A stretch of 64,000 bases of DNA from Pedosphaera parvula Ellin514 (GTDB taxonomy: Bacteria > Verrucomicrobiota > Verrucomicrobiia > Limisphaerales > Pedosphaeraceae), in assembly GCF_000172555.1 (NCBI RefSeq), contig NZ_ABOX02000020.1:1-64000 (forward strand), read 5' to 3'. The notes under the pieces are model-generated. The model had not been told where the DNA came from and did no database searches. It was given only the letters and a program-made list of their open reading frames with translations. Position 1 is the stretch's first letter, and each line of letters opens with the position of its first letter. Below are positions 1 to 64,000 of this stretch, in pieces. The position numbers and the translations under genes were made by a program.

Positions 1-1
1 G

Positions 2-3000
2 ATGCGATGCGAACATCTGCAAGACCCGCTTGGAATTGACGTGGTCAAGCCGCGCCTTAGCTGGGTTCTTACGTCAACAAACCGTGGCTGTCATCAAACA
101 GCTTATCAAGTCCTGGTGGCCTCAAGTCCGGCAATTCTTGCGCAGAATCAGGGTGATATGTGGAACAGTGGCAAGGTGGTTTCAGACCAGTCAATTCTCG
201 CTGCATACGATGGACAGCCACTGGTCTCGGGTCATCAGTATTACTGGAAGGTGCGAGTCTGGGATCAGGACGGGACCGCTTCAGCATGGAGTCCCACCGC
301 GGCGTGGAGCATGGGGTTGCTCAGTCCTTCCGATTGGAGTGCCAACTGGATTGGGATGAACACTGACACAAACATTTTACCCGCCCCGCCAAGTCCGATG
401 CTGCGGAAGACCTTCACCGTGAGTAAACCGGTTGCACGGGCGACTGCCTATATATGCGGCCTTGGTTACTATGAACTTCAACTGAACGGCGCAAAGGTCG
501 GTGACCACGTTTTGGACCCGACTTGGACGCGATATGATGACCATTCCGACTATGTCACCTACGATGTGACGACGAACCTCCTTCAAGGTCAAAACGCTTT
601 GGGGATTCAGCTTGCCAACGGTTTCTACAACCAATGGACGACGGATGCATGGAACACCTACAACGCTCCGTGGCGCGCATTGCCGCAGACGATCATGCAA
701 TTGGACGTCGAATACACCGACGGAACAAGCATGCGTGTGATCAGCGATCAAACATGGAAAGCTTCGACTGGTCCGCTGCTGCTGGATGCAACAAGATTGG
801 GTGAAGTATACGATGCTCGACTGGAGCAACAGGGCTGGGCGGCCGCCAGTTACAACGACTCGGCCTGGGGCTCGGCTATCTTGCGAGAGGGTATCAGGGG
901 AGATTTGATAGCCCCGAATGCCGAACCGATCCGGGTCAAAAAAACAATGTCTCCTGTTAAAATCATTCCTGTTTCAGGTCAGCCCGGAGTTTACACGTTC
1001 GATTTTGGTCAGAACCTGGTTGGATGGGGGCGCTTATCAGTCACCGGCCCTGCGGGGACGGTGGTGACGATGGTGTTTGGCGAAAAAACCAACAGCAACG
1101 GCTCGGTGGATCAAGGCAACATCAATGTCTATGTGGATTCCCAGCGGACTTATTTTCAGAAGGACATTTACACCCTCAAAGGCGGAGGCGTGGAAGTTTG
1201 GGAGCCACGCTTTACCTATCATGGTTTCCGGTACGCCCAGGTTTCAGGGCTTCCATCAGCACCGACAACCAACACACTCGTAGCCCGTGTGTTGAACACC
1301 GATTTCGAGTCGGCGGGAAGTTTTCTTTGTTCCAGCGATTTGCTCAACCGGATTGAGACGAATACATTGTGGTCGTACCTCGGTAATTTCGTCGGCATTC
1401 CGACTGACTGTCCGCACCGGGAAAAGAACGGTTGGACCGGTGACGCCCAGCTTGCCTGCGAAATCGGCCTGACGCATTTCGGCAGCGCCGCTGCTTACAC
1501 GCGCTGGCTCCGGGAATTTCGCCCGGAGGAATTTGCCAGCGGAGGTTATGGCGTTCTCCCCAACGCTGTCTGGGGCGCCAGCGTGGGGCCGCCGTGGGAG
1601 TCCGCATATTTGATCATCCCGTGGTCCATTTATCAGCATTGTGGCGATGAACGCATCCTGACGAACAATTATGTCGGGATGAAGGCGTATGTGGATTACC
1701 TGACCAGTGTCGCGTCGGGAAACATCGTTTCGTTTGGCTTGGGCGACTGGTTGCCTGCGGCCACGACAACTCCCACATCTGTGACCGGCACGACTTACTA
1801 TTATCAAGACGCTTTGATCGTAGCCCGCACGGCAGCGCTGATGGGAAACACGGCTGAATCGCTGCAATACAGCAATCTGGCTGCGCAGATCAAGACGTCA
1901 TTCAATAGCACCTTTTACAATTCAACAACGAAACTTTATTCGGTGGGCAGCCAGACGGCGCAGTCGGCCGCGCTCTATTTCGGATTGGCGGATACGAATC
2001 AGGTTCCAGCAGTCGCCAAAACGTTGGCCGATAATGTTCGAGGGGTAGGCAACACCGTTGACACGGGAATCCTCGGTTCGAAGTATCTACTGCGTGCACT
2101 CTGTGACAACGGTCAGTCCGATACCGCGTTGGCGCTCGCGACCCAGACAACCTACCCGAGTTGGGGTTACACGGTCCTGTCCGGTGGTACTACGTTGTGG
2201 GAAACCTGGAACGGAACCGGGAGCATTGATTCCCTCAATCACGTGATGTTTGGCGATATTTCGGCGTGGTTCATTCAGTATCTCGCCGGCATCCGCCCCG
2301 GAGCGCCGGGCTACAAGACTGTGACTATCAAACCCGAGATCGTGAGTGGGCTGACCTGGGCACAGGCAACCCACGAATCGCCTTATGGAACGATTTCCAG
2401 CGCGTGGCAATTGAGCGGACAGGACGTCAACCTTAACATCACCATTCCGCCGGGAGCGGTGGCCAAGGTTTATCTACCAACGATGGGTGGTAGTGCGACA
2501 AATCTGGTCATCAAAGAAACTGGCACAACCATCTGGCAGGGTGGCGCCATCGCAGCCAGTGTTTCCAGCGTGACGTTCGATCACTTTGAAGGTGGTGGCG
2601 CGCAGACCTATTCTGTTTGGTCGGTTGCTTCGGGAAGTTACCAGTTCGCGTGGAATGTTTTGCCGGTCCCGAACGGTTTGACTGCGAAGGCCGGCAACCG
2701 TTGGGTGAGTTTAAACTGGAATGCAGTGCCGGGCGCGACCGGTTACAACGTGAAACGTTCCACGGCGTCAGGCGGGCCTTACGCGACATTGGTCAGTGGT
2801 TTGAACACCACCAATTACAATGATGCGCCGCTGAGCAATGGCGTCACCTGGTATTATGTCGTCTCTGCGGTTTACTCGAATGGCGAGAGCTTTAATTCTT
2901 CCGAGGCCAGTGCCAAACCGAGTGAGATTCTGAATGCAGGTTTTGAAATCCCACACATTGGTGGCGGCTACATGTATACCCCGCAGGGCGTTTCGTGGAA

Positions 3001-3925
3001 TTTTACCGGAGGCACCGACAACGGCTCGGGCATCGCGGCGAACAATAGCGGCTTTACCTCTGAAAATCCGTCGGCCCCCGAGGGAACACAAGTAGGATTT
3101 GTTCAATCAAACGGGGTTATTTCACAAATCTTGTCCGGCTTCATTCCTGGAACGCACTACACCATCACTTTTGCCGCCGCGCAACGAGCGGGTGGCAACC
3201 AACATGGTGGAGAATCCTGGGACGTGAGGATTGATGGAAATGTGATCGCTAGCTTCAATCCCGGACCAACTGCCACCAGCTATGTGGACTATACTGCCAA
3301 TTTCACAGCGACGGCGGCAAACCACAGCCTTGCATTTGTCGGTACAGATTTGGCCACTGGTGACAACACGGTTTTCCTGGATAGTGTGCGAGTGTCTCCT
3401 TCGCTTCAGCCTGCTCCTATAATGGTAACATTGACGAGCCCGATCAATAACACCGGATTTGCTACAGGCATGCTGGTTAATCTCGCTGCAACAGTAAACA
3501 GCAATGGAAATACCATCAACTCGGTACAGTTCTATGCCAGTACCAACACTCTGATTGGCACGGATACCAGCGCGCCGTATACGTACATTTGGACCAATCC
3601 AACTGCAGGTAACTACAAGGTGTTTGCACGGGCGATCTTCAACGGTGGCAATGTCTCTGATTCCGGTGTTGTGAACATTGTCGTTACCAATCTGCCGCCG
3701 GTGATTCAAGGCATTAACTCAATCCCTGGCGGTCAATACTTTTCCATTGGAGGCACTGGTCAAGCGGGGCAGCCTGTCGTCTTGATGACCACTGCAGGCT
3801 TGTCGGCTCCAGTGCTGTGGTCCCCGCTGGCTACCAATCAAGCCGATGCCAATGGCCATGTTGTTTTCTCAAACCTTGCGGCAACAAACCAACAACAATT
3901 TTATCGTCTCGCGGCTCCGCAGTGA
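2..3925 (+). CDS. GH78 alpha-L-rhamnosidase, multidomain, 5' partial
   Basis: Likely hydrolyses terminal alpha-L-rhamnose from plant polysaccharides such as rhamnogalacturonan. The reading frame opens at the window edge on the RCEHLQDPLGIDVVKPRLSW motif that normally follows a signal peptide in GH78, so the true start lies upstream. The catalytic (alpha/alpha)6 barrel carries the GH78 acidic set: D469, E474 and D481 in TDCPHREKNGWTGD, and the probable base E734 in TLWETWNG. After it come a fibronectin type III domain (about 888-975), a jelly-roll-like module starting NAGFE (about 978-1140), a bacterial Ig-like domain (about 1140-1237) and a C-terminal domain ending QQFYRLAAPQ. That ending resembles the C-termini of the proteins at 19751 and 24432. 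The appended domains imply an exported, surface-held enzyme. Family call is firm; substrate is inferred from the family. Confidence 0.93.
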   Translation: MRCEHLQDPLGIDVVKPRLSWVLTSTNRGCHQTAYQVLVASSPAILAQNQGDMWNSGKVVSDQSILAAYDGQPLVSGHQYYWKVRVWDQDGTASAWSPTAAWSMGLLSPSDWSANWIGMNTDTNILPAPPSPMLRKTFTVSKPVARATAYICGLGYYELQLNGAKVGDHVLDPTWTRYDDHSDYVTYDVTTNLLQGQNALGIQLANGFYNQWTTDAWNTYNAPWRALPQTIMQLDVEYTDGTSMRVISDQTWKASTGPLLLDATRLGEVYDARLEQQGWAAASYNDSAWGSAILREGIRGDLIAPNAEPIRVKKTMSPVKIIPVSGQPGVYTFDFGQNLVGWGRLSVTGPAGTVVTMVFGEKTNSNGSVDQGNINVYVDSQRTYFQKDIYTLKGGGVEVWEPRFTYHGFRYAQVSGLPSAPTTNTLVARVLNTDFESAGSFLCSSDLLNRIETNTLWSYLGNFVGIPTDCPHREKNGWTGDAQLACEIGLTHFGSAAAYTRWLREFRPEEFASGGYGVLPNAVWGASVGPPWESAYLIIPWSIYQHCGDERILTNNYVGMKAYVDYLTSVASGNIVSFGLGDWLPAATTTPTSVTGTTYYYQDALIVARTAALMGNTAESLQYSNLAAQIKTSFNSTFYNSTTKLYSVGSQTAQSAALYFGLADTNQVPAVAKTLADNVRGVGNTVDTGILGSKYLLRALCDNGQSDTALALATQTTYPSWGYTVLSGGTTLWETWNGTGSIDSLNHVMFGDISAWFIQYLAGIRPGAPGYKTVTIKPEIVSGLTWAQATHESPYGTISSAWQLSGQDVNLNITIPPGAVAKVYLPTMGGSATNLVIKETGTTIWQGGAIAASVSSVTFDHFEGGGAQTYSVWSVASGSYQFAWNVLPVPNGLTAKAGNRWVSLNWNAVPGATGYNVKRSTASGGPYATLVSGLNTTNYNDAPLSNGVTWYYVVSAVYSNGESFNSSEASAKPSEILNAGFEIPHIGGGYMYTPQGVSWNFTGGTDNGSGIAANNSGFTSENPSAPEGTQVGFVQSNGVISQILSGFIPGTHYTITFAAAQRAGGNQHGGESWDVRIDGNVIASFNPGPTATSYVDYTANFTATAANHSLAFVGTDLATGDNTVFLDSVRVSPSLQPAPIMVTLTSPINNTGFATGMLVNLAATVNSNGNTINSVQFYASTNTLIGTDTSAPYTYIWTNPTAGNYKVFARAIFNGGNVSDSGVVNIVVTNLPPVIQGINSIPGGQYFSIGGTGQAGQPVVLMTTAGLSAPVLWSPLATNQADANGHVVFSNLAATNQQQFYRLAAPQ

Positions 3926-3977
3926 CTTTGATCCGTCTGAGCGTCGCAAATGCCGTACGGGGAACTAGCACGAACTC

Positions 3978-6900
3978 ATGAACGATGAACCCGATCGGGA
4001 TTTAGCAGTGTTCACGGAGGCAGTCCAGATGCCTGTCGGTGAGCGGACTGCCTATTTGGAGTTTGCATGCGCAAACGACCCCGGTCTGCGCGAGCGTGTC
4101 GATGCATTATTGCGAGCCCACGAAAAGGCAGGAGACTTTCTGGGAAAATTCCCAGTGGATGCAGCACTTGGGGGTGGACGCACACTGTCGGCGGGACCAG
4201 GACCGGGTGACAGAATTGGTCATTACAAATTGTTGCAGCAGATCGGCGAAGGCGGCTGCGGCATTGTTTTCATGGCGGAGCAGCATGAGCCGGTACGACG
4301 TTTGGTGGCTCTTAAGGTCATCAAGGCGGGCATGGACACAAAGAGTGTCATAGCCCGCTTTGAGGCTGAGCGGCAGGCGCTGGCGATGATGGATCACCCA
4401 AATATCGCCAAAGTGCTGGAGGCCGGAGCTACGGATGCTGGCAGGCCTTACTTCGTCATGGAGTTGGTTCGTGGAGTAAAGATCACGGAATACTGCGACC
4501 AGAATTCATTGACGACTTCCGCTCGCCTGCAACTTTTTATTCTGGTTTGTGAGGCGGTGCAGCATGCGCATCAGAAGGGAATCATCCATCGAGACATCAA
4601 GCCTTCAAACATCCTGGTGACAACTACCGCCGAGGGTAAAGCTCTACCGAAAGTCATTGATTTTGGAATTGCTAAAGCGACCACGAACCAACGGTTGACC
4701 GATAAGACACTCTTCACAGCGTTTGAAATGCTGATTGGAACGCCCGCATACATGAGTCCGGAGCAAGCGGCGCTGACCAGTGTGGACGTGGACACTCGAA
4801 CGGATATCTACAGCTTGGGGGTTCTACTTTACGAACTGCTGACCAGCAAGACGCCATTTGATGCTCACGAGCTTCTGAAGGCAGGGCTCGATGAGATTCG
4901 ACGTGTAATTCGCGAGCAGGAGCCAGTGCGGCCTTCAACGCGATTAAGCACAATGGCGGGGCAAGACTTGACTACGATAGCTCAATGTAGGCGTGCCGAG
5001 CCACCCAAGCTAGTTCGTGCCCTAACAGGTGATCTCGACTGGATCGTGATGAAGGCGCTGGAGAAAGATCGAGCGCGCCGCTACCAGACTGCCAGTGGGA
5101 TGGCACAAGACATCCAGCATTACGTGGTGGGCGAGGCGGTTGCTGCCAGACCCCCCAATGCTCTCTACAAGTTTCAAAAGTTATTTCTCCGGAACAAACT
5201 ATTATTCGGCGGGCTCGGCATTATCGCCGTTTTGCTGGTCGCGGGTTTAGGCATCACGACCTGGCTGTTAGCCAAGGAAAATCGGACGCGTCTGGAGGCA
5301 GATAGCGCTCGCTCGCAAGCGGAGGCGGATAAAAAGTATGCTTTAAGTGAGGCAGCCAAAAGCCGACAAGTGACCCAGTTCATGGAGGACATGCTGCAAG
5401 GAGTGGGTCCGTCAGTCGCACGTGGTCGAGACACCGCAATGTTGAAGGAGATTCTTGATAAGGCTGCTGAGCGTGTCGGCAAAGAATTGACCAACCAGCC
5501 GGCCGTCGAAGCGGAGCTGCGAAGCATGATTGGCAGCGTCTATCATGAGCTCGCGCTGTATGATAAGGCAGAAACCATGCATCGTGCGGCGCTGGCCAAC
5601 TACAACCGACTTTTTGGCACCGAGAATAAGGAAGTAGCTGCATCGCTGAACAATCTAGCGCGCGTGTTGCTGGAAGAAGGCAGACGGGACGAGGCGGAAA
5701 GTGCATTTCGGGAGGCATTAGCCATCCGGCAAAGAATATTTGGCAATGAGCACCCTGACGTTGCCACCTCCCTCCAAGGTTTGTCCGAGGTGCTCCGGCG
5801 CAAAGGGAATCAGTCCGAGGCAGTAAGGCTCAATGTGGAGGCATTGGAGATGCGTCGGAAGGTGTTGGGTAACGACAATCTGGAGGTTGCTGATTCTCTG
5901 CACAAGCTGGCAGCCTTGGTGGCGGAAAGAGGTGAGTTTGCCCAAGCTGAATCCATGGAGCGCGAGGTTTTGGCAATGCAACGCAAATTCGTCGGTGATG
6001 AGCATCCAATGATTGCTACGACGCTCCTCAACTTGAACATCATGCTATGCGGCCAAGGCAAGCAAGAGGAGGCAGAAATGGGACATCGCCAGGTGCTGGC
6101 GATGCAACGCAGGCTTTACGGCGACGAACATCCGGCTGTGGCGGTTAGTCTTGAAAGCCTTGGATTGATTCTCCAGCAGCGAGGGAAGTTGGCTGAGGCT
6201 GAAATCAACCTGCGCGAAGCACTTTCAATACAAGGCAAGTTCCTGAGCGATGAAAGTCCACAACGGCTCACATTTTTCCGACATTTGGCCGAATTGCTCG
6301 AAGTCGCCGGCAAGTTGGCGGAAGCTGAAACCGTGTATAGGCAAATGCTGGATATGCGAGTCAAAAGTTTGGGCGAGGAACACCTGGATGTGGCTGAATC
6401 GCTCGATGCTTTGGCAAACGTGCTCCAAGCCCAAGGCAAGTTGACTGAGGCTGAGACAATGTATCGCCGAGCTCTCAAAATTAGACGTAAACTCTTGGGT
6501 GACGTGCATCAGCTCGTAGCTGATTCAGTCAACAAACTTCTCTCCTTACTTCTGAGCCAGAAAAAATTTGGCGAAGCTGAGCAAAGTTTAACCATGTTTC
6601 TTACCCCGGCATTAGTTGGCAATCCTCGAAGCGTCACTTTATTGAATGCGCGGGTCGAACTCTTTGCGAGGCAGGGCCGGTGGAAAGAGGCCGCTGTAGA
6701 TGCAAGCATCGTCCTTGAGTATCAACCAACAAATAATCTGGCTTACCACACTTTGGCGCCGCTGCTGGTCGCTTCCAGAGACCTCGTCCTCTATCAACGG
6801 CTTTGCCAAAGAATGATGAGTCAATTTGCAGGCACAACCGATGCTTGCGCTGCTGACCGCATGGCCAAAGATTGTCTCATGCTTCCATTGTCGGAAGTGA

Positions 6901-7307
6901 ATTTTCAGCTGGTTGGCAACCTGGCTGATACTGCCGTCACGAACGGCAGCGAACTGGTTGCGATTCCCTTTTTCCAAACTTGCAAAGCGCTGGCAGAATA
7001 TCGACAAGGGCGTTTTACCGCAGCCAGAGAGTGGGCGCAAAAGGCCTTGGAAGGACGTATTGTGTTCGCTCAGGCCGAGGCTTATCCCGTTCTGGCGATG
7101 GCCCATTACCGGCTGAACCAAAAGGACAATGCCCGTGCCGTGTTAGTGATGGGCAAGGACTTTGTTAAAAACAATTTGCCCCAGGTCGATAGCGATGATT
7201 TTGGTGTCGATTGGCGTGACTGGATCATCACCCAGGCGTTGATCGACGAAGCCACTGCGCTCATCGAAGGTAAACCTGCCTCGGAAAGCAACCCATACAA
7301 AAAATAA
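3978..7307 (+). CDS. Transmembrane Ser/Thr protein kinase with TPR repeats
   Basis: A Hanks-type kinase of 1109 residues. The kinase domain spans about residues 83-390: glycine loop [10 protein letters not shown] (from 89), ATP lysine K113 in ALKVIK, catalytic HRDIKPSN with D206, DFG at 228-230 and SPE at 260-262. All key residues are present, so activity is expected. The first 60 residues form a short helical region common in these kinases. A single membrane segment lies near residues 405-430, followed by a coiled-coil-like stretch and about ten tetratricopeptide repeats (roughly 500-1000), probably for protein binding. The sigma-factor gene lies 173 bp downstream on the same strand; kinases of this design commonly pair with that sigma group in Planctomycetota, Acidobacteriota and Verrucomicrobiota. 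The phosphorylation target is unknown. Confidence 0.95.
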
Positions 7308-7480
7308 ACTCCAGGCATGAAGGAAGATCGAACGGACTTTGATCAGGATGTATCTGCCAGGAGCTGATCCGTCACGTCAGCCTCGACGCGGAATCTACGT
7401 TTGATGAATCTGAAGAAAAGAATGGCCTCTGAGAAATCTCACTGATAAATTCTGCGATGAAACGCTGTATCTCAGGAAAC

Positions 7481-8032
7481 ATGAGCGATGTCACACAACT
7501 GTTAGCTTTCATAGGAGACGATGCCAAATCCGCAGAACAGTTGCTCTCACTCGTTTACGATGAATTGCGGCGACTCGCGACCTACAGGATGTCCCGAGAA
7601 GCACCCGGCCAGACGCTCCAACCGACTGCGCTCGTACACGAAGCATGGTTGCGATTGGCTGATGGCAAAGTGCCGAGATTTGAAAATCGTGCTCACTTCT
7701 TTTCCGCTGCCGCCGAAGCGATGCGCCGCATCCTCATAGACCGTGCTCGCCGCAAACTCACCCGGCGTCACGGCAGCGGACTAGAGCGGGTGGACATCGA
7801 TGGGTACGATCTGGCAGCTCCTGATGAGGACGATCAAGTACTGGCCATGCACGAGGCATTGGACAAACTTGCCAGGAGGTATCCCGTACAGGCCGAGTTG
7901 GTCAAGTTGCGCTATTTTGGCGGCCTGACAAATGAGGAAGCGGCTCAGCTTCTTGGCATTTCTGTCGCCACGGCAAAGAATTACTGGACGTTCGCGCGTG
8001 CGTGGCTTTTCCAAGAGATCAAAGGTTCCTAG
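7481..8032 (+). CDS. ECF RNA polymerase sigma factor (TIGR02999-like)
   Basis: A 183-residue extracytoplasmic-function sigma factor. Region 2 includes LVYDELRRLATYRMSRE and the hallmark QPTALVHEAWLRL; the helix MRRILIDRARRK follows, and region 4 (LVKLRYFGGLTNEEAAQLLG then SVATAKNYW) binds the -35 element. An ATG eight codons earlier (7457) is possible, but AGGAAAC directly before 7481 is a good ribosome site and the family normally begins near MSDVTQLL. No anti-sigma gene is visible; the neighbouring Ser/Thr kinase is the likely regulator, a pairing known for this group but inferred here. Usually the sigma gene precedes the kinase; here it follows. Confidence 0.92.
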   Translation: MSDVTQLLAFIGDDAKSAEQLLSLVYDELRRLATYRMSREAPGQTLQPTALVHEAWLRLADGKVPRFENRAHFFSAAAEAMRRILIDRARRKLTRRHGSGLERVDIDGYDLAAPDEDDQVLAMHEALDKLARRYPVQAELVKLRYFGGLTNEEAAQLLGISVATAKNYWTFARAWLFQEIKGS

Positions 8033-8410
8033 TCTGTCGCCAGTCAATTCTGAATCTGAACTGCTTCACCTTTCTTCATCGTTTCCCGAAGAACTGGCCA
8101 TCTCGCAGATTGGGCATGCAGAGTTCTGCCGAGCATCGCACTGACTCTTCTGCGGACTGCGAATCTTCATTTTGTGGATGAGGTGTCCTATCAGCAAGCA
8201 GCGGCGGGAGGCGAATTCCGGTAGAGCTACAGTGAGGAGGATCACTTTAGCCAGAATGACTACATGACGGTAAGTTTTTCAAATTCGGTTAGCCTTTCTT
8301 TTCCGAAATCTCGCATTACTTAATGATGATAAGAATCGAGATGAAAATCAAAACTATCCGACAACGGGAATCGACTTGATACAACTGCTGAATCCCTAAA
8401 GACAATATTC
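8033..8410. other. Intergenic stretch, no gene recognised
   Basis: About 380 bases between the sigma factor and the DoxX-like gene. I see no convincing coding frame, RNA gene or strong terminator. The last 120 bases are AT-rich and probably hold the promoter of the following gene, but no clear -35/-10 pair stands out. Confidence 0.4.
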
Positions 8411-8836
8411 ATGAAACTCGCCTCTAACATCGCTGGAATTCTGCTCGGACTAGTTTTCAATGTCGTCGCGTTCAACTACTTCTTTCACTTTTTTCCCATG
8501 CCAGCCCCGCCCGCAGATTCGCCGCCTGGGCATTTCCTGGGTGCCATGATACCAACTGGCTACTTTGCATTCGTGAAATTGCTCGAAATTGCAGGTGGGG
8601 TTCTCGTCGCAATCCCACGCACAAGAGCACTTGGCCTGCTAACGCTAGGTCCAATCGTCGTCAATATACTTTGCTTCCACATTTTCCTCGTCAAGGGCGC
8701 TGGACTGATTCCGATGCCATCACTGGTCGCGTTGCTGTCACTATTTTTGCTATGGACGAGCCGAGGGGCTTTTTCGGCAATGCTGCTGGCGCCTAGGGAA
8801 TCACGGCGACTTGAAGAGAATGTTCGCAGCGCATGA
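8411..8836 (+). CDS. DoxX-like small membrane protein
   Basis: A 141-residue protein with four predicted membrane helices (about 7-27, 50-70, 75-95, 100-120), resembling the DoxX/DoxD-like family, whose members are often linked to redox or thiol stress. It shares the motif GPIVVNILCFHIF and the early FFHFFPMP pattern with the product of 41511-41948 (GPVIVNILCFHAF, FLHFIPMP), so the two are paralogues. It lies head-to-tail with the 3' end of a minus-strand LysR gene. Biochemical function is not established. Confidence 0.75.
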   Translation: MKLASNIAGILLGLVFNVVAFNYFFHFFPMPAPPADSPPGHFLGAMIPTGYFAFVKLLEIAGGVLVAIPRTRALGLLTLGPIVVNILCFHIFLVKGAGLIPMPSLVALLSLFLLWTSRGAFSAMLLAPRESRRLEENVRSA

Positions 8837-8848
8837 GGGAGTTTCATG

Positions 8849-9769
8849 CTACACCAAATTCGCCTTTCGTTTATGGCTTTGTTTCCCTGCAGACGAGGAA
8901 AGAGCGTTGAGCAGAGCGCTCAACGGCTCTACAACTTTCCCGCGCTGCCAGACGACATCCAAGTTCCAGGTTGCTGTTTCGTCAGCAATCGGGATCAAGG
9001 ACACACCGGGGCCGGCTCGATGGCGCACGAAACCTGGCAGGAGCAAGACCGCGTGGTCGTTAGCTACAAGCTCGAGCCCTTCGGCAAGGCTTTGAGGCTG
9101 GCCAATAAACTTTACCCTGAATTTCCCGAGTTTTCGGCAAAGCTGGGCAACCCGGCGATTATATCCGGGCATGTCGCATTCGAGCCCACTTACGAATGCC
9201 TCACCTTTCAATTCGGCCAGTCGCACTCGTTTTCGAGAAGCAAGAGAATGGTCCGCTGGCAGGAAAACAAGACTTGGAACAGTAGCCACCCGACGGGTGG
9301 AAAAATCAAGTGCGAGGAGGTCACCAGCCTGGTCCATCAGCCCCACGTCGATCTTGCCATGGCGCAAAGCAGATATTTGTTCACCGGGCGAAAGATCGTG
9401 CAACTGCAACTTCACAGCCGGATAGGCCTGGCGCAGTTCGGTAAGGGCGGGGTTGAGATAATCAAGCGCGGCAGAGCCGACGTAGCCGATACGCAGCCGC
9501 TTACTAGCGCCGCACACAATTCGACGGACCTCCAGCATGGCGGCATCGTAGCTCGCAAGACATGGCCCCATCCGCGCCGCCAGAGCGTGGCCCCCGGTGG
9601 TTGGTTGCACTCCAGTGGAACTACGCTCCAAAAGTTTTCCGCCAACTTCGTGTTCAAGAGCCTGCATTTGCCGCGAAAGTGCGGATTGCGACAGACTCAA
9701 ACGCGTGGCGGCACGATGCAGACTGCCTTCCTCGATCACGCAAAGGAACGCGCGAATTTGCAAAATCAT
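8849..9769 (-). CDS. LysR-family transcriptional regulator
   Basis: A 306-residue LTTR with an N-terminal winged HTH (MILQIRAFLCVIEEGSLHRA, then LSLSQSALSRQMQALEHEVG) and a periplasmic-binding-like effector domain from about residue 85 (LRIGYVGSAALDYLNPALTE). The frame can be opened at 9793, but that would place a perfect palindrome inside the coding region, and LTTRs start within a few residues of the HTH, so I chose 9769. It is divergent from the nitroreductase at 9858, which it probably controls through the palindrome at 9780-9800. The effector is unknown. Confidence 0.9.
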   Translation of the reverse strand: MILQIRAFLCVIEEGSLHRAATRLSLSQSALSRQMQALEHEVGGKLLERSSTGVQPTTGGHALAARMGPCLASYDAAMLEVRRIVCGASKRLRIGYVGSAALDYLNPALTELRQAYPAVKLQLHDLSPGEQISALRHGKIDVGLMDQAGDLLALDFSTRRVATVPSLVFLPADHSLASRKRVRLAELKGEAFVSGLECDMPGYNRRVAQLCRKLGKFRVKFIGQPQSLAEGLELVANDHAVLLLPGFVRHRAGPGVSLIPIADETATWNLDVVWQRGKVVEPLSALLNALSSSAGKQSHKRKANLV

Positions 9770-9779
9770 AAACGGAACA

Positions 9780-9800
9780 GTGATGCAAAACATGCATCAC
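9780..9800. promoter_or_regulatory. Perfect palindrome, likely LysR operator
   Basis: The arms GTGATGCA and TGCATCAC are exact inverted repeats around AAACA. The inner ATGCA-N5-TGCAT matches the T-N11-A pattern of LysR-type sites. It lies between the divergent lysR-type gene and the nitroreductase gene, where LTTRs normally bind to control themselves and the divergent operon. Confidence 0.65.
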
Positions 9801-9857
9801 CGCAATCACCAATCAGCGTTACCCGAACAACTCTTCTCTGAATAATCTAAAAACATC

Positions 9858-10511
9858 ATGAATACGAATATTTCGCCCAGACAACTTCTCGGACAACTTA
9901 ATTGGCGCTACGCAGTGAAGCAGTTTGATTCCGCTCGCAAAATCAGCCCCGAGGTTTGGACTACGCTTGAGGACGCGCTGGTGCTTACTCCGTCAAGCGG
10001 GGGGTTGCAGCCCTGGGCGTTTATCGTGGTCGATGATCCTGCAATCAGGGAAAAGCTTGTATCCGCCTCTTATGGTCAAACCAAGGTTAAGGAAGCATCT
10101 CACCTCGTGGTTTTTGCCGCCAAGCAGAACTTCAGCGCAGCGGATGTCGATGCGCATATCAAGCGGACTGCTGAAGTCCAAGGCCAAACCGTTGAAGCGC
10201 TGGCCCCGTTTCGCGACATGCTCGTTGGTGGAATTGTGAACGCGATGGATCGGCCTGCGCTCAAGGCATGGGCTGGACGACAAGTTGCCATCGCACTAGG
10301 CAACCTCCTCACCAGTGCCGCACTGCTGGGAATTGACGCCTGTCCCATGGAGGGTTTTGTGCCCGCTCAGTACGACTCAATCCTTGGTCTTGAAAGTAAA
10401 GGACTAAGTGCTGTGGCAATTTGCACACTCGGCTTCCGCTCTGAAAAGGACACGTTCGCTGCCCTCCCAAAAGTTCGCTTCCGCAAAGAACAGGTAATCT
10501 TTCACATCTGA
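9858..10511 (+). CDS. Nitroreductase-family NAD(P)H oxidoreductase
   Basis: A 217-residue flavoprotein of the NfsB/YdjA-like nitroreductase fold, which uses bound FMN and NAD(P)H to reduce nitroaromatics or quinones. Typical features are the early RYAVKQFDSARKIS motif (FMN phosphate contact), PSSGGLQPWAFIVV (flavin loop) and the late GIDACPMEGF segment. Length is normal. It is the first gene of a plus-strand run (nitroreductase, isochorismatase-like, SnoaL, SDR, SDR) and is divergent from a LysR regulator across a clear palindrome, which suggests induction by a toxic electrophile. The natural substrate cannot be read from sequence. Confidence 0.9.
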   Translation: MNTNISPRQLLGQLNWRYAVKQFDSARKISPEVWTTLEDALVLTPSSGGLQPWAFIVVDDPAIREKLVSASYGQTKVKEASHLVVFAAKQNFSAADVDAHIKRTAEVQGQTVEALAPFRDMLVGGIVNAMDRPALKAWAGRQVAIALGNLLTSAALLGIDACPMEGFVPAQYDSILGLESKGLSAVAICTLGFRSEKDTFAALPKVRFRKEQVIFHI

Positions 10512-10549
10512 AACTCGTACCAGACAGCAACCAATAGAAAAGACAAATA

Positions 10550-11233
10550 ATGAACACCAACATTAACCGAACAGCTGACGCAACATTGAATCACTCACGT
10601 GCTGCAAAAGTCGGCCTCGAAGCACTGCTCACGCCGGGCAACTGCGCTTTAATACTCATCGACCACCAGCCATTCCAGGTTGCTGGCCTCCGCAGCCACG
10701 ATACTCAGACGATGATCAACAATGTCGTAGGGCTCGCCAAATCCGCGAAGGTCTTCGGTGTGCCAACGCTCTTTACGACAGTCCTCGAACGGCAGGGTGG
10801 CTACCTGCTAAAACCCCTTCAGGATGTATTTCCTGACCAAAAGCCGATCGACCGTACGTTCATCAATACCTGGGAAGACCCGCGCATCGTGGATTGGGTC
10901 AGGAAGACCGGCCGCAAGAAAATCGTCATGGCGGCGCTCTGGACCGAAATATGCCTCGCGATGCCAGCCATTCAGGCTCTCGGTGAAGGCTATGAGGTTT
11001 ATATCGTCACCGATGCTTCCGGCGGTGTGAGCGTAGAGGCGCACGAGATGGCAATTCAGCGGATGGTTCAAGCTGGCGCCGTTCCGATCACCTGGATGGT
11101 CTTCGGGTCAGAACTCCAGCGCGACTGGGCTCGTACCGACACCGCGCCCGCCTTGGCTCAAATGCTCGTGGAACATGCAGGCGTCGTCGGCACCACTTTT
11201 GTGTGGGAGCAGCAGCTGCTCAATTCGCGGTGA
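10550..11233 (+). CDS. Isochorismatase-like cysteine hydrolase
   Basis: A 227-residue protein with the isochorismatase (YcaC-like) fold. The catalytic triad is visible: D38 in LILIDHQPF, a lysine at 123 or 124 before the strand KKIVMAALWTE, and the nucleophile C135 in TEICLA. Such enzymes hydrolyse amides or vinyl ethers; YcaC-type members lack a confirmed substrate. It begins 38 bp after the nitroreductase and probably shares its transcript. Confidence 0.88.
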   Translation: MNTNINRTADATLNHSRAAKVGLEALLTPGNCALILIDHQPFQVAGLRSHDTQTMINNVVGLAKSAKVFGVPTLFTTVLERQGGYLLKPLQDVFPDQKPIDRTFINTWEDPRIVDWVRKTGRKKIVMAALWTEICLAMPAIQALGEGYEVYIVTDASGGVSVEAHEMAIQRMVQAGAVPITWMVFGSELQRDWARTDTAPALAQMLVEHAGVVGTTFVWEQQLLNSR

Positions 11234-11318
11234 ACATAAAGGTGTTCTGAGGCGAACGGTGTTTCCAAGGCGAATGCGCGCTCGCTCTGACCGAAATGAT
11301 CGAGCGGAGTAATCGCAC

Positions 11319-11789
11319 ATGAAACACTTTCTGCCGCTTCTACTGGCTTTAATGTTCTGTTCGCCCATCCATGCCGAGAAAATGAAAACTTACAAAAAAG
11401 ACGTCACCATTTGGTATGAGGCGTTCAACAAAAACGACTCGACCCTCCTTGACAAGATCCTCAGCGAGAACTGGGTTGATATTCCACCCGCGCCCGGTCA
11501 GCCCTCCGGGCCAGCAGGTGCAAAACAAATTTTAGTCGAGCTCACAAAGACTTTTCCTGACCTGAAGGTTACGATTCAGGATGTTCTCCAGGAAGGAAAC
11601 AAGGTTGTCGTTCGTTCCGAAATTTCGGGGACACAGAAAGCGTCATTTATGGGCTTTCCTTCCAAAAGTCGGAAACTGGTCATCCAGGCCATTGACATCC
11701 ATGAATTCAAGGACGGAAAGATTATCCGAACCTGGCACACTGAGGATTGGATGACTGGTTTCCATCAATTGGATGTTTTCGCAAAGTAA
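11319..11789 (+). CDS. Secreted SnoaL/NTF2-like protein
   Basis: A 156-residue protein with a signal peptide (MKHFLPLLLALMFCSPIHA, cleavage probably after HA). The rest is an NTF2-like cone resembling SnoaL polyketide cyclase/ester-cyclase relatives: an early W-Y-E-A-F-N helix, TFPDLKVTIQDVLQEGNKVV, and the end strand DGKIIRTWHTEDW. Three other SnoaL-like genes lie in the window (13681, 41085, 46286); this is the only one with a signal peptide. Enzymatic function is not established for most of this superfamily. Confidence 0.82.
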   Translation: MKHFLPLLLALMFCSPIHAEKMKTYKKDVTIWYEAFNKNDSTLLDKILSENWVDIPPAPGQPSGPAGAKQILVELTKTFPDLKVTIQDVLQEGNKVVVRSEISGTQKASFMGFPSKSRKLVIQAIDIHEFKDGKIIRTWHTEDWMTGFHQLDVFAK

Positions 11790-11810
11790 CATACAGAGTA
11801 AGTACCCAAT

Positions 11811-12605
11811 ATGAGTAGCACATCCACCGTACCCAATGATTTCCGCGATAAAGTTGTCTTAGTTACCGGGGCCGGCTCCGGCATAGGTCGGGAGGCGGCA
11901 AGGTCATTTGCCGCCCGGGGCGCTCTGGTATACTGCGCTGACATTAACGATCGGGGCCTTGCCGAAACTCAAAGTCTGATAACCAAAGCCTCAGGCAAAG
12001 TCCAAATCGCACACACTGACGTTTCAGTCGAAGAAGAAGTCTCATCCCTCCTTTCACGAATCGACAAAGAAGCTGGACGACTGGACGTCGCGTTTAATAA
12101 CGCCGGCATCACTGGCGGAGCCCACCGAATTGAGGAGTATCCGATGGACGACTTCGACAAGGTTCTTCGGGTCAATTTGAAGAGTGTGTTTCTATGTATG
12201 AAGTATGAGTTGCCGCTCTTGAAACGTGGCGGCGGTGGCGCCATTTGCAACACCGCTTCTGTTGCCGCCATAACTGGACCAGGTGGCATGTGTGCTTACG
12301 CCGCCTCCAAGCATGCTGTTCTTGGCCTCACTCGTGTTGCTGCAATGGAAAACGCCGCTCACAAAGTTCGCGTCAATGCGCTTGTTCCCGGGTGGACCGA
12401 TACACCAATGGTACGCGCAGAAAGTGCCCAGAATCCTGCATTTGCCAAGCATGGGCTTTCGGCTATTCCCGCCAAGCGAGGGGGCCAGCCCAGTGAAGTT
12501 GCTGCTGCGGCTGTTTGGTTGTGCTCGAGCGAAGCGAGTTACGTTATGGGGCAAATGATCGTCGTCGACGGCGGCATGACGATTGGTGGCTTTGAATTTG
12601 AGTGA
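11811..12605 (+). CDS. Short-chain dehydrogenase/reductase (SDR)
   Basis: A 264-residue classical SDR. The NAD(P) motif TGAGSGIG starts at residue 19, NNAG at 96-99, catalytic S150 and the Y163-x3-K167 pair (YAASK). An acidic D44 after the second strand suggests NAD preference. The C-terminal YVMGQMIVVDGGMTIGG is the usual substrate-loop/tetramer end. It starts 21 bp after the SnoaL gene and ends 30 bp before a second SDR, so the three are probably cotranscribed. Substrate unknown; 3-oxoacyl or sugar alcohol oxidoreductase activities are typical for similar lengths. Confidence 0.9.
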   Translation: MSSTSTVPNDFRDKVVLVTGAGSGIGREAARSFAARGALVYCADINDRGLAETQSLITKASGKVQIAHTDVSVEEEVSSLLSRIDKEAGRLDVAFNNAGITGGAHRIEEYPMDDFDKVLRVNLKSVFLCMKYELPLLKRGGGGAICNTASVAAITGPGGMCAYAASKHAVLGLTRVAAMENAAHKVRVNALVPGWTDTPMVRAESAQNPAFAKHGLSAIPAKRGGQPSEVAAAAVWLCSSEASYVMGQMIVVDGGMTIGGFEFE

Positions 12606-12635
12606 TGGGCAAACCTCCAGGAAAGAGGACATAAT

Positions 12636-13406
12636 ATGAGTGAACTTCTAAAAGGTAAGGTGATGATTGTCACCGGCGCATCGAGCGGCATTGGCCGGGC
12701 CATCGCAATTGCGGCGGCACGGCATGGAGCGAAAGCGGTGATTGTTTCCGACATCGCCGAGGCGCCGCGAGAAGGCGGTGAACCAACGACCCGTGAGATC
12801 CAATCGCTTGGTGTCCCCACACGATTTTTCCGCACTAACGTGAGTCAACGCTCTGAAGTGGATGCGCTAGTCGAATCGGCCGCCGAATTTGGCGGCGTGG
12901 ACGTGATGGTATGCAATGCCGGCATCACATTACGATCCGATGGTGCCGACGTGGCCGAAGAAGATTACCGCCGCCTTATGGCAGTCAATCTTGATGGCGT
13001 GCTATTTGGTGCACAAGCAGCTGCGCGTCAGATGAAGGCGCGGGCAAAATCCGGCAGTATCGTGCTGATGGGAAGCATGGGCGGGATATCGGGCGCGGGC
13101 ATGACTGTCGCTTATTCGACCAGCAAAGGCGGTGTTGTGCTCATGGCCAAGGCCCTCGCCGATGCACTTGGTCCGGATGGCATTCGGGTCAACTCGGTTT
13201 GCCCAGGCACGATTGACACCCATTTGCTGCGCACAACGCCGGGAATTGCAGAGGCGGCTGAAGAATTTAGGAAGCGCACTCCGTTGCGCAGACTCGGTAA
13301 ACCTTCTGAAATTGGTGATGCCGTTGTTTGGCTTGGGTCTGACCTATCGAGCTATGTTACCGGCATTGCGCTTTTCGTCGATGGCGGACTGCTCTCGGTG
13401 ATCTGA
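12636..13406 (+). CDS. Short-chain dehydrogenase/reductase (SDR)
   Basis: A 256-residue classical SDR with TGASSGIG from residue 13, NAG at 94-96, S147, and Y160-x3-K164 (YSTSK). The end YVTGIALFVDGGLLSVI is typical. A strong ribosome site, GGAAAGAGG, precedes the ATG. It is not a close copy of the preceding SDR, so the pair is not a recent duplication. It is the last intact gene before a decayed MDR fragment; substrate unknown. Confidence 0.9.
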   Translation: MSELLKGKVMIVTGASSGIGRAIAIAAARHGAKAVIVSDIAEAPREGGEPTTREIQSLGVPTRFFRTNVSQRSEVDALVESAAEFGGVDVMVCNAGITLRSDGADVAEEDYRRLMAVNLDGVLFGAQAAARQMKARAKSGSIVLMGSMGGISGAGMTVAYSTSKGGVVLMAKALADALGPDGIRVNSVCPGTIDTHLLRTTPGIAEAAEEFRKRTPLRRLGKPSEIGDAVVWLGSDLSSYVTGIALFVDGGLLSVI

Positions 13407-13468
13407 TCCATGCGCCACACGATGCCAGACTAACACGACCACTACCCCGCCAATATTCGGAAATAATT

Positions 13469-13585
13469 ATGTCCATCGTCGTCCGCTTTTATCAGTATGG
13501 CCCACCTTCAGTCCTTAAGGTCGAGGACGAGGTTCATGAAGATATTGCCGTATTGCCGCACGTCGTCGCTCAAGCTCACCAGTAA
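13469..13585 (+). pseudogene. Decayed quinone-oxidoreductase/MDR N-terminus
   Basis: A 38-codon frame starts MSIVVRFYQYGPPSVLKVED, which matches the opening of zinc-free medium-chain dehydrogenase/quinone reductases (RF..YG.P.VL..ED). It then runs into unrelated sequence and stops. The remaining 290 or so residues of such an enzyme are absent, so this looks like a deletion remnant. A full MDR of the same general family is present at 41985-42905. Confidence 0.5.
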
Positions 13586-13680
13586 TCCTCCCATGATTCG
13601 TAGTGACCAGTTACGCAAGGCTTCGTGCCAATGGAACAGCTAAGATATGACAACCAACCAATTTTGACGGAATGTGAACA

Positions 13681-14190
13681 ATGAGTAAGCAAGATAATTC
13701 AACAGCCGAAAATAGTAGTGTTTCCAGCGATGCTGTAAAAGCCGTCGTCCGCAGGAACACGGAAGAGGTTCAGGGCAGGGGAAACTTTGACGTCTTCGAG
13801 CAACTCTTCGCTGATGATTTCCTGGATCATACGCCCCAACCCAATTCCGGCACCGACAAAGATAGCGTCCGTACTCTGTACCGCAGGCTTCGCGCTGCAT
13901 TTCCCGATTTCCATGCAGACATTCATTGGCAAGCCAGCGACGGGGAGTTGGTGACGACTTACAAGACGTATCATGGAACGCACGAGGGACCATTCCTGGG
14001 CGTGGCGCCGACCGGTCGAAAAATCCACTTTGAAACCGTGGATGTCATGCGGGTGCATAACGGCAAAATCACGGAACACTGGGGTGTGGCAAATCTTTTC
14101 TCCCTTATGCAACAGCTCGGCGCTTTACCCACGGCGACACAAGCGGGGAACGCTCAGCGCACTTCGAGTGATGCATCCACGCGAAAGTAG
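13681..14190 (+). CDS. SnoaL-like ester-cyclase-family protein
   Basis: A 169-residue cytoplasmic NTF2-like protein of the SnoaL/ester cyclase group. Features are an early helix with FDVFEQLFADDFLDHTP, then LRAAFPDFHADIHW, the THEGPFLGVAPTGRKIHFE turn, and the late strand MRVHNGKITEHWGVANLFSL. The H-x-W near the end and the D-H-T-P acid/His pair are the positions used by SnoaL-type cyclases. The C-terminal 20 residues are low-complexity. It is separated from the SDR genes by a decayed MDR fragment, so its original partner may be lost. Confidence 0.85.
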   Translation: MSKQDNSTAENSSVSSDAVKAVVRRNTEEVQGRGNFDVFEQLFADDFLDHTPQPNSGTDKDSVRTLYRRLRAAFPDFHADIHWQASDGELVTTYKTYHGTHEGPFLGVAPTGRKIHFETVDVMRVHNGKITEHWGVANLFSLMQQLGALPTATQAGNAQRTSSDASTRK

Positions 14191-14353
14191 CCGGGCGGCT
14201 ACGGGTTCCTGTTCATTGGGAAAAAGATGTTTGGTTCAACGGTCTCAAAATTCTATTCACTGGAAGCCGTAAGCATACTTCGTATTTGCCCCAACAATCC
14301 ACCAATCAGACCGCCTCATCAGACCTTCTCCATCGTGCCGGGCGGCAGGTGGA

Positions 14354-16405
14354 ATGACAAATCACCCTCAACCTGACCAAAGCCATCACTCCAAACCCAT
14401 GGAACCAGCACATTACAAATCGCACAGGAGACTCCGAACCAGACTGCCGTGGATTACCGCTGTGGGCTGCCTGATGATTGAAATCGCACTGGGGCAGCCG
14501 ATCGCGCCGCCAACAACCAACGCGCTGCCACAAACGGTTCCACCCAGCCTTGCCGGAGATTCCATCGTCCTTCCTTCCGGGTTCAACGATCCCATCGAGC
14601 CTTTTAATCGCGCCATTTGGGGGTTCAACACGGGTTTTATGACGTCGTTGGTGAGGCCGACCTCCAAGGTGTATCGGCGCGTGGTGGCCAAGCCCGTGCG
14701 CACGGGGATTGGGAATATGGGCAAAAACCTGACCTATCCGGGACGACTCGCGAATAACATGTTGCAAGGAAACTGGGCGGGGATGGGTCAGGAAACGGAA
14801 CGCTGTTTGTGTAACACAGTGTTGGGCCTGGGCGGGTTCTTCGATGTGGCCACGCACTGGGGCGTGCCCAAAAACGACGCGGATTTTGGCCAGACCTTCA
14901 GGAAATGGGGCTGGCAGCCGGGGTGTTATCTGATGCTGCCGGTTTTCGGACCGAGCGACGGGCGGGACGCCACCGGCCTGGTCGGGGACATGGCCGCCAA
15001 CCCGCTGACCTACTTTGCCCCCTATAGCTACATCGGTTCCGGGGTCGCGGCCAATAACTTCGGTGACACCGTGGAGGGGGCCGTGCGCTTCAGCCAGGCC
15101 GAGGCGGATTCATATTCGATCCTGCAATACGCCTGGAGCTTTGGGCACGAAAACCGGCGGGTTGACTGGCGTGTGGATGGAAGCAAAGACGAAGCGGCGC
15201 TGGAAACACTGCAATCCATCTTTTTCACTTATACAAACGCCGAATTTCCAGCCCTGGGCAAAACACGATCGGTATTAATCCCCGCCACCGGGAAGAAATT
15301 GGACTTCACCTTCTGGCTGCAACCAGGCCATGCGCCGGTCGTGTATCTGGTGCCTGGTTTTGGCGCCCATCGCCTGGCCGGGAATGAGCTGGCGCTGGCC
15401 GAACTTCTCTACCAGAACGGTTTCTCCCCCGTCTGCATCAGCAGCACGTTCCATCCCGAATTCATGGAGCACGCCTCGAGCACCGACCTTCCATCCTATC
15501 CACCCGTCGGCGTGCGCGACGTGCACGTCGCACTGACTCAGATCGACCGCCGTTTGGAGGAATTGTATCCGCATCGCCTGGGCGCAAGGGCTCTGATGGG
15601 TTACTCCATGGGAGCATTCCAGACGTTGTTCCTGGCGGCGACAGCAGCCACCAATGACACTCCATTGCTCAAATTTGACCGTTACGTCGCCATCGATGCC
15701 CCGGTTCGTTTGCAGTACTGTGTCACCAATGTGGACCAATTTTACCAGGCGCCATTGGCCTGGCCCGCCGGAGAGCGAACCTCCAACATTGAAAACACGC
15801 TGCTCAAGGTGGCGGCCTTGGGCGCACGCCCCCCGGCGCCAGGGTCCGTCCTGCCATTCAATGACATCGAAAGCAGGTTCCTGATCGGCCTGGGTTTCCG
15901 TTTGACGCTGCGGGACATGATTTTCAGCAGCCAATTGCGCCACAATCAAGGCGTGTTGAAACATCCGCTCAAAAAATCAAGGCGGCGCGCTGCTTACGAG
16001 GAAATCATGCAGTACTCCTTGTGGGATTATATCGATAAGTTTGCGAGCCCTTATGACCAGGCCAGAGGCATCGATATCGCGAATCCCGAGACAATGGACA
16101 AGGGCACGGATCTGCGCACCTATTCCGCCGAACTACAGGACAACCATAATATCCAGGTCATCGCAAACCGGAACGATTTTATCCTGGCGGCTGAGGATCT
16201 TAATTGGATCGAGGCCACATTCGGACCAGCACGCGCGACACTCTTTGAGCGGGGCGGCCATATGGGCAACCTTTCACAGCCAGTGGTGCAACGGGCCATT
16301 TTGGAGGCTCTTGATGGCCTGGCAGAAATCCAAACGGCGTCAAAAACGCGTCATGGGCTTGATTCCAAGTCGACGCATGCCACTAGTGCAGAGAACAATA
16401 AATAG
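14354..16405 (+). CDS. MlaA (VacJ) lipoprotein domain fused to alpha/beta hydrolase
   Basis: A 683-residue fusion. Residues about 79-275 are a full MlaA/VacJ domain: DPIEPFNRAIWGFN, RPTSKVYRR, GNMGKNLTYPGRLANNML, and GQTFRKWGWQPGCYLMLPVFGPS. MlaA is an outer-membrane lipoprotein that removes misplaced phospholipids. Residues about 325-660 are an alpha/beta hydrolase with nucleophile S418 in GYSMGAF, acid D608 in NRNDF and H636 in GGHMGN, a complete triad. The N-terminus has a hydrophobic segment; C39 in AVGC could be a weak lipobox, otherwise it is a normal signal. Canonical MlaA is about 250 residues, so the enzyme is an addition. An acyl hydrolase working on lipids delivered by the MlaA domain is my inference. 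The DedA-rhodanese gene follows by 84 bp. Confidence 0.88.
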   Translation: MTNHPQPDQSHHSKPMEPAHYKSHRRLRTRLPWITAVGCLMIEIALGQPIAPPTTNALPQTVPPSLAGDSIVLPSGFNDPIEPFNRAIWGFNTGFMTSLVRPTSKVYRRVVAKPVRTGIGNMGKNLTYPGRLANNMLQGNWAGMGQETERCLCNTVLGLGGFFDVATHWGVPKNDADFGQTFRKWGWQPGCYLMLPVFGPSDGRDATGLVGDMAANPLTYFAPYSYIGSGVAANNFGDTVEGAVRFSQAEADSYSILQYAWSFGHENRRVDWRVDGSKDEAALETLQSIFFTYTNAEFPALGKTRSVLIPATGKKLDFTFWLQPGHAPVVYLVPGFGAHRLAGNELALAELLYQNGFSPVCISSTFHPEFMEHASSTDLPSYPPVGVRDVHVALTQIDRRLEELYPHRLGARALMGYSMGAFQTLFLAATAATNDTPLLKFDRYVAIDAPVRLQYCVTNVDQFYQAPLAWPAGERTSNIENTLLKVAALGARPPAPGSVLPFNDIESRFLIGLGFRLTLRDMIFSSQLRHNQGVLKHPLKKSRRRAAYEEIMQYSLWDYIDKFASPYDQARGIDIANPETMDKGTDLRTYSAELQDNHNIQVIANRNDFILAAEDLNWIEATFGPARATLFERGGHMGNLSQPVVQRAILEALDGLAEIQTASKTRHGLDSKSTHATSAENNK

Positions 16406-16489
16406 CGCAAACTGCCTTGCGGGATGGTAAATACGGCAGCATGGAATTGTTAATTTCAACGACACGGCCACGGCGGGAGGGAGCTGGGA

Positions 16490-17443
16490 ATGAATGAGAT
16501 CACACGGTTTCTTCTGAGCCACGGCGGGAGTGTTTTATTTCTGGTCGTTTTTGTGGAGCAGGCCGGCCTTCCGTTGCCCGCCGCACCGTGGCTGTTGACG
16601 GCGGGCGCTCTGATCGCAGGTGGAAGGTTGAATGCATGGCTGGCGGTCAGCGTGACCTTCATGGCCTGTATGATTGCGGACTCGATCTGGTTTTATCTGG
16701 GGCGTCGTCGCGGTCACCGCGTATTAGGGCTCTTGTGCCGCATCTCGCTGGAGCCGGACTCGTGCGTTCGCCGGACGCAGGATGTGTTCGCACGCTACGG
16801 GATGCGAGGCTTGGTTGCCGCAAAATTCATTCCGGGCTTAAGCACTTTGGCGCCCCCGCTCGCGGGCAGTTCTGGCGTCAGCATCCCACGATTTCTTCTC
16901 TTCGATGGAGTGGGTTCCCTTCTTTACGTCGGAAGCTTCACGATTGTGGGAGCCTTGTTCGGCCGTCAGTTGGAACAGGTCATGGCGGCAATCGGCAGCC
17001 TCGGAAGCGGTGCGTTGGGTTTGATCGTTGGATTGGGCACTCTTTACATCGGTTACAAGTATTTCCAGAGGTATCGCGTGTTGCGTGAATTGCGGATGGC
17101 GCGAGTTACCGTAGATGAACTGTATCAAAAATTGGAAGCGGGCGAGAACCTCATGATCCTGGATTTGCGGTCTCATGCGGCACTGGCAGAGGATCCATCG
17201 TTAATTCGAGGCGCCCTCCACATGACGATGGAGGAGGTGGAACGTCGTCAGCAGGAGATCCCCCGCGACCGTGACGTCATTCTGTATTGCTCCTGTCCCA
17301 ACGAGGTAAGCAGCGCGCGAGTCGCGCTGCGGCTGCATCGCAAAGGCGTTTTGCGCGTCCGTCCCTTGTTGGGAGGAATCGATGCCTGGCGAGAGCGCAA
17401 TTACCCGACAGAATTGCGTGTTGTAGGAGCAACACTTGTCTAA
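16490..17443 (+). CDS. DedA-family membrane protein fused to rhodanese domain
   Basis: A 317-residue protein. The first ~200 residues are a DedA/VTT domain with several membrane helices and its re-entrant motifs (EQAGLPLPAAPWLL, FYLGRRRGHR, RYGMRGLVAAKFIPGLSTLA). DedA/VTT proteins act as lipid scramblases or undecaprenyl-phosphate flippases. Residues about 205-310 are a rhodanese domain with active-site C267 in LYCSCPNE, so sulfur or redox chemistry is possible. Such fusions occur in several phyla. A GGGAGGGAGCTGGGA tract precedes the ATG. Position 84 bp after the MlaA-hydrolase gene suggests a shared envelope-lipid role, which is inference. Confidence 0.88.
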   Translation: MNEITRFLLSHGGSVLFLVVFVEQAGLPLPAAPWLLTAGALIAGGRLNAWLAVSVTFMACMIADSIWFYLGRRRGHRVLGLLCRISLEPDSCVRRTQDVFARYGMRGLVAAKFIPGLSTLAPPLAGSSGVSIPRFLLFDGVGSLLYVGSFTIVGALFGRQLEQVMAAIGSLGSGALGLIVGLGTLYIGYKYFQRYRVLRELRMARVTVDELYQKLEAGENLMILDLRSHAALAEDPSLIRGALHMTMEEVERRQQEIPRDRDVILYCSCPNEVSSARVALRLHRKGVLRVRPLLGGIDAWRERNYPTELRVVGATLV

Positions 17444-17812
17444 CCTCAGACCGGCGCCGTAGCGGCGTGACATTCGCAGGTTCCAAAATCTGAATCTAAG
17501 TCTTCTCGAATTGGACGGCATGGTGGCAGACCGTTGCGTGCTTTTTGGAACCCATTCTCCTGAAGGCTTCTGACAATTCATCCCAAATGCCTGAATTTCT
17601 CCATCAAAGAGAGCGTTGGCTCTTTAATCTTTATTCCGGCAAATGGTCTTGGCCTGTTCCGTAACAAAGCAATCCTCTGAATCAAAAAAGTGTCTTGCGC
17701 AGAAAAATTAGCATTCCAGCTTGTCTTCTTTCTCCATTCGACAAAATCAGTAATCAAGGAAATGGTATGGGCTTGAATTCAGTTTGGCTATATATCCATT
17801 ATCATCCATTCA
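17444..17812. other. Intergenic stretch with small hairpin
   Basis: No gene recognised in these 370 bases. A short GC hairpin (CGCCG-TAG-CGGCG at 17455-17467) follows the DedA-rhodanese stop codon, and a weak terminator lies at 17608-17632. The last ~100 bases are AT-rich and should contain the promoter of the AraC-type gene. Confidence 0.4.
17608..17632 (+). terminator. Weak candidate rho-independent terminator
   Basis: A short stem AGAGC-GTTG-GCTCT, extendable by one G-T and one A-T pair, is followed by a T-rich stretch (TTAATCTTTATT). It would end transcription from the MlaA/DedA pair. The stem is short, so confidence is limited. Confidence 0.35.
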
Positions 17813-18700
17813 ATGAAAACACGCGAGAAGCCGGAGGGATTTGTGGGGCAGCGCCTGGTGGTGGTCCCGCGCCCCATCCTGGCCGCCTCCATAAAGAACC
17901 CGCTCCTTCAGCATTTGCTGCCGACGGACGCGGGCTATTATCCCACGGCCAAAGGCCATGTCTGCGTACGGCGGAAGGGTTGTCCCGAGGTCATCTTCAT
18001 CTACTGCGCCAAAGGAAACGGTTGGTGCGAAATCGCCGGACGAAAGCACCAGATCTCCAAAAATCAATTGCTGGTCATCAACGCTTTTACGCCGCACGTC
18101 TATGGCGCTGATAAAAACTCCCCTTGGACCATCCATTGGTTCCATGCGGTCGGCTCCAATGTGTCGGTCTATTTGGACAAGCTCGGCGTGACCGAGGAAA
18201 AACCCGTCGTGCCACTCGGCGGGGATGTTCAGTTGTTCTCTTTGTTTGAGGAGGTCCTGGAGTCCCTGGAACACGGCTTTACCCCTACACACCTGATCTA
18301 TGCCGCGCACTCATTGACGCATCTGATGGGCTTGATTCTCCGCCACAAGGACGAATTCGGATACGGCGAAACCAGCGTGCGCGAACGCATGGCCAACAGC
18401 ATTGAGTTCATGAAAGGCCATCTTCGAGAGCCTCTCAACATCGTCACGCTCGCCGCGCTTGTAAACCTGTCGCGGTCCCATTACAGCACCTCATTCCGGC
18501 GCGTGACGGGTTATGCCCCGCTCAGTTACCTGAATCACTTGCGCATGCAGCGGGCGGTTCAATTGCTCAACGCTACTGAACTGTCCATCAAGGAGATAGG
18601 TGACCAGCTTGGCTTCTCAGATCAATTTTATTTCTCCCGTGCTTTTCGCAAGGTTCACAATCATTCTCCCTCCGAGCACCGTCGCCGCTACGCCAGCTGA
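17813..18700 (+). CDS. AraC-family transcriptional regulator
   Basis: A 295-residue regulator. The N-terminal half is a cupin-like sugar-binding domain (VIFIYCAKGNGWCEIAGRKH, then INAFTPHVYGADKNSPWTIH). The C-terminal ~100 residues contain two HTH motifs: IVTLAALVNLSRSHYSTSFR and IKEIGDQLGFSDQFYFSRAF, followed by the conserved HNHSPSEHRRR. The gene sits at the head of the galactoside/polysaccharide locus on the same strand, so it probably senses a sugar and activates the downstream hydrolases and transporter. The target genes are inferred from position. Confidence 0.92.
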   Translation: MKTREKPEGFVGQRLVVVPRPILAASIKNPLLQHLLPTDAGYYPTAKGHVCVRRKGCPEVIFIYCAKGNGWCEIAGRKHQISKNQLLVINAFTPHVYGADKNSPWTIHWFHAVGSNVSVYLDKLGVTEEKPVVPLGGDVQLFSLFEEVLESLEHGFTPTHLIYAAHSLTHLMGLILRHKDEFGYGETSVRERMANSIEFMKGHLREPLNIVTLAALVNLSRSHYSTSFRRVTGYAPLSYLNHLRMQRAVQLLNATELSIKEIGDQLGFSDQFYFSRAFRKVHNHSPSEHRRRYAS

Positions 18701-18946
18701 AGCCTTCCAGCCTTGACCGCGCGGACTCCATTTTTCAAGTCGCGCCCTCCCGCCTGAGGTTCAGGCTAATTGTCCATATCGTCCGCTTAAACGTCCATTC
18801 CATTCCCAACGGCTGTGTGGGACACTCAAAACAAGTCCACACATCTAGAGCACGTTATGAAACGGCAAATTCACGCATTAACCCTGCATGAACCGAACAA
18901 ACGGTTTGCGGTGGAAGGCGCGCTCGAAATAGAATCGACGATATTT

Positions 18947-19720
18947 ATGAAAGTGCAAAACTGCATGGCCAGGGAGGCGAAATCTTCCAGACCCCCGGAC
19001 AAAGCCTTCACACTGATCGAATTGCTGGTGGTGATCGCCATCATCGCCATATTGGCCGGTCTCCTCCTGCCCGCCTTGGCCAGGGCAAAAAAAAACGCCC
19101 AACGCACCTCTTGCTTCAACAATGTGCGCCAACAGGGCATCGCCCTGTTCATATATGCTGATGAAAATGCTGATTTTTACCCTGTCTGGCCCACCTGGGT
19201 CGCCTACGGTGGACAGACTTCCACCTTGCAGCCCACCGATCCGGGCTACATAGCGGTGATACCGAACGGTGGCAATGTTGATCAAACCAACCGGCCTCTG
19301 AATAAATACGTCGCCAATGGCATCAACATTTTTCGCTGCCCGGCCGACAAAGGAGACGCCGACTACCCGACCGTCAAATCCTGCTGGGACGCCTATGGCA
19401 TCAGTTATTACATGGCCTTCTGGTTCGACGACACTAACGTCGGGGTTCGTCACGTCGGTGGTGCCTCCAACTGGCCCTGGCCTCAAACGGGAAATGAGGG
19501 TCCAATTAAATCCTCAGAAATCGCCATTGCTCCAACAACGAAACTCATCCTCGGTGACTTCCCCTGGTATGCGCGCAACATCAACAATGCATCCAGCGCC
19601 TGGCATAATGACCAGGGCCGTTCCATTTTCCCCACATTGTTCGGTGACGGACATGCCTCCAATTTTCTCTTTCCGACAAATCATCCGACCATCCCCAGCC
19701 CCACCAATGCTTACTGGTGA
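18947..19720 (+). CDS. Prepilin-type N-terminal methylation protein
   Basis: The type IV prepilin leader is clear: a basic N-terminus, then [20 protein letters not shown] with the conserved F-T-L-I-E, which is cut and methylated by prepilin peptidase. The globular part ends in [11 protein letters not shown], the DG-H motif of the DUF1559-like pseudopilins abundant in Planctomycetota and Verrucomicrobiota. The frame is open back to 18815, but prepilin leaders are short; I chose the ATG at 18947 (27 residues before the hydrophobic core), with 18965 an alternative. No good ribosome site decides it. Such genes commonly sit beside glycosidases in these phyla; the role is unknown. Confidence 0.85.
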
Positions 19721-19750
19721 CAAGTTCTCCTGAAGCTTCTCATTTGAATT

Positions 19751-22700
19751 GTGCTTCGCCTTTTCACCATGCGCATATTCTTTGCCTCTTTTTTCGCTGT
19801 CGGCTGCCTGCTCGCCGACCCCTTCACGACTTCCGCAGGGCCACTGCTGCCCCCGGTTCAGGTGGGCAACATTCTGAAAATGACGAACGCCAACGTCCGT
19901 CTCGAATATGACCTGAGCACTGGCCGGGCAAATTTTTACTGGCATAACAGCCTCAAAATCTCGGGCTTCTACGGCGGTGTTGGCCTCGACACCTACATCA
20001 CCGGCACGGATTACAGCAACCGTGTCTGGACGGTGACGAATAACGAGGTGGATATCGTCCTGACCGGTAACAATCTTCCAATGATGAAACAGCTTTTCAT
20101 CCTGGACCAGGATGACAGCTTCTTGACCCGCCTGGACATGATGGGAAACGGTTTGCAATCGCGCTGGATGGGGCCGGTCGTTATGGACATCGCGGGAGGT
20201 GTGGATATTGGAGCCTACGCGGACGATCGTGCATTAATCGTCCCATTCGATAACGACTCCTTTTCCTTTGTTTACAATGCGATGCCCATCAACAATACCA
20301 GCAGCAGTTACGAAGTTTCCGCTTTTTACGACAACACCAGCCGTAATGGCCTCGTGGTAGGCTCCGTCACTCACGACACCTGGAAAACTGGCGTGTATTT
20401 CCAGGGCTCGAACAACAAGCTCAACGTTCTGAATGTGTACGGCGGTGTGACGTCTTCGGACACGCGCGATACCATGGCGCACGGCCTCGTCACTGGAAAT
20501 ACGATCTCTTCACCAACGGTATTCGTCGGCTTCGGCAGCGACTGGCGGACAACGATGGAGGATTACGCGAACGCCAACGCATCGATGGCGCCCAGGCTGG
20601 CGTGGAATGGCGGGGTCCCGTTCGGTTGGAATACCTGGTACCCCTATGCCGGACTGACCAACGTGAACGTCTATTCAAATTCCATGGTCGTGTCGGATTT
20701 CATCAAAACCAATCTGCAAAGCAATAACTTCAATGACGCCGGCGTGGTCTACATCAATCTTGATGCGAACGGCGGTTTCACCGACGTACAACTACAGAAC
20801 TTCGTGAACCACTGCCACGGCAACGGCCAGAAAGCCGGAGTTTATTACACGCCTTTTGTTTATTGGGATACCGAGTCGAACAGCTTCAACAATTTCATCG
20901 TGGATAGCGGATATAAATGGAGCGAAGCATTGTTGCGGGATGATGCCGGCCATGTTCAATCATTGGATTCAGGCCTTGTTTTGGACCCCACGCATCCCGG
21001 CGTCAAGCAAGCCATCAGCTACTACTTCAGCCGTTTCAAAGGATTTGGATTTGAATACGTCAAACTGGATTTTCTGACACATGGTGCCTTGGAAGGCGTT
21101 CACTACGATCCGAATATCACTACCGGACTCCAGGCTTACAACCAGGGCATGCGGTACATCACGCAGCAGAACAACGGTAGGATGTTCCTCAGCGAATCCA
21201 TCGCGCCGATCTTCCCTTATCAATACGCCCACGCCAGGAGAATCACTTGTGACACCGCCACCGACAGCGCCTTCGAACTGCAGGCTCTCACGTATGGTTG
21301 GTGGCTCAACGGCCGGCTGTATCAATTTAACGATCCGGACAATATGAAATTTGCCGGAATGACCGCAAACCAGAACCAGAGCCGCCTGCTGAGTTGCGTG
21401 ATATCCGGCACGGTGTTCATCAACGGCGATGATTTGACCTCCGGCACGGGACAATCCCTGGCTCGAACCTGCCTGACCAACGCGGCAATAAACGAGGTCG
21501 CCCGCGCGGGCATTAGTTTTCGCGCCGTGGAGGGCAACACGGGAACCAGCGCTGCAGACACCTTTTTGCGACGGGACGGCTCGACCTGGTACGTGGCAGT
21601 CTTTAATTACGGCTCATCCACCGCGAACAAAAATCTTAATCTGGCAAGGCTGGGAATTTCCGGGACTTACACCGCCGTCGACCTTTGGAGCGGCGCTGTC
21701 TCTTCCGTAAGCGGAACCACCTGGACGGTCAGTTTGGGGGCTAATCAGGCAAAGCTATTCAGATTGGGTTCCGGTCCCACCATAAGCAGCGGACCGATCA
21801 GTCAAACGGTCATGCCGGGTTCCTCTATCACGTTGACCACGATTGCGTCGGGCACGCCTCCGTTCACCTATGTGTGGCGAAAGGACGGCAACATTCTTAA
21901 CGGACAGACTGCCAATACCGTGAGCTTCCCATCCGCCAGCCTGACCAATGCCGGAACTTACACTGTGCAAGTGACCGGCGGCAATGGCATCGTGACCAAT
22001 AGTGCCATCGTTGTTGTAATGCCTGGCCCATTGCGCTGGGCTGCCGGTAACAACAATTGGGATACCAACACGTCCGGCGTCTGGAAGGACAGCGCCGCAA
22101 ATAACATTGTTTATGGCGACGGAAATGCAGTGCAGTTCGATGATTCAGCCACCGGTTCCTCCATAGTTACTATCGCATTGATCCAGACAGTCAGTCCCGC
22201 AAGCGTCACGGTCAGCAATGTTGCCAAGGATTATTCAATCACTGGGGCAGGGGATATCTCGGGAGCGACATGTAAATTGATAAAGAGCGGCACTGGCAAG
22301 TTGTCCCTCGGAGTAGCGAATGACTTCGCCGGTGGGACGGTCATCAACGCAGGCATTTTGCAAGTGGGCGCCGGCGGAACGACAGGCAATCTCGGCAGTG
22401 GTCCTGTGCTGAACAATGCCACTTTGTCGTTCAACCACAGCGATTCCTTTGTCCTCAACAATTGGTTCAGAGACACCAACGGTTCTCCTGCAGGCACCGG
22501 AACAGTTCTTCAACTGGGCCCGGGCAACCTGGTTTTTGGAGCTGACAATATGCTCGGCGCTGCTGGCAGCCATCCCACCCAATCTTTGATCGTATCCCCT
22601 GGATCGATTGCCGAAGCCGCCAGTTTTGTCCCCATCGGCCCCGTTACGCTGACTGGCAGCACTCTCTTTTCTTCTGCCGGTAACAGCGGTGCTTATCCGA

Positions 22701-24283
22701 GTTGGGTTTTAACCGGTGGCCTCACTGTGTTGAGCAATCCAGTCACCTCCTTGATTACCAACGCCGACATCGGCTCCGACTGGGCCGGTCCACTCGCTGC
22801 CGTTCAATTAATCGATGCGACAACCTTCAACGTTGGCAAAGGCGCCACCAATGGAATCGATCTCCTCGTCCCGGCCACTCTCACCCATTCGTATTATGAT
22901 TACGGGAATTTCGGAAAATTAATCAAAACGGGCTCGGGCAAAATGGTGCTCACCGGGAGCAACTATTACCAAAACGGCACCGTCATCAGTAACGGCGTTT
23001 TGCAGATTGGAAATGGCGGCACGACCGGAAACCTTCCACCCGGTTATGCAAACGTTGTGAACTACGCGACACTGGCCTTCAACCGTAGCGATACGTACAC
23101 GTGGTCACCGACGACTTACGTGGGCGGTTCGGGAACGATTCAACAAATGGGAACGGGAAAGTTGGTGCTAAATAGTTACATCCCATTCAACGTGCCGCCT
23201 TCTCAATCGCTCTACGTCGGCCCGCAATCAACGGCTGAAACCGTCCAACTCACCCCCATCGGCATGATTACGCTCAATGGTGGGACATTGTCCTCGTCAT
23301 CGGGCAATAGCGGTGGTTCTCCCAGTTGGGTGTTGATGGGCGGAGTGACAGTTCTCGCCAATCCGATTACCGCGGTAATCACCAACTATGGCACAGCTTC
23401 GGACAGCACCGGTCCATTTTCGGCTGTCCAACTTGTGGACTCGACCACGTTTAATGTTGCCCATGGGGCCACCAACGGCATCGATCTTTTGGTTCCCGCC
23501 ACGCTCACTCATTCGTATTACGATTTCGGACATTTTGGGACTCTGATCAAGACTGGCCCGGGCACAATGGTTCTTTCCGGTTCAAACCTTTACCAGGGTG
23601 GCACAACTATTAGTGCGGGTGTTCTATTGGTCAACAACACCACTGGCTCCGGCACCGGTTCCGGCGGCGTCATAATTCAAAGTGGTGCCATGCTCGGTGG
23701 CACAGGCTACATCAGCGGTGCCGTCACCGCGCAGCCGGGCTCAATATTCTCGCCTGGCGCAGCCATCGGCAAACTAACTGTCGGCAGCCTTTCCCTTCAG
23801 GGGACTACCGTGATGGAAATCAATCGTTCACTTTCTCCTTCAAACGATCTCGTCGTCGTTTCCGGTTCCCTGAATTTTGGGGGAACGCTCATTATTACCA
23901 ACCTGGGGCCGACACTGCTCGCCGGTGACAATTTTAAACTCTTCAGCAAAGCGGGAAACGGCGTTTTCAACAGCATCTCACTTCCAGTGCTGCACGGAGG
24001 ATTGGGCTGGGTCAACAACCTTTCGGTCAACGGAAACCTTTCGGTCGCCCAGGCGGTTAATCCCACGCCCATCAATCTCAGCGCCCAGTTCTCCGGAAAT
24101 AATCTCGTTCTGAATTGGCCGCTCGACCACACCGGCTGGCAATTGGAGACCCAGACAAATTCGCTTGATGTGGGTTTGTCCGCCAATTGGTACATAATTC
24201 CGGGTTCAACATTTTCCAACCAGTGGGTGATGCCAATCCAATCAAACAATGCCGCCGCTTTCTATCGACTGGTCTTGCCATGA
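19751..24283 (+). CDS. Clan GH-D alpha-galactosidase-like enzyme with autotransporter-type repeats
   Basis: A 1510-residue secreted protein. A signal peptide (RIFFASFFAVGCLLA) follows a GTG at 19751; the ATG at 19769 is an equally possible start. Residues about 290-660 resemble GH27/GH36 alpha-galactosidases: GVPFGWNTWYPYAG, nucleophile candidate D440 in YVKLDFL and acid/base candidate D501 in RRITCDTATD. An Ig-like domain (about 680-756) and several autotransporter-associated beta-strand modules follow (SGTGKLSLG, GTVINAGILQVG, KTGPGTMVLSGSN, GGTTISAGVLLVNN). The C-terminus, from LSLQGTTVMEINRS to AAFYRLVLP, is shared with the next protein. No beta-barrel translocator is visible, so the repeats are more likely a surface stalk. 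Exact glycosidase specificity is uncertain. Confidence 0.85.
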   Translation: MLRLFTMRIFFASFFAVGCLLADPFTTSAGPLLPPVQVGNILKMTNANVRLEYDLSTGRANFYWHNSLKISGFYGGVGLDTYITGTDYSNRVWTVTNNEVDIVLTGNNLPMMKQLFILDQDDSFLTRLDMMGNGLQSRWMGPVVMDIAGGVDIGAYADDRALIVPFDNDSFSFVYNAMPINNTSSSYEVSAFYDNTSRNGLVVGSVTHDTWKTGVYFQGSNNKLNVLNVYGGVTSSDTRDTMAHGLVTGNTISSPTVFVGFGSDWRTTMEDYANANASMAPRLAWNGGVPFGWNTWYPYAGLTNVNVYSNSMVVSDFIKTNLQSNNFNDAGVVYINLDANGGFTDVQLQNFVNHCHGNGQKAGVYYTPFVYWDTESNSFNNFIVDSGYKWSEALLRDDAGHVQSLDSGLVLDPTHPGVKQAISYYFSRFKGFGFEYVKLDFLTHGALEGVHYDPNITTGLQAYNQGMRYITQQNNGRMFLSESIAPIFPYQYAHARRITCDTATDSAFELQALTYGWWLNGRLYQFNDPDNMKFAGMTANQNQSRLLSCVISGTVFINGDDLTSGTGQSLARTCLTNAAINEVARAGISFRAVEGNTGTSAADTFLRRDGSTWYVAVFNYGSSTANKNLNLARLGISGTYTAVDLWSGAVSSVSGTTWTVSLGANQAKLFRLGSGPTISSGPISQTVMPGSSITLTTIASGTPPFTYVWRKDGNILNGQTANTVSFPSASLTNAGTYTVQVTGGNGIVTNSAIVVVMPGPLRWAAGNNNWDTNTSGVWKDSAANNIVYGDGNAVQFDDSATGSSIVTIALIQTVSPASVTVSNVAKDYSITGAGDISGATCKLIKSGTGKLSLGVANDFAGGTVINAGILQVGAGGTTGNLGSGPVLNNATLSFNHSDSFVLNNWFRDTNGSPAGTGTVLQLGPGNLVFGADNMLGAAGSHPTQSLIVSPGSIAEAASFVPIGPVTLTGSTLFSSAGNSGAYPSWVLTGGLTVLSNPVTSLITNADIGSDWAGPLAAVQLIDATTFNVGKGATNGIDLLVPATLTHSYYDYGNFGKLIKTGSGKMVLTGSNYYQNGTVISNGVLQIGNGGTTGNLPPGYANVVNYATLAFNRSDTYTWSPTTYVGGSGTIQQMGTGKLVLNSYIPFNVPPSQSLYVGPQSTAETVQLTPIGMITLNGGTLSSSSGNSGGSPSWVLMGGVTVLANPITAVITNYGTASDSTGPFSAVQLVDSTTFNVAHGATNGIDLLVPATLTHSYYDFGHFGTLIKTGPGTMVLSGSNLYQGGTTISAGVLLVNNTTGSGTGSGGVIIQSGAMLGGTGYISGAVTAQPGSIFSPGAAIGKLTVGSLSLQGTTVMEINRSLSPSNDLVVVSGSLNFGGTLIITNLGPTLLAGDNFKLFSKAGNGVFNSISLPVLHGGLGWVNNLSVNGNLSVAQAVNPTPINLSAQFSGNNLVLNWPLDHTGWQLETQTNSLDVGLSANWYIIPGSTFSNQWVMPIQSNNAAAFYRLVLP
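22311..23640 (+). repeat. Repeated beta-strand modules within the GH-D protein
   Basis: The encoded protein repeats a module of about 200 residues: a KTGxGxMVLxGSN strand, a GTxxSxGxLxxGNGGTTGNL strand, a GGTLxSSxGNSGxxPSWVL segment and the phrase NGIDLLVPATLTHSYYD, seen near 22870 and 23490. A third relative is in the next gene near 25790 (NGIDLYVPAVLIHSYWD). The DNA copies have diverged, so this is an old protein-level repeat. Confidence 0.7.
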
Positions 24284-24431
24284 GTTTGCAAAAAGAAATG
24301 TCACCGGTGAATTGTCCATGCCTTCCGTCGAAACGTCTATTCTCTGAAGCAACATTTGATGAGAAAGTCTCCCCATAGCCCATTTTTGTAACCAGAGCAG
24401 AAAACTCGTCATCAACAATATATCAAAATGC

Positions 24432-26597
24432 ATGAATCCCTTTAAGATCACGCTTGCCGTTGCCATGGTTGCGCTGGCAGGGAGCAACCCTTCCTCCTGT
24501 TTGGCACAAAATAGTACTTGGAACGTGGATGCCGATGGCATCTGGAGCACCGCCACCAACTGGGTCGGCGGCATTATCGCCAATGGCGTGGGCAATTCAG
24601 CCGACTTTAGCGCGGTTCCTATCACCGCTGAACGCAGCGTCGTCCTGGATTCCAACCGCACGCTAGGCTCACTAGACATCGGCGAAACGAACTTATCTTA
24701 CTTTTATGAAAATTTCGTCAGCACCAACGGCAGTGTGTTGACCCTGAATAATGGCGCCAATACCCCTGTCTTGGCATCTTCCGGTTATCGCCAATTTTAC
24801 ATTCCCATCGCTGGAAGCAGTGGCGTGGATTTCACCAATCCAGTCAGCACCACCCTGGGTTCCGTTCTTGGCATCTTCGGCAGCAACACTTATTCCGGCG
24901 TCACTACCATTGAATCCAACGTCGTCATATATCCCCAATCCACCAATGCCTTCGGCGGCACTGCGGATGGCACCGTCGTCAAAGTGGGTGGTTCGATATA
25001 TTTGGTCGGCACTAGTTATCCAACGGCCGAACCCCTGACGTTGAGCGGAAATGGTTTTGGAGGCGATGGCCAGGGAGCGTTGCATGGTGGCGGTGGTGAT
25101 CCGCGAACTTATTCCGGCAACATCATCAGCAGCCAATCAAATCAAGGCACAATCGGTGTGGATACTGGTGGCACTTTGATTCTTACCGGGACACTTACTG
25201 GCGGTAACAGCGCATTTACGGAGAAATCCGGTGGTGGCACACTCGTTCTTGCTGGCAATGTCCCTGCCCTTAGTCCCTTCGTCAGTTCTGGCGTGTTGCA
25301 GATCGGCAACGGAGGAACCACTGGCAATCTGGTGGACAACGCCTACTATGGTAATTATGGCACCATCGCCTTCAACCGGAGTGATACTTACACTTGGTCT
25401 CCAACCACCTATGTCGGCGGCAACGGCACCATCTGGGCGATGGGCCCTGGCGCCTTGATAATCAATTCCTACGAGCCTTTTCACGGCGATAATTTGAGCG
25501 ACCCGCCGCAGCAGGCTCTGCTTGTCGGTCCAGGTGCCGTCGCACAGACCGCCACGTTCATCCCCATCAATTCGCTTACGCTCAATGGCGGGACGCTCTC
25601 CGCTACAGGCGGGAACAATTATGCACGCCAAAACTGGGCGCTCTGGAACACAGTTAACGTAATGAGCAACGCGTTGTCCTCCGTTATCTCCTGTACAGGA
25701 ACGGATGGTGATGGCAGTGAAAATGGCATTCAGATTCTCGATGCCCCAAACGGCACCACCTTCAACGTCGCTTCAGGTGCCACCAATGGCATTGACCTGT
25801 ATGTGCCCGCCGTTCTGATCCACTCCTATTGGGACTATGGTAATTTCGGCACGCTGGTGAAAACTGGCCCTGGTACAATGGAACTTACTGCGGCAAATCT
25901 TTACCAAGGCGGCACCACTATCAGCGGTGGCATGTTGCTCGTGAACAATACCTCCGGTTCCGGCACCGGAACCGGCGGCGTAACGGTGCAGGGCGGCGCT
26001 ACTCTGGGCGGCAATGGCACCATCAGCGGCACTGTTACGATCCAACCCGGCGGCACACTCGCACCGGGCATGCCCATTGGCGTGCTGACCATCGGCGGCA
26101 ACCTCACGCTTCAAGGCACCACAATTCTTGAAATCGACAAAAGCACCCCTGCCACCAATGATTTGTTGGTTGTGGCTGGTGCCATGTCCTTGGGTGGCAA
26201 TCTGGTGGTCACCAATGCCGGTCCTAATCTGACCGTTGGAGACAGATTCGTCCTGCTAAGCCAGGTGGGCATCGGAAGTTTTGACAATGTCACGCTGGCT
26301 CCATTGCATGGCGGTCTGGGCTGGGTAAACAATCTGGCATCCGACGGAAGCGTCTCGGTCTATCAGGCTGTGAACCCAACTCCCACCACCATGACCGCGC
26401 AGTTTGTCAGCGGGAATCTGAACCTGAGCTGGCCCGCAGACCATATTGGTTGGCAACTCGAAGTTCAAACCAACCCTCTGAACGTCGGTCTCAGCAGTAA
26501 TTGGACGGTGGTCGCCGGTTCGACGTCTGTTAATTCGGTGTCGCTGCCGGTCTCATCGGGCAATCCGACGGTGTTCTACCGCCTCGCTTTACCGTAA
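24432..26597 (+). CDS. Autotransporter-associated beta-strand repeat protein
   Basis: A 721-residue secreted protein with a signal peptide (ITLAVAMVALAGSNPSSCLA), a start module STWNVDADGIWSTATNW typical of these repeat proteins, and beta-strand repeats (TLILTGTLTGG, SGVLQIGNGGTTGNL, GTMELTAANLYQGGTTISGG). It has no catalytic domain. About 450 C-terminal residues match the end of the preceding protein, including the identical FNRSDTYTWSPTTYVGG and LHGGLGWVNNL, and it ends VFYRLALP. The two genes therefore share a duplicated adhesin or scaffold part. It may help anchor or organise enzymes at the surface, which is inference. Confidence 0.85.
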   Translation: MNPFKITLAVAMVALAGSNPSSCLAQNSTWNVDADGIWSTATNWVGGIIANGVGNSADFSAVPITAERSVVLDSNRTLGSLDIGETNLSYFYENFVSTNGSVLTLNNGANTPVLASSGYRQFYIPIAGSSGVDFTNPVSTTLGSVLGIFGSNTYSGVTTIESNVVIYPQSTNAFGGTADGTVVKVGGSIYLVGTSYPTAEPLTLSGNGFGGDGQGALHGGGGDPRTYSGNIISSQSNQGTIGVDTGGTLILTGTLTGGNSAFTEKSGGGTLVLAGNVPALSPFVSSGVLQIGNGGTTGNLVDNAYYGNYGTIAFNRSDTYTWSPTTYVGGNGTIWAMGPGALIINSYEPFHGDNLSDPPQQALLVGPGAVAQTATFIPINSLTLNGGTLSATGGNNYARQNWALWNTVNVMSNALSSVISCTGTDGDGSENGIQILDAPNGTTFNVASGATNGIDLYVPAVLIHSYWDYGNFGTLVKTGPGTMELTAANLYQGGTTISGGMLLVNNTSGSGTGTGGVTVQGGATLGGNGTISGTVTIQPGGTLAPGMPIGVLTIGGNLTLQGTTILEIDKSTPATNDLLVVAGAMSLGGNLVVTNAGPNLTVGDRFVLLSQVGIGSFDNVTLAPLHGGLGWVNNLASDGSVSVYQAVNPTPTTMTAQFVSGNLNLSWPADHIGWQLEVQTNPLNVGLSSNWTVVAGSTSVNSVSLPVSSGNPTVFYRLALP

Positions 26598-26636
26598 ACA
26601 TGGAATGGAATTAGGTTGTAAACATGCTGGAACGAG

Positions 26637-26672
26637 ACTTCCCAGGCGGTTAGGCTTGGGGAGTCTTTCTAT
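26637..26672 (+). terminator. Rho-independent terminator
   Basis: An 11-bp stem, ACTTCCCAGGC pairing with GCTTGGGGAGT (two G-T pairs), around the loop GGTTAG, followed by CTTTCTATT. It lies 40 bp after the repeat-protein stop codon and before the sugar-porter operon, so it separates the two transcription units. Confidence 0.75.
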
Positions 26673-26764
26673 TCAAGTTACCCGTCATGATCGTTCCGTT
26701 CACCAAAAATTTCTTCTGGATAAGTCATTCGGTACGGCCAGTCGGCTGCTAAGCATTTCACGCC

Positions 26765-28186
26765 ATGATAATCGCATCTGAAACAAAAAGTTCCACTCTC
26801 AAGGTTGACTATAACATGGGCTATGTATGGCTCATTTCGGTAGTGGCGGCCATGGGCGGTTTATTATTCGGCTGGGACTGGGTGGTGATCGGCGGCGCCA
26901 AGCCGTTTTTTCAACGATACTTTGAATTGACCACCGAGTCCCAAATCGGTTGGGCCAACAGTTGTGCTCTCATCGGTTGTCTGGTCGGGGCACTGGCGGC
27001 GGGCGCGCTGAGTGACAATTTCGGCCGCAAAAAACTCCTCATCCTCGCCGCATTCCTCTTCGCCGTGACTTCACTGGGAAACGCCCTCGCCAACAACTTC
27101 TCCATCTTCATCGCCTGGCGTATATTAGGTGGCACCGCGATCGGCCTGGCTTCCAGTCTCTCGCCGATGTACATCGCCGAAATCGCCCCCGCGCAGGTCC
27201 GCGGCAAACTGGTCGCAATCAATCAATTGACCGTGGTCATTGGCATTCTTCTGGCCCAATACATCAACTGGTATCTCGTTCGCAACCTGCCAGCCGGCGC
27301 TTCGGACGATTTCATCCGTAATTCCTGGTTCGGACAGCAGGGCTGGAGATGGATGTTCGGGCTTACCGCCGCCCCCGCGCTGCTCTTCTTCCTGGGCATG
27401 TTCATGGTCCCTGAAAGTCCGCGCTGGTTGACCAAGTATGGCAAAACTGACAACGCCCGCCGTATATTGACGAAAATCGGCGGCAATTACTACGCCGATG
27501 CCGCGCTCTCCGATATCAAATCCACGATTGCCACAGAGCAGGTGCAAAGCGCTGGTATCAAGGAATTATTCGCCCCGGCAATGAGAAAAGTTCTCGTGCT
27601 TGGCATCGTCCTGGCGGTCTTCCAGCAATGGTGCGGCATCAATGTCATTTTCAATTATGCCGAAGAAATCTTTCGCGCCGCCGGTTATGACATTTCGACC
27701 GTTTTGAAAAACATCGCCTGGACGGGATCCGTCAATCTCGCCTGTACTTTTGTCGCACTCGGAGTCGTGGATCGCGGCGGGCGGCGCCCCCTGATGTTAT
27801 TCGGCTCCGCCGCCCTGGCTTTGATCTATCTCGCATTGGGCTTTTGCTACAGCGGCGGGGTCAAAGGGCTGCCAATGTTGCTGTTGGTTCTGGCGGCGAT
27901 CGGCTGCTATGCCATGTCTCTCGCGCCGATAACCTGGGTGGTCATCTCCGAGATTTTTCCGAACCGCATAAGAGGCGCGGCCATGTCCGTCGCGGTCTCG
28001 GCCCTGTGGATCGCCTGTTTTCTGCTCACCTACACGTTTCCCATCCTGAATAAGAGACTCGGCTCGGCCGGAACATTCTGGCTTTATGCCGCCATTTGCC
28101 TCGCCGGATTTGTTTTCATCAAATTCAAACTCCCCGAAACACGCGGCAAAACACTGGAGCAAATCGAAAGCGATTTGGTCAATTAA
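26765..28186 (+). CDS. MFS sugar porter (XylE/GLUT-like)
   Basis: A 473-residue, 12-helix transporter of the major facilitator sugar-porter family. Signatures are GGLLFGWDWVVIGGA in helix 1, DNFGRKKL in the helix 2-3 loop, PMYIAEIAPAQVRGKL, PESPRWL before the central loop, QQWCGINVIFNYAEEIF in helix 7, and the C-terminal PETRGKTLEQIE. These define proton-coupled or facilitative hexose/pentose transport across the inner membrane. It is followed by sugar-processing genes and probably imports galactose or another released monosaccharide; the substrate is inferred from context. Confidence 0.94.
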   Translation: MIIASETKSSTLKVDYNMGYVWLISVVAAMGGLLFGWDWVVIGGAKPFFQRYFELTTESQIGWANSCALIGCLVGALAAGALSDNFGRKKLLILAAFLFAVTSLGNALANNFSIFIAWRILGGTAIGLASSLSPMYIAEIAPAQVRGKLVAINQLTVVIGILLAQYINWYLVRNLPAGASDDFIRNSWFGQQGWRWMFGLTAAPALLFFLGMFMVPESPRWLTKYGKTDNARRILTKIGGNYYADAALSDIKSTIATEQVQSAGIKELFAPAMRKVLVLGIVLAVFQQWCGINVIFNYAEEIFRAAGYDISTVLKNIAWTGSVNLACTFVALGVVDRGGRRPLMLFGSAALALIYLALGFCYSGGVKGLPMLLLVLAAIGCYAMSLAPITWVVISEIFPNRIRGAAMSVAVSALWIACFLLTYTFPILNKRLGSAGTFWLYAAICLAGFVFIKFKLPETRGKTLEQIESDLVN

Positions 28187-28206
28187 TCCATTGAATCCGT
28201 AAGTCA

Positions 28207-31200
28207 ATGAATGGAACTCAAATAAACGGTGGACGTGCGCGTCATGGCCTCATGGACACAAGGCGCACGGACGAATCCCCAATCGCCTCAACTGTTGAGG
28301 TGCGTCTGGAAGAGATGATCATCCCCACTTTCCTGCCCGCGCCCCCGGACAAAAATCCCATGTTTCTGGAAAAGCGAGTCTACCAGGGCAGCAGCGGAAA
28401 AGTCTATCCGCTGCCCTTCACAGATCGCATTGCGGAGAAACCGGTGGATAGGAAATGGAAGGCGGTTTGGTTGGAAAATGAATTTCTCCGCGTGATGATT
28501 CTTCCGGAGCTTGGTGGCCGCATCCACGTCATGCAGGACAAGACGAATGGCTACGATGTCATTTACAACCAGCCGGTCATCAAACCCGCTCTCGTGGGTC
28601 TCGCAGGACCATGGATAAGCGGTGGTATTGAGTTCAACTGGCCCCAGCACCATCGCCCCGCCACATTTCTGCCGGTGGATTATGAGATCGAAACCCATGC
28701 CGATGGTTCCCGGACGGTCTGGTGCAGCGACCATGACCCGATGACCCGGATGAAGGGCATGCATGGAGTTTGTCTTCACCCGGGACGCTCCTATCTTGAA
28801 CTGAAGGTCCGCGCCTACAATCGCACAACGCTCACCCAGACTTTCCTGTGGTGGGCCAACGTGGCCACGCGCGTGAACGAATCCTATCAGAGTTTCTTCC
28901 CGCCGGACGTCTCGTATGTTGCCGATCATGCCCGCCGCACCATGAGCAGCTATCCGTTATGCCGCGACCATTACTATGGAGTGGAGTATGCTGAGCGCGC
29001 GCGCAGCGGTGTTCCAGAGGCCGCTTGTCCCGCGAACTTCATTCCATCAGCTTGTGGCGGAAAAACCCTGGTGGATTACGCTTCAAACGATTTGTCGTTC
29101 TACGCAAATATTCCCGTGCCAACTTCCTATATGTGCATGGGCAGCAAAGAGGATTTCTTTGGCGGCTACGATCACTCGGCTCAGGCTGGCATTGTCCATT
29201 TCGCCAACCATCATATTTCTCCCGGAAAAAAGCAGTGGACTTGGGGAAACCACGAATTCGGCTACGCATGGGACCGCAATCTCACCGTGCCCGACTCCAA
29301 AGGCGAATTCGGACCATATATCGAGATCATGGCGGGCGTCTACACCGACAACCAACCCGACTTCAGCTTTCTCCAACCTGGCGAAACCAAGACCTGGAGC
29401 CAGTATTGGTATCCATTTCAAAAAATCGGACCAGTGTCTCGGGCAAATCTGCAAGCTGCCATCAGCCTGCATTCCACGAGGAGCGCATTGCAGTTGGGCA
29501 TTGCGGTCACAGCCGATCAATCCGGCTCTGTTGTCACCGTTGACGCAAAAGGCAGGCAAATCATCCGATTCGAGCGGAATCTTGCGCCGGCAACACCTTT
29601 GCTTGAGACAATTCAATTGCCGAGGGGGGGTGTCGCAACCGATTTGTTGATCCGCGTCATCGATCAATATGGCAACGAACTAATTTCATACCAGCCCAAG
29701 GCGAGAGTGGAGACTGAAGTCCCTCCGCCGGCAACGGAGCCGCCCGCGCCAGCCGACATCTCGAGCAACGATGAACTATACGTAACGGGACTTCACCTGG
29801 ATCAATATCGCCATGCAACCCGTTTGCCAACGTTCTACTGGCGCGAGGCGTTGCGCCGGGATCCGCTGGATTCCCGTTGCAATAATGCCCTGGGTTTGTG
29901 GCATCTGCGTCGCGGCGAGTTTGCCACCGCCGAGGAGCACTTTCGTCGGGCTATCGCGCGCTTGACCCGCCGCAATTCAAATCCATCCGATGGCGAGCCA
30001 CTTTACAATCTTGGTCTTTGCCTGCGCCATCTGGAGCGTGACGACGAGGCGTATGATTTCTTCTACAAAGCCACCTGGAATCAGGCATGGGCTGGAGCGG
30101 GTTATCATGCGGTTGCTGAAATTGATTGCCTGAGAGGACGATGGGTAACAGCACTACAGCATATTGATCTGGCCTTGCGCTTTGATACCCAAAACCTGAG
30201 GGCCAGAAATCTGAAGGTTCTGATCCTGCGGAAATTGGAGAAGCCCGAGCAAGCGGTCAGGTTTCTCTCGAAGACTTCGCATTTGGATTGCTTGGATTGG
30301 TGGTCTCGCCATTTGAATGGCGATAACCTGGCTTGCGATTTGCAGACTCATTTGGACATCGCTCATGACTATGCCCGCGCCGGCTTTCTGCAGGAAGGAA
30401 TCAGCGTCCTGAATCTTGCCGTGGCGAAGCCGGGTGATCTGCCCGATCAAAGTTGGGGCGCGCTTCCGCTGATCCACTTCACGCTCGGTTGGCTCCACGG
30501 AAAGGCCGGCGACGTCAGAGCCGCCCTCAAAGCCTTCAAAACCGCGGCATCGCTGCCCACGGATTATTGCTTCCCATCGCGCCTCGAAGAGATAGCCATT
30601 TTGGAAGCAGCCGTCCGCGCTAATCCCGCCGACGCCCATGCCCCTTATTATCTTGGCAATTTGCTTTATGATCGTCGGCGTCACGATGAAGCCATCCGGC
30701 TTTGGGAACGCAGCGCCCGGTTGGACACGGGATTCTCCATTGTCTGGCGCAACCTCGGCATCGGCTATTTTAACATTCGGCAAAACCGTGCCAAGGCCCG
30801 TCAATCTTATGACAAGGCTTTCAAGGCCAACCCACTTGATGCTCGTCTCCTGTACGAACGCGACCAACTCTGGAAACGTCTCGGCGAATCTCCCGAACCG
30901 CGGTTGCGCGAAATCGGGAAGTATCCTGCTTTGGTTTGCCAGCGGGATGATTTGGTCGTGGAACTCTGCGCCCTTTACAACCAGGTCGGTAGAAATCATG
31001 AAGCCCTCGCGTTGGTGGGTGCCCGGCATTTCCAACCATGGGAAGGCGGCGAAGGCGGGCCATTGGGCCAGTATGTCCGTGCCCACCTCGCGTTGGGCAG
31101 GTCCTTCATGGCGCGCGGAGATTTCAACGCTGCCAAAGATCACTTTGCTTGCGCAGTCCAGGCGCCCCCAAATCTGGGCGAGGCCAAACATCTCCTGGCA

Positions 31201-31668
31201 AATCAGAGCGACATCCAATATTGGCTCGGCTGTTCATTTTCCAAATTGGGTGATAAGGCCTCGGCTCAAAGGCATTGGCAGTCTGCCGCAAATGCCCGGG
31301 GCGATTTTCAGGAAATGAGCGTCCGTTCTTTCTCTGAAATGACTTATTTCTCCGCGCTGTCGTTGATATGCCTCGGACAAAAGTCGAAAGGCCGGACTTT
31401 GCTCAAGGAATTGCTGGCGTATGCCCGCCAGTTGGAAAAGACTCCCGCGACCATCGATTATTTCGCGACTTCACTTCCCACCATGTTGCTTTTTGATGAC
31501 GACGCCCAATTCCGCCAAACCACCGGCGCGTTGTTTCTACAAGCCCAGGCGCAACTGGGTTTGGGGCGGGCCGCAAAAGCCCGTGCGCTTTTGAAAACAG
31601 TTCTTCGACGCGATCCCAACCACGCGTTGGCCTTTGATCTTTTCACGGGTCGGCAGGAGATGAAGTGA
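28207..31668 (+). CDS. DUF5107 and TPR domain protein
   Basis: A 1153-residue protein. Residues about 30-500 form a DUF5107 domain with a galactose-mutarotase-like beta-sandwich: WLENEFLRVMILPELGGRIH, then DVIYNQPVIKP and GGIEFNWPQHHRPATF. Residues about 510-1150 are TPR-like helical repeats (for example DSRCNNALGLWHLRRGEFAT and PLYNLGLCLRHLERDDEAYD). No signal peptide is seen, so it is probably cytoplasmic. Proteins of this design occur beside glycoside hydrolases and sugar transporters; their reaction is unknown. It starts 20 bp after the sugar porter and so shares its transcript. Confidence 0.88.
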   Translation: MNGTQINGGRARHGLMDTRRTDESPIASTVEVRLEEMIIPTFLPAPPDKNPMFLEKRVYQGSSGKVYPLPFTDRIAEKPVDRKWKAVWLENEFLRVMILPELGGRIHVMQDKTNGYDVIYNQPVIKPALVGLAGPWISGGIEFNWPQHHRPATFLPVDYEIETHADGSRTVWCSDHDPMTRMKGMHGVCLHPGRSYLELKVRAYNRTTLTQTFLWWANVATRVNESYQSFFPPDVSYVADHARRTMSSYPLCRDHYYGVEYAERARSGVPEAACPANFIPSACGGKTLVDYASNDLSFYANIPVPTSYMCMGSKEDFFGGYDHSAQAGIVHFANHHISPGKKQWTWGNHEFGYAWDRNLTVPDSKGEFGPYIEIMAGVYTDNQPDFSFLQPGETKTWSQYWYPFQKIGPVSRANLQAAISLHSTRSALQLGIAVTADQSGSVVTVDAKGRQIIRFERNLAPATPLLETIQLPRGGVATDLLIRVIDQYGNELISYQPKARVETEVPPPATEPPAPADISSNDELYVTGLHLDQYRHATRLPTFYWREALRRDPLDSRCNNALGLWHLRRGEFATAEEHFRRAIARLTRRNSNPSDGEPLYNLGLCLRHLERDDEAYDFFYKATWNQAWAGAGYHAVAEIDCLRGRWVTALQHIDLALRFDTQNLRARNLKVLILRKLEKPEQAVRFLSKTSHLDCLDWWSRHLNGDNLACDLQTHLDIAHDYARAGFLQEGISVLNLAVAKPGDLPDQSWGALPLIHFTLGWLHGKAGDVRAALKAFKTAASLPTDYCFPSRLEEIAILEAAVRANPADAHAPYYLGNLLYDRRRHDEAIRLWERSARLDTGFSIVWRNLGIGYFNIRQNRAKARQSYDKAFKANPLDARLLYERDQLWKRLGESPEPRLREIGKYPALVCQRDDLVVELCALYNQVGRNHEALALVGARHFQPWEGGEGGPLGQYVRAHLALGRSFMARGDFNAAKDHFACAVQAPPNLGEAKHLLANQSDIQYWLGCSFSKLGDKASAQRHWQSAANARGDFQEMSVRSFSEMTYFSALSLICLGQKSKGRTLLKELLAYARQLEKTPATIDYFATSLPTMLLFDDDAQFRQTTGALFLQAQAQLGLGRAAKARALLKTVLRRDPNHALAFDLFTGRQEMK

Positions 31669-31745
31669 TTTACCCCCCTCTCCGGAGGCTGACAAAGATG
31701 TTCAATATTCTTCACGCAAACATTTTGAAAAACTCGAACTTCATA

Positions 31746-32033
31746 AGAGCCTGTTTTAAAATTATGGAGGGTGCTGTTTTCGGGCAAAAGGCTGGATGGC
31801 AAGGCGCGACGAAGGAGAATATCCCTGGTGGATCTTCGACTGAGGAGCAACGCAGCCAGACGGCCTTTTGCGCGAAAACCCTCCGGGCGGCGGTGCTTTT
31901 GGCCGCGGCCTGCGTTCTCGGCCCTCACAGCCCGCTGCGGGGATGCTTGGTGCCCGTGCGCAAGCACCTCGCCGCCTTGGCCGCAGCCAAAATCCCCAAC
32001 CGCAGCACCCTCCATAATTTTAAAACAGGCTCT
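31746..32033. mobile_element. 288-bp element with perfect 31-bp terminal inverted repeats
   Basis: The left end (31746-31776, beginning AGAGCCTGTTTTAAAATTAT) and the right end (32003-32033) are exact reverse complements over 31 bases. Similarity continues inwards less perfectly, so most of the element can fold on itself. If the ends are taken as GAGCCTG...CAGGCTC, the flanks are a direct TAA on each side, a candidate 3-bp target duplication. No transposase is encoded; frames through it lack any family signature. It lies between the DUF5107 gene and the epimerase gene and ends 20 bp before the latter's ATG, leaving that gene's ribosome site (GAGAGGA) just outside. Best described as a MITE-like non-autonomous element. 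Confidence 0.75.
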
Positions 32034-32053
32034 AAACTGAGAGGATTAGAGAC

Positions 32054-32932
32054 ATGAAAGGTGTAGAGAACAATCCTATCGTCCGCCAGGAACAAGGGTT
32101 CGATGTTTATCAGCTTGGCAACGAAGATGTGGAGATCGCCGTTGTGCCGGAACTCGGCGCAAAAATCATCTCGTTGAAAAATTTGAAGACCGGGCGCGAA
32201 TGGCTCTGGCATCCTCCCGGCCCCTTGAAACTTTTTGCAAATCGCTTGGGAGACGACTTTGCCACGAGCCCGTTGGCTGGCATGGATGAATGCCTGCCGA
32301 CCATCGCTCCTTGCGCCTGGCGGGGGCGCGAATTGCCCGATCACGGTGAAGCATGGAGCGCTGCCTGGACCGTGGACTCCCAAGCCTGGGATTGCGGCAT
32401 TCTAAAAACCTCGTGCAAGTTGGCGCTCTCGCCTTTGGAATTTGAGCGCACCATCCTGCTGCTGGACAACGGGATTCGGATGGTATACCGGCTGACCAAT
32501 CAGGGCCCGGCCACAGAGCAATTTCTTTGGGCGCTTCATCCGTTGCTTCAATTGGAAGCGGGTGACCAGCTTGAGTTGCCGACCTCGACCCGTGCCTTGT
32601 TAAACGGGAATGAGTGGGTCGACTCCATCGATACCGCCGTTCCCGACGGCAACTGTGCCAAGGTTTTCGCCGCGCCTCTCGACAAAGGCATTTCCGCAAT
32701 CCACAATAAACGCACCGGTGAAAGACTGGAGTTCGAATGGAACGTTGTGGAAAATCATGCGCTCGGTTTGTGGCTGACTCGCGGAGGGTGGCATGGCATG
32801 GATCATTTCGCCATGGAGCCGACGAACGGCGACTCCGATTTTCTCACCGTGGCCGCACGCCGGGAACGTTGCAGAGCACTGGCCCCCTTCGCTTCGGCAA
32901 CCTGGCAAATCCAAATACGAATCGGTTCATGA
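32054..32932 (+). CDS. Aldose 1-epimerase-like protein (galactose mutarotase fold)
   Basis: A 292-residue protein of the galactose-mutarotase-like superfamily (IAVVPELGAKIISLKNLKTG near the N-terminus, ATSPLAGMDECLPTIAPC, later LWALHPLLQLEAGD and GLWLTRGGWHGMDHFAMEP). It is closer to the divergent DUF4432/epimerase group than to classical GalM. Likely interconverts sugar anomers or binds a sugar. GAGAGGATTAGAGAC before the ATG is a good ribosome site. The MITE-like element lies immediately upstream, and GH36 starts 40 bp downstream. Confidence 0.8.
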   Translation: MKGVENNPIVRQEQGFDVYQLGNEDVEIAVVPELGAKIISLKNLKTGREWLWHPPGPLKLFANRLGDDFATSPLAGMDECLPTIAPCAWRGRELPDHGEAWSAAWTVDSQAWDCGILKTSCKLALSPLEFERTILLLDNGIRMVYRLTNQGPATEQFLWALHPLLQLEAGDQLELPTSTRALLNGNEWVDSIDTAVPDGNCAKVFAAPLDKGISAIHNKRTGERLEFEWNVVENHALGLWLTRGGWHGMDHFAMEPTNGDSDFLTVAARRERCRALAPFASATWQIQIRIGS

Positions 32933-32972
32933 TCCAGATGGAGGGTGGCCGCAGCCCGCTCGATTGAAAGCT

Positions 32973-35555
32973 ATGCAAATCAAATCCTCCGTTTCAAAGT
33001 CCGTCGCCCTTGTCCTCCTCTTGATTTCCTCCGGGTCGTACAGTTTCGCTGAAACAGTCAGGCTATCTTCGCTTGATCTGTCCCTGATGACCTGCGGTTG
33101 GAGTGTTCCCAAGGTGGATACTGGCATCGTCGGACGCCCCCTGAGTATCGGTTCAAAAGAATTCTCTTATGGGGTGGGCACGCACGCGGAAAGCAATCTG
33201 CGGATCGATCTAGGTGGAAATGCGACTCGGTTTCGCGCACAGGTAGGCGTGGATGACAGCGCGGGGACGCAAGGCAGCGTTGAGTTTATTGTCATCGGGG
33301 ATAAGAAAGTGCTTTGGAAAAGTGGCGTGGTCAGGGGCGCACAGGCGCCAACCAAGGTTGATGTGGATATCAGCGGGGTTCGCACGTTGGGATTGCGTGT
33401 CACCGATGGAGGAGACGGATCTGGCAACGACCACGCCGACTGGGCCGAAGCCAATATTGCAATGAACGATGGCGCGCCAAAACCCAAAGCCCTGCCACCA
33501 AAAGAGATCATCAGCCTGAAGACCGCGCATTTTTCCCTGGATTTCGAGGTTGGCGAGGACGGTCGCCTTTACCAAAACGCCCTGGGCCTGTCCGGCGGCA
33601 AAGTGGAACGGTCTGATGAAGCCTATCCTCAAGCCGGTGACGGCTATATCTGGGAACCAGCCTTGCAGGTGGTTCATGCGGATGGAAATACCTCCACCGC
33701 GTTGCTATTTGACACTGTCACCCAAAACCACGAAACCACGAATCGTGATCTCGTCCGCATCAAGCTGCACGATCCAGCCTACCCGTTTGAGGTCGCGCTT
33801 TGCTTCCGTGTCCATCGGGATAAGGATGTCATTGAGCAGTGGTCGGAGATAATCCATCACGAAACAAACTCGGTGCAACTTGAGCGCATGGCCTCAACGT
33901 CCCTCAATTTCGCCTCGACCAATCTTTTTCTCACACATTTCGCGGGCGATTGGGCGAAGGAGATGTTGTCGCCGATCACCGAGCAACTCACCCCGGGCAC
34001 GAAAATTCTGGATTCCAAGATCGGCGTGAGGGCGGATCAATTCGGCAATCCTTCCTTCATTCTCTCTCTGGACGGGCCGCCTTCCGAGACCGCGGGTCGC
34101 GTGTTGGCAGGTTCGCTCGCCTGGTCGGGAAGTTTTCAATGCGCTTTCGATGACAACAACCAGGGAGTCCGCGCCTTGTGCGGCATTAACCCGTTCGCTT
34201 CGACCTACCATCTGAAATCGGGTGAAACGTTCGTTACACCAACCATGATCTGGACCTGGAGCAATCATGGCCTGGGTGAAATGAGCCGCAAACTTCATGC
34301 CTGGGCGCGTGATTTCGGGATGCGGGACGGCCATGAAACCCGCGCCGTTCTTCTCAACAATTGGGAAGCCACGGAATTCAACTTCGATTTCAAGCGTATC
34401 GTCGGCCTCTATGATCCGGCCAAGGAGATCGGCTCCGAACTGTTTCTTTTGGATGACGGCTGGTTCGGAAACAAATACCCGCGCGTGAATGACCATGCCG
34501 GTCTTGGCGATTGGCAGCCGAACCGCAAACGCTTGCCCGAAGGCCTCGCTCCGCTTGCAAGCGAGGCGGCGAAGCGGGGATTGCGCTTCGGAATCTGGAT
34601 TGAACCTGAAATGGTGAATCCACAAAGCGAACTTTTCGACAACCATCCCGACTGGGTGATCTCGCAACCGAAACGCCCATTGGAATTGCAGCGTAACCAG
34701 CTTGTCCTTGATCTGACGCGGCCCCAGGTGCAACAGTTTGAATGGAAAGTCATCCAGGATATCCTCAGCGTCCCCGGCATCACCTATGCCAAGTGGGATT
34801 GCAACCGCTACCTGACCCAACCGGGTTCCTCGTACCTGGCCCCAGACCGTCAATCACATCTGTGGATTGATTATGTCCGCGCACTTTACGCTCTCATGGA
34901 AAAGACAGCCCGGGCTTTCCCGAACACTGAGTTGATGTTGTGTTCCGGCGGCGGCGGGCGTGTGGATTATGCTGCGTTGAAATATTTCCATGAATTCTGG
35001 CCAAGCGACAACACCGACTCCACGGTGCGCGTTCCAATGCAATGGGACTTTTCATATTTTTTCCCGCCGATGGCCACCGCCAGTCATGTCACTCATTCGG
35101 GCAACCGTCCCATGCACTTCGCCTGCAGCGTCGCGATGAGTGCGCGTTTCGGCATGGACTTGGATTTGACCAGTCTGCCACCGGCCGACAAGGCCGTTTG
35201 CGCAGGCGCGATCAGCGCCTACAAACGGATTCGAGATGTGACGCAACTCGGCGATTTGTACCGCTTGGAAAATCCTCACGAAGGAATGCGCGGCGCACTG
35301 GATTTCGTGTCGCCCGACCAATCCCGCGCTGTGGTGTTTGTATTCCAGTTGAAAGACGGCCAAAATACCGCAGTGCGTCCGCAAGGACTTGATCCTGCAA
35401 AACGGTATTTGATCCGCGAGATCAATCCCGCCTCCGGTCGTGCGGCCATTCCACAGGAAGGCAAAACCTTCACCGGCGAGGAATTGATGCGTCAGGGCAT
35501 GCTGCCCTCCTGCACCCGCGCCGTCGAAGCCTGTGTAATCGAACTCGGCTCATGA
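32973..35555 (+). CDS. GH36 alpha-galactosidase with N-terminal NPCBM domain
   Basis: An 860-residue secreted enzyme. The frame is open upstream, but the ATG at 32973 starts a proper signal peptide (KSVALVLLLISSGSYSFAE). Residues about 25-165 form an NPCBM carbohydrate-binding domain (FSYGVGTHAESNLRIDLGG). The GH36 part has FLLDDGWFGNK, GLRFGIWIEPEMVNP, nucleophile D609 in YAKWDCNRYL and acid/base D679 in WPSDNTD, with CSGGGGRVDY between them. It should release alpha-linked galactose from oligosaccharides or galactomannan. Its stop codon overlaps the start of the GH97 gene (ATGA), which suggests coupled translation. Confidence 0.95.
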   Translation: MQIKSSVSKSVALVLLLISSGSYSFAETVRLSSLDLSLMTCGWSVPKVDTGIVGRPLSIGSKEFSYGVGTHAESNLRIDLGGNATRFRAQVGVDDSAGTQGSVEFIVIGDKKVLWKSGVVRGAQAPTKVDVDISGVRTLGLRVTDGGDGSGNDHADWAEANIAMNDGAPKPKALPPKEIISLKTAHFSLDFEVGEDGRLYQNALGLSGGKVERSDEAYPQAGDGYIWEPALQVVHADGNTSTALLFDTVTQNHETTNRDLVRIKLHDPAYPFEVALCFRVHRDKDVIEQWSEIIHHETNSVQLERMASTSLNFASTNLFLTHFAGDWAKEMLSPITEQLTPGTKILDSKIGVRADQFGNPSFILSLDGPPSETAGRVLAGSLAWSGSFQCAFDDNNQGVRALCGINPFASTYHLKSGETFVTPTMIWTWSNHGLGEMSRKLHAWARDFGMRDGHETRAVLLNNWEATEFNFDFKRIVGLYDPAKEIGSELFLLDDGWFGNKYPRVNDHAGLGDWQPNRKRLPEGLAPLASEAAKRGLRFGIWIEPEMVNPQSELFDNHPDWVISQPKRPLELQRNQLVLDLTRPQVQQFEWKVIQDILSVPGITYAKWDCNRYLTQPGSSYLAPDRQSHLWIDYVRALYALMEKTARAFPNTELMLCSGGGGRVDYAALKYFHEFWPSDNTDSTVRVPMQWDFSYFFPPMATASHVTHSGNRPMHFACSVAMSARFGMDLDLTSLPPADKAVCAGAISAYKRIRDVTQLGDLYRLENPHEGMRGALDFVSPDQSRAVVFVFQLKDGQNTAVRPQGLDPAKRYLIREINPASGRAAIPQEGKTFTGEELMRQGMLPSCTRAVEACVIELGS

Positions 35556-37522
35556 ATACGGGTCTCAGCATCGAGTACAGTTTGACCAGGTCGTTGTTGC
35601 TGAAACGCATTCTTATGTCGGCCATTCCAGGCGCGATATTCCTGGCGGCCATTGTGGTAGAAGCATCGGTGCCGGATAAAAACTCATGGTCGATTGCTTC
35701 ACAGGATGGTCAATGTTCCATTTCCGTTTCGCTTGGGGATGAGGGAAGCTTGAGTTACCAAACTTCGCGCGCGGGAAGGATGGTGATCGGCCAATCGCCG
35801 CTCGGACTTCGCGTCGACGATTCACGTTTCGAAAAGGGACTCACTTTCAATCACGCTGGCAAAGTGGAAAGGCGCCGGCAAAAATACGAATTGTTCGCCG
35901 GTACCCAGCCGCACGTGAACAAAGTGTTGAGCTATCGGAGCCTGCTGTTTGAGAATGCGGATCACATTCCGCTGGAAATTGAGTTGGCAGCGAGCAATGA
36001 AGGCGTCGCCTTTCGTTATCGTTTCATCCAGGATTCGAGCAGCGTTCATGTGGTTGAATCCGAGCTTACGGGCTTTGCTCTTCCACTTGAGGCGCGAGGC
36101 TGGCTCCAGCCATACCATGCCGCAGGCCCTTATACACCAGCATACGAGGATTTCTTTTTTCATGTTTCGCCGGGAGAAGCGCCGCCTGATTCCCGCGCCA
36201 AAGCTGTCGGCTGGGCGTTCCCCGCGCTGTTTAATGTCCCCACGGCGTCAACCTGGGTGTTGTTGACGGAAGCAGGCACGGATGAATCCTACTGCGCCTG
36301 TCACCTCAACCCGAATTCTTCCGGCGGTGTTTATCGCATCGCTTTTCCTTTGGCCGATGAAGGCACGCGTGGCTACACCAATCGATTCGGCCCAGAACCA
36401 CGATTCACCTTGCCTTGGACCATGCCTTGGCGCGTGATTGTCATGGGGGGAACCCCTGGCGACATTGCCTTGGAAACCCTGGTGACTGACCTCGTGCCTC
36501 CATCGCACATCGAGGATACATCGTGGATAAAGCCAGGTCATGCTGCGTGGGCTTGGTGGTCCTATCCCGATGAGCCGACCACGACAAAACGGTTTAATGA
36601 GTTCACCGATTTCTCCGCCAAAATGGGCTGGGAATACACGCTGTTCGACGCTGGTTGGTGGCGACCCGGATTAAAGCCCATTGCCGAACATGCTCAGTCC
36701 GAAGGCGTCCGACCGCTGGCTTGGCTGCATGCCGCCGATTTTTACGATGCCAATAAGCGAACGGCCAAACTGGATGAAATGGCCGCCGCTGGCATTCGTG
36801 GTGTGAAAGTGGATTTTTGGTGTTCAGATCGACAGGAAGCAATCGCCGCACAGCTGGCTTTGATCAAAGATACCGCCGGGCGAAAAATGGCAGTCAATTT
36901 GCATGGGTGCACCATCCCACGCGGTTGGCAACGCACATGGCCAAATTTGCTCACGGTCGAAGCCGTGCTGGGCACAGAAAGTTATTTCTACGAACCGCAT
37001 TACACTGAAAAGGCGGCGGAACTGGATACTGTTCTGCCATTCACGCGCAACGCCATCGGACCAATGGACATTACTCCCATTGGTTGTTCTCCCAAAAAAT
37101 ATCGTCGGCTGACCACCGCCGCCCATCAATTGGCCGCCGCGCTTATCTTTACTTCCGGAATTATCCATTATGCCGATAGCCCGGAGTTCTTTGCATCCCT
37201 GCCACCACAAGCCTTGCAGGTGTTTCGCGATGCGCCCGTGCGGTGGGATGAAACCCGCTGTCTCTCGGGTGTTCCAGGACAAGAGGCGATTTTTGCGCGA
37301 CGCTCCGGCAAGAGTTGGTTCATCGCCGGTATCAATGGCACCGAATCCGCCCTGCCTGTCACTCTGGATTTGTCGGTCTTCAACAAATTCTACCATCGCC
37401 TGCTGATCTCCGAGGGTGAACACGCAGACTTGGGAGTCATCGTGACTCCGGTCAATAACGCAGCTTCATGGCAGCACGAACTTCCGCCACGTGGTGGGTT
37501 CATCTTGAGGTTAAACGAATGA
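35552..37522 (+). CDS. GH97 glycoside hydrolase, probably retaining
   Basis: A 656-residue GH97 enzyme, acting as alpha-galactosidase or alpha-glucosidase. It has the N-terminal beta-sandwich (LGDEGSLSYQTSRAG and later RYRFIQD), the barrel segment AWAWWSYPDEPTTTKRF, EYTLFDAGWW and GVKVDFWCSDRQE. D421 in KVDFW occupies the nucleophile position of the retaining GH97 branch, in contrast to inverting SusB-type enzymes that use a glutamate base. MAVNLHGCTIPRGWQRTWPN is also conserved. A hydrophobic segment (MSAIPGAIFLAAIVVEA) about 30 residues in may be the signal peptide, so the real start could be internal, but the ATGA overlap with GH36 favours 35552. It is the last gene of the sugar operon. 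Confidence 0.92.
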   Translation: MNTGLSIEYSLTRSLLLKRILMSAIPGAIFLAAIVVEASVPDKNSWSIASQDGQCSISVSLGDEGSLSYQTSRAGRMVIGQSPLGLRVDDSRFEKGLTFNHAGKVERRRQKYELFAGTQPHVNKVLSYRSLLFENADHIPLEIELAASNEGVAFRYRFIQDSSSVHVVESELTGFALPLEARGWLQPYHAAGPYTPAYEDFFFHVSPGEAPPDSRAKAVGWAFPALFNVPTASTWVLLTEAGTDESYCACHLNPNSSGGVYRIAFPLADEGTRGYTNRFGPEPRFTLPWTMPWRVIVMGGTPGDIALETLVTDLVPPSHIEDTSWIKPGHAAWAWWSYPDEPTTTKRFNEFTDFSAKMGWEYTLFDAGWWRPGLKPIAEHAQSEGVRPLAWLHAADFYDANKRTAKLDEMAAAGIRGVKVDFWCSDRQEAIAAQLALIKDTAGRKMAVNLHGCTIPRGWQRTWPNLLTVEAVLGTESYFYEPHYTEKAAELDTVLPFTRNAIGPMDITPIGCSPKKYRRLTTAAHQLAAALIFTSGIIHYADSPEFFASLPPQALQVFRDAPVRWDETRCLSGVPGQEAIFARRSGKSWFIAGINGTESALPVTLDLSVFNKFYHRLLISEGEHADLGVIVTPVNNAASWQHELPPRGGFILRLNE

Positions 37523-37527
37523 AACTC

Positions 37528-37555
37528 GAGGGTTCGAATCCCTTTGCTCGCTCCA
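37528..37555 (+). other. tRNA 3'-end fragment (T-arm, acceptor strand, CCA)
   Basis: Six bases after the GH97 stop codon lies a T-stem GAGGG, loop TTCGAAT, stem CCCTT, then the acceptor strand TGCTCGC, discriminator T and an encoded CCA. The rest of the tRNA is absent, because the GH97 coding sequence lies where it should be. Discriminator T suggests Gly or Cys, but isotype is uncertain. It marks an old integration boundary. Confidence 0.6.
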
Positions 37556-37776
37556 CTCTCAACATCAACCACTTACGTTTCAAAAGGGTTGATTTACAAC
37601 ACATTCATCTTAGTACTTTTATTTAATTGGAATCCATTGCCATGGTAACCTCAGTTGGACGGTATTCGTCCTGAAGCGAAAGTTCCTCGCTTTTCTCGGA
37701 TTTTTCCCTTATAAATGGACCCATGCGCTTCAGGCACGATTTAATCTGACAGCTCTTGTTTGTTCTCCTGGCTAAA
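37556..37776. other. Noncoding stretch between tRNA fragment and att-like site
   Basis: AT-rich, no gene recognised. TCAACC and GGTTGA near 37564 and 37586 form a short inverted repeat right after the tRNA fragment. It probably derives from an integrated element. Confidence 0.35.
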
Positions 37777-37840
37777 GTTCGATTCCGACACTCGCCTCCA
37801 ACTTCAAGTTGCACTCTTGCAACGAGTTGCAGATACCGGA
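37777..37840 (+). other. att-like site 1 (tRNA 3' end plus conserved arm)
   Basis: The core begins GTTCGATTCCGAC, continues with the acceptor strand ACTCGCC, discriminator T and CCA, then AAC. This is the 3' end of a tRNA; the acceptor strand and T73 resemble tRNA-Cys, but its 5' part is missing. 43 bases after the core start lies CAACGAGTTGCAGA. A second copy of both parts, 24 of 26 core bases identical, lies at 47289-47355 in the same orientation. A truncated integrase gene starts 174 bp downstream. Confidence 0.65.
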
Positions 37841-37847
37841 GGAGGCA

Positions 37848-37871
37848 AGTGCCAGTGAAAGTGCCAGTGAA
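37848..37871 (+). repeat. Tandem 12-bp repeat, candidate integrase arm sites
   Basis: Two back-to-back copies of AGTGCCAGTGAA lie just inside att-like site 1 and upstream of the integrase gene. Tyrosine-recombinase attP regions typically carry such direct arm-type sites; binding is inferred. Confidence 0.45.
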
Positions 37872-38014
37872 ATCAATACCGGGTAACGACTCAACGACTA
37901 CTCCGGTATTACTCGGCAATCACTCGCGATGGCGGGATTCGCAGCCCGTTTGGTGTAGCTGATACACCCAAAGCCGCGTTCAGTTTCATCGCTTCGGACA
38001 GAAAGTCTGAAATT

Positions 38015-38830
38015 ATGAAACGTCGTTTCATCCTCTACCGTCGCAAACTCGGTGGCACATTCTATGTCGAGGACACCGAAACCCGAAAGCAGGAAAGTCT
38101 TAGCACAAAGGATCGTGCTGAAGCCACGTCTCTCCTCAACGCCCGCAATGAATCCGTCCGCCAACCGCAACTGAACCTCCAAATCGCCAAGGCATGCTTG
38201 GCCGGAACGGATTCAGGCGTCGCGACACGGACATGGCAACAAGCTCTCGATGCCATCGTCGAAACCAAAAACGGTTCAACCCAGGATCGCTGGCGGCGGG
38301 CAGCGAACGAAACCGCGTTGGATTTCATTCGTCATCGTGTGATTATTGAAACGCAAGCCGACCACCTGCTCGCCTGCCTCAAGGCGGGCACGGTCAGCAC
38401 CAACGTCCATCTGCGGAAGCTCCATAACTTCTGCATTGCGATGAACTGGCTGCCGTGGCCGCTCATTCCGAAACGCCTCTGGCCGGAAGTGCGGTTCAAG
38501 GACAAACGCGCCATTACCAGCGAAGAACATCAGCTCATCATTGAGCGGGAAAAGAACCCGGAGCGGCGCAGCTTCTACGAACTGTGTTGGCATCTCGGCG
38601 GTTCTCAAACCGACATCGCCAATCTGAAGGCGGAAGACATTGACTGGCCCAACCAAACAATCGCATACGCCCGACAAAAAACCGGAAGCCTCGCGATGAT
38701 TCATTTCGGCCCGCACATCGAGGCGATTCTGCGCCACTTGAACGCAACTGGCCCGTTGTTCCCGTATCTGCAATCCGTTCGCTCTGGCGACCGCGCCACC
38801 GATTCCTTTTTCGAACCAGAAGACCAGTAG
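38015..38830 (+). pseudogene. Tyrosine recombinase (phage-type integrase), C-terminally truncated
   Basis: 271 residues. The N-terminus (RRFILYRRKLGGTFYVEDTE, TKDRAEATSLLNARNE, LNLQIAKACLAG) and a SAM-like core-binding domain are present. The catalytic domain begins with ITSEEHQLIIEREKNPERR and LGGSQTDIANLKAEDIDW, where the usual arginine of box I is replaced in GGSQTD, a variant I associate with integrases of this phylum. The protein ends at SGDRATDSFFEPEDQ, before the H-x-x-R motif and nucleophilic tyrosine, so it cannot be active. A 9-bp inverted repeat starts two bases after the stop codon, which may mark the rearrangement. It is the near-complete relative of the relic at 49705-49983. Confidence 0.8.
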
Positions 38831-38831
38831 A

Positions 38832-38911
38832 GTAACTAGCTTCCGCCCTGTTTATATTCGCAACTCACTTTGGCGCATTCTGCAAGTCATTTGGCGCGTC
38901 GTGCTAGTTAC
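38832..38911. repeat. 9-bp inverted repeat flanking 62 bp beside the integrase truncation
   Basis: GTAACTAGC (38832-38840) and GCTAGTTAC (38903-38911) are exact inverted repeats. Inside, TTTGGCGC occurs twice. The position directly after the broken integrase end suggests a small insertion or recombination scar. Confidence 0.45.
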
Positions 38912-38948
38912 AGGCGCGACGGGTAGAGCTAGATTATTCGTGTCAATA

Positions 38949-38967
38949 CCACCGGATGGTCCGGTGG
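38949..38967. promoter_or_regulatory. Palindrome upstream of SDR gene
   Basis: CCACCGGA-TGG-TCCGGTGG is a perfect 8-bp inverted repeat ending 20 bases before the SDR start codon. It may be an operator; an RNA hairpin in the leader is the alternative. No matching regulator can be named. Confidence 0.4.
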
Positions 38968-38987
38968 AACCGACAAAGAAAACGAAT

Positions 38988-39869
38988 ATGAAAAACATCT
39001 GGTTCATTACTGGCAGTTCGCGCGGCTTCGGCCGCGCTCTTACCGAAGCGGTCCTTGAGGCCGGTTATTCCGTCGTCGCTACGGCCCGTCGGCCCGAACA
39101 GCTCGACGATCTCGTTGCACGCTATGGTTCACAAATTCGACCCGTGAAGCTGGACGTCACCTCGCCTACGGATGCGGAAAAAGCAGTCGCTTTTGCCATC
39201 GAAGCTTTCGGCCGGATTGACGTTCTCGTTAACAATGCCGGATATGGTTTCTCAGGCGCATTCGAGGAGATGACGCCTGATGAATTCGCCGGCCAGATTG
39301 ACACGAATTTCTGGGGGGTCGTCCACGTCACGCGCGCGGTCCTCCCCATCCTTCGTCGTCAGGGCCACGGACATATCATTCAGATCACATCCATCGGTGG
39401 TCGAATCGGGGTGCCCGGCATGTCGGGCTATAATGCCGCGAAGTTCGCCGTTGAAGGTTTCAGCGAATCGCTCGCACAAGAGATCAAGCCGTTGGGCCTT
39501 AAACTCACCATTGTTGAACCGGGTGGGTTCCGCACCGATTGGGCTGGCAGCTCAATGGCCTACGCCACACCCATCGAGGCTTATGCTCCAACCGTTGGGG
39601 TGATGCGCAGACACATGGAAACTCACACGGGACACGAGCCAGGAGATCCTCGCAAAGGCGCCGCCGCCATTTTACAGATCGCCGACCAGCCAGCGCCGCC
39701 GCTGCGGCTGCCCTTGGGCAACGACGCGATGGCCTTGGGTCGTCGTGGATACCAGCAAAGTCTCGATGAATTGAATCGCTGGGCATCGCTAACTCAATCG
39801 ACAGACTTCGACGGGGTGTCGGTATCTGCCACTGATCCCGCGGTCTTGCAAGTCCTCGGCAAAGCCTAA
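38988..39869 (+). CDS. SDR-family oxidoreductase
   Basis: A 293-residue short-chain dehydrogenase. The frame is open from 38901, but the ATG at 38988 puts the cofactor motif TGSSRGFG at residues 8-15, the normal place. The NNAGYGFSG motif, ITSIGGRIG and the catalytic SGYNAAKFAVEGFSE are all present. R-P after the second strand (ATARRPEQ) suggests NADP preference. The length and F-G variant are typical of the group annotated as SDR oxidoreductase/retinol dehydrogenase-like. It precedes an AraC-type gene and is the first intact gene after the broken integrase. Confidence 0.9.
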   Translation: MKNIWFITGSSRGFGRALTEAVLEAGYSVVATARRPEQLDDLVARYGSQIRPVKLDVTSPTDAEKAVAFAIEAFGRIDVLVNNAGYGFSGAFEEMTPDEFAGQIDTNFWGVVHVTRAVLPILRRQGHGHIIQITSIGGRIGVPGMSGYNAAKFAVEGFSESLAQEIKPLGLKLTIVEPGGFRTDWAGSSMAYATPIEAYAPTVGVMRRHMETHTGHEPGDPRKGAAAILQIADQPAPPLRLPLGNDAMALGRRGYQQSLDELNRWASLTQSTDFDGVSVSATDPAVLQVLGKA

Positions 39870-39923
39870 TGGAAACAAATATTGACGATTTCAAAACACC
39901 AATTATATGACCATATTTGTAAT

Positions 39924-40940
39924 ATGACCTCTCAAGTCCCGGACAAATTCAAAGCCGCCAACGCCTTCTGGCGCGGCTTGAAAAAAATCGGACTCACGCC
40001 AGCGGCTGTGCTACGCCAAAGCCGACTGCCCGTCAGCCTTTACGATGGGGAGAAGAACCTTGTAACCACGGCCCAGTTCTTCGCCCTTTGGCGCGCGGTC
40101 GGCGAACTCAATCCCGATCCCGCTGTCGGCTTGAAACTCGCGAGCGAACTCGAACCTGAACATTATCACCCAGGAACCCTCGCCGCGCTTCACGCCCGCA
40201 ATTACCGAGATGCCATTGAGCGCGTGGCGCGGTACAAGCAGCTCTGCTGTCCCGAGGAGGTTCATATTACCTCCAAGGGAGATGAGTGCATAATCGAGAC
40301 GGTTTGGCTGTATCCCGATGGTGACATACCGCCGCTGCTCACAGACGCAATACTCGCGTCATTTGTCGAACTTGGTCGCCGCGGTACACAGACGCAACTT
40401 CGGCCCAAACGAGTGGAATTAAAGCGTGTGCAGGAGTCGAATGGCGTCCACGAGAAGTTCTTCAGGTGCCCAGTGAAATTCCGCTCGCAACGCAACGCGC
40501 TGGTTCTTAACACTTCGGACCTCGACCTGCCTTTCGCGACACACAATGCCGATCTCTTGGAAATGTTGAATCCGCAATTGGAAAAGGCTTTGGAAGGGAA
40601 AAAGGCTAAAACCCAGATCGGCGATCAGGTAAAATGGATACTAAAACGCCTGCTATCCGGCAATCGTCCGGACATTCTGCTCGTGGCTAAGGAACTCGGG
40701 ATGAGCGCGCGCACATTGCAACGTCGCATCACCGATGAGGGCGCCACCTTTCGTCAACTGGTGCTCGAAGCCCGGCAGGAACTCGCACGCCAATACCTCA
40801 CTCAATCCTCGATTGAAATCAATGAGGCCGCCTATTTGCTCGGTTACGATGACGCAAATTCTTTTTACCGCGCTTTCAAAACTTGGGAAGGCACCACACC
40901 CGGCCACTGGCGGTCGTTGAAGCGTGCAGCAACAAGCTGA
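39924..40940 (+). CDS. AraC-family regulator (OruR/ArgR-like architecture)
   Basis: A 338-residue regulator with the 'arabinose-binding-like' N-terminal domain of the OruR/VirS type (FWRGLKKIGLTPAAVLRQSR, FALWRAVGELNPDPAVGLKL) and a C-terminal double HTH (ILLVAKELGMSARTLQRRIT, INEAAYLLGYDDANSFYRAF, ending GTTPGHWR). A TTG at 39882 would extend it by 14 residues; the ATG at 39924 fits the family. It lies 54 bp after the SDR and probably controls that gene. The effector is unknown. Confidence 0.88.
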   Translation: MTSQVPDKFKAANAFWRGLKKIGLTPAAVLRQSRLPVSLYDGEKNLVTTAQFFALWRAVGELNPDPAVGLKLASELEPEHYHPGTLAALHARNYRDAIERVARYKQLCCPEEVHITSKGDECIIETVWLYPDGDIPPLLTDAILASFVELGRRGTQTQLRPKRVELKRVQESNGVHEKFFRCPVKFRSQRNALVLNTSDLDLPFATHNADLLEMLNPQLEKALEGKKAKTQIGDQVKWILKRLLSGNRPDILLVAKELGMSARTLQRRITDEGATFRQLVLEARQELARQYLTQSSIEINEAAYLLGYDDANSFYRAFKTWEGTTPGHWRSLKRAATS

Positions 40941-41084
40941 AGGACATTATGTCGGGCGTCACAATCAATCAACCAAAAGAGCCGTCCATCACGTCTTGTC
41001 ATGTCCGATTGGGTCGTTTGCCGAGAAGTTCGATAGAGCGTGCCGCCCTGCGTTAAATGTAACAAGTTGTCAGGAGAGTCCGGC

Positions 41085-41453
41085 TCACGATAGCTTGTCG
41101 AAAAAGAGATAAACGGCAGCAATCCGGCCCTCCCGAACGATGATGAAATCAGTCCCGGCGTAAGCTGGCGCTTCGCCCGGACGGCCCGATACCCATCGGA
41201 TTCGCCCGGCATTTACCAATTCTTCTGGCTCGGCGATGGGCTGATATTGAAAATCAGGGTGAGTAGCTTTGATAGCGCCCGCGATTCGATCGATTTCATC
41301 GCGGCCACGGTAGATCCCCTTCGGCTCGTAGAACGCGCAATCTTCGGTGAAGATCTCGTCAATGGCCTTGCGGCGACGCGCGGGGTCATTTTCTCCAAAG
41401 ACGTCGTGAAGATTGCGGGTGAGTAGGTTCGATATGCTGTAGGATGTTTTCAT
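41085..41453 (-). CDS. SnoaL/NTF2-like protein
   Basis: A 122-residue NTF2-fold protein: early helix NLLTRNLHDVFGENDPARRR, the strand IFTEDCAFYEPKGIYRGRDE, THPDFQYQPIAEPEE, and a final strand DFIIVREGRIAAVYLFFDKL. This pattern is common in nuclear-transport-factor-2-like proteins of unknown function. It is convergent with the AraC gene and 57 bp downstream of a DoxX-like gene on the same strand, so it may be the last gene of an MDR-DoxX-SnoaL operon. Confidence 0.8.
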   Translation of the reverse strand: MKTSYSISNLLTRNLHDVFGENDPARRRKAIDEIFTEDCAFYEPKGIYRGRDEIDRIAGAIKATHPDFQYQPIAEPEELVNAGRIRWVSGRPGEAPAYAGTDFIIVREGRIAAVYLFFDKLS

Positions 41454-41510
41454 AATGCGGATTCCAGTCTTCCAAAATGCCCGATGCTCGTCGGTGGCAT
41501 ACGTAATTAC

Positions 41511-41948
41511 TTAGGAATGATCAGGCAGAGTTCTTGCCGCAGGTTGTTGGCTCCGTGAATTCACATTCGCGGGAGCGGTAACCAGAATTCCGGCGAAATT
41601 GCCGCGGTAACGCCAAAGTAGGAACAGCGCAAGAACTGACACTACAATTGCCATAGGCAATCCTGCCGGCGCCATGAAGGCGTGGAAACAAAGGATATTG
41701 ACGATCACCGGTCCGAGCAGCGTCAAGGCCAACGGCGCCGAACGGTCGCTTAAAAGCAGGAGACCGCCTGCGACTTGCAAAGCGCCCACGACGTATACGT
41801 AATGGCTCACAAACAGGGACGTCATAAAGTCGCGCGCCGGACCTTCCGGCGGCGGCGGCATGGGAATAAAATGCAGGAACAAGTTCAATCCAAACACGAT
41901 GAAGATCAGCCCCAGCAGACTGCGAACGATGATTGTTGCAATTTTCAT
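41511..41948 (-). CDS. DoxX-like small membrane protein
   Basis: A 145-residue membrane protein with four predicted helices, paralogous to 8411-8836 (shared GPVIVNILCFHAF and LHFIPMP patterns). AGGGAG nine bases before the ATG is a good ribosome site. It follows the MDR-family oxidoreductase by 36 bp on the same strand, which supports a redox-stress operon. Exact function unknown. Confidence 0.8.
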   Translation of the reverse strand: MKIATIIVRSLLGLIFIVFGLNLFLHFIPMPPPPEGPARDFMTSLFVSHYVYVVGALQVAGGLLLLSDRSAPLALTLLGPVIVNILCFHAFMAPAGLPMAIVVSVLALFLLWRYRGNFAGILVTAPANVNSRSQQPAARTLPDHS

Positions 41949-41984
41949 ATCAATATCTCCCTTTCTTAAGTTGGTAATTCCAAA

Positions 41985-42905
41985 TCACGCAGCCTTCAAA
42001 ACGATCTTGCCGCGCACATGGCCGCTTTGACTCAATTCATGAGCGCGCCGCGCTTCCGTCAGAGGAAGAACGGTGTCTACCACCGTCTTCACTTTGCCGG
42101 AGTCGATCAGTTTTGCGATTTCAGCGAGGTCGGATGAACTCGCATGGGCGCCGTAGAATAAGGCACGAACGCCGTGTTTGGCAGCCAGTTCTTGCGAAGG
42201 CGGCTGAACAATGGACACCAAAATCCCGCCTTTCTTGAGCGCTTTGAACGAGCGTTCCTGGGTGTCGTCACCGATCGTGTCGAGAACCACGTCCACATCA
42301 CGGACGACATCCTCAAATCGAGCCGCCTGGTAATCGACTGCTTGATCGACGCCCAATTCGCGCAGAAATGCCTGGTTCTTTGATGAGGCAGTTCCGATCA
42401 CGTAGGCGCCCTTTGCTTTGGCGAACTGCACAGCGAAAACGCCAACACCTCCACCGGCTGCGTGGATCAGCGCCTTTTGACCTGCACGGAGCTGCGCGAC
42501 TTCGAAGAGAGCCTGCCAAGCCGCCAGGCCCGCCACAGGAATAGCGGCAGCGTGCACGTGATCCAACGTATTGGGCTTCTTAGCAACGGCGGCTTCCTTG
42601 ACTACGGCATATTCCGCGTAGCCGCCGCCTTCCAGTAGCGCATACACTTGGTCGCCACGTCGGAAATGGGTGACATTTTCGCCCACCTCTTCCACCGTGC
42701 CGGAAACGTCCCACCCCAGAGTCGCAGGAAACGTGAGCGGGAAAACATCTTTCAAATAGCCAGCCCGCTGTTTCCAATCAATCGGGTTGATCGAGGCAGC
42801 CGCAATTTTGATGAGCACTTCGTTCAGGCCGGGTGTCGGACGCTGCATTTCCACTTGCGCCATAACTTCCGGCCCGCCGTATTGATGAATTCGTATCGCT
42901 TTCAT
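41985..42905 (-). CDS. MDR-family NADPH:quinone oxidoreductase
   Basis: A 306-residue zinc-independent medium-chain dehydrogenase. The N-terminal GroES-like part starts MKAIRIHQYGGPEVM; the Rossmann part has HAAGGGVGVFAVQFAKAKGA, and the family phrase NPIDWKQRAGYLKD is present. It should reduce quinones or enones with NADPH. The frame is open to 42962, but GGAG placed nine bases before the ATG at 42905 decides the start. It is divergent from a LysR regulator, with a 41-bp conserved sequence beginning 92 bases upstream of its start codon. DoxX-like and SnoaL-like genes follow. Confidence 0.9.
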   Translation of the reverse strand: MKAIRIHQYGGPEVMAQVEMQRPTPGLNEVLIKIAAASINPIDWKQRAGYLKDVFPLTFPATLGWDVSGTVEEVGENVTHFRRGDQVYALLEGGGYAEYAVVKEAAVAKKPNTLDHVHAAAIPVAGLAAWQALFEVAQLRAGQKALIHAAGGGVGVFAVQFAKAKGAYVIGTASSKNQAFLRELGVDQAVDYQAARFEDVVRDVDVVLDTIGDDTQERSFKALKKGGILVSIVQPPSQELAAKHGVRALFYGAHASSSDLAEIAKLIDSGKVKTVVDTVLPLTEARRAHELSQSGHVRGKIVLKAA

Positions 42906-42996
42906 AATCATTTTCTCCAGGTTATAATCTATTCTTCTTTTCTTGTGAGACCTACCGACCATCTGCTGCCACTATCCCTCATTGGCTCCGTTCCGC

Positions 42997-43037
42997 CCAA
43001 TACCATGATGCTTGTGTCGCCATGCCTTTTTGGCATA
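42997..43037 (-). promoter_or_regulatory. Conserved 41-bp regulatory region, copy 1
   Basis: 33 of 41 bases match copy 2 (48226-48266) without gaps, and each begins 92 bases from the start codon of the minus-strand gene (MDR here). Within it, ATGCC-N5-GGCAT (43022-43036) is a perfect T-N11-A LysR-type palindrome, 11 bases before the divergent lysR-type start. It is probably the operator/promoter of the MDR gene and of the regulator. Confidence 0.6.
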
Positions 43038-43047
43038 ATGGAGCGAA

Positions 43048-43953
43048 ATGGAACTCCGGCACTTGCGATATTTCCTGGCTGTGGCTGACGCATTGAATTT
43101 CACCAAGGCGGCCCGGCAACTGCGCATCGCGCAACCGGCGCTGAGTCGGCGAGTTCAAGACTTGGAGGATGAAATCGGCGTGGACCTGCTCAAACGCAGT
43201 CCGCGCGGCGTAACACTCACGGCGGAGGGAAAACTGTTCCTGGAGAAAACTCGCCAATTGTTGAAAATGGCCGATGAATCAGTGGAACAAGTGCGTGCAT
43301 TGGCGCGGGGACAGTTTGGCAGCTTGCACATCGGCTATGCCCCGTCACCAACGGTCGAGATATTGCCGCCCGCGCTGGCCGCTTATCAGAGGGCCTTTCC
43401 CCATGTGAATGTCTTGCTGCATGACGCGTCTCGTCGGGAGATTGTGGACGGGCTACAAGATGGCACCCTGCAACTGGCGGTGCTTCCCGAGGTCGTGAAC
43501 ATGGAGGCGGAGGGCATCGAATTCGAACCGCTGCGGTCTTATCCATATTATGTGGCGCTCTCCCCATCGCATCCGTTGACCCGACTCAAAGCCATTCCGT
43601 TGGAAAAAATCGCGAACGAGCCACTCGTGGGATTCGCCCGCCACGACTACCCGGATTATTACCCGTTCGTTGAGCGAATTTTCCGCCCCTTGGGTGTTAC
43701 ACCTAAAATCGCTGTGGAATGCGACAGCGGCAGTTCGTTGATTACTGCGGTTGAAACAGGGCGAGGCGTATCACTGGCGATGTCCGTATTCAAGGTTGTG
43801 ACTGGAAAGAGGCTGGTGCTTCGTCCGGTGGCCGGCTCCAAGGACGAGATCCCTGTTGGAATTGCTCGTGCGAAGAACGGAGATCTCACGCCTGCTGGCG
43901 AGAAATTCTGTGAGTTCTTGCGAAAGTTTTCAAAGCGGACGCCGCCTGCCTGA
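43048..43953 (+). CDS. LysR-family transcriptional regulator
   Basis: A 301-residue LTTR with the N-terminal HTH MELRHLRYFLAVADALNFTK, LRIAQPALSRRVQDLEDEIG and an effector domain from about residue 90 (LHIGYAPSPTVEILPPALAA). It is divergent from the MDR gene, whose operator palindrome overlaps its own upstream region. It is a close paralogue of the LysR at 48289-49176 (shared GVTLTAEGKLFLE, ESxxxVRALARGxFG). Probably activates MDR-DoxX-SnoaL in response to an electrophile; that role is inferred. Confidence 0.92.
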   Translation: MELRHLRYFLAVADALNFTKAARQLRIAQPALSRRVQDLEDEIGVDLLKRSPRGVTLTAEGKLFLEKTRQLLKMADESVEQVRALARGQFGSLHIGYAPSPTVEILPPALAAYQRAFPHVNVLLHDASRREIVDGLQDGTLQLAVLPEVVNMEAEGIEFEPLRSYPYYVALSPSHPLTRLKAIPLEKIANEPLVGFARHDYPDYYPFVERIFRPLGVTPKIAVECDSGSSLITAVETGRGVSLAMSVFKVVTGKRLVLRPVAGSKDEIPVGIARAKNGDLTPAGEKFCEFLRKFSKRTPPA

Positions 43954-44153
43954 GTTCGCCATTGCCCGGATGTCCCGGTTCTCAAAAACCAGGCTTTCGC
44001 GCTCTCCCGGCTTGCGCCGCTCACGAAGGCCACCCCTGACGCCCCGCAGCTCAGTCACAGCCGCGAGACTACTGCTCTGAAACTATCTAAAAAACGTCAG
44101 CAAAAGTGTCGGGAAAGTGTTGGGCTGGGTGGTCACCTCTTTCGCAAAGGTGG

Positions 44154-44876
44154 CTATTTCGCGTCATGGAAAATGATGCCCATAGTGTTGCGATGGCCAG
44201 AGCGGAGGCGGCTGACGCCATGCCTTAAATTTACGCGATAGACGCCTTTCGTGCCCTGCACCGGGCGGTGGCTTACGGCAAAAGCCACTGCATCCCCCTG
44301 TTGAAGACTTACGACCTCTGCTCGTGACTGCATCCGGGGCCGTTGTTCGGTCAGTACGAACTCACCGCCTGTAAAATCTTTGCCGGGCTCTGACAAAAGA
44401 AAGGCGACTTGAATCGGAAACACATTCTCACCATACAAATCCTGATGCAAAGCGTTCCAATCGCCCTCACTGTAACTTAACAGCAGGGGTGTCGGCCTGG
44501 TCTGTTCTGCCGCATGACAGCGTTGGATATACTCCTCATGCGTCTTGGGATACCAAACGTCAATCTTCATCGACGTATTCCATCGGGTTGCAACCGTGGC
44601 CAAGTGCGGGTAGAGCGAGACCCGCAGGTCGTTAACAATCTTAGGTAGTGGGTATGACCAATATTTATACTCGCCCTTGCCAAAGCCGTGCCGAGCCATG
44701 ACAACAGTGCTGCGAAAGATGTCTTTCTGATCAAACATGCCTGCAATAGTGCGGCACTCATCCCGTGTGAGAACCGATTTGAGAATTGTGCAGCCAAAGC
44801 CATCCAACTCACTACCCAAGGATTTCCAGTCAAGGGCATCGATGCGGTCTGAGATTGAAGTCGATTTAGTTGTCAT
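44154..44876 (-). CDS. 2OG-Fe(II) oxygenase (COG3826/PF09859 type)
   Basis: A 240-residue non-haem iron dioxygenase. Iron ligands are H144 and D146 in NALHQDLYGE and probably H219 in RHGVSRLRSG, with an arginine nearby for 2-oxoglutarate. Early motifs DGFGCTILKSVLTRDECR and RHGFGKGEYKYW match the uncharacterised COG3826 group. Its start overlaps the end of ada by 11 bases, and members of this group often neighbour ada. A part in alkylation-damage repair or response, in the manner of AlkB, is therefore plausible but unproven. Confidence 0.85.
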   Translation of the reverse strand: MTTKSTSISDRIDALDWKSLGSELDGFGCTILKSVLTRDECRTIAGMFDQKDIFRSTVVMARHGFGKGEYKYWSYPLPKIVNDLRVSLYPHLATVATRWNTSMKIDVWYPKTHEEYIQRCHAAEQTRPTPLLLSYSEGDWNALHQDLYGENVFPIQVAFLLSEPGKDFTGGEFVLTEQRPRMQSRAEVVSLQQGDAVAFAVSHRPVQGTKGVYRVNLRHGVSRLRSGHRNTMGIIFHDAK

Positions 44877-45957
44877 GCGTTATTTTTTCAATTGCCAAAA
44901 GTTTCTCCTTGCGAACTACGCCCCAGCGATAACCGGAAATATTTCCATCAGTCCGCACAACTCGATGGCAAGGAATAGCCACAGCAAGCGTGTTTGCCCC
45001 GCAGGCCTGGGCGACAGCCCGAACAGCTTTGGGAAGCTTGATACGATTTGCCACGTCTGAATAGCTAGCCGTCTCACCAACAGGAATCCGCTGAAGCTCT
45101 TTCCAAACGCGTTGCTGGAAAGCCGTGCCGCGAATGTCCAAGGGGAGCTTGAGTCCGACGCCCGGCGACTCGACGAAGCCCACCACCTGAGCGACCAGCT
45201 TCTCAAATTCAGCATCCCCGCCGATAATATTCGCCTTTGGAAATTGATCTTGAAGATTTTGCGCAAGCACGTCCGGGTCGGCGCCCAAAAATATTGCGCA
45301 AACTCCCTTTTGAGAAGCGGCGACGAGAATCGAACCCAAAGACGATTCACCGATGGCGAATCGGATCGTATTGCCGGTGCCGCCGTTTCGGTATTCGGTT
45401 GGTTTCATGCCCAGTATTTTAGTAGAGTCCGCGTAAAATCGGCCATTGGAATTAAAACCAGATTCATAAATGGCTTCAGTCACGGTTCCTCTTTTTGGCA
45501 AAACAGTCTTCACACGGCCAGCACGGTGCCCCTTTGCATACTCTTTTGGTGTAAGGCCGGTGGCGGTTTTAAACAGGCGTTGAAAATAGCCGGGACTCAT
45601 TTTGACTGCCTTGGCAATCTGGCCCAAGCTCGGAAGTTCGTCGGCTTGCTCGATGAGCCGACATGCTATTGCGACTGCCTCCGCATGTTTGCCCACGAGT
45701 CCAATTCCTTTGGGGTCACAACGCTTACAGGCGCGAAAGCCTGCTTGTTCCACGTCTTTTATGGTTGTGTAAAACGCAACGTTTTCACGGTTGGGCTGTC
45801 TCGATGGGCAGGATGGGCGACAAAACACCCCGGTTGTTTTCACCGAATACCAAAACTTGCCATCGCCCCGTGGGTCCTTTTTCAATAGCGCCTGCCAGCG
45901 GGCTTTATCACTGGCAAACTGTGGACCTCTTTTTTTAGCCGCAGATTTCGTTTTCAT
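44866..45957 (-). CDS. ada: Ada: methylphosphotriester sensor, AraC regulator and O6-methylguanine methyltransferase
   Basis: A 363-residue protein with the three parts of Ada. The zinc/methyl-acceptor domain has four cysteines, in VFCRPSCPS and ACKRC, the first accepting methyl groups from phosphotriesters. A central AraC-type HTH follows (LGQIAKAVKMSPGYFQRLFK). The C-terminal methyltransferase has IPCHRVVRTDG, whose cysteine takes methyl from O6-methylguanine. GGAG seven bases before the ATG at 45957 sets the start over the ATG two codons earlier. It probably activates itself and the overlapping oxygenase gene on alkylation. Confidence 0.95.
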   Translation of the reverse strand: MKTKSAAKKRGPQFASDKARWQALLKKDPRGDGKFWYSVKTTGVFCRPSCPSRQPNRENVAFYTTIKDVEQAGFRACKRCDPKGIGLVGKHAEAVAIACRLIEQADELPSLGQIAKAVKMSPGYFQRLFKTATGLTPKEYAKGHRAGRVKTVLPKRGTVTEAIYESGFNSNGRFYADSTKILGMKPTEYRNGGTGNTIRFAIGESSLGSILVAASQKGVCAIFLGADPDVLAQNLQDQFPKANIIGGDAEFEKLVAQVVGFVESPGVGLKLPLDIRGTAFQQRVWKELQRIPVGETASYSDVANRIKLPKAVRAVAQACGANTLAVAIPCHRVVRTDGNISGYRWGVVRKEKLLAIEKITHDN

Positions 45958-45994
45958 AATCATGCTCCAAATTTGTCATTGTCCCAATTATCAG

Positions 45995-46156
45995 GAACTC
46001 TGGTTCTTGCTTTCAAATTCATTTCCCGGCATCCGCAGACGCAATTGAGTACGCTTATCGGATTCGAGTTCGTGGCAGTGTTCACACGATTTACTTTCTC
46101 TTAGTAATCTACCTGATCTCAATGGTTCGCGAACTCCGGTTCTTGCTTTCAAATTC
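45995..46156 (+). repeat. 26-bp direct repeats 136 bp apart
   Basis: GAACTC(T/C)GGTTCTTGC followed by TTTCAAATTC occurs at 45995-46020 and 46131-46156 with one mismatch. They lie in the otherwise empty 330 bases between ada and the SnoaL gene. No coding role seen; they may be remnants of an insertion or duplication. The ada promoter should also lie in the right part of its upstream region, near 45960-46010. Confidence 0.55.
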
Positions 46157-46285
46157 GTGAGCCGCGGAATTTAAAGTCGTGAAACGGAGTTTGGAGTTCG
46201 CGGAATTGGAATAGCGTCTTCTGACAGTTGCACGACGTAACTGCTGAGAAACAAAACAAAGTCTGTATAAGCGAAAGGAAGAATT

Positions 46286-46735
46286 ATGTCTAAACAAGAT
46301 GATAACAAGGCGGTGGTCGGTCGATGGTTTGAAAAATTTTGGGGCAAAGAATGCGACCTCTCAATCGTTGACGAGATCGCCGCTCCCAACATGCTCCTGA
46401 AGTATTCGCTCCATGAACCTCGCCGGGGTCACGCCGATATCAAGGCGTTCATGACCGACTTCCGCAAGGCATTCCCCGACCTTAACTTTTGGGGTACTGC
46501 CGACCTAATTGCTGATGGCGATTACGTTGTTGGGCAGTGGGACGGTGGCGGCACACACACCGGCCCCGCATTTGCGGACTTCATCCACGGTTCGCTTCCG
46601 GCAAAGACTGGTCGCAAAATGCGGTTCACCGGAATTACGATCCTCAAGGTCATCGACGGCAAAATCGTTGAAGAACTTGGGCTTGATGATGGTGTGACCA
46701 CGTTGACCCAACTCGGCATTTTGAAGAAGGCCTGA
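46286..46735 (+). CDS. SnoaL-like ester-cyclase-family protein
   Basis: A 149-residue NTF2-like protein of the SnoaL/ester cyclase group: an opening MSKQDDNKAVVGRWFEKFWG, AAPNMLLKYSLHEPRRGHAD, the segment FRKAFPDLNFWGTADLIADG, GSLPAKTGRKMRFTGITILK and a final VIDGKIVEELGLDDGVTTL. It resembles 13681-14190 in its MSKQD opening and fold. GCGAAAGGAAGAATT before the ATG holds a good ribosome site, and a strong terminator follows. Confidence 0.85.
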   Translation: MSKQDDNKAVVGRWFEKFWGKECDLSIVDEIAAPNMLLKYSLHEPRRGHADIKAFMTDFRKAFPDLNFWGTADLIADGDYVVGQWDGGGTHTGPAFADFIHGSLPAKTGRKMRFTGITILKVIDGKIVEELGLDDGVTTLTQLGILKKA

Positions 46736-46786
46736 CAAATATTGAATGGAGCCCATATTCGGGGCCATTTAAATCTGTCATAAATC

Positions 46787-46818
46787 GGGCGCACGGCGAG
46801 AGCTGTGCGCCCTTTTAT
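46787..46818 (+). terminator. Strong rho-independent terminator
   Basis: GGGCGCAC-GGC and GCTGTGCGCCC form a GC-rich stem with a short GAGA-type loop, followed by TTTTATTT. It ends the SnoaL transcript. Confidence 0.88.
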
Positions 46819-47288
46819 TTAATGATTTGCCCGATCACAACGGCGGCAGACTAGCGATCTTTGGCCGCTGGCTCGGCTTTGCTCAAAATCGCAGACTGCC
46901 GCCGAGGAGGGGCCTGACTTCTGCATTGCACCGGCCACGTTCCACTTCGTGATCCGCTTCGCCGACTCCGCGAGCACTCCGCTCCACTTCGGCACAGTTC
47001 AATTTGAAGACAGGCCGGAGGATGCTAACTTGTCACGCTTCATGCGTTCGCACTGAATCGCGCCATTTTCGCCCGCTGGCGCGGAAATGGTTGGAAGAAT
47101 AATTTCCTTGGGCCGTTTTCAAGTCCTTTCCCGCATTGCTCCCCTCTACATCGGCCTTTCCTTGGCCCTCACTGGCCTGGCTTCACAGGGGCCGGTCGTG
47201 GTGCCCTCTAAAGACTACTCCCACTGGCCGCCCTGCTTCGCGGGCCATTGCCCTGAAGGGCGAAAGACCTAGCCGAATTGGATACGAT
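46819..47288. other. Noncoding stretch with a large palindrome
   Basis: No real gene recognised. CGGCGGCAG (46841-46849) and CTGCCGCCG (46896-46904) are exact inverted repeats, with GCGAT/ATCGC nested inside, so a 64-base hairpin is possible. A second small hairpin lies near 47070-47095 (CCATTTTCGC with GCGGAAATGG). The rest looks like decayed sequence leading to att-like site 2. Confidence 0.4.
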
Positions 47289-47355
47289 GTTCGATTCCGA
47301 CCCTCACCTCCAACTCCAAACAAATTGTTTTTCAACGAGTTGCAGAATCCAGAGG
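47289..47355 (+). other. att-like site 2 (tRNA 3' end plus conserved arm)
   Basis: The core starts GTTCGATTCCGAC, then the acceptor strand CCTCACC, discriminator T, CCA and AAC; 24 of 26 bases match site 1, 9,512 bp to the left. CAACGAGTTGCAGA follows 44 bases after the core start (43 in site 1). The tRNA 5' part is absent. Confidence 0.65.
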
Positions 47356-47370
47356 CGGGTGCGAAAAAAA

Positions 47371-47403
47371 TCACCGGTGAGGACATGAAATCTTCACCGG
47401 TGA
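47371..47403. repeat. Two copies of palindrome TCACCGGTGA
   Basis: TCACCGGTGA occurs at 47371-47380 and 47394-47403, 23 bases apart. Position relative to att-like site 2 parallels the tandem 12-bp repeats inside site 1, so these may be recombinase arm sites; a bidirectional terminator role for the hydrolase gene is the alternative. Confidence 0.4.
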
Positions 47404-47423
47404 TAAGTATGGGAGGCTTCGTT

Positions 47424-48134
47424 TTAGGCGCGAGCGTCAGCGGCCCTCTGAATAAGCTCTGCCACCACCTCTGGTTTGGAAACGTAGATGGCGTGACTGC
47501 CGGGCGCTTCCGTCACTTGTGCTTTGGCACGCCCCGCCATGGCCCGCTGGGCTGGCGGCGGAATCATCTTGTCTTCCGTGGCAACCAGGTAATAACTCGG
47601 CTTGGTTTTCCATGCCGGTTGCGAAACGGCGCCAGAGAGCGCATCCAGGCCCCATGGCACCTGGGAATCAGCCATGAATGATGCCAATCCGGGTTCAACG
47701 TCAGCAGCGAATGAGGCCGCGAATTTGGTTCGGTCCAGAAAGAGATAGCCGTCCTTGGGCGGCAAAATTGGTGGCACCGGTGCGCCGGGCGGAGGGTTCG
47801 CGATCAATGATGACACTGATTCTCCCTGGTCCGGAGCGAAGGCGGTTATGTAAACCAGATCAGAAACCTTGGGGTGAGTGCCTGCTTCCGTGATCACCAC
47901 GCCACCGTAGGAATGCCCCACGAGCACGACCTCACTGTTCAAACTGTCAATTGCGGATTTGGTGACCGCGACATCGTCGGCCAAAGATTTGGTCGGGTTT
48001 TGGACGATGAGGACGTTGTAGCCTTTTTTCTTAAGCATGCTATATACGCCCGCCCATCCCGAACCGTCCACAAAACCTCCGTGAACGAGAACAATGGCCT
48101 TGTTTTTCTGCTGATTCAATTTTTGCGTGTTCAT
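47424..48134 (-). CDS. Alpha/beta hydrolase
   Basis: A 236-residue hydrolase of the esterase/salicylate-esterase-like group: oxyanion segment VLVHGGFVDGSGW, nucleophile in GHSYGG, and a late His in APGSHAIYVSKPE, with an acid in ATEDKMIPP. The frame is open to 48188; ATG 48134 follows GGAAAG and fits the family. Upstream lies a 41-bp sequence shared with the MDR gene at 41985, so both are probably controlled by the same kind of LysR protein. Substrate unknown. Confidence 0.88.
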   Translation of the reverse strand: MNTQKLNQQKNKAIVLVHGGFVDGSGWAGVYSMLKKKGYNVLIVQNPTKSLADDVAVTKSAIDSLNSEVVLVGHSYGGVVITEAGTHPKVSDLVYITAFAPDQGESVSSLIANPPPGAPVPPILPPKDGYLFLDRTKFAASFAADVEPGLASFMADSQVPWGLDALSGAVSQPAWKTKPSYYLVATEDKMIPPPAQRAMAGRAKAQVTEAPGSHAIYVSKPEVVAELIQRAADARA

Positions 48135-48225
48135 AACGATTTTCTTTCCAATTTTGGTTTCTTGTTTGTATCTAGTGACGTTTGCCAATCTGTGAATGAC
48201 ACTACCAGCGATCCTTATCAGGCAG

Positions 48226-48266
48226 CCAATACCCTGTTTCTTGTGCCGCGATGCTTTTTAGGAATA
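48226..48266 (-). promoter_or_regulatory. Conserved 41-bp regulatory region, copy 2
   Basis: 33 of 41 bases match copy 1 (42997-43037). It begins 92 bases from the alpha/beta hydrolase start codon, exactly as copy 1 does from the MDR start. In gene orientation both contain CACAAG, then GGTATTGG, and an ATxCC/GGxAT half-palindrome. No lysR-type start is divergent here; the LysR gene at 48289-49176 runs the same way as the hydrolase. Confidence 0.6.
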
Positions 48267-48288
48267 TCAGGAGTTGGCGCAAACACCC

Positions 48289-49176
48289 TTAAACGGCAGC
48301 GACCTTCCTGATACTAGCGCACAGTTTCTCCCCGGCAGGAGTGACATCACCGTGCTTGGCGCGGGCAATGCCCAGGCAAAGTGTGGCAGTGGTTTTGGCG
48401 AGCGGCCGGTAATGAAGTCTTTTCCCGATGGCTTGTCTGAAGAGTTCACTGACCACAGCCACCTTCGCTCCGATTCGAACCTCGGTAATAAGCGAGTTTA
48501 TACTGTCGCTCTCGGTTGCAACGTTTGGGCGCAGCGGTGAAAACACCTTGTGCAGCAATCTGTGATATTCGGAGTTATTCCGGCGGCCAAGGACAACCAG
48601 CGGATGGGCGGCAAGGGTCTCCACGGAGATGTTTTTCATGCGCGACAACGGATGTCCCGGTGCCATCGCGACGAAAAATGGGTAACGGCGAAGCTCTTCA
48701 AACTCCAATCCTGCGGAGGTTTCTTCGCTGGGTTGAATCATGAGCGCGAGTTGCAGGAAGCCATTGCGCAATTCATTGCACAGCTCGTCACTGCCCAGAT
48801 CATGGAGGATCACCTTTACCCCGGGCGTGAGTTTCTGAAATTCAGCGAGTGCTCGCGGCAGTATTTCCTGGTCCAGGGGAGGCAGGTAGCCGACGCGCAA
48901 TTCGCCAAATTCACCGCGAGCCAGGGCGCGGACTTTCGTTGCTGACTCGTCTACGAGTTGAAGAATCCTTTTCGCGTCCTCCAGGAATAATTTTCCTTCC
49001 GCAGTCAAGGTAACACCATGGGAATTTCGTTTGAGCAAGTCCACGCCCAATTCATCTTCCAAATCTGAAACCTGCCGGCTTAAAGCGGGTTGCGCGAGTC
49101 GAAGTCGCGTTGCGGCTTTGGTGAAATTCAGGGCTTCGCCAACAGCCACGAAGTATCTTAAATGGCGCAGTTCCAT
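48289..49176 (-). CDS. LysR-family transcriptional regulator
   Basis: A 295-residue LTTR with MELRHLRYFVAVGEALNFTK, LRLAQPALSRQVSDLEDELG and an effector domain (LRVGYLPPLDQEILPRALAE). A TTG four codons earlier is possible; I chose the ATG that matches its paralogue at 43048. It lies upstream of the alpha/beta hydrolase on the same strand and ends beside that gene's conserved operator, so it is the likely regulator although the usual divergent arrangement is lost. Confidence 0.9.
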   Translation of the reverse strand: MELRHLRYFVAVGEALNFTKAATRLRLAQPALSRQVSDLEDELGVDLLKRNSHGVTLTAEGKLFLEDAKRILQLVDESATKVRALARGEFGELRVGYLPPLDQEILPRALAEFQKLTPGVKVILHDLGSDELCNELRNGFLQLALMIQPSEETSAGLEFEELRRYPFFVAMAPGHPLSRMKNISVETLAAHPLVVLGRRNNSEYHRLLHKVFSPLRPNVATESDSINSLITEVRIGAKVAVVSELFRQAIGKRLHYRPLAKTTATLCLGIARAKHGDVTPAGEKLCASIRKVAAV

Positions 49177-49704
49177 AGTTGGAGGCAATCATGTCAGAAA
49201 CAAGTTGCACGGCAAGAATCCGATACGCTCGAGTAGCGCAGGTCACGTCAAAGGAAACCCTATTTCTATTTTGCTTGGTTAACTCTACTCACTCGTGCTA
49301 GGAATTCATCCTCGGAAAGCGATTCGCGCAGTTCTGCCAACACCAGAAAAACCAAGTGGCATGGCAAACTGCCGGAATCAAACTGTGTAGTAAAGTGAGA
49401 GGGTACAGCTGGCGCAAGCCTGTGCGATTTGGCCAGAGTTGGCACGATTAGCTTGCGTTTATCTCAGGAAACATGCTATTTTTTTAGGAAATTAATGGGT
49501 GAGCCGTCCGAGTCCTACCTTTGGAGCCACTTCTTAAGTTGTTGGAGTTCAATAACAGCACCCTCAGTTAGATGCTTAAATGGGCCAACTGTGTAGTAAA
49601 GTGAGTGGGTACGTGGTTTTGGTCACAATTCGCTGCAACTCCGCACCGATTCTCCCAGTAATCCCTAACACAGATGCTTCGGCCTGGCTTTCCCTCGAAA
49701 GGTT
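49177..49704. other. Noncoding stretch with 26-bp direct repeats
   Basis: No intact gene. AACTGTGTAGTAAAGTGAG followed by (A/T)GGGTAC occurs at 49381-49406 and 49587-49612, 206 bp apart, one mismatch, same orientation. They look like ends of a lost or partial mobile element. The LysR promoter should lie just right of 49176. Confidence 0.5.
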
Positions 49705-49983
49705 ATGATGTTGAAGCATCGTTACTGGCTTTATTAGCGGGAAGGTGACTGCTACCACCTGGAAGATACCCAGACGCGCAATGGGGAGAGCCTGCGCACC
49801 ATAGACCAGGTGGAAGCCGAGCGGCAGTGGGATGCCCGCAACCAGTCCTTTGAGTAACCCGCGCTGAACTTGGCGTTGGGCAAGACCTATCTGGCAGCCA
49901 TCGATCCCAACCTCGTCAACTGTACATGGACGGTGGTGATGCAAGAGTCTTGTGTGTGCGGCAGTGCAACCGACCCCGCCTAA
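49705..49983 (+). pseudogene. Integrase N-terminal relic with two in-frame stops
   Basis: Read in a single frame from ATG 49705, this encodes LEDTQTRNGESLRT, QVEAERQWDARNQS and PALNLALGKTYLAAIDPN. These match VEDTETRKQESLST, RAEATSLLNARNES and PQLNLQIAKACLAGTDS of the integrase at 38015, in order and spacing, and a CTWTVVMQES stretch matches RTWQQALDAI. A TAG at 49735 and a TAA at 49855 interrupt it, and it ends at TAA 49981. Only the first ~90 codons survive. It lies on the same strand and on the same side of att-like site 2 as the first integrase does of site 1, though 2.4 kb further from it. Confidence 0.75.
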
Positions 49984-50061
49984 CGATTTTCCAAGCTGTG
50001 TCCGGGTGCGTTTTGATCTGCTCCCAGCTACGGACCTGATCGTGCAGTCAGACTAAAACTG

Positions 50062-51831
50062 TCACTCCTCATTGCTGAAAATGGCCTGCAGCGTGTTGAG
50101 ATCATGTCGAGCGGTAAATTTCTGAAAACTTTCGCCCACTTGTCGATGACGCAAGTAACCTTCCAGCATCTTCTCGAGCGTTGACGAGAGTTGCTCGAAC
50201 GAAACTCCTTGGAACACTTGCCGCCCCACAGACTGGTTGTCTCCGAAACCGCCTCCGACAAAGACATGATAACCATCCACGCTTGCTCCACCCATTTTAA
50301 CCTTTGCACCCAATAATCCTATATCTCCCATGTAATGCTGTGCGCAGGAGTTGGGGCAACCCGTCAGGTGGATGTTGATCGGTTGGTCCAGTTTAAAACG
50401 CTTTTCCAAATAGTTCGCCAGTTCCAAACCATGTGCCTTCGTATTGGAGGCGGCAAATTTGCAGTAGGAATTTCCGGTGCAGGCAACCAACCCGCTGCGA
50501 ATGTTCGACTGTTGCCAGTGTAGTCCCATCTTGACCAGGGCTTTCTTGACGGTTTCGACGAAGGCGTCGGGAATGTTTGGAATGATCAAGTTCTGCCAAA
50601 CGGTAAGACGGATTTCACCTGAGGCATAATTATCTGCAATATCCGCCAGTCGTAACATCTGTTTGGGAGTAATCTGGCCGACCGGGAGGGCAACACCGAT
50701 ATAATTTAGCCCGGACTGTTTTTGAGGAAAGACTCCAATATGCGAGTGGGATACAATTGGAAGTTTGTGCTCCGTATGAACAGATGAGTTTCCATCTGCT
50801 TCCAAGGGAGCCTTGAATAATTGATAGCCGAGCAGCTTTTCTGTCTCGGCCAAATATTGTTCCAACGTCCACTGCTCGAGCAAATGTTTTAGGCGAGCCT
50901 TTTTACGATCAGTACGATTGCCGTGCGCTATATAGACCCTGATCACGGCAACGATTACCTTTAGTATTTCCTCGGGACGAACCAGGACACCCAGATCTTT
51001 TGCAAATGCTTTATGGCCAGTGGCTCCTCCCAGTTTAATCCGAAAATAAATGCCAGCCTCAAGGTTTCCCTGCTTTGAAGGAACGTTGACGGCCTTCACG
51101 CCGATATCGTTGGTGTCCTCGACTGTGCCGATTAACCCACCACCGTCGAAGGCGACATTGAACTTCCTTGGCAGGTCGTAGAACTGGCGATCATTGAGGA
51201 TGATTTGTCCCAGTTGATGGCACAAAGGTCCGGTGTCGATAAGTTCATGAGGATCGATTCCAAAAGTCGGATTGGCCGTAAGATTGCGAATGTTGTCTGC
51301 TCCTGAGCCTCTGGTATGCAAGCCAACGCTTTGGATGCGGCGCAATACCTCGGGGGCATCCTTCATTTCGATCAAGCGTATTTGAAGGTTTGAGCGGGTG
51401 GTGATCTGCACGTATTTCGTGGTCAGTTCGTTCGCAACGTGCGCAATCTCGCGCCATTGAAAGGTCTTGAGTTGTCCCGCCGGAATCCGCAGCCGGGCCA
51501 TAAAGGCTTCCTTATTCGGCGTCAGATAAAAAAGGCCATTCCATTTAAACCTGAAAATATTTTCACGCTCTGGAGCTTTGTTGGCAGCGGCATGCTCAAG
51601 CAATAAGGGAAAGCTCTCCAGAGGATGCAACTCATGTTTGATGCGCTCTTCGAAGATCAGTCCTTCAAGTGCTGTTGGCTGGCTAATGGTGGTAATTGGA
51701 TTAGTTGCTACATCAGTGAATTTAAAGCCTCGGTTGGCAAGACCAGCGAACAAGCCCTCCAGGTAGGAGCGCTGTTCATCGCTGAGCTTTTGACCTTTGA
51801 TTTCTTCAAATGGCAGGGTCGGAGTATTCAT
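50062..51831 (-). CDS. nirA: Ferredoxin/flavoprotein-type assimilatory nitrite reductase
   Basis: A 589-residue siroheme/[4Fe-4S] reductase that converts nitrite to ammonium. It has the two repeated ferrite-like domains of NirA/CysI (TKYVQITTRSNLQIRL, then SGEIRLTVWQNLIIPN). The cluster ligands C452, C458, C493 and C497 lie in ACTGNSYC and TGCPNSC (numbered from a TTG one codon upstream). The ATG at 51831 shares its A with the diflavin reductase stop (TGATG), so translation is coupled. Closest family fit is nitrite rather than sulfite reductase because of the nitrate context; sequence alone does not exclude sulfite. Confidence 0.9.
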   Translation of the reverse strand: MNTPTLPFEEIKGQKLSDEQRSYLEGLFAGLANRGFKFTDVATNPITTISQPTALEGLIFEERIKHELHPLESFPLLLEHAAANKAPERENIFRFKWNGLFYLTPNKEAFMARLRIPAGQLKTFQWREIAHVANELTTKYVQITTRSNLQIRLIEMKDAPEVLRRIQSVGLHTRGSGADNIRNLTANPTFGIDPHELIDTGPLCHQLGQIILNDRQFYDLPRKFNVAFDGGGLIGTVEDTNDIGVKAVNVPSKQGNLEAGIYFRIKLGGATGHKAFAKDLGVLVRPEEILKVIVAVIRVYIAHGNRTDRKKARLKHLLEQWTLEQYLAETEKLLGYQLFKAPLEADGNSSVHTEHKLPIVSHSHIGVFPQKQSGLNYIGVALPVGQITPKQMLRLADIADNYASGEIRLTVWQNLIIPNIPDAFVETVKKALVKMGLHWQQSNIRSGLVACTGNSYCKFAASNTKAHGLELANYLEKRFKLDQPINIHLTGCPNSCAQHYMGDIGLLGAKVKMGGASVDGYHVFVGGGFGDNQSVGRQVFQGVSFEQLSSTLEKMLEGYLRHRQVGESFQKFTARHDLNTLQAIFSNEE

Positions 51832-53603
51832 CAATACACATCTCTTTGATAACGTTTCTCCACTTTTAGTTTTTGGACATACTCGGCAGCTTGTCCGGCA
51901 CCATTTCCACCCGCGCTCTGAATTAGTTGATGCAGGGCCATATCCACATCCTTGGCCATGCGTTTGGCATCACCGCAGACGTAAACGTGCGCTCCCGCTT
52001 CGAGCCATTCCCAGAACTGCGCTGACTTTTCCAGTATTCGCTGCTGCACATAAATCTTGTCCGCCTGATCGCGCGAAAATGCGGTATCCAAATGCGTCAG
52101 ATGTCCGTCCTTCAGCATGGATTCCAATTCATCTGCATACAGGAAATCAGTGGCACGCCGCTGGTCTCCGAAGAAAAGCCAGTTTTTACCTCGCGCCCCC
52201 ACGGCGCGCCGCTCTTCAAGAAAGGCTCTGAATGGCGCCACGCCCGTTCCTGGTCCGATCATGATGATGGGAGCATCATGATTCTGTGGCAGGCGAAAAC
52301 CGTGTGAAGGTTGCACGAAGACCGGAACTGGTGTTTGCTCATCCACACGGTCCGCGAGGAATGTGGAGCAGACACCTTTGCAGGGGCGGCCATGACTGTC
52401 ATAACGCACAATGGCAACCGTGAGGTGAACTTCTCCCGGGTGCATCCTCGGGCTGGAGGAAATGGAATAGAGTCGTGCCTGTAGTTTGGGCAGCAGTTCT
52501 GCAATTTCACCGGGAGAAAAGGAGGCTCCAGGATGGCTTAACAGAAGGTGAATCAATTCACGGCCATGAAGAAATTTATCCAATTCGGTTTTGGCGTCAG
52601 GGGCCAATAGTTTCTTCAGCTGCTCATCGTTGGAACGTTCAGCCAGGATTTTGAGAAAGCCCGTTGATATTCTTGTGATCTGAAAGTTCTCGATGAGTGC
52701 TTTACGAAGGGACACCTCGGTTCCATGCGCAAGTTTGACAGCCTCTTCACCATCGCACTTGAGGGCAAGCAACACTTCATCAGCCAGAGCGGGACAATTG
52801 GCAGGCATCACGCCGAGGGCATCTCCCACTTCGTAATTGAGCCCCGAATCCTTAAGCGAAATCTCGAAATGCCTTGTCTCCTTGGCAGAGTTCGCACCGT
52901 TCAATTTGCGATTCGTGATCAAACGCGCTGGAAATGGATTTGCCTTGGAGTATGCTTTTGGACTGGACTCAGTTTTTGGCGGAGGGAGCAACTCCTTGAC
53001 TTGCGCGGGCGTTTCAACAGAAAGCTTTTTGAACTCCGACCAGATGGCGGACATCCAGACATTTGCCGGGGCTTCGTAATCAGTGTCACACTCGCCGAGC
53101 GGGTGCAAACGTTTTGCACCCAATTGTTCCAGACGTGCATCAAACTTCCTGCCCGCACCGCAAAAATCGCTGTAGTTACGATCGCCCAGCGCGAGCACTG
53201 AATAATTGATATGTTCCAGACGGGGAGCAGTTTCAGAGTTTAAAAAGTTCCAGAACGCCGCGGCATTGTCCGGTGGATCGCCATCTCCCCAGGTGCTGGT
53301 TACCAGCAGCACAGAACATTCCTGCCCCCACTCGATCGCAGCATAGGAATTCATGTCCAACACCCGGGCGCTCACTCCGCGTTTTGATGCTTCAGCAGCG
53401 GCCTTTTTTGCAAGCCCTTCGGCCGTGCCGGTTTGGCTTCCGAACAGAATCAGCACCTTATGCGTGCTGGTCGTGGCTTCTGATGCGGCATTGGCTGGTT
53501 CGCTGGTAGGCTCGGCAAACAGGCCGGCCAGAAATCCATTGATCCAGGCTCGCTGTTCGGCGGTGAAAGGAGCATTTTCAGGGATGCAAGGGATGGGGCG
53601 CAT
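51831..53603 (-). CDS. CysJ-like diflavin reductase
   Basis: A 590-residue NADPH-dependent diflavin reductase. An N-terminal helical lead (APFTAEQRAWINGFLAGLFA) is followed by a flavodoxin domain (FGSQTGTAEGLAKKAA, STWGDGDPPDNAAAFW), then FAD-binding (LQARLYSISSSPRMH) and NADPH domains (MIGPGTGVAPFRAFLEERR, VYVCGDAKRMAKDVD). It resembles sulfite reductase alpha but sits directly upstream of nirA with a 1-base overlap, so it probably feeds electrons to NirA. A possible sigma-54 site lies about 75 bp before its start codon. Confidence 0.92.
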   Translation of the reverse strand: MRPIPCIPENAPFTAEQRAWINGFLAGLFAEPTSEPANAASEATTSTHKVLILFGSQTGTAEGLAKKAAAEASKRGVSARVLDMNSYAAIEWGQECSVLLVTSTWGDGDPPDNAAAFWNFLNSETAPRLEHINYSVLALGDRNYSDFCGAGRKFDARLEQLGAKRLHPLGECDTDYEAPANVWMSAIWSEFKKLSVETPAQVKELLPPPKTESSPKAYSKANPFPARLITNRKLNGANSAKETRHFEISLKDSGLNYEVGDALGVMPANCPALADEVLLALKCDGEEAVKLAHGTEVSLRKALIENFQITRISTGFLKILAERSNDEQLKKLLAPDAKTELDKFLHGRELIHLLLSHPGASFSPGEIAELLPKLQARLYSISSSPRMHPGEVHLTVAIVRYDSHGRPCKGVCSTFLADRVDEQTPVPVFVQPSHGFRLPQNHDAPIIMIGPGTGVAPFRAFLEERRAVGARGKNWLFFGDQRRATDFLYADELESMLKDGHLTHLDTAFSRDQADKIYVQQRILEKSAQFWEWLEAGAHVYVCGDAKRMAKDVDMALHQLIQSAGGNGAGQAAEYVQKLKVEKRYQRDVY

Positions 53604-53677
53604 ATTGTATCAAACCGGGCGGACGATTTTCATTTTGCTCGACATACTTTCCGCGTCACTACGCTGCAAGATTCCAT

Positions 53678-53693
53678 AGCCTTCCGCGTGCCA
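53678..53693 (-). promoter_or_regulatory. Candidate sigma-54 (-24/-12) promoter
   Basis: On the minus strand TGGCACG-CGGA-AGGCT matches the consensus TGGCACG-N4-TTGCW at 10 of 12 positions, including the invariant GG and GC with exact spacing. It lies 75 bases before the diflavin reductase ATG. Sigma-54 control is common for nitrogen assimilation genes. Confidence 0.42.
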
Positions 53694-53726
53694 ATCGTTG
53701 AAAAGCGATCTTGGAATTTTTAATAA

Positions 53727-53750
53727 CTGCCATGAACAAAATTCATGCAG
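53727..53750 (-). other. Hairpin upstream of the sigma-54-like site
   Basis: CTGC-ATGAA and TTCAT-GCAG pair with one bulged base around TTTTG. It may be an activator site or a terminator for nasA, although no T-run follows on the minus strand. Confidence 0.35.
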
Positions 53751-53910
53751 TAGAGGTTCCTTATGAAAAAACTGGTAATCAGGCACTTATCATTCTTCAG
53801 AATTCTTTTTATCTGAATTTCATCACAATCTAATTTTACGACGGGCATAAAAGAGTTTGTTGTGTGGGATGTTGTTTTTTAATCAAACCGCACAAAGTGT
53901 CACATCACTC

Positions 53911-56145
53911 TCATGCGTTCTGTTCCTTTGGATGGATTGCCCGAATTGAGACGGCGCAGGACTTGTAGGAAGGTTGGCGTGAATACGGATCAAAGGATGG
54001 AAATGTCAGTTGGTTGGTCTGGGCATAATGCATGGGAATAAAGATTTGTCCCGTTGCGATGGTGCTGGTGATAAATGCCTTGGCCTTTAACCTGCCGCGA
54101 CGCGAGGTTACTTCAACCCATGAACTCGCCGTGATGCCTCGCCGGGCCGCATCCGAAGGGTTAATTTCGGCATAAATGCTTTCGGGATATAACCGACGCA
54201 ACACTGCCGATTTAGCTGTGCGGGTCTGTGTGTGCCATTGCGCGGATGTGCCCCGGCCCGTCAGTAGGATGAATGGATATTCCGCATCCGGAGGCTCCGA
54301 CATTTCGCGGGGTTCACCGAATATAAAACGAGCCTTTCCATCTCCGTGATAAAAAATTCCGTCGCCGAATAGCCGACGCTCGGAATCCAGCAGCTTTTCC
54401 TCCTGCTGCAGAGGCCATTGAATGCCACCTGCAGCGTCGATCATTTTGTAATCGAGAATCCCGCTGAAATCGCAGGGCTGTCCATGTGATAGTCTTTTGA
54501 TGATTTGAAATACTACTTCCGGAGAACGCCATTGCGCGAAGAGTTCAGTGCATCCCCAATACGCAGCTACCAGTTTAAAAATATTGAAATCTGACAAAGC
54601 CAACCCAGGTGCAGGAGCGACCTTTTTCACTAAACCAATCCGACGCTCTGAATTGATGAACGTTCCATCCTTCTCTCCCCAGGCAGCGGCGGGCAGTATC
54701 AAGTGAGCGAACTGCGCCGTTTCCGTGGTGTGATACATGTCCTGTACGACGAGGAATTCCAATTTGGCAAAGATTCTTTGAATTGAGGATTGATTGATCC
54801 AGGAATGTGCGGTGTTTGTGGCAACCACCCAAAGGCCCTTGATGGTGCCCGTATCGATTCCGTCGATGATCTGGTCATAAGCCCAACCCGTTTGATTAGG
54901 AATGAGGCCAGCATCAATTCCCAGAATGGAGGCGACTCTTTCCCGATCTGCAGCATCTTTGAAATCGTGTCCTCCCAAGAGATTTGTTGTGTTGCTGAAC
55001 AGACGCGAACCCATTGCATTGCATTGGCCGGTGATGGAGTTTGCTCCGGTCCCGGGACGGCCGATGTTGCCTGTCATCAGGGCGATGTTGATGATGGCCT
55101 GAGCCACTCGCGTTCCCTCATGACTTTGGTTTACGCCCATGGTCCACCAGAAGGAGACTCGCTTCCCTTGGTGAATTGTTTCCGCCAAGTGATGCAGTTG
55201 TTTTACGTCAATGCCACTCGCCTCAGCAGTCATTTCAGGCGTGAAGGCTTGAACATGTTTTTTGAAATCTTCAAAACCGGCGGTGTGCTGGTTAATGTAA
55301 TCAGGATTGATCCATCCCTGATTAATCAAAATATTTGCCAAACCGTAGAGAAAAGTAAGATCGGATTTTGGTCGGATGGGATAGTGCTGCGTAGCTGCCA
55401 TTGCGGTTTCAGTTTTGCGTGGATCGATGACAATGATTTCCGGCTGGTTGGGATTTCGCAGGACGCGTTGCCACAGGATGGGGTGAGCAATGCAAAGGTT
55501 GGAACCGATGAAAACAAGGACATCGGATTCTTCGAAATCCCGGTAAGTGTAAGGCGGAGCATCAAATCCAAAGGATTCCTTGTAAGCAGTCACGGCAGTG
55601 GCCATGCACTGTCGCGTGTTGCCGTCGCCATGGATCATTCCCATGCCGAACTTGGCCAGTGCTCCCAGAAAGGCCATTTCTTCAGTCACAATCTGACCGG
55701 TGCCCAGGAATGCCACCGAAGCGGGACCGTGCCTCGTCTGAATATCCTTGAAACGCTCAGTGAAGACCGTCATGGCCTCGTTCCAATCCACCGGTTCCAG
55801 CTTTCCATCCTTGCCGCGTAGATAAGGAGTCGTAGCGCGATCCGGCGCTTGCAGGGGAGTTAGAGCTTCCCAACCTTTTGGGCAGGCCATTCCAAGATTC
55901 ACGGGGTAATTTGTTTGAGGAGTGAGATTTACTGCGCGGCCTTCCTTGAGATGGATATTCAAACCACAGCCGGTCGAACAAAATCCGCAAACCATGGTGG
56001 TCGTGGCGTCGGGCTGGAACTTTGCAGGAACCTTACCCAAACCAAAATTCCCCGGGTGCAGGGTGATATCCGAAGTGAGTGGCCCGGTCCATTCGCGGAG
56101 TAATGAGTTTTCCGGTGCGGCTTCACGTTGTTCCTTGGTCGTCAT
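53911..56145 (-). CDS. nasA: Assimilatory nitrate reductase, molybdopterin catalytic subunit
   Basis: A 744-residue molybdopterin oxidoreductase. The [4Fe-4S] ligands are C53, C56, C60 and C88 ([17 protein letters not shown]). Mo-bisMGD motifs include [39 protein letters not shown] and the C-terminal [16 protein letters not shown]. Length and N-terminus fit the NasA/NarB group. There is no C-terminal [2Fe-2S] NasA domain and no separate NasB-type gene here. The frame is open upstream, but the ATG at 56145 overlaps the DmsBC stop (ATGA), which decides the start. No Tat signal is seen, so it is cytoplasmic. Confidence 0.9.
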
Positions 56146-57782
56146 GCGGAAATACTTCCAGGCATTTTGGCTGGCGCAACCGCAGTGAAAAATAAATGGC
56201 GTTCCAGCAATTCTCCAGTAATGCAGAATAGAGAAATGGTCAGGAGCCAAAATCCATTTGAGTTTATGTGGACTGAGCTTTCGAGCAAGTATGTTACTGG
56301 AAGGATAATTCCCCCGATGAATCCGCAACAAAAGCGCAGACGAGCAATCAAACCAAGTTTACCGGCCAGCAGCCGCGCTGTTTTGTTCAACGGCGAGAGG
56401 AAGGGACTTTCCTCATCGACCAAATGATTGAAAATTCGGTGCTCAAAAACAAGCTTGACGATGGTGAGCGCGCAGAGAGTGATCAGTGCTGCTGGTAGAA
56501 AGGGGCCGGAGTTTTTTGGAAAAAGCATGGCACCCACCGCGCTAGCCATGCTGCCGAGGAGAAAGGTGGTTCCCAAAAACCTTGTGAAACTTTGCGATGC
56601 ATTCCAAAACTCACGCCGGGTATCCACGTAGATCATGGCGGAACACGCTATGCCGAGCAGACCCGTGCCCGCCGTGGCAAATGCAAATCCTCTTTGGAGC
56701 GTGGCGAGGGATGGAAACCAAAACGCAACCAATGTGGCCATTGCAGATGGAACGAAGATTCCAAATGCGATAATTTCGCGGCTGAACCAGGAGGTTCGCC
56801 AGCCAAGAAAGGCCCGCCAGGCTTTCAGCGGTCGTCCCAAATGGAGTGAGCCCAACCCCAAGGCCAGCATGCCTGCAAGCGCGGCCGTCAGGCTGAACCA
56901 TTTTGCAGGTTGCATTAACAGGGTGCCGATGCTCAAGCCAACCGCCAATTGTGACAAAACGAGCATGAACACCAGCGGCAGATGTGCGGGGGCAGGGGAA
57001 ACACGCGCATGGTCGCCAGCCAGCAAATTGCGTGGGAGCGGTCTGGAAGATTTGTAAAGCGTTGTTGGAAGAGTATCGGATGGTTCTGGTGCGGTGGGCA
57101 GAAAGTTGTTGGTGGCAACACTCGTTGAGGCAATATTACCGCGGAACTGATTCAAAATAGCCTTTTGCTCCACGAATGTGATGCGAATCGCCTGACTGGG
57201 ACAGGCTTGGACGCAGGCCGGAGCCTCACCGTGACTCAGGCGGCTGCTGCACATGTCACATTTGCGAACGATGCCCCGCTTCGCGGAATACTTGGGCACC
57301 TCGTACGGACATTTCATGATGCAATATTGGCAACCGATACATTGGTCATCGAGGTGCCGGACAATGCCGGTGACCGGGTCTTTGTCGTACGCCAGCACAG
57401 GACAACCACTCAGGCATCCGGGATCAACGCAATGGTGGCAGGCGGTGGTCACGGTTGCCTGGAAGGGTGCGCGCCAGTCCTCACTGCGAAGCAGGCCTAC
57501 GTCCCGCCACGTCTCTTCTTCATCCAGGCCATTCAAGCTGTGGCACGCAGTCACACAGGCTTTGCATCCGGAGCAGCGATCCAAATCGACTTCGAAGGCA
57601 TATTGTTCACCAGGTTTCGGAAGAGTTAACGGGATGAGATCGCGATAATACTTTGCCTGTGCTGGAAAGGCGTGGTTTTCGTGTTGTCGTGCAAAACGAT
57701 CTGCCGCTGACAATTCACGTTGATCCGCCAACAACGCATCAATTAGCGTGGGGCCATCATGAGATGAATTGTTGGTTGTCAT
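56142..57782 (-). CDS. DmsB-type four-cluster ferredoxin fused to DmsC/NrfD-like membrane anchor
   Basis: A 546-residue fusion. The first ~240 residues hold four [4Fe-4S] motifs: [37 protein letters not shown], and CDMC with CVQACP. From about residue 270 there are eight or so membrane helices of the DmsC type ([39 protein letters not shown]). Together they would take electrons from quinol and pass them to the molybdenum subunit. The ATG at 57782 is chosen over 57827. The ATGA overlap with nasA implies a 1:1 complex. Normal assimilatory nitrate reductases use ferredoxin or NADH, so this partner is unusual. Confidence 0.88.
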
Positions 57783-57796
57783 GTTTCTATTGGTGA

Positions 57797-59323
57797 CTAG
57801 AACAGCATGGTAAGTTGCACATAACAAAAGTCTGCATCACGCGCACCGAACCCGGGCGCAGACCAGGTCTGCGAGATGTACTGCCCGTGAAAGAAATGGC
57901 CGTAGCCTCCTTCAAGTTGGGCAAAACGTGTTGGTGCCCAACCAACGATGGCGGTCAACTCGGTCCCGAGAAAGTTGCTGTAATCAGGATTGACGCCGAA
58001 ACCTGTGCCGGGTGTCGAGGTTGTCCCGCCGCGCGCGACGCCACCGACGTTGTAAAAACTGTCATGCGTGTCCGCGAGCCAGAGTGCGTTGCCCTGGAGC
58101 GCGACGCTGACACTCGGGAGAGGTTTTAGCTGAAGAATGGCGCCAACATCATGAATGTTTTGCAACGAAACAAAATCGAGGGAGCCGTAAAACCTATGGT
58201 TCGTAGGGAAGAGATTATCAAAAGTTTCGTGCTTGCCATCATGCGGGTTGCTGTCACCGGAAGCGAAATCGTATTCCAATCCCAATCGGGGCGTGGCCCA
58301 TAAGTTGGTGAAAGTGTAGCCCCCTTGAAGCACGACCATGTAGGCTTGTTGATCAAGCCTTTGCTTCGGCGCGCCGGCACGGGAATCCCGGAAATTGCCG
58401 AATTGGTATGCGCCTTCGAGCGAATAATCCCATCCGGCAAGTTCACCCGGCCTGGATTTGAGTCGGGAACCGATGGTGTAGATGTCGCGAGCGCTGGGTT
58501 GAGGGAATTGCGGGCTAGGTTCGGCGGCGGCGGCTTGGGGCGAAGCGTTGCGGGAGAGAAAATAAACATCCAGTATGTTCTTTGGCACCATTGGTGAAGT
58601 GGCATAAACGCCCGAGAACCAGTCGTAATCATTGCTGACATCGAAACGGCCATTTTCCGGGATTACCACGCGACCGGTGAAAAAGTCGGCACCGAACCAT
58701 TCATTCTGCCAGCGAAGTTTCGCAGCGTCGAATACACGGCCAATGTTGTTCCAGCCGTAGGCTCCCACGAGACGCTCCTCGCCGTAACTCAGTTCCTGAC
58801 GGCCGACTTTGAGCGATAATGGAAATTCCTTATGATTGCCAATGGTGGCGAAAGCCTGGTGGAGATTGATCGCATCGTATTCCGGTCCATCGCCTTGTTT
58901 TTTCACCGTGCCGGCAACGGGAGGAACATTGGCATAGGCGAATCGCTGGTCGTTGTACGTCAGGCTGCTTTGGCCCTCGACGTAGGCACTCCACCACTCA
59001 TCGACATACCCAACATGGAGACGGATACGTGATAGAAAATAGTCATTGTCAACGTCGGCTCCGTGAGCGCGAAAATCATTATTGAGCGCAGGTGGTGTGC
59101 CGGGTCGACCGGGAATGCCATAGCCCTCATGATCCTCATAGCGAAGGCGCATTGCACCGCCGAAATCCCATTTGTTCATGTAAGGGTCATCCTTGCGTAG
59201 ATACTCGTTGATGAAGCCTTGGAATGGTTGCGGCGGTGGAGGTGGTGTGTACTGAGCGTAGACTTGGTTCGCAAGGCCAAGGACGAGGGAACTGGTCAGC
59301 AATGTTGGGCAGGTTCGTTTCAT
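57797..59323 (-). CDS. Outer-membrane porin of the alginate-export family
   Basis: A 508-residue protein with a signal peptide (CPTLLTSSLVLGLANQVYAQ) and a beta-barrel pattern. The segments FGGAMRLRYEDHEGYG, DNDYFLSRIRLHVGYVDEWW and LKVGRQELSYGEERLVGAY match the alginate_exp barrel family, ending in an aromatic-rich strand YVQLTMLF. Its place between the nitrate ABC transporter and the reductase suggests it lets nitrate through the outer membrane; no alginate genes are nearby. The substrate is inferred from context. Confidence 0.85.
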   Translation of the reverse strand: MKRTCPTLLTSSLVLGLANQVYAQYTPPPPPQPFQGFINEYLRKDDPYMNKWDFGGAMRLRYEDHEGYGIPGRPGTPPALNNDFRAHGADVDNDYFLSRIRLHVGYVDEWWSAYVEGQSSLTYNDQRFAYANVPPVAGTVKKQGDGPEYDAINLHQAFATIGNHKEFPLSLKVGRQELSYGEERLVGAYGWNNIGRVFDAAKLRWQNEWFGADFFTGRVVIPENGRFDVSNDYDWFSGVYATSPMVPKNILDVYFLSRNASPQAAAAEPSPQFPQPSARDIYTIGSRLKSRPGELAGWDYSLEGAYQFGNFRDSRAGAPKQRLDQQAYMVVLQGGYTFTNLWATPRLGLEYDFASGDSNPHDGKHETFDNLFPTNHRFYGSLDFVSLQNIHDVGAILQLKPLPSVSVALQGNALWLADTHDSFYNVGGVARGGTTSTPGTGFGVNPDYSNFLGTELTAIVGWAPTRFAQLEGGYGHFFHGQYISQTWSAPGFGARDADFCYVQLTMLF

Positions 59324-59376
59324 TCTTCGGTTGGTTAGGTTTAGGTGTGGAACTACAGGCTTACAACGGATCTGAT

Positions 59377-60285
59377 TTAATTCTTGATTACAGCGGCTTC
59401 TGAAATGCGGTCGGCCTTTTGATTGTTGGGACCTGTTGAGAGAGGCTGATCCGAAGAGGAGTTATGTTTGATGACAGGTAAGGACGAATGTCTCACAGGC
59501 CTTTGTCCTTTGTGGGCATGCTCTTCGAGGAAAGTAATCAGGTGTTCTCGCAGCCGATAATAATCGGGATGTTCAAGAACCGCCTTGCGCTCACGTGGAC
59601 GTGGAAATGTTACTTCGAGAATATCGCCCACTTCGGCTTCCGGCCCGTTGGTCATCATGACGATTCGGTCGGAGAGAAATAGGGCCTCATCGACATCGTG
59701 GGTTACCATCATGGCGGTCTTTTTGTCCTTCCTCCAGAGTTCAATCAAGACCTGTTGCAGTTCCATGCGGGTAAGCGAATCAAGCATGCCAAAGGGTTCA
59801 TCCAGCAGAAGCATCCTGGGTGAAAGTGCAAAGGCGCGGGCGATGCCAACCCGCTGGCGCATGCCTTGGGAAAGCTGGGCCGGTTTCTTGTGCATAGCAT
59901 CAGCAAGTCCGACCACGCTCAGATAGTATTCGGCGATTTGGCGGCGCTCATCCTTGTTCGCGGTATAAAAGACCTGGTCAACCCCCAGCATTACGTTTTC
60001 AAAGGCTGTTAACCAGGGCAGCAGACAGGGAGATTGAAAAACAATGCCGCGATCGGGACCTGGGCCGGTAAGTTCCTTGCCAGCCAAAATGATTCCACCG
60101 GAGGTGATGTCGTTCAGCCCGGCAACCATTGAGAGTACGGTTGATTTTCCGCAACCGGAATGTCCTATCAAGGAGATGAATTCGCCTTTTTTAATCCTGA
60201 GATCAAAGTCCTTTACGATGGTCGCTGGCCCCTTCGGAGTGGAATAGACCTTCGTTAGCTTGAAAATCTCCAAGTAGGTACTCAT
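59377..60285 (-). CDS. nrtD: Nitrate ABC transporter ATP-binding protein
   Basis: A 302-residue ABC ATPase. Walker [10 protein letters not shown] (41-49), the NrtC/D phrase [20 protein letters not shown], signature [14 protein letters not shown], Walker [13 protein letters not shown] and H-loop [13 protein letters not shown]. It carries none of the NrtA-like C-terminal extension of cyanobacterial NrtC. It overlaps the second ATPase gene by four bases (ATGA). The pair probably forms the heterodimer driving nitrate import; the C/D labels follow position only. Confidence 0.88.
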
Positions 60286-61196
60286 GAATCGATTTTAATG
60301 GTCTCAGTTTTAATCTCACTACGGCGAATCGGCTTGCGTCCGCTGAACCTCTGCCGGCCACGAGTCAAATCTTCGGGTTCGATATCTGGCAAAACCAGTT
60401 TTTTGCTAATGGCAGCCCGTTTGGAAGCTCCTGGTCCCAGGAGATAATCGATCACTTCCTTGCGTATCGCTTTAAACCGCGCGTCGTGGTTCATTGCTTT
60501 TCGATCTCGGGGTCGTGGAAGATCAATCTTCACGGACTTTCCGAGGGTTGCGTTAGGGGCGGCACTGAGAGGTATGATGCGATCCGCGAGGTAAATGCCC
60601 TCGTCCACATCATTGGTGATTAGTACCACCGTTTTCCTATCATCTGACCAGATGCGTGAAATCTCATCCTGCAGAGTGGAACGCGTCAATGCATCGAGGG
60701 CACCCAACGGTTCATCGAGCAAAAGAATTTGAGGGTCCATCGCCAGCGCGCGGGCGACGGAGACACGCTGGCGCATTCCACCCGAAAGTTCACTCGGTCG
60801 CTTATCACGAGCGGGAGTGAGATTCACCATGGCAACATATTTCTCCACGTGCTGCTGCTTCCTGGCGGGTGCCCAGTTGGGAAATACCTGGTCCACGGCG
60901 AGGTGAATATTTTCGTAAACCGTCAGCCAGGGCAGGAGTGAATAATTCTGAAAAACAATGCCGCGGTCAGGACCCGGTTCTGTAATTTCAAGATCGTTCA
61001 AGGTGATGTTCCCGGCATCCGGCCGGATTAAACCTGCGATCATGGAAATGAGTGTTGATTTGCCAGCACCGGAGTAGCCTACAATTGCAACAAACTCGCC
61101 TTTTTCCATGGTGAGATTTATGTCACGCAACACCTCGGTCCGCTGACCTGTCGCTCCGTATCCCTTACTGACATTTTTAAGTTCGAGGAAAGCCAT
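60282..61196 (-). CDS. nrtC: Nitrate ABC transporter ATP-binding protein
   Basis: A 304-residue ABC ATPase. Walker [10 protein letters not shown] (40-48), [18 protein letters not shown], signature [14 protein letters not shown], Walker [12 protein letters not shown] and H-loop [13 protein letters not shown], where the usual H is replaced by N. That odd residue may leave one of the two ATP sites weakly active. C-terminal extension is absent. Lies 7 bp after the permease gene. Confidence 0.85.
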
Positions 61197-61203
61197 GGGA
61201 ATC

Positions 61204-61989
61204 TCAGGCGGTTTTGAAACGTTTTTCCGCCAAGCTCATCAGGCGGTCCAACACGAAGCCGACCAGGCCGATGACAATGATGCACAAAATGATGTGCTCA
61301 TAGATGAGAGCGTTGTACTCCTGCCAAAGAAAGCCACCCACACCGGGTCGGCCAGTCAGCATTTCAGCAGCGACAATGACAAGCCATGCGATTCCCAGAC
61401 TCAAACGGAAACCGGTGAACATGTATGGCAACGTGGCTGGAATCAGCACCTTAAACAGGGTCTTGCTTCGGGAGAGTTTCAAAACCCTGGCCACATTGAG
61501 ATAATCCTGAGGAATTGCACGCACTCCAACCGCCGTGTTCATCACCGTGGGCCACATCGCGCATATGGCAATGGTAAACAATGCTCCGAGTTCTGAGGCC
61601 TGTTTGCCGAAGCTTAAGAACAGAATCAATCCCAATGGCAACCATGCCAATGGAGAAACCGGGCGCAAAACTTGAATGATTGGATCGAAGATTTTGGTAA
61701 AGGTTTTGGATAAGCCGAGGCAGAATCCGATCGGAGTGCCGAGGGCCAATGCGAGCACATAGCCTTTGGCAACGAGCACCAGCGAATACCAGGTGAAACG
61801 AAGAATTCCCTGGTCCATTTCGCCGCGTTTGGCAAACGGCTCCATGATGTAAGGCTTGCTGCTCTGCCAGGTTTTAAGCGGTGATGGCAATTCCTTCGCC
61901 CAGGTGGCACTCGAGATGGCCCAGATCGCGATGACGCAAGCCGCGCCGATCAGAGGCAGGATCAACCAATCAAGTTTGAATGTTTTCAT
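61204..61989 (-). CDS. nrtB: Nitrate ABC transporter permease
   Basis: A 261-residue permease of the NrtB/SsuC type with about six membrane helices. The EAA-type loop is [20 protein letters not shown], preceded by [20 protein letters not shown] and [20 protein letters not shown]. It forms the inner-membrane channel for nitrate/nitrite uptake, with ATPases downstream and the binding protein 9 bp upstream. Confidence 0.92.
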
Positions 61990-61998
61990 AGGCAGATG

Positions 61999-63288
61999 TC
62001 ATCCCTTGAGATTGCAAACCGAAAAGCCTTTGGCGTATTCCTCGGGTTTGGCCGGGTCGAAAGTTACGCCATCGAAAAGAGTTTCCTTGTCAGTGTTCAG
62101 TCCACCATGGGCATAGCCGATTTCCTTCATGGCTTCCTCGTAGATGTCATGGCGCATTACCTGTTTCGCGACGCCCTCATAATCCGGCGCGCCGCTGACC
62201 ATTCCCCAGCGACGGAACTGAGTGAGCCACCAGACTGCGTATTTTGGTTGCGGGTAATTGCAGTTGCGGCTGCTGTAGATCATGTAATTAGCGTCCTTCT
62301 TTTTACGACCATCGCCGTAGTCTACATCTCCAACCAATCTGCCCAGAATGATTTCCTTGTTGCAGTTGATATAGGTGGGCTTGCTGACGATTTCACATTG
62401 TTCCGGGCGGTTTTCAAGCTTGTCCAACCATACACTGGCCTCGTGAAGAGCCTTAAGCACCGCTTTGACAGCGCGCGGGTTTTTATCAGCGAATTCTGCG
62501 GCAAAGGCGCAGACCTTTTCCGGATGATCCTTCCAGATGTCTTGTGTGAGAATGGAAGTGAACCCTATCTTATCTGCCACTGCGCGTGCATTCCACGGTT
62601 CGCCTACGCAGAAACCATCCATCTTGCCGATTTTCATGTTTGCCACCATTTGAGGGGGTGGCACGGTGATGAGGGCGACATCCTTGTCTGGATTAATTCC
62701 GCCAGCAGCCAGATAATAACGCATCCACATCGCGTGAGTTCCGGGGGGAAAGGTCATGGCAAACGAAAGGGGTTCGCCCAGTTTTTTGGCTTTTTCCACG
62801 AATGGCAAAAGAGCCTTCGGATCATCGGAAACCTTTCCTTTCCATTCCTGTTTCAGGGTGATGGCCTGGCCGTTCCGATTCATAATCCACGGAATGATCA
62901 TTGGCTTTTTCGGCGAACCCAGGAGACCCATCGAGGAGGCGATGGGCATTCCCGTCAGCATGTGGGTGGCTTGAATATCGCCGGTGGAAAGGGAATCTCG
63001 AATGGCGGCCCAATTCGCTCCCTTGGAAACAACCGAGTCGATTCCGTATTTTTTAAAAAGGCCTTTTTCATGGGCGATGACAATTGGCGAGCAATCAGTC
63101 AGTGCTATGATGCCGAACTTCATTGACTTCAATTCGGGTGCATCATCTGCATAGACGCTCCCCACCCAACCACGAGGCAAACCACCCAACAATGCAACAG
63201 CACCAAGTCCGCGAATGGTCTGGCCGACGAAATTACGGCGACTGAGTCTAGGCGATGGTGTGGTTTTCTGCTTTGGATTTGTCTTCAT
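61999..63288 (-). CDS. nrtA: Nitrate ABC transporter substrate-binding protein (Tat-exported)
   Basis: A 429-residue binding protein. A Tat leader (RLSRRNFVGQTIRGLG then VALLGGLPRGWV) precedes the NrtA fold: FGIIALTDCSPIVIAHEKGL, AMTFPPGTHAMWMRYYLAAG, VPPPQMVANMKIGKMDGFCV, GEPWNARAVADKIGF and YINCNKEIILGRL. It captures nitrate/nitrite outside the inner membrane. A GTG at 63300 could add four residues. Its start lies inside the 3' end of the preceding NrtA-like gene, so translation is probably coupled. Confidence 0.93.
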   Translation of the reverse strand: MKTNPKQKTTPSPRLSRRNFVGQTIRGLGAVALLGGLPRGWVGSVYADDAPELKSMKFGIIALTDCSPIVIAHEKGLFKKYGIDSVVSKGANWAAIRDSLSTGDIQATHMLTGMPIASSMGLLGSPKKPMIIPWIMNRNGQAITLKQEWKGKVSDDPKALLPFVEKAKKLGEPLSFAMTFPPGTHAMWMRYYLAAGGINPDKDVALITVPPPQMVANMKIGKMDGFCVGEPWNARAVADKIGFTSILTQDIWKDHPEKVCAFAAEFADKNPRAVKAVLKALHEASVWLDKLENRPEQCEIVSKPTYINCNKEIILGRLVGDVDYGDGRKKKDANYMIYSSRNCNYPQPKYAVWWLTQFRRWGMVSGAPDYEGVAKQVMRHDIYEEAMKEIGYAHGGLNTDKETLFDGVTFDPAKPEEYAKGFSVCNLKG

Positions 63289-64000
63289 GGTTGGTGACAC
63301 TGGTGATCAGGTTCCTGGCCTTTTGATAAATATCCGACCGAAACACCTTGGGGATGCTGGCGGATGGAATGAGTGAACGGTTGGGGATAACACCGGTTTG
63401 ATGCATCGTCTTCAAAACCCAGCCGGCCTTTTCGGCGGAAGGTTCGTTGGCGCCGTCGCGATGAAAAATTTGGAAGCCAGGCACCTTCTCCGTCCTACCA
63501 TGGCCGAAATCAAAAGGACCGGTGATGCTTCTGCGCAACGAAGCGGCAGGAATGTTGAGATATTCAGGGCGCGAGAGGACGTTGATTACGTGATCTGCAT
63601 TTTCAGGCTGGTCACAGTAGGTGCACGCTTCGATTAAAGATGCAATAAGTGCAAGGTGTTCAGTGGCGCGATCCGCGGCAAAGCGGCTGCGGACCATCAA
63701 AACTTTTTCGGGATGATTCGGAGCCAGTCCAACACTGGTGTCAGCGCACCAGCCGATCCGGTTTTGCACGGCGATTGAGTTCCAGGGTTCACCAACACAA
63801 TAGCCATCCAGATTGCCTGCTTTCAGGTTGGCGAACATCTGCGGTGGGGGGACGACCACAATCTGAACATCCTTTTGCGGGTCGATGCCACTGGAACTCA
63901 ACCAATGGCGTAACAGAAAATTATGACTGGAGAAAGGGAAGGGAATGCCAAAGGTGAATACCTTCCTGCCGCGCAGACGGGTCATGACTTCACGCAAGCT
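63248..64000 (-). CDS. NasS/NrtA-like nitrate-binding protein, 5' partial
   Basis: 250 residues of a second NrtA-fold protein, cut by the window end. FGIPFPFSSHNFLLRHWLSS, VVVPPPQMFANLKAGNLDGY, GEPWNSIAVQNRIG and the end SIPKVFRSDIYQKARNL are nitrate-binding-family motifs. It overlaps nrtA by about 40 bases. Two NrtA-type genes in a row suggest that one is NasS, the cytoplasmic nitrate sensor that holds back the antiterminator NasT; the absence or presence of a signal peptide cannot be checked here. Confidence 0.8.
   Translation of the reverse strand, partial: SLREVMTRLRGRKVFTFGIPFPFSSHNFLLRHWLSSSGIDPQKDVQIVVVPPPQMFANLKAGNLDGYCVGEPWNSIAVQNRIGWCADTSVGLAPNHPEKVLMVRSRFAADRATEHLALIASLIEACTYCDQPENADHVINVLSRPEYLNIPAASLRRSITGPFDFGHGRTEKVPGFQIFHRDGANEPSAEKAGWVLKTMHQTGVIPNRSLIPSASIPKVFRSDIYQKARNLITSVTNHEDKSKAENHTIA

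Follow-up and report, generated by a model that had tools for sequence, protein, structure and literature searches.

Background

The described systems closest to the locus analyzed here are the MlaA of OmpC/F-Mla (PDB 5nuo, 8i8r and 8i8x), the rest of the canonical Mla pathway, and PldA (OMPLA), a beta-barrel. PldA destroys stray phospholipid in the outer leaflet, as described in passages of PMC10719372, and in E. coli the C-terminal tail of MlaA (G227–E251) recruits MlaC, according to passages of PMC10719372 and PMC10245069. In a survey of 1083 genomes with the same Pfam families, the passages of PMC10665443 drawn on here report that MlaABC is mostly restricted to Proteobacteria. They also describe a shortened Mla system in Veillonella parvula – MlaEFD only, with a long bridging MlaD – and report that PVC MlaD proteins lack the beta-barrel. 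The words 'hydrolase' and 'fused' do not occur in the main text of PMC10665443, and no description of a fusion between MlaA and a hydrolase was found in the titles and abstract starts of the papers that searches of open-licence PubMed Central listed.

The protein described here contains the same domain as OmpC/F-Mla MlaA, by profile and by fold (residues 75–269). Unlike that protein, it has a hydrolase of about 360 residues, no MlaC-recruiting tail and no clear lipobox, and it comes from a genome without an MlaC match. MlaE and MlaD of the canonical pathway were found in this genome, while the MlaC shuttle was not. The V. parvula system, like the fusion system, manages without MlaC, but in the passages of PMC10665443 on this species it also does without MlaA, and its MlaD spans the envelope. 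The job proposed here for the fusion is that of PldA, which belongs to a different Pfam family (PF02253).

The fusion gene and its domains

The window is a stretch of 64,000 nucleotides at positions 1–64,000 of contig NZ_ABOX02000020.1 of Pedosphaera parvula Ellin514. The original prediction, made from the sequence of the window, was that one gene in it joins MlaA to a serine hydrolase. This fusion was borne out: the open reading frame (ORF) list has a single frame of 683 codons with no internal stops at the claimed position, and both parts match the expected folds. The full-length protein, modeled with AlphaFold2 from an alignment of 38 sequences, has two folded parts (pLDDT 86.9, pTM 0.84). 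The features of the locus are:

14354..16405, + strand: MlaA-hydrolase fusion gene, 683 aa (ORF, Pfam MlaA, AlphaFold2 model, fold searches)
14354..14494, + strand: predicted N-terminal export signal, residues 1–47 (sequence reading and model; predicted helix 24–45, then Ala-Leu-Gly|Gln)
14576..15160, + strand: MlaA domain, residues 75–269 (Pfam 78–261; superposition on 5nuo_F)
15161..15238, + strand: linker and helix, residues 270–295 (solved MlaA chains align up to residue 269 or 270)
15239..16330, + strand: alpha/beta hydrolase domain, residues 296–659 (fold searches, Abhydrolase_6 match, alignments)
15605..15607, + strand: nucleophile Ser418 in GYSMG (invariance in alignments)
15710..16141, + strand: helical cap (lid), residues about 453–596, between strands beta6 and beta7 (model secondary structure)
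16175..16177, + strand: catalytic acid Asp608 (invariance in alignments)
16259..16261, + strand: catalytic His636 in GGHMG (invariance in alignments)
16490..17443, + strand: DedA (VTT) and rhodanese domain protein, the next gene (Pfam; judged to lie outside the conserved system)

A scan for sigma-70-like promoters gave four sites against 2.7 expected, none of them on the + strand. Neither the fusion protein nor the DedA protein was matched by PADLOC, a search for anti-phage defence.

The MlaA fold had been predicted at about residues 79–275, with the lack of a profile match named as the result that would speak against it. The Pfam MlaA profile (PF04333) matched residues 78–261 far above its cut-off (E 5.9e-54, 183.1 bits against 25), and residues 75–269 of the model superpose on the solved MlaA 5nuo_F in the fold search (Z 18.9, rmsd 2.6, 192 residues). 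The NCBIfam MlaA equivalog model, NF011672, scored 80.3 bits, below its equivalog cut-off of 375. Many residues of the MlaA domain are conserved between the window protein and the 37 homologues aligned with it. The solved MlaA crystal chains, which are without the C-terminal tail, align up to residue 269 or 270 of the model. The MlaC-recruiting tail is absent from the fusion protein – after residue 269 come a linker and then the hydrolase.

The N-terminus, read by eye, resembles an ordinary signal peptide, with a hydrophobic stretch ending in Ala-Leu-Gly-Gln and no convincing lipobox; a similar A-x-G-Q-like end was seen by eye in many homologues of the same clade. A motif heuristic for the lipobox fails for the window protein and passes in 56 of 125 fused rows and 40 of 86 non-fused MlaA rows, some of these being false positives; the heuristic is insensitive, since just 40 of the 86 non-fused rows pass. 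By motif and by eye, a lipobox is present in many distant members of the fusion family. The label of lipoprotein in the original prediction is doubtful for the window protein and uncertain for its clade, and since the window protein has no clear lipobox its membrane anchoring is likewise uncertain.

Residues 301–659 of the full model superpose on the alpha/beta hydrolase 7d78_D (Z 21.2, rmsd 2.9, 241 residues), and the domain folded alone (pLDDT 91.8, pTM 0.92) gives much the same result (Z 21.6, rmsd 3.3, 244 residues). A Pfam search had been suggested as a check on both domains. MlaA was clear, and was the sole family in the scan of the full-length protein, which gave no hydrolase family at E ≤ 0.1; Abhydrolase_6 (PF12697) matched the window's hydrolase domain just below the cut-off (E 3.7e-5, 24.9 bits against 26.3). 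The same profile matched 15 of 29 family members at E ≤ 0.01. No NCBIfam model names the window's hydrolase domain at E 0.01, and a profile search of PDB sequences with the hydrolase gave weak matches, the best with E 0.007.

The predicted S418-D608-H636 triad is complete and stands where it had been placed. In the alignment and the model, S418 follows beta5 in GYSMG, D608 follows beta7, and H636 follows beta8 in GGHMG, which is the canonical order of nucleophile, acid and histidine, with a GxSxG elbow. All three residues are invariant in the 38 aligned sequences (the window protein and 37 homologues). Among 70 further fused genes, the serine is present in 69 of 69 aligned (one gapped), and the aspartate and histidine in 67 of 67 (three gapped). 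In the models the hydrolase has a large helical cap, which lies between strands 6 and 7; large helical caps are common in lipases. The alpha/beta serine hydrolase is complete and its triad invariant; we infer that its substrate is phospholipid and its reaction the cleavage of an ester.

The fold itself is shared by enzymes with many activities. In the fold searches with the hydrolase domain, the best matches are alpha/beta hydrolases of diverse kinds that score close together; enzymes of this fold include esterases, thioesterases, peptidases and acyltransferases. A membrane phospholipase A (6i8w) and ABHD6 (7ots) have the same general fold (Foldseek identity 14–16%), and many non-lipase hydrolases score as high as these two against the domain. 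To our knowledge, neither of these two proteins has an MlaA domain. Acyltransferases such as 2vat are among the top Foldseek rows, which would suit a domain that transfers an acyl chain from lipid delivered by MlaA to another acceptor (a lipid, lipoprotein or glycan). PagP is a comparable case – it acylates using outer-leaflet phospholipid, as passages of PMC10719372 describe – and partnership with MlaA and not with MlaC fits transfer equally well as hydrolysis. However, the GxSxG serine, aspartate and histidine are the set of ordinary hydrolases, and we consider acyl transfer unlikely.

Fused genes in related genomes

The fusion protein was matched in 29 of 97 genomes (the window's own and relatives), with three of the 29 matching partly or weakly (G042, G065 and G095). 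The window's genome has three fused copies: the window gene, a copy 95% identical to it on contig 43, and a copy 58% identical on contig 16. Named genome contigs were also scanned with an alignment, and the best 80 of 571 confirmed loci were kept. The first 37 of these 80 have MlaA and the hydrolase in one frame, and the other 43 have MlaA alone. The labels of the 37 fused loci are Verrucomicrobia (Pedosphaera, Opitutia, Puniceicoccaceae and others), Lentisphaeria and Planctomycetota; two of the loci are labeled Planctomycetota, two 'uncultured bacterium', and one comes from a SAR202 bin that is probably misbinned.

The original prediction assumed that MlaA normally stands alone. This is true of the 43 MlaA-only loci among the best 80 of 571, which are mostly from Proteobacteria, but not of the window's own order, where 47 of 51 places are of fusion length. 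In that order MlaA was found in 43 of 144 genomes: besides the 47 frames of at least 600 aa there are three short frames, each adjoined by MlaC, and one broken frame. Long frames were first called by this length, and their contents were then checked. All 71 long MlaA frames outside the window's genome in a phylum-wide sample of 288 genomes have both domains in frame (70 plus G451). A 100-aa piece of one of these frames (G372) was left out of the table of MlaA places.

We considered whether the fusion could be an assembly artefact or a read-through that arose by chance in a single genome; nothing spoke for this, and it was rejected as having practically no prospect of being correct. Dozens of genomes have MlaA and the hydrolase joined in one frame in the same way (71 of 71 long frames, and all 37 of the named fused loci among the best 80 of 571), so it is not a chance or assembly join. 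The fused genes form an old family that is widespread in Verrucomicrobiota (Lentisphaeria among them) and is also present in two records labeled Planctomycetota. The suspicion that the architecture is lineage-specific is supported. Across Verrucomicrobiota and relatives the two parts are kept together, in one gene or in two adjacent ones.

Alternation of the hydrolase and MlaC

The phylum sample, which takes in the window's own genome, contained 288 genomes with a completeness of at least 90%. MlaA was found in 112 of these, PldA in 24, MlaE in 267, and MlaC in 37, as called by Pfam PF05494, a profile that a very divergent MlaC could escape. Hydrolase-linked MlaA was the only kind in 75 genomes – 66 with the fused gene, eight with adjacent genes, and one cut by contig ends – and none of the 75 has MlaC. 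Stand-alone MlaA was the only kind in 33 genomes, and 32 of them have MlaC. Three genomes have both kinds of MlaA, and all three have MlaC.

The exceptions are few. Eleven genomes with short MlaA frames have no MlaC: eight of these have a separate hydrolase ORF, adjacent and on the same strand; G314 has a fusion cut by contig ends; G447 has a stand-alone MlaA without MlaC or hydrolase; and G444 was left unclassed, as its MlaA frame is cut off by the end of the contig, with no MlaC and no hydrolase found. Two genomes, G330 and G420, have MlaC without any MlaA match. Of 37 MlaC places, 35 have a stand-alone MlaA no more than 468 bp away, and the other two are in genomes without an MlaA match.

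The same pattern appears from the side of the hydrolase. A profile of the hydrolase only matched 86 genomes, 78 strongly (>60 bits) and eight weakly (≤41 bits, one of them a 52-aa remnant). The 78 genomes with strong matches are exactly the 75 with hydrolase-linked MlaA and the three with both kinds. Strong matches are thus confined to genomes with hydrolase-linked MlaA, and an intact hydrolase without MlaA was not seen in the sample. Through 18 of the 37 named fused loci, 18 fusion genomes were reached, several of them also part of the phylum sample. Three of the 18 contain MlaC (hits L069, L070 and L071), and in each of the three a stand-alone MlaA, separate from the fusion, is right next to it.

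The hydrolase is used instead of MlaC, not alongside it, as the partner of MlaA. Since both kinds of MlaA are found within one order and even within single genomes, the contrast is not just one between distant taxa. The coupling of phospholipid extraction to cleavage that the original prediction proposed gains strong indirect support from this exclusion and from the eight neighboring-gene pairs.

Split genes in close relatives had been named as a result that would count against the fusion. None were seen there; the split pairs are in the eight genomes of the phylum noted above, all outside the window's class. These pairs argue for a functional link between MlaA and the hydrolase rather than against one. 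In all eight the separate hydrolase ORF has, by eye, a signal-peptide-like start of its own, so the separate hydrolase is probably exported.

The alternation with MlaC also bears on whether MlaA is mainly an anchor or dock at the outer membrane, with the hydrolase acting on some other periplasmic or surface ester and not on extracted phospholipid. The hydrolase fold does not reveal the substrate, and there are no widely conserved neighbor genes to name a pathway. Against this, an MlaA domain of near full profile length (positions 2–188 of 195) with many conserved residues is more than an anchor needs, and taking turns with MlaC indicates a job at the step of lipid hand-over. A mere anchoring role for MlaA is therefore improbable.

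History of the MlaA domain

A tree of the MlaA domain was built from 120 of 212 rows, thinned at 62% identity (fused) or 70% identity, with the window row present twice; the tree is unrooted. One branch (SH-aLRT 96) has 59 of the 60 stand-alone rows on one side, and the 60th, inside the fused clade, is the contig-cut G444. The hydrolase-linked rows are in two groups, one of split pairs and Lentisphaeria-type fusions, the other of the window protein and the remaining fusions. On the tree the split pairs arise from among fused rows, so either two neighboring genes became fused or a fusion was split again, and the unrooted tree is compatible with either. Because the swap of the hydrolase and MlaC is nearly one event on the MlaA tree, the genome counts given above are not independent.

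Neighboring genes and other Mla components

The gene after the fusion in the window encodes a DedA-rhodanese protein (Pfam VTT 6.3e-14, Rhodanese 3.1e-10), and a survey of how many genomes share it beside the fusion had been suggested as a check. By blastp, a homologue of the window's DedA protein is beside none of 109 other fusion loci (flanks up to 7–8 kb, shorter at contig ends; six of the loci are double entries), and a conserved operon with DedA was rejected on this result. When 4,202 neighbor ORFs were clustered, no cluster extended beyond 16 of 110 loci. At three distinct fusion loci both MlaE- and MlaD-like genes are found within 8 kb, and at a fourth an MlaD-like gene.

The window's genome has five MlaE matches and five MlaD matches, none on the window's contig (C20), and no match to PF05494 (MlaC) or PF02253 (PldA). 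PldA, present in 24 of the 288 genomes of the phylum sample, was found in none of the 75 that are hydrolase-linked. At least six of the 75 are without an MlaE match, a count that covers 20 of the 21 such genomes in the sample. In these there is no route through the Mla importer unless the assembly missed MlaE. Most hydrolase-linked genomes keep MlaE, however, as does the window's genome with its five MlaE and five MlaD matches, so transport may yet play a part.

These transporter genes could be taken to mean that the hydrolase is a non-catalytic lipid-binding module, which replaces MlaC by holding the lipid and passing it to an MCE transporter. The genetic replacement of MlaC, the five MlaE and five MlaD matches, and the MlaE- and MlaD-like genes near three distinct fusion loci would all agree with such a role. 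It accounts poorly for an invariant triad that binding does not need, for a fused form that is tethered to MlaA and cannot shuttle, and for the genomes, at least six of 75, that have no MlaE match. We regard a binding role as very unlikely.

Proposed function

Our preferred reading, to which we give somewhat better than even weight, is that MlaA extracts phospholipid from the outer leaflet and hands it not to MlaC but to the tethered serine hydrolase, which cleaves it. The fusion protein would be exported and would sit at the inner face of the outer membrane, where MlaA would draw strayed outer-leaflet phospholipid through its own channel. The hydrolase, in place of the MlaC-recruiting tail, would take the lipid at the periplasmic mouth of this channel and cut an acyl ester, as a phospholipase A or lysophospholipase type of enzyme. 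The linker and hydrolase come directly where the MlaC-recruiting tail would be, so it is likeliest that the hydrolase receives lipid at the place of MlaC; export to the periplasm and the hand-over of lipid are both steps that we infer. The products would depart as fatty acid and lysolipid, and so no shuttle for intact lipid would be needed. In net effect, one protein would do the work of both MlaA and the phospholipase PldA.

A broader proposal, which we hold tentatively and at somewhat less than even weight, is that MlaA and its dedicated serine hydrolase constitute a distinct system of lipid asymmetry. In this system the pair would replace MlaC, stray phospholipid would be destroyed at the outer membrane and not returned, and the Mla ABC importer would not be needed. 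Its origin would lie in a pair of genes or in an early fusion, and among the sampled Verrucomicrobiota no form of MlaA would be commoner.

What appears to be new is a known MlaA domain with a dedicated, predicted enzymatic partner in place of its known partner. Arguments about the way in which lipid leaves the outer leaflet, and about its later fate, have relied chiefly on Proteobacteria. In a conserved unit of MlaA and hydrolase, extraction and fate are tied together in one protein, and direction and chemistry can therefore be tested with a single serine mutation. The fusion also offers an explanation for the 75 of 112 sampled MlaA-bearing genomes that have no MlaC, and it adds a large group to the survey picture of MlaABC as mostly Proteobacterial, as given in passages of PMC10665443. 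Together, these results suggest that Verrucomicrobia and their relatives cut misplaced lipids on the spot rather than ferry them inward.

Genes surrounding the fusion

The fusion gene, which encodes an MlaA domain and an alpha/beta hydrolase in one 683-aa ORF, has these neighbors in the window:

11811-13406, two short-chain dehydrogenase genes, side by side, upstream of the fusion
14354-16405 (+), the MlaA-hydrolase fusion
16490-17443 (+), DedA-rhodanese gene, the next gene on the same strand

The two short-chain dehydrogenases are about 35% identical to each other, and the pair is flanked by two SnoaL-like genes. The downstream gene joins a DedA (VTT) domain and a rhodanese domain in one protein; no such protein was found at the other MlaA-hydrolase fusion loci examined.

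Fused, split and stand-alone forms

The fusion is the prevailing form of MlaA elsewhere in the window's order. In three genomes of that order (loci L124, L125 and L126), by contrast, a stand-alone MlaA is adjacent to MlaC. In eight genomes (L184-L189, L191 and L192) MlaA and the hydrolase are two adjacent genes, and the hydrolase of the pair starts with its own signal-peptide-like N-terminus. A tandem pair of stand-alone MlaA genes is found in a Robiginitomaculum record (L107, 7899-9455).

Genomes G330 (L277) and G420 (L276) encode MlaC, yet neither has an MlaA match anywhere; PldA is present in both. Genome G434 has no MlaA match, and a 52-aa frame in it (C376, 14388-14498) matches only the last 37 positions of the hydrolase profile, at 41 bits. 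This frame is perhaps a relic of a fusion since lost.

Two records have doubtful labels. L073, a fusion on a 6-kb contig labeled SAR202 (Chloroflexota), closely resembles the fusion of L074, a Verrucomicrobiales record; given this likeness, the contig is probably misbinned. L056, titled Akkermansia muciniphila, is 39,154 in length, as is contig C35 of G060, from the window's order; its species label looks wrong.

A second copy in the Ellin514 genome

Window 14305-17418 has a counterpart on contig C43 (L201) of the same genome. The first part of the match spans 2,045 bp and takes in most of the fusion gene, with 96% identity at the DNA level. After it come 53 bp that match a portion of the DedA gene's 3' end exactly. 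The two loci are a recent duplication within this genome – the duplicated unit probably included DedA originally, with DedA since lost from the C43 copy.
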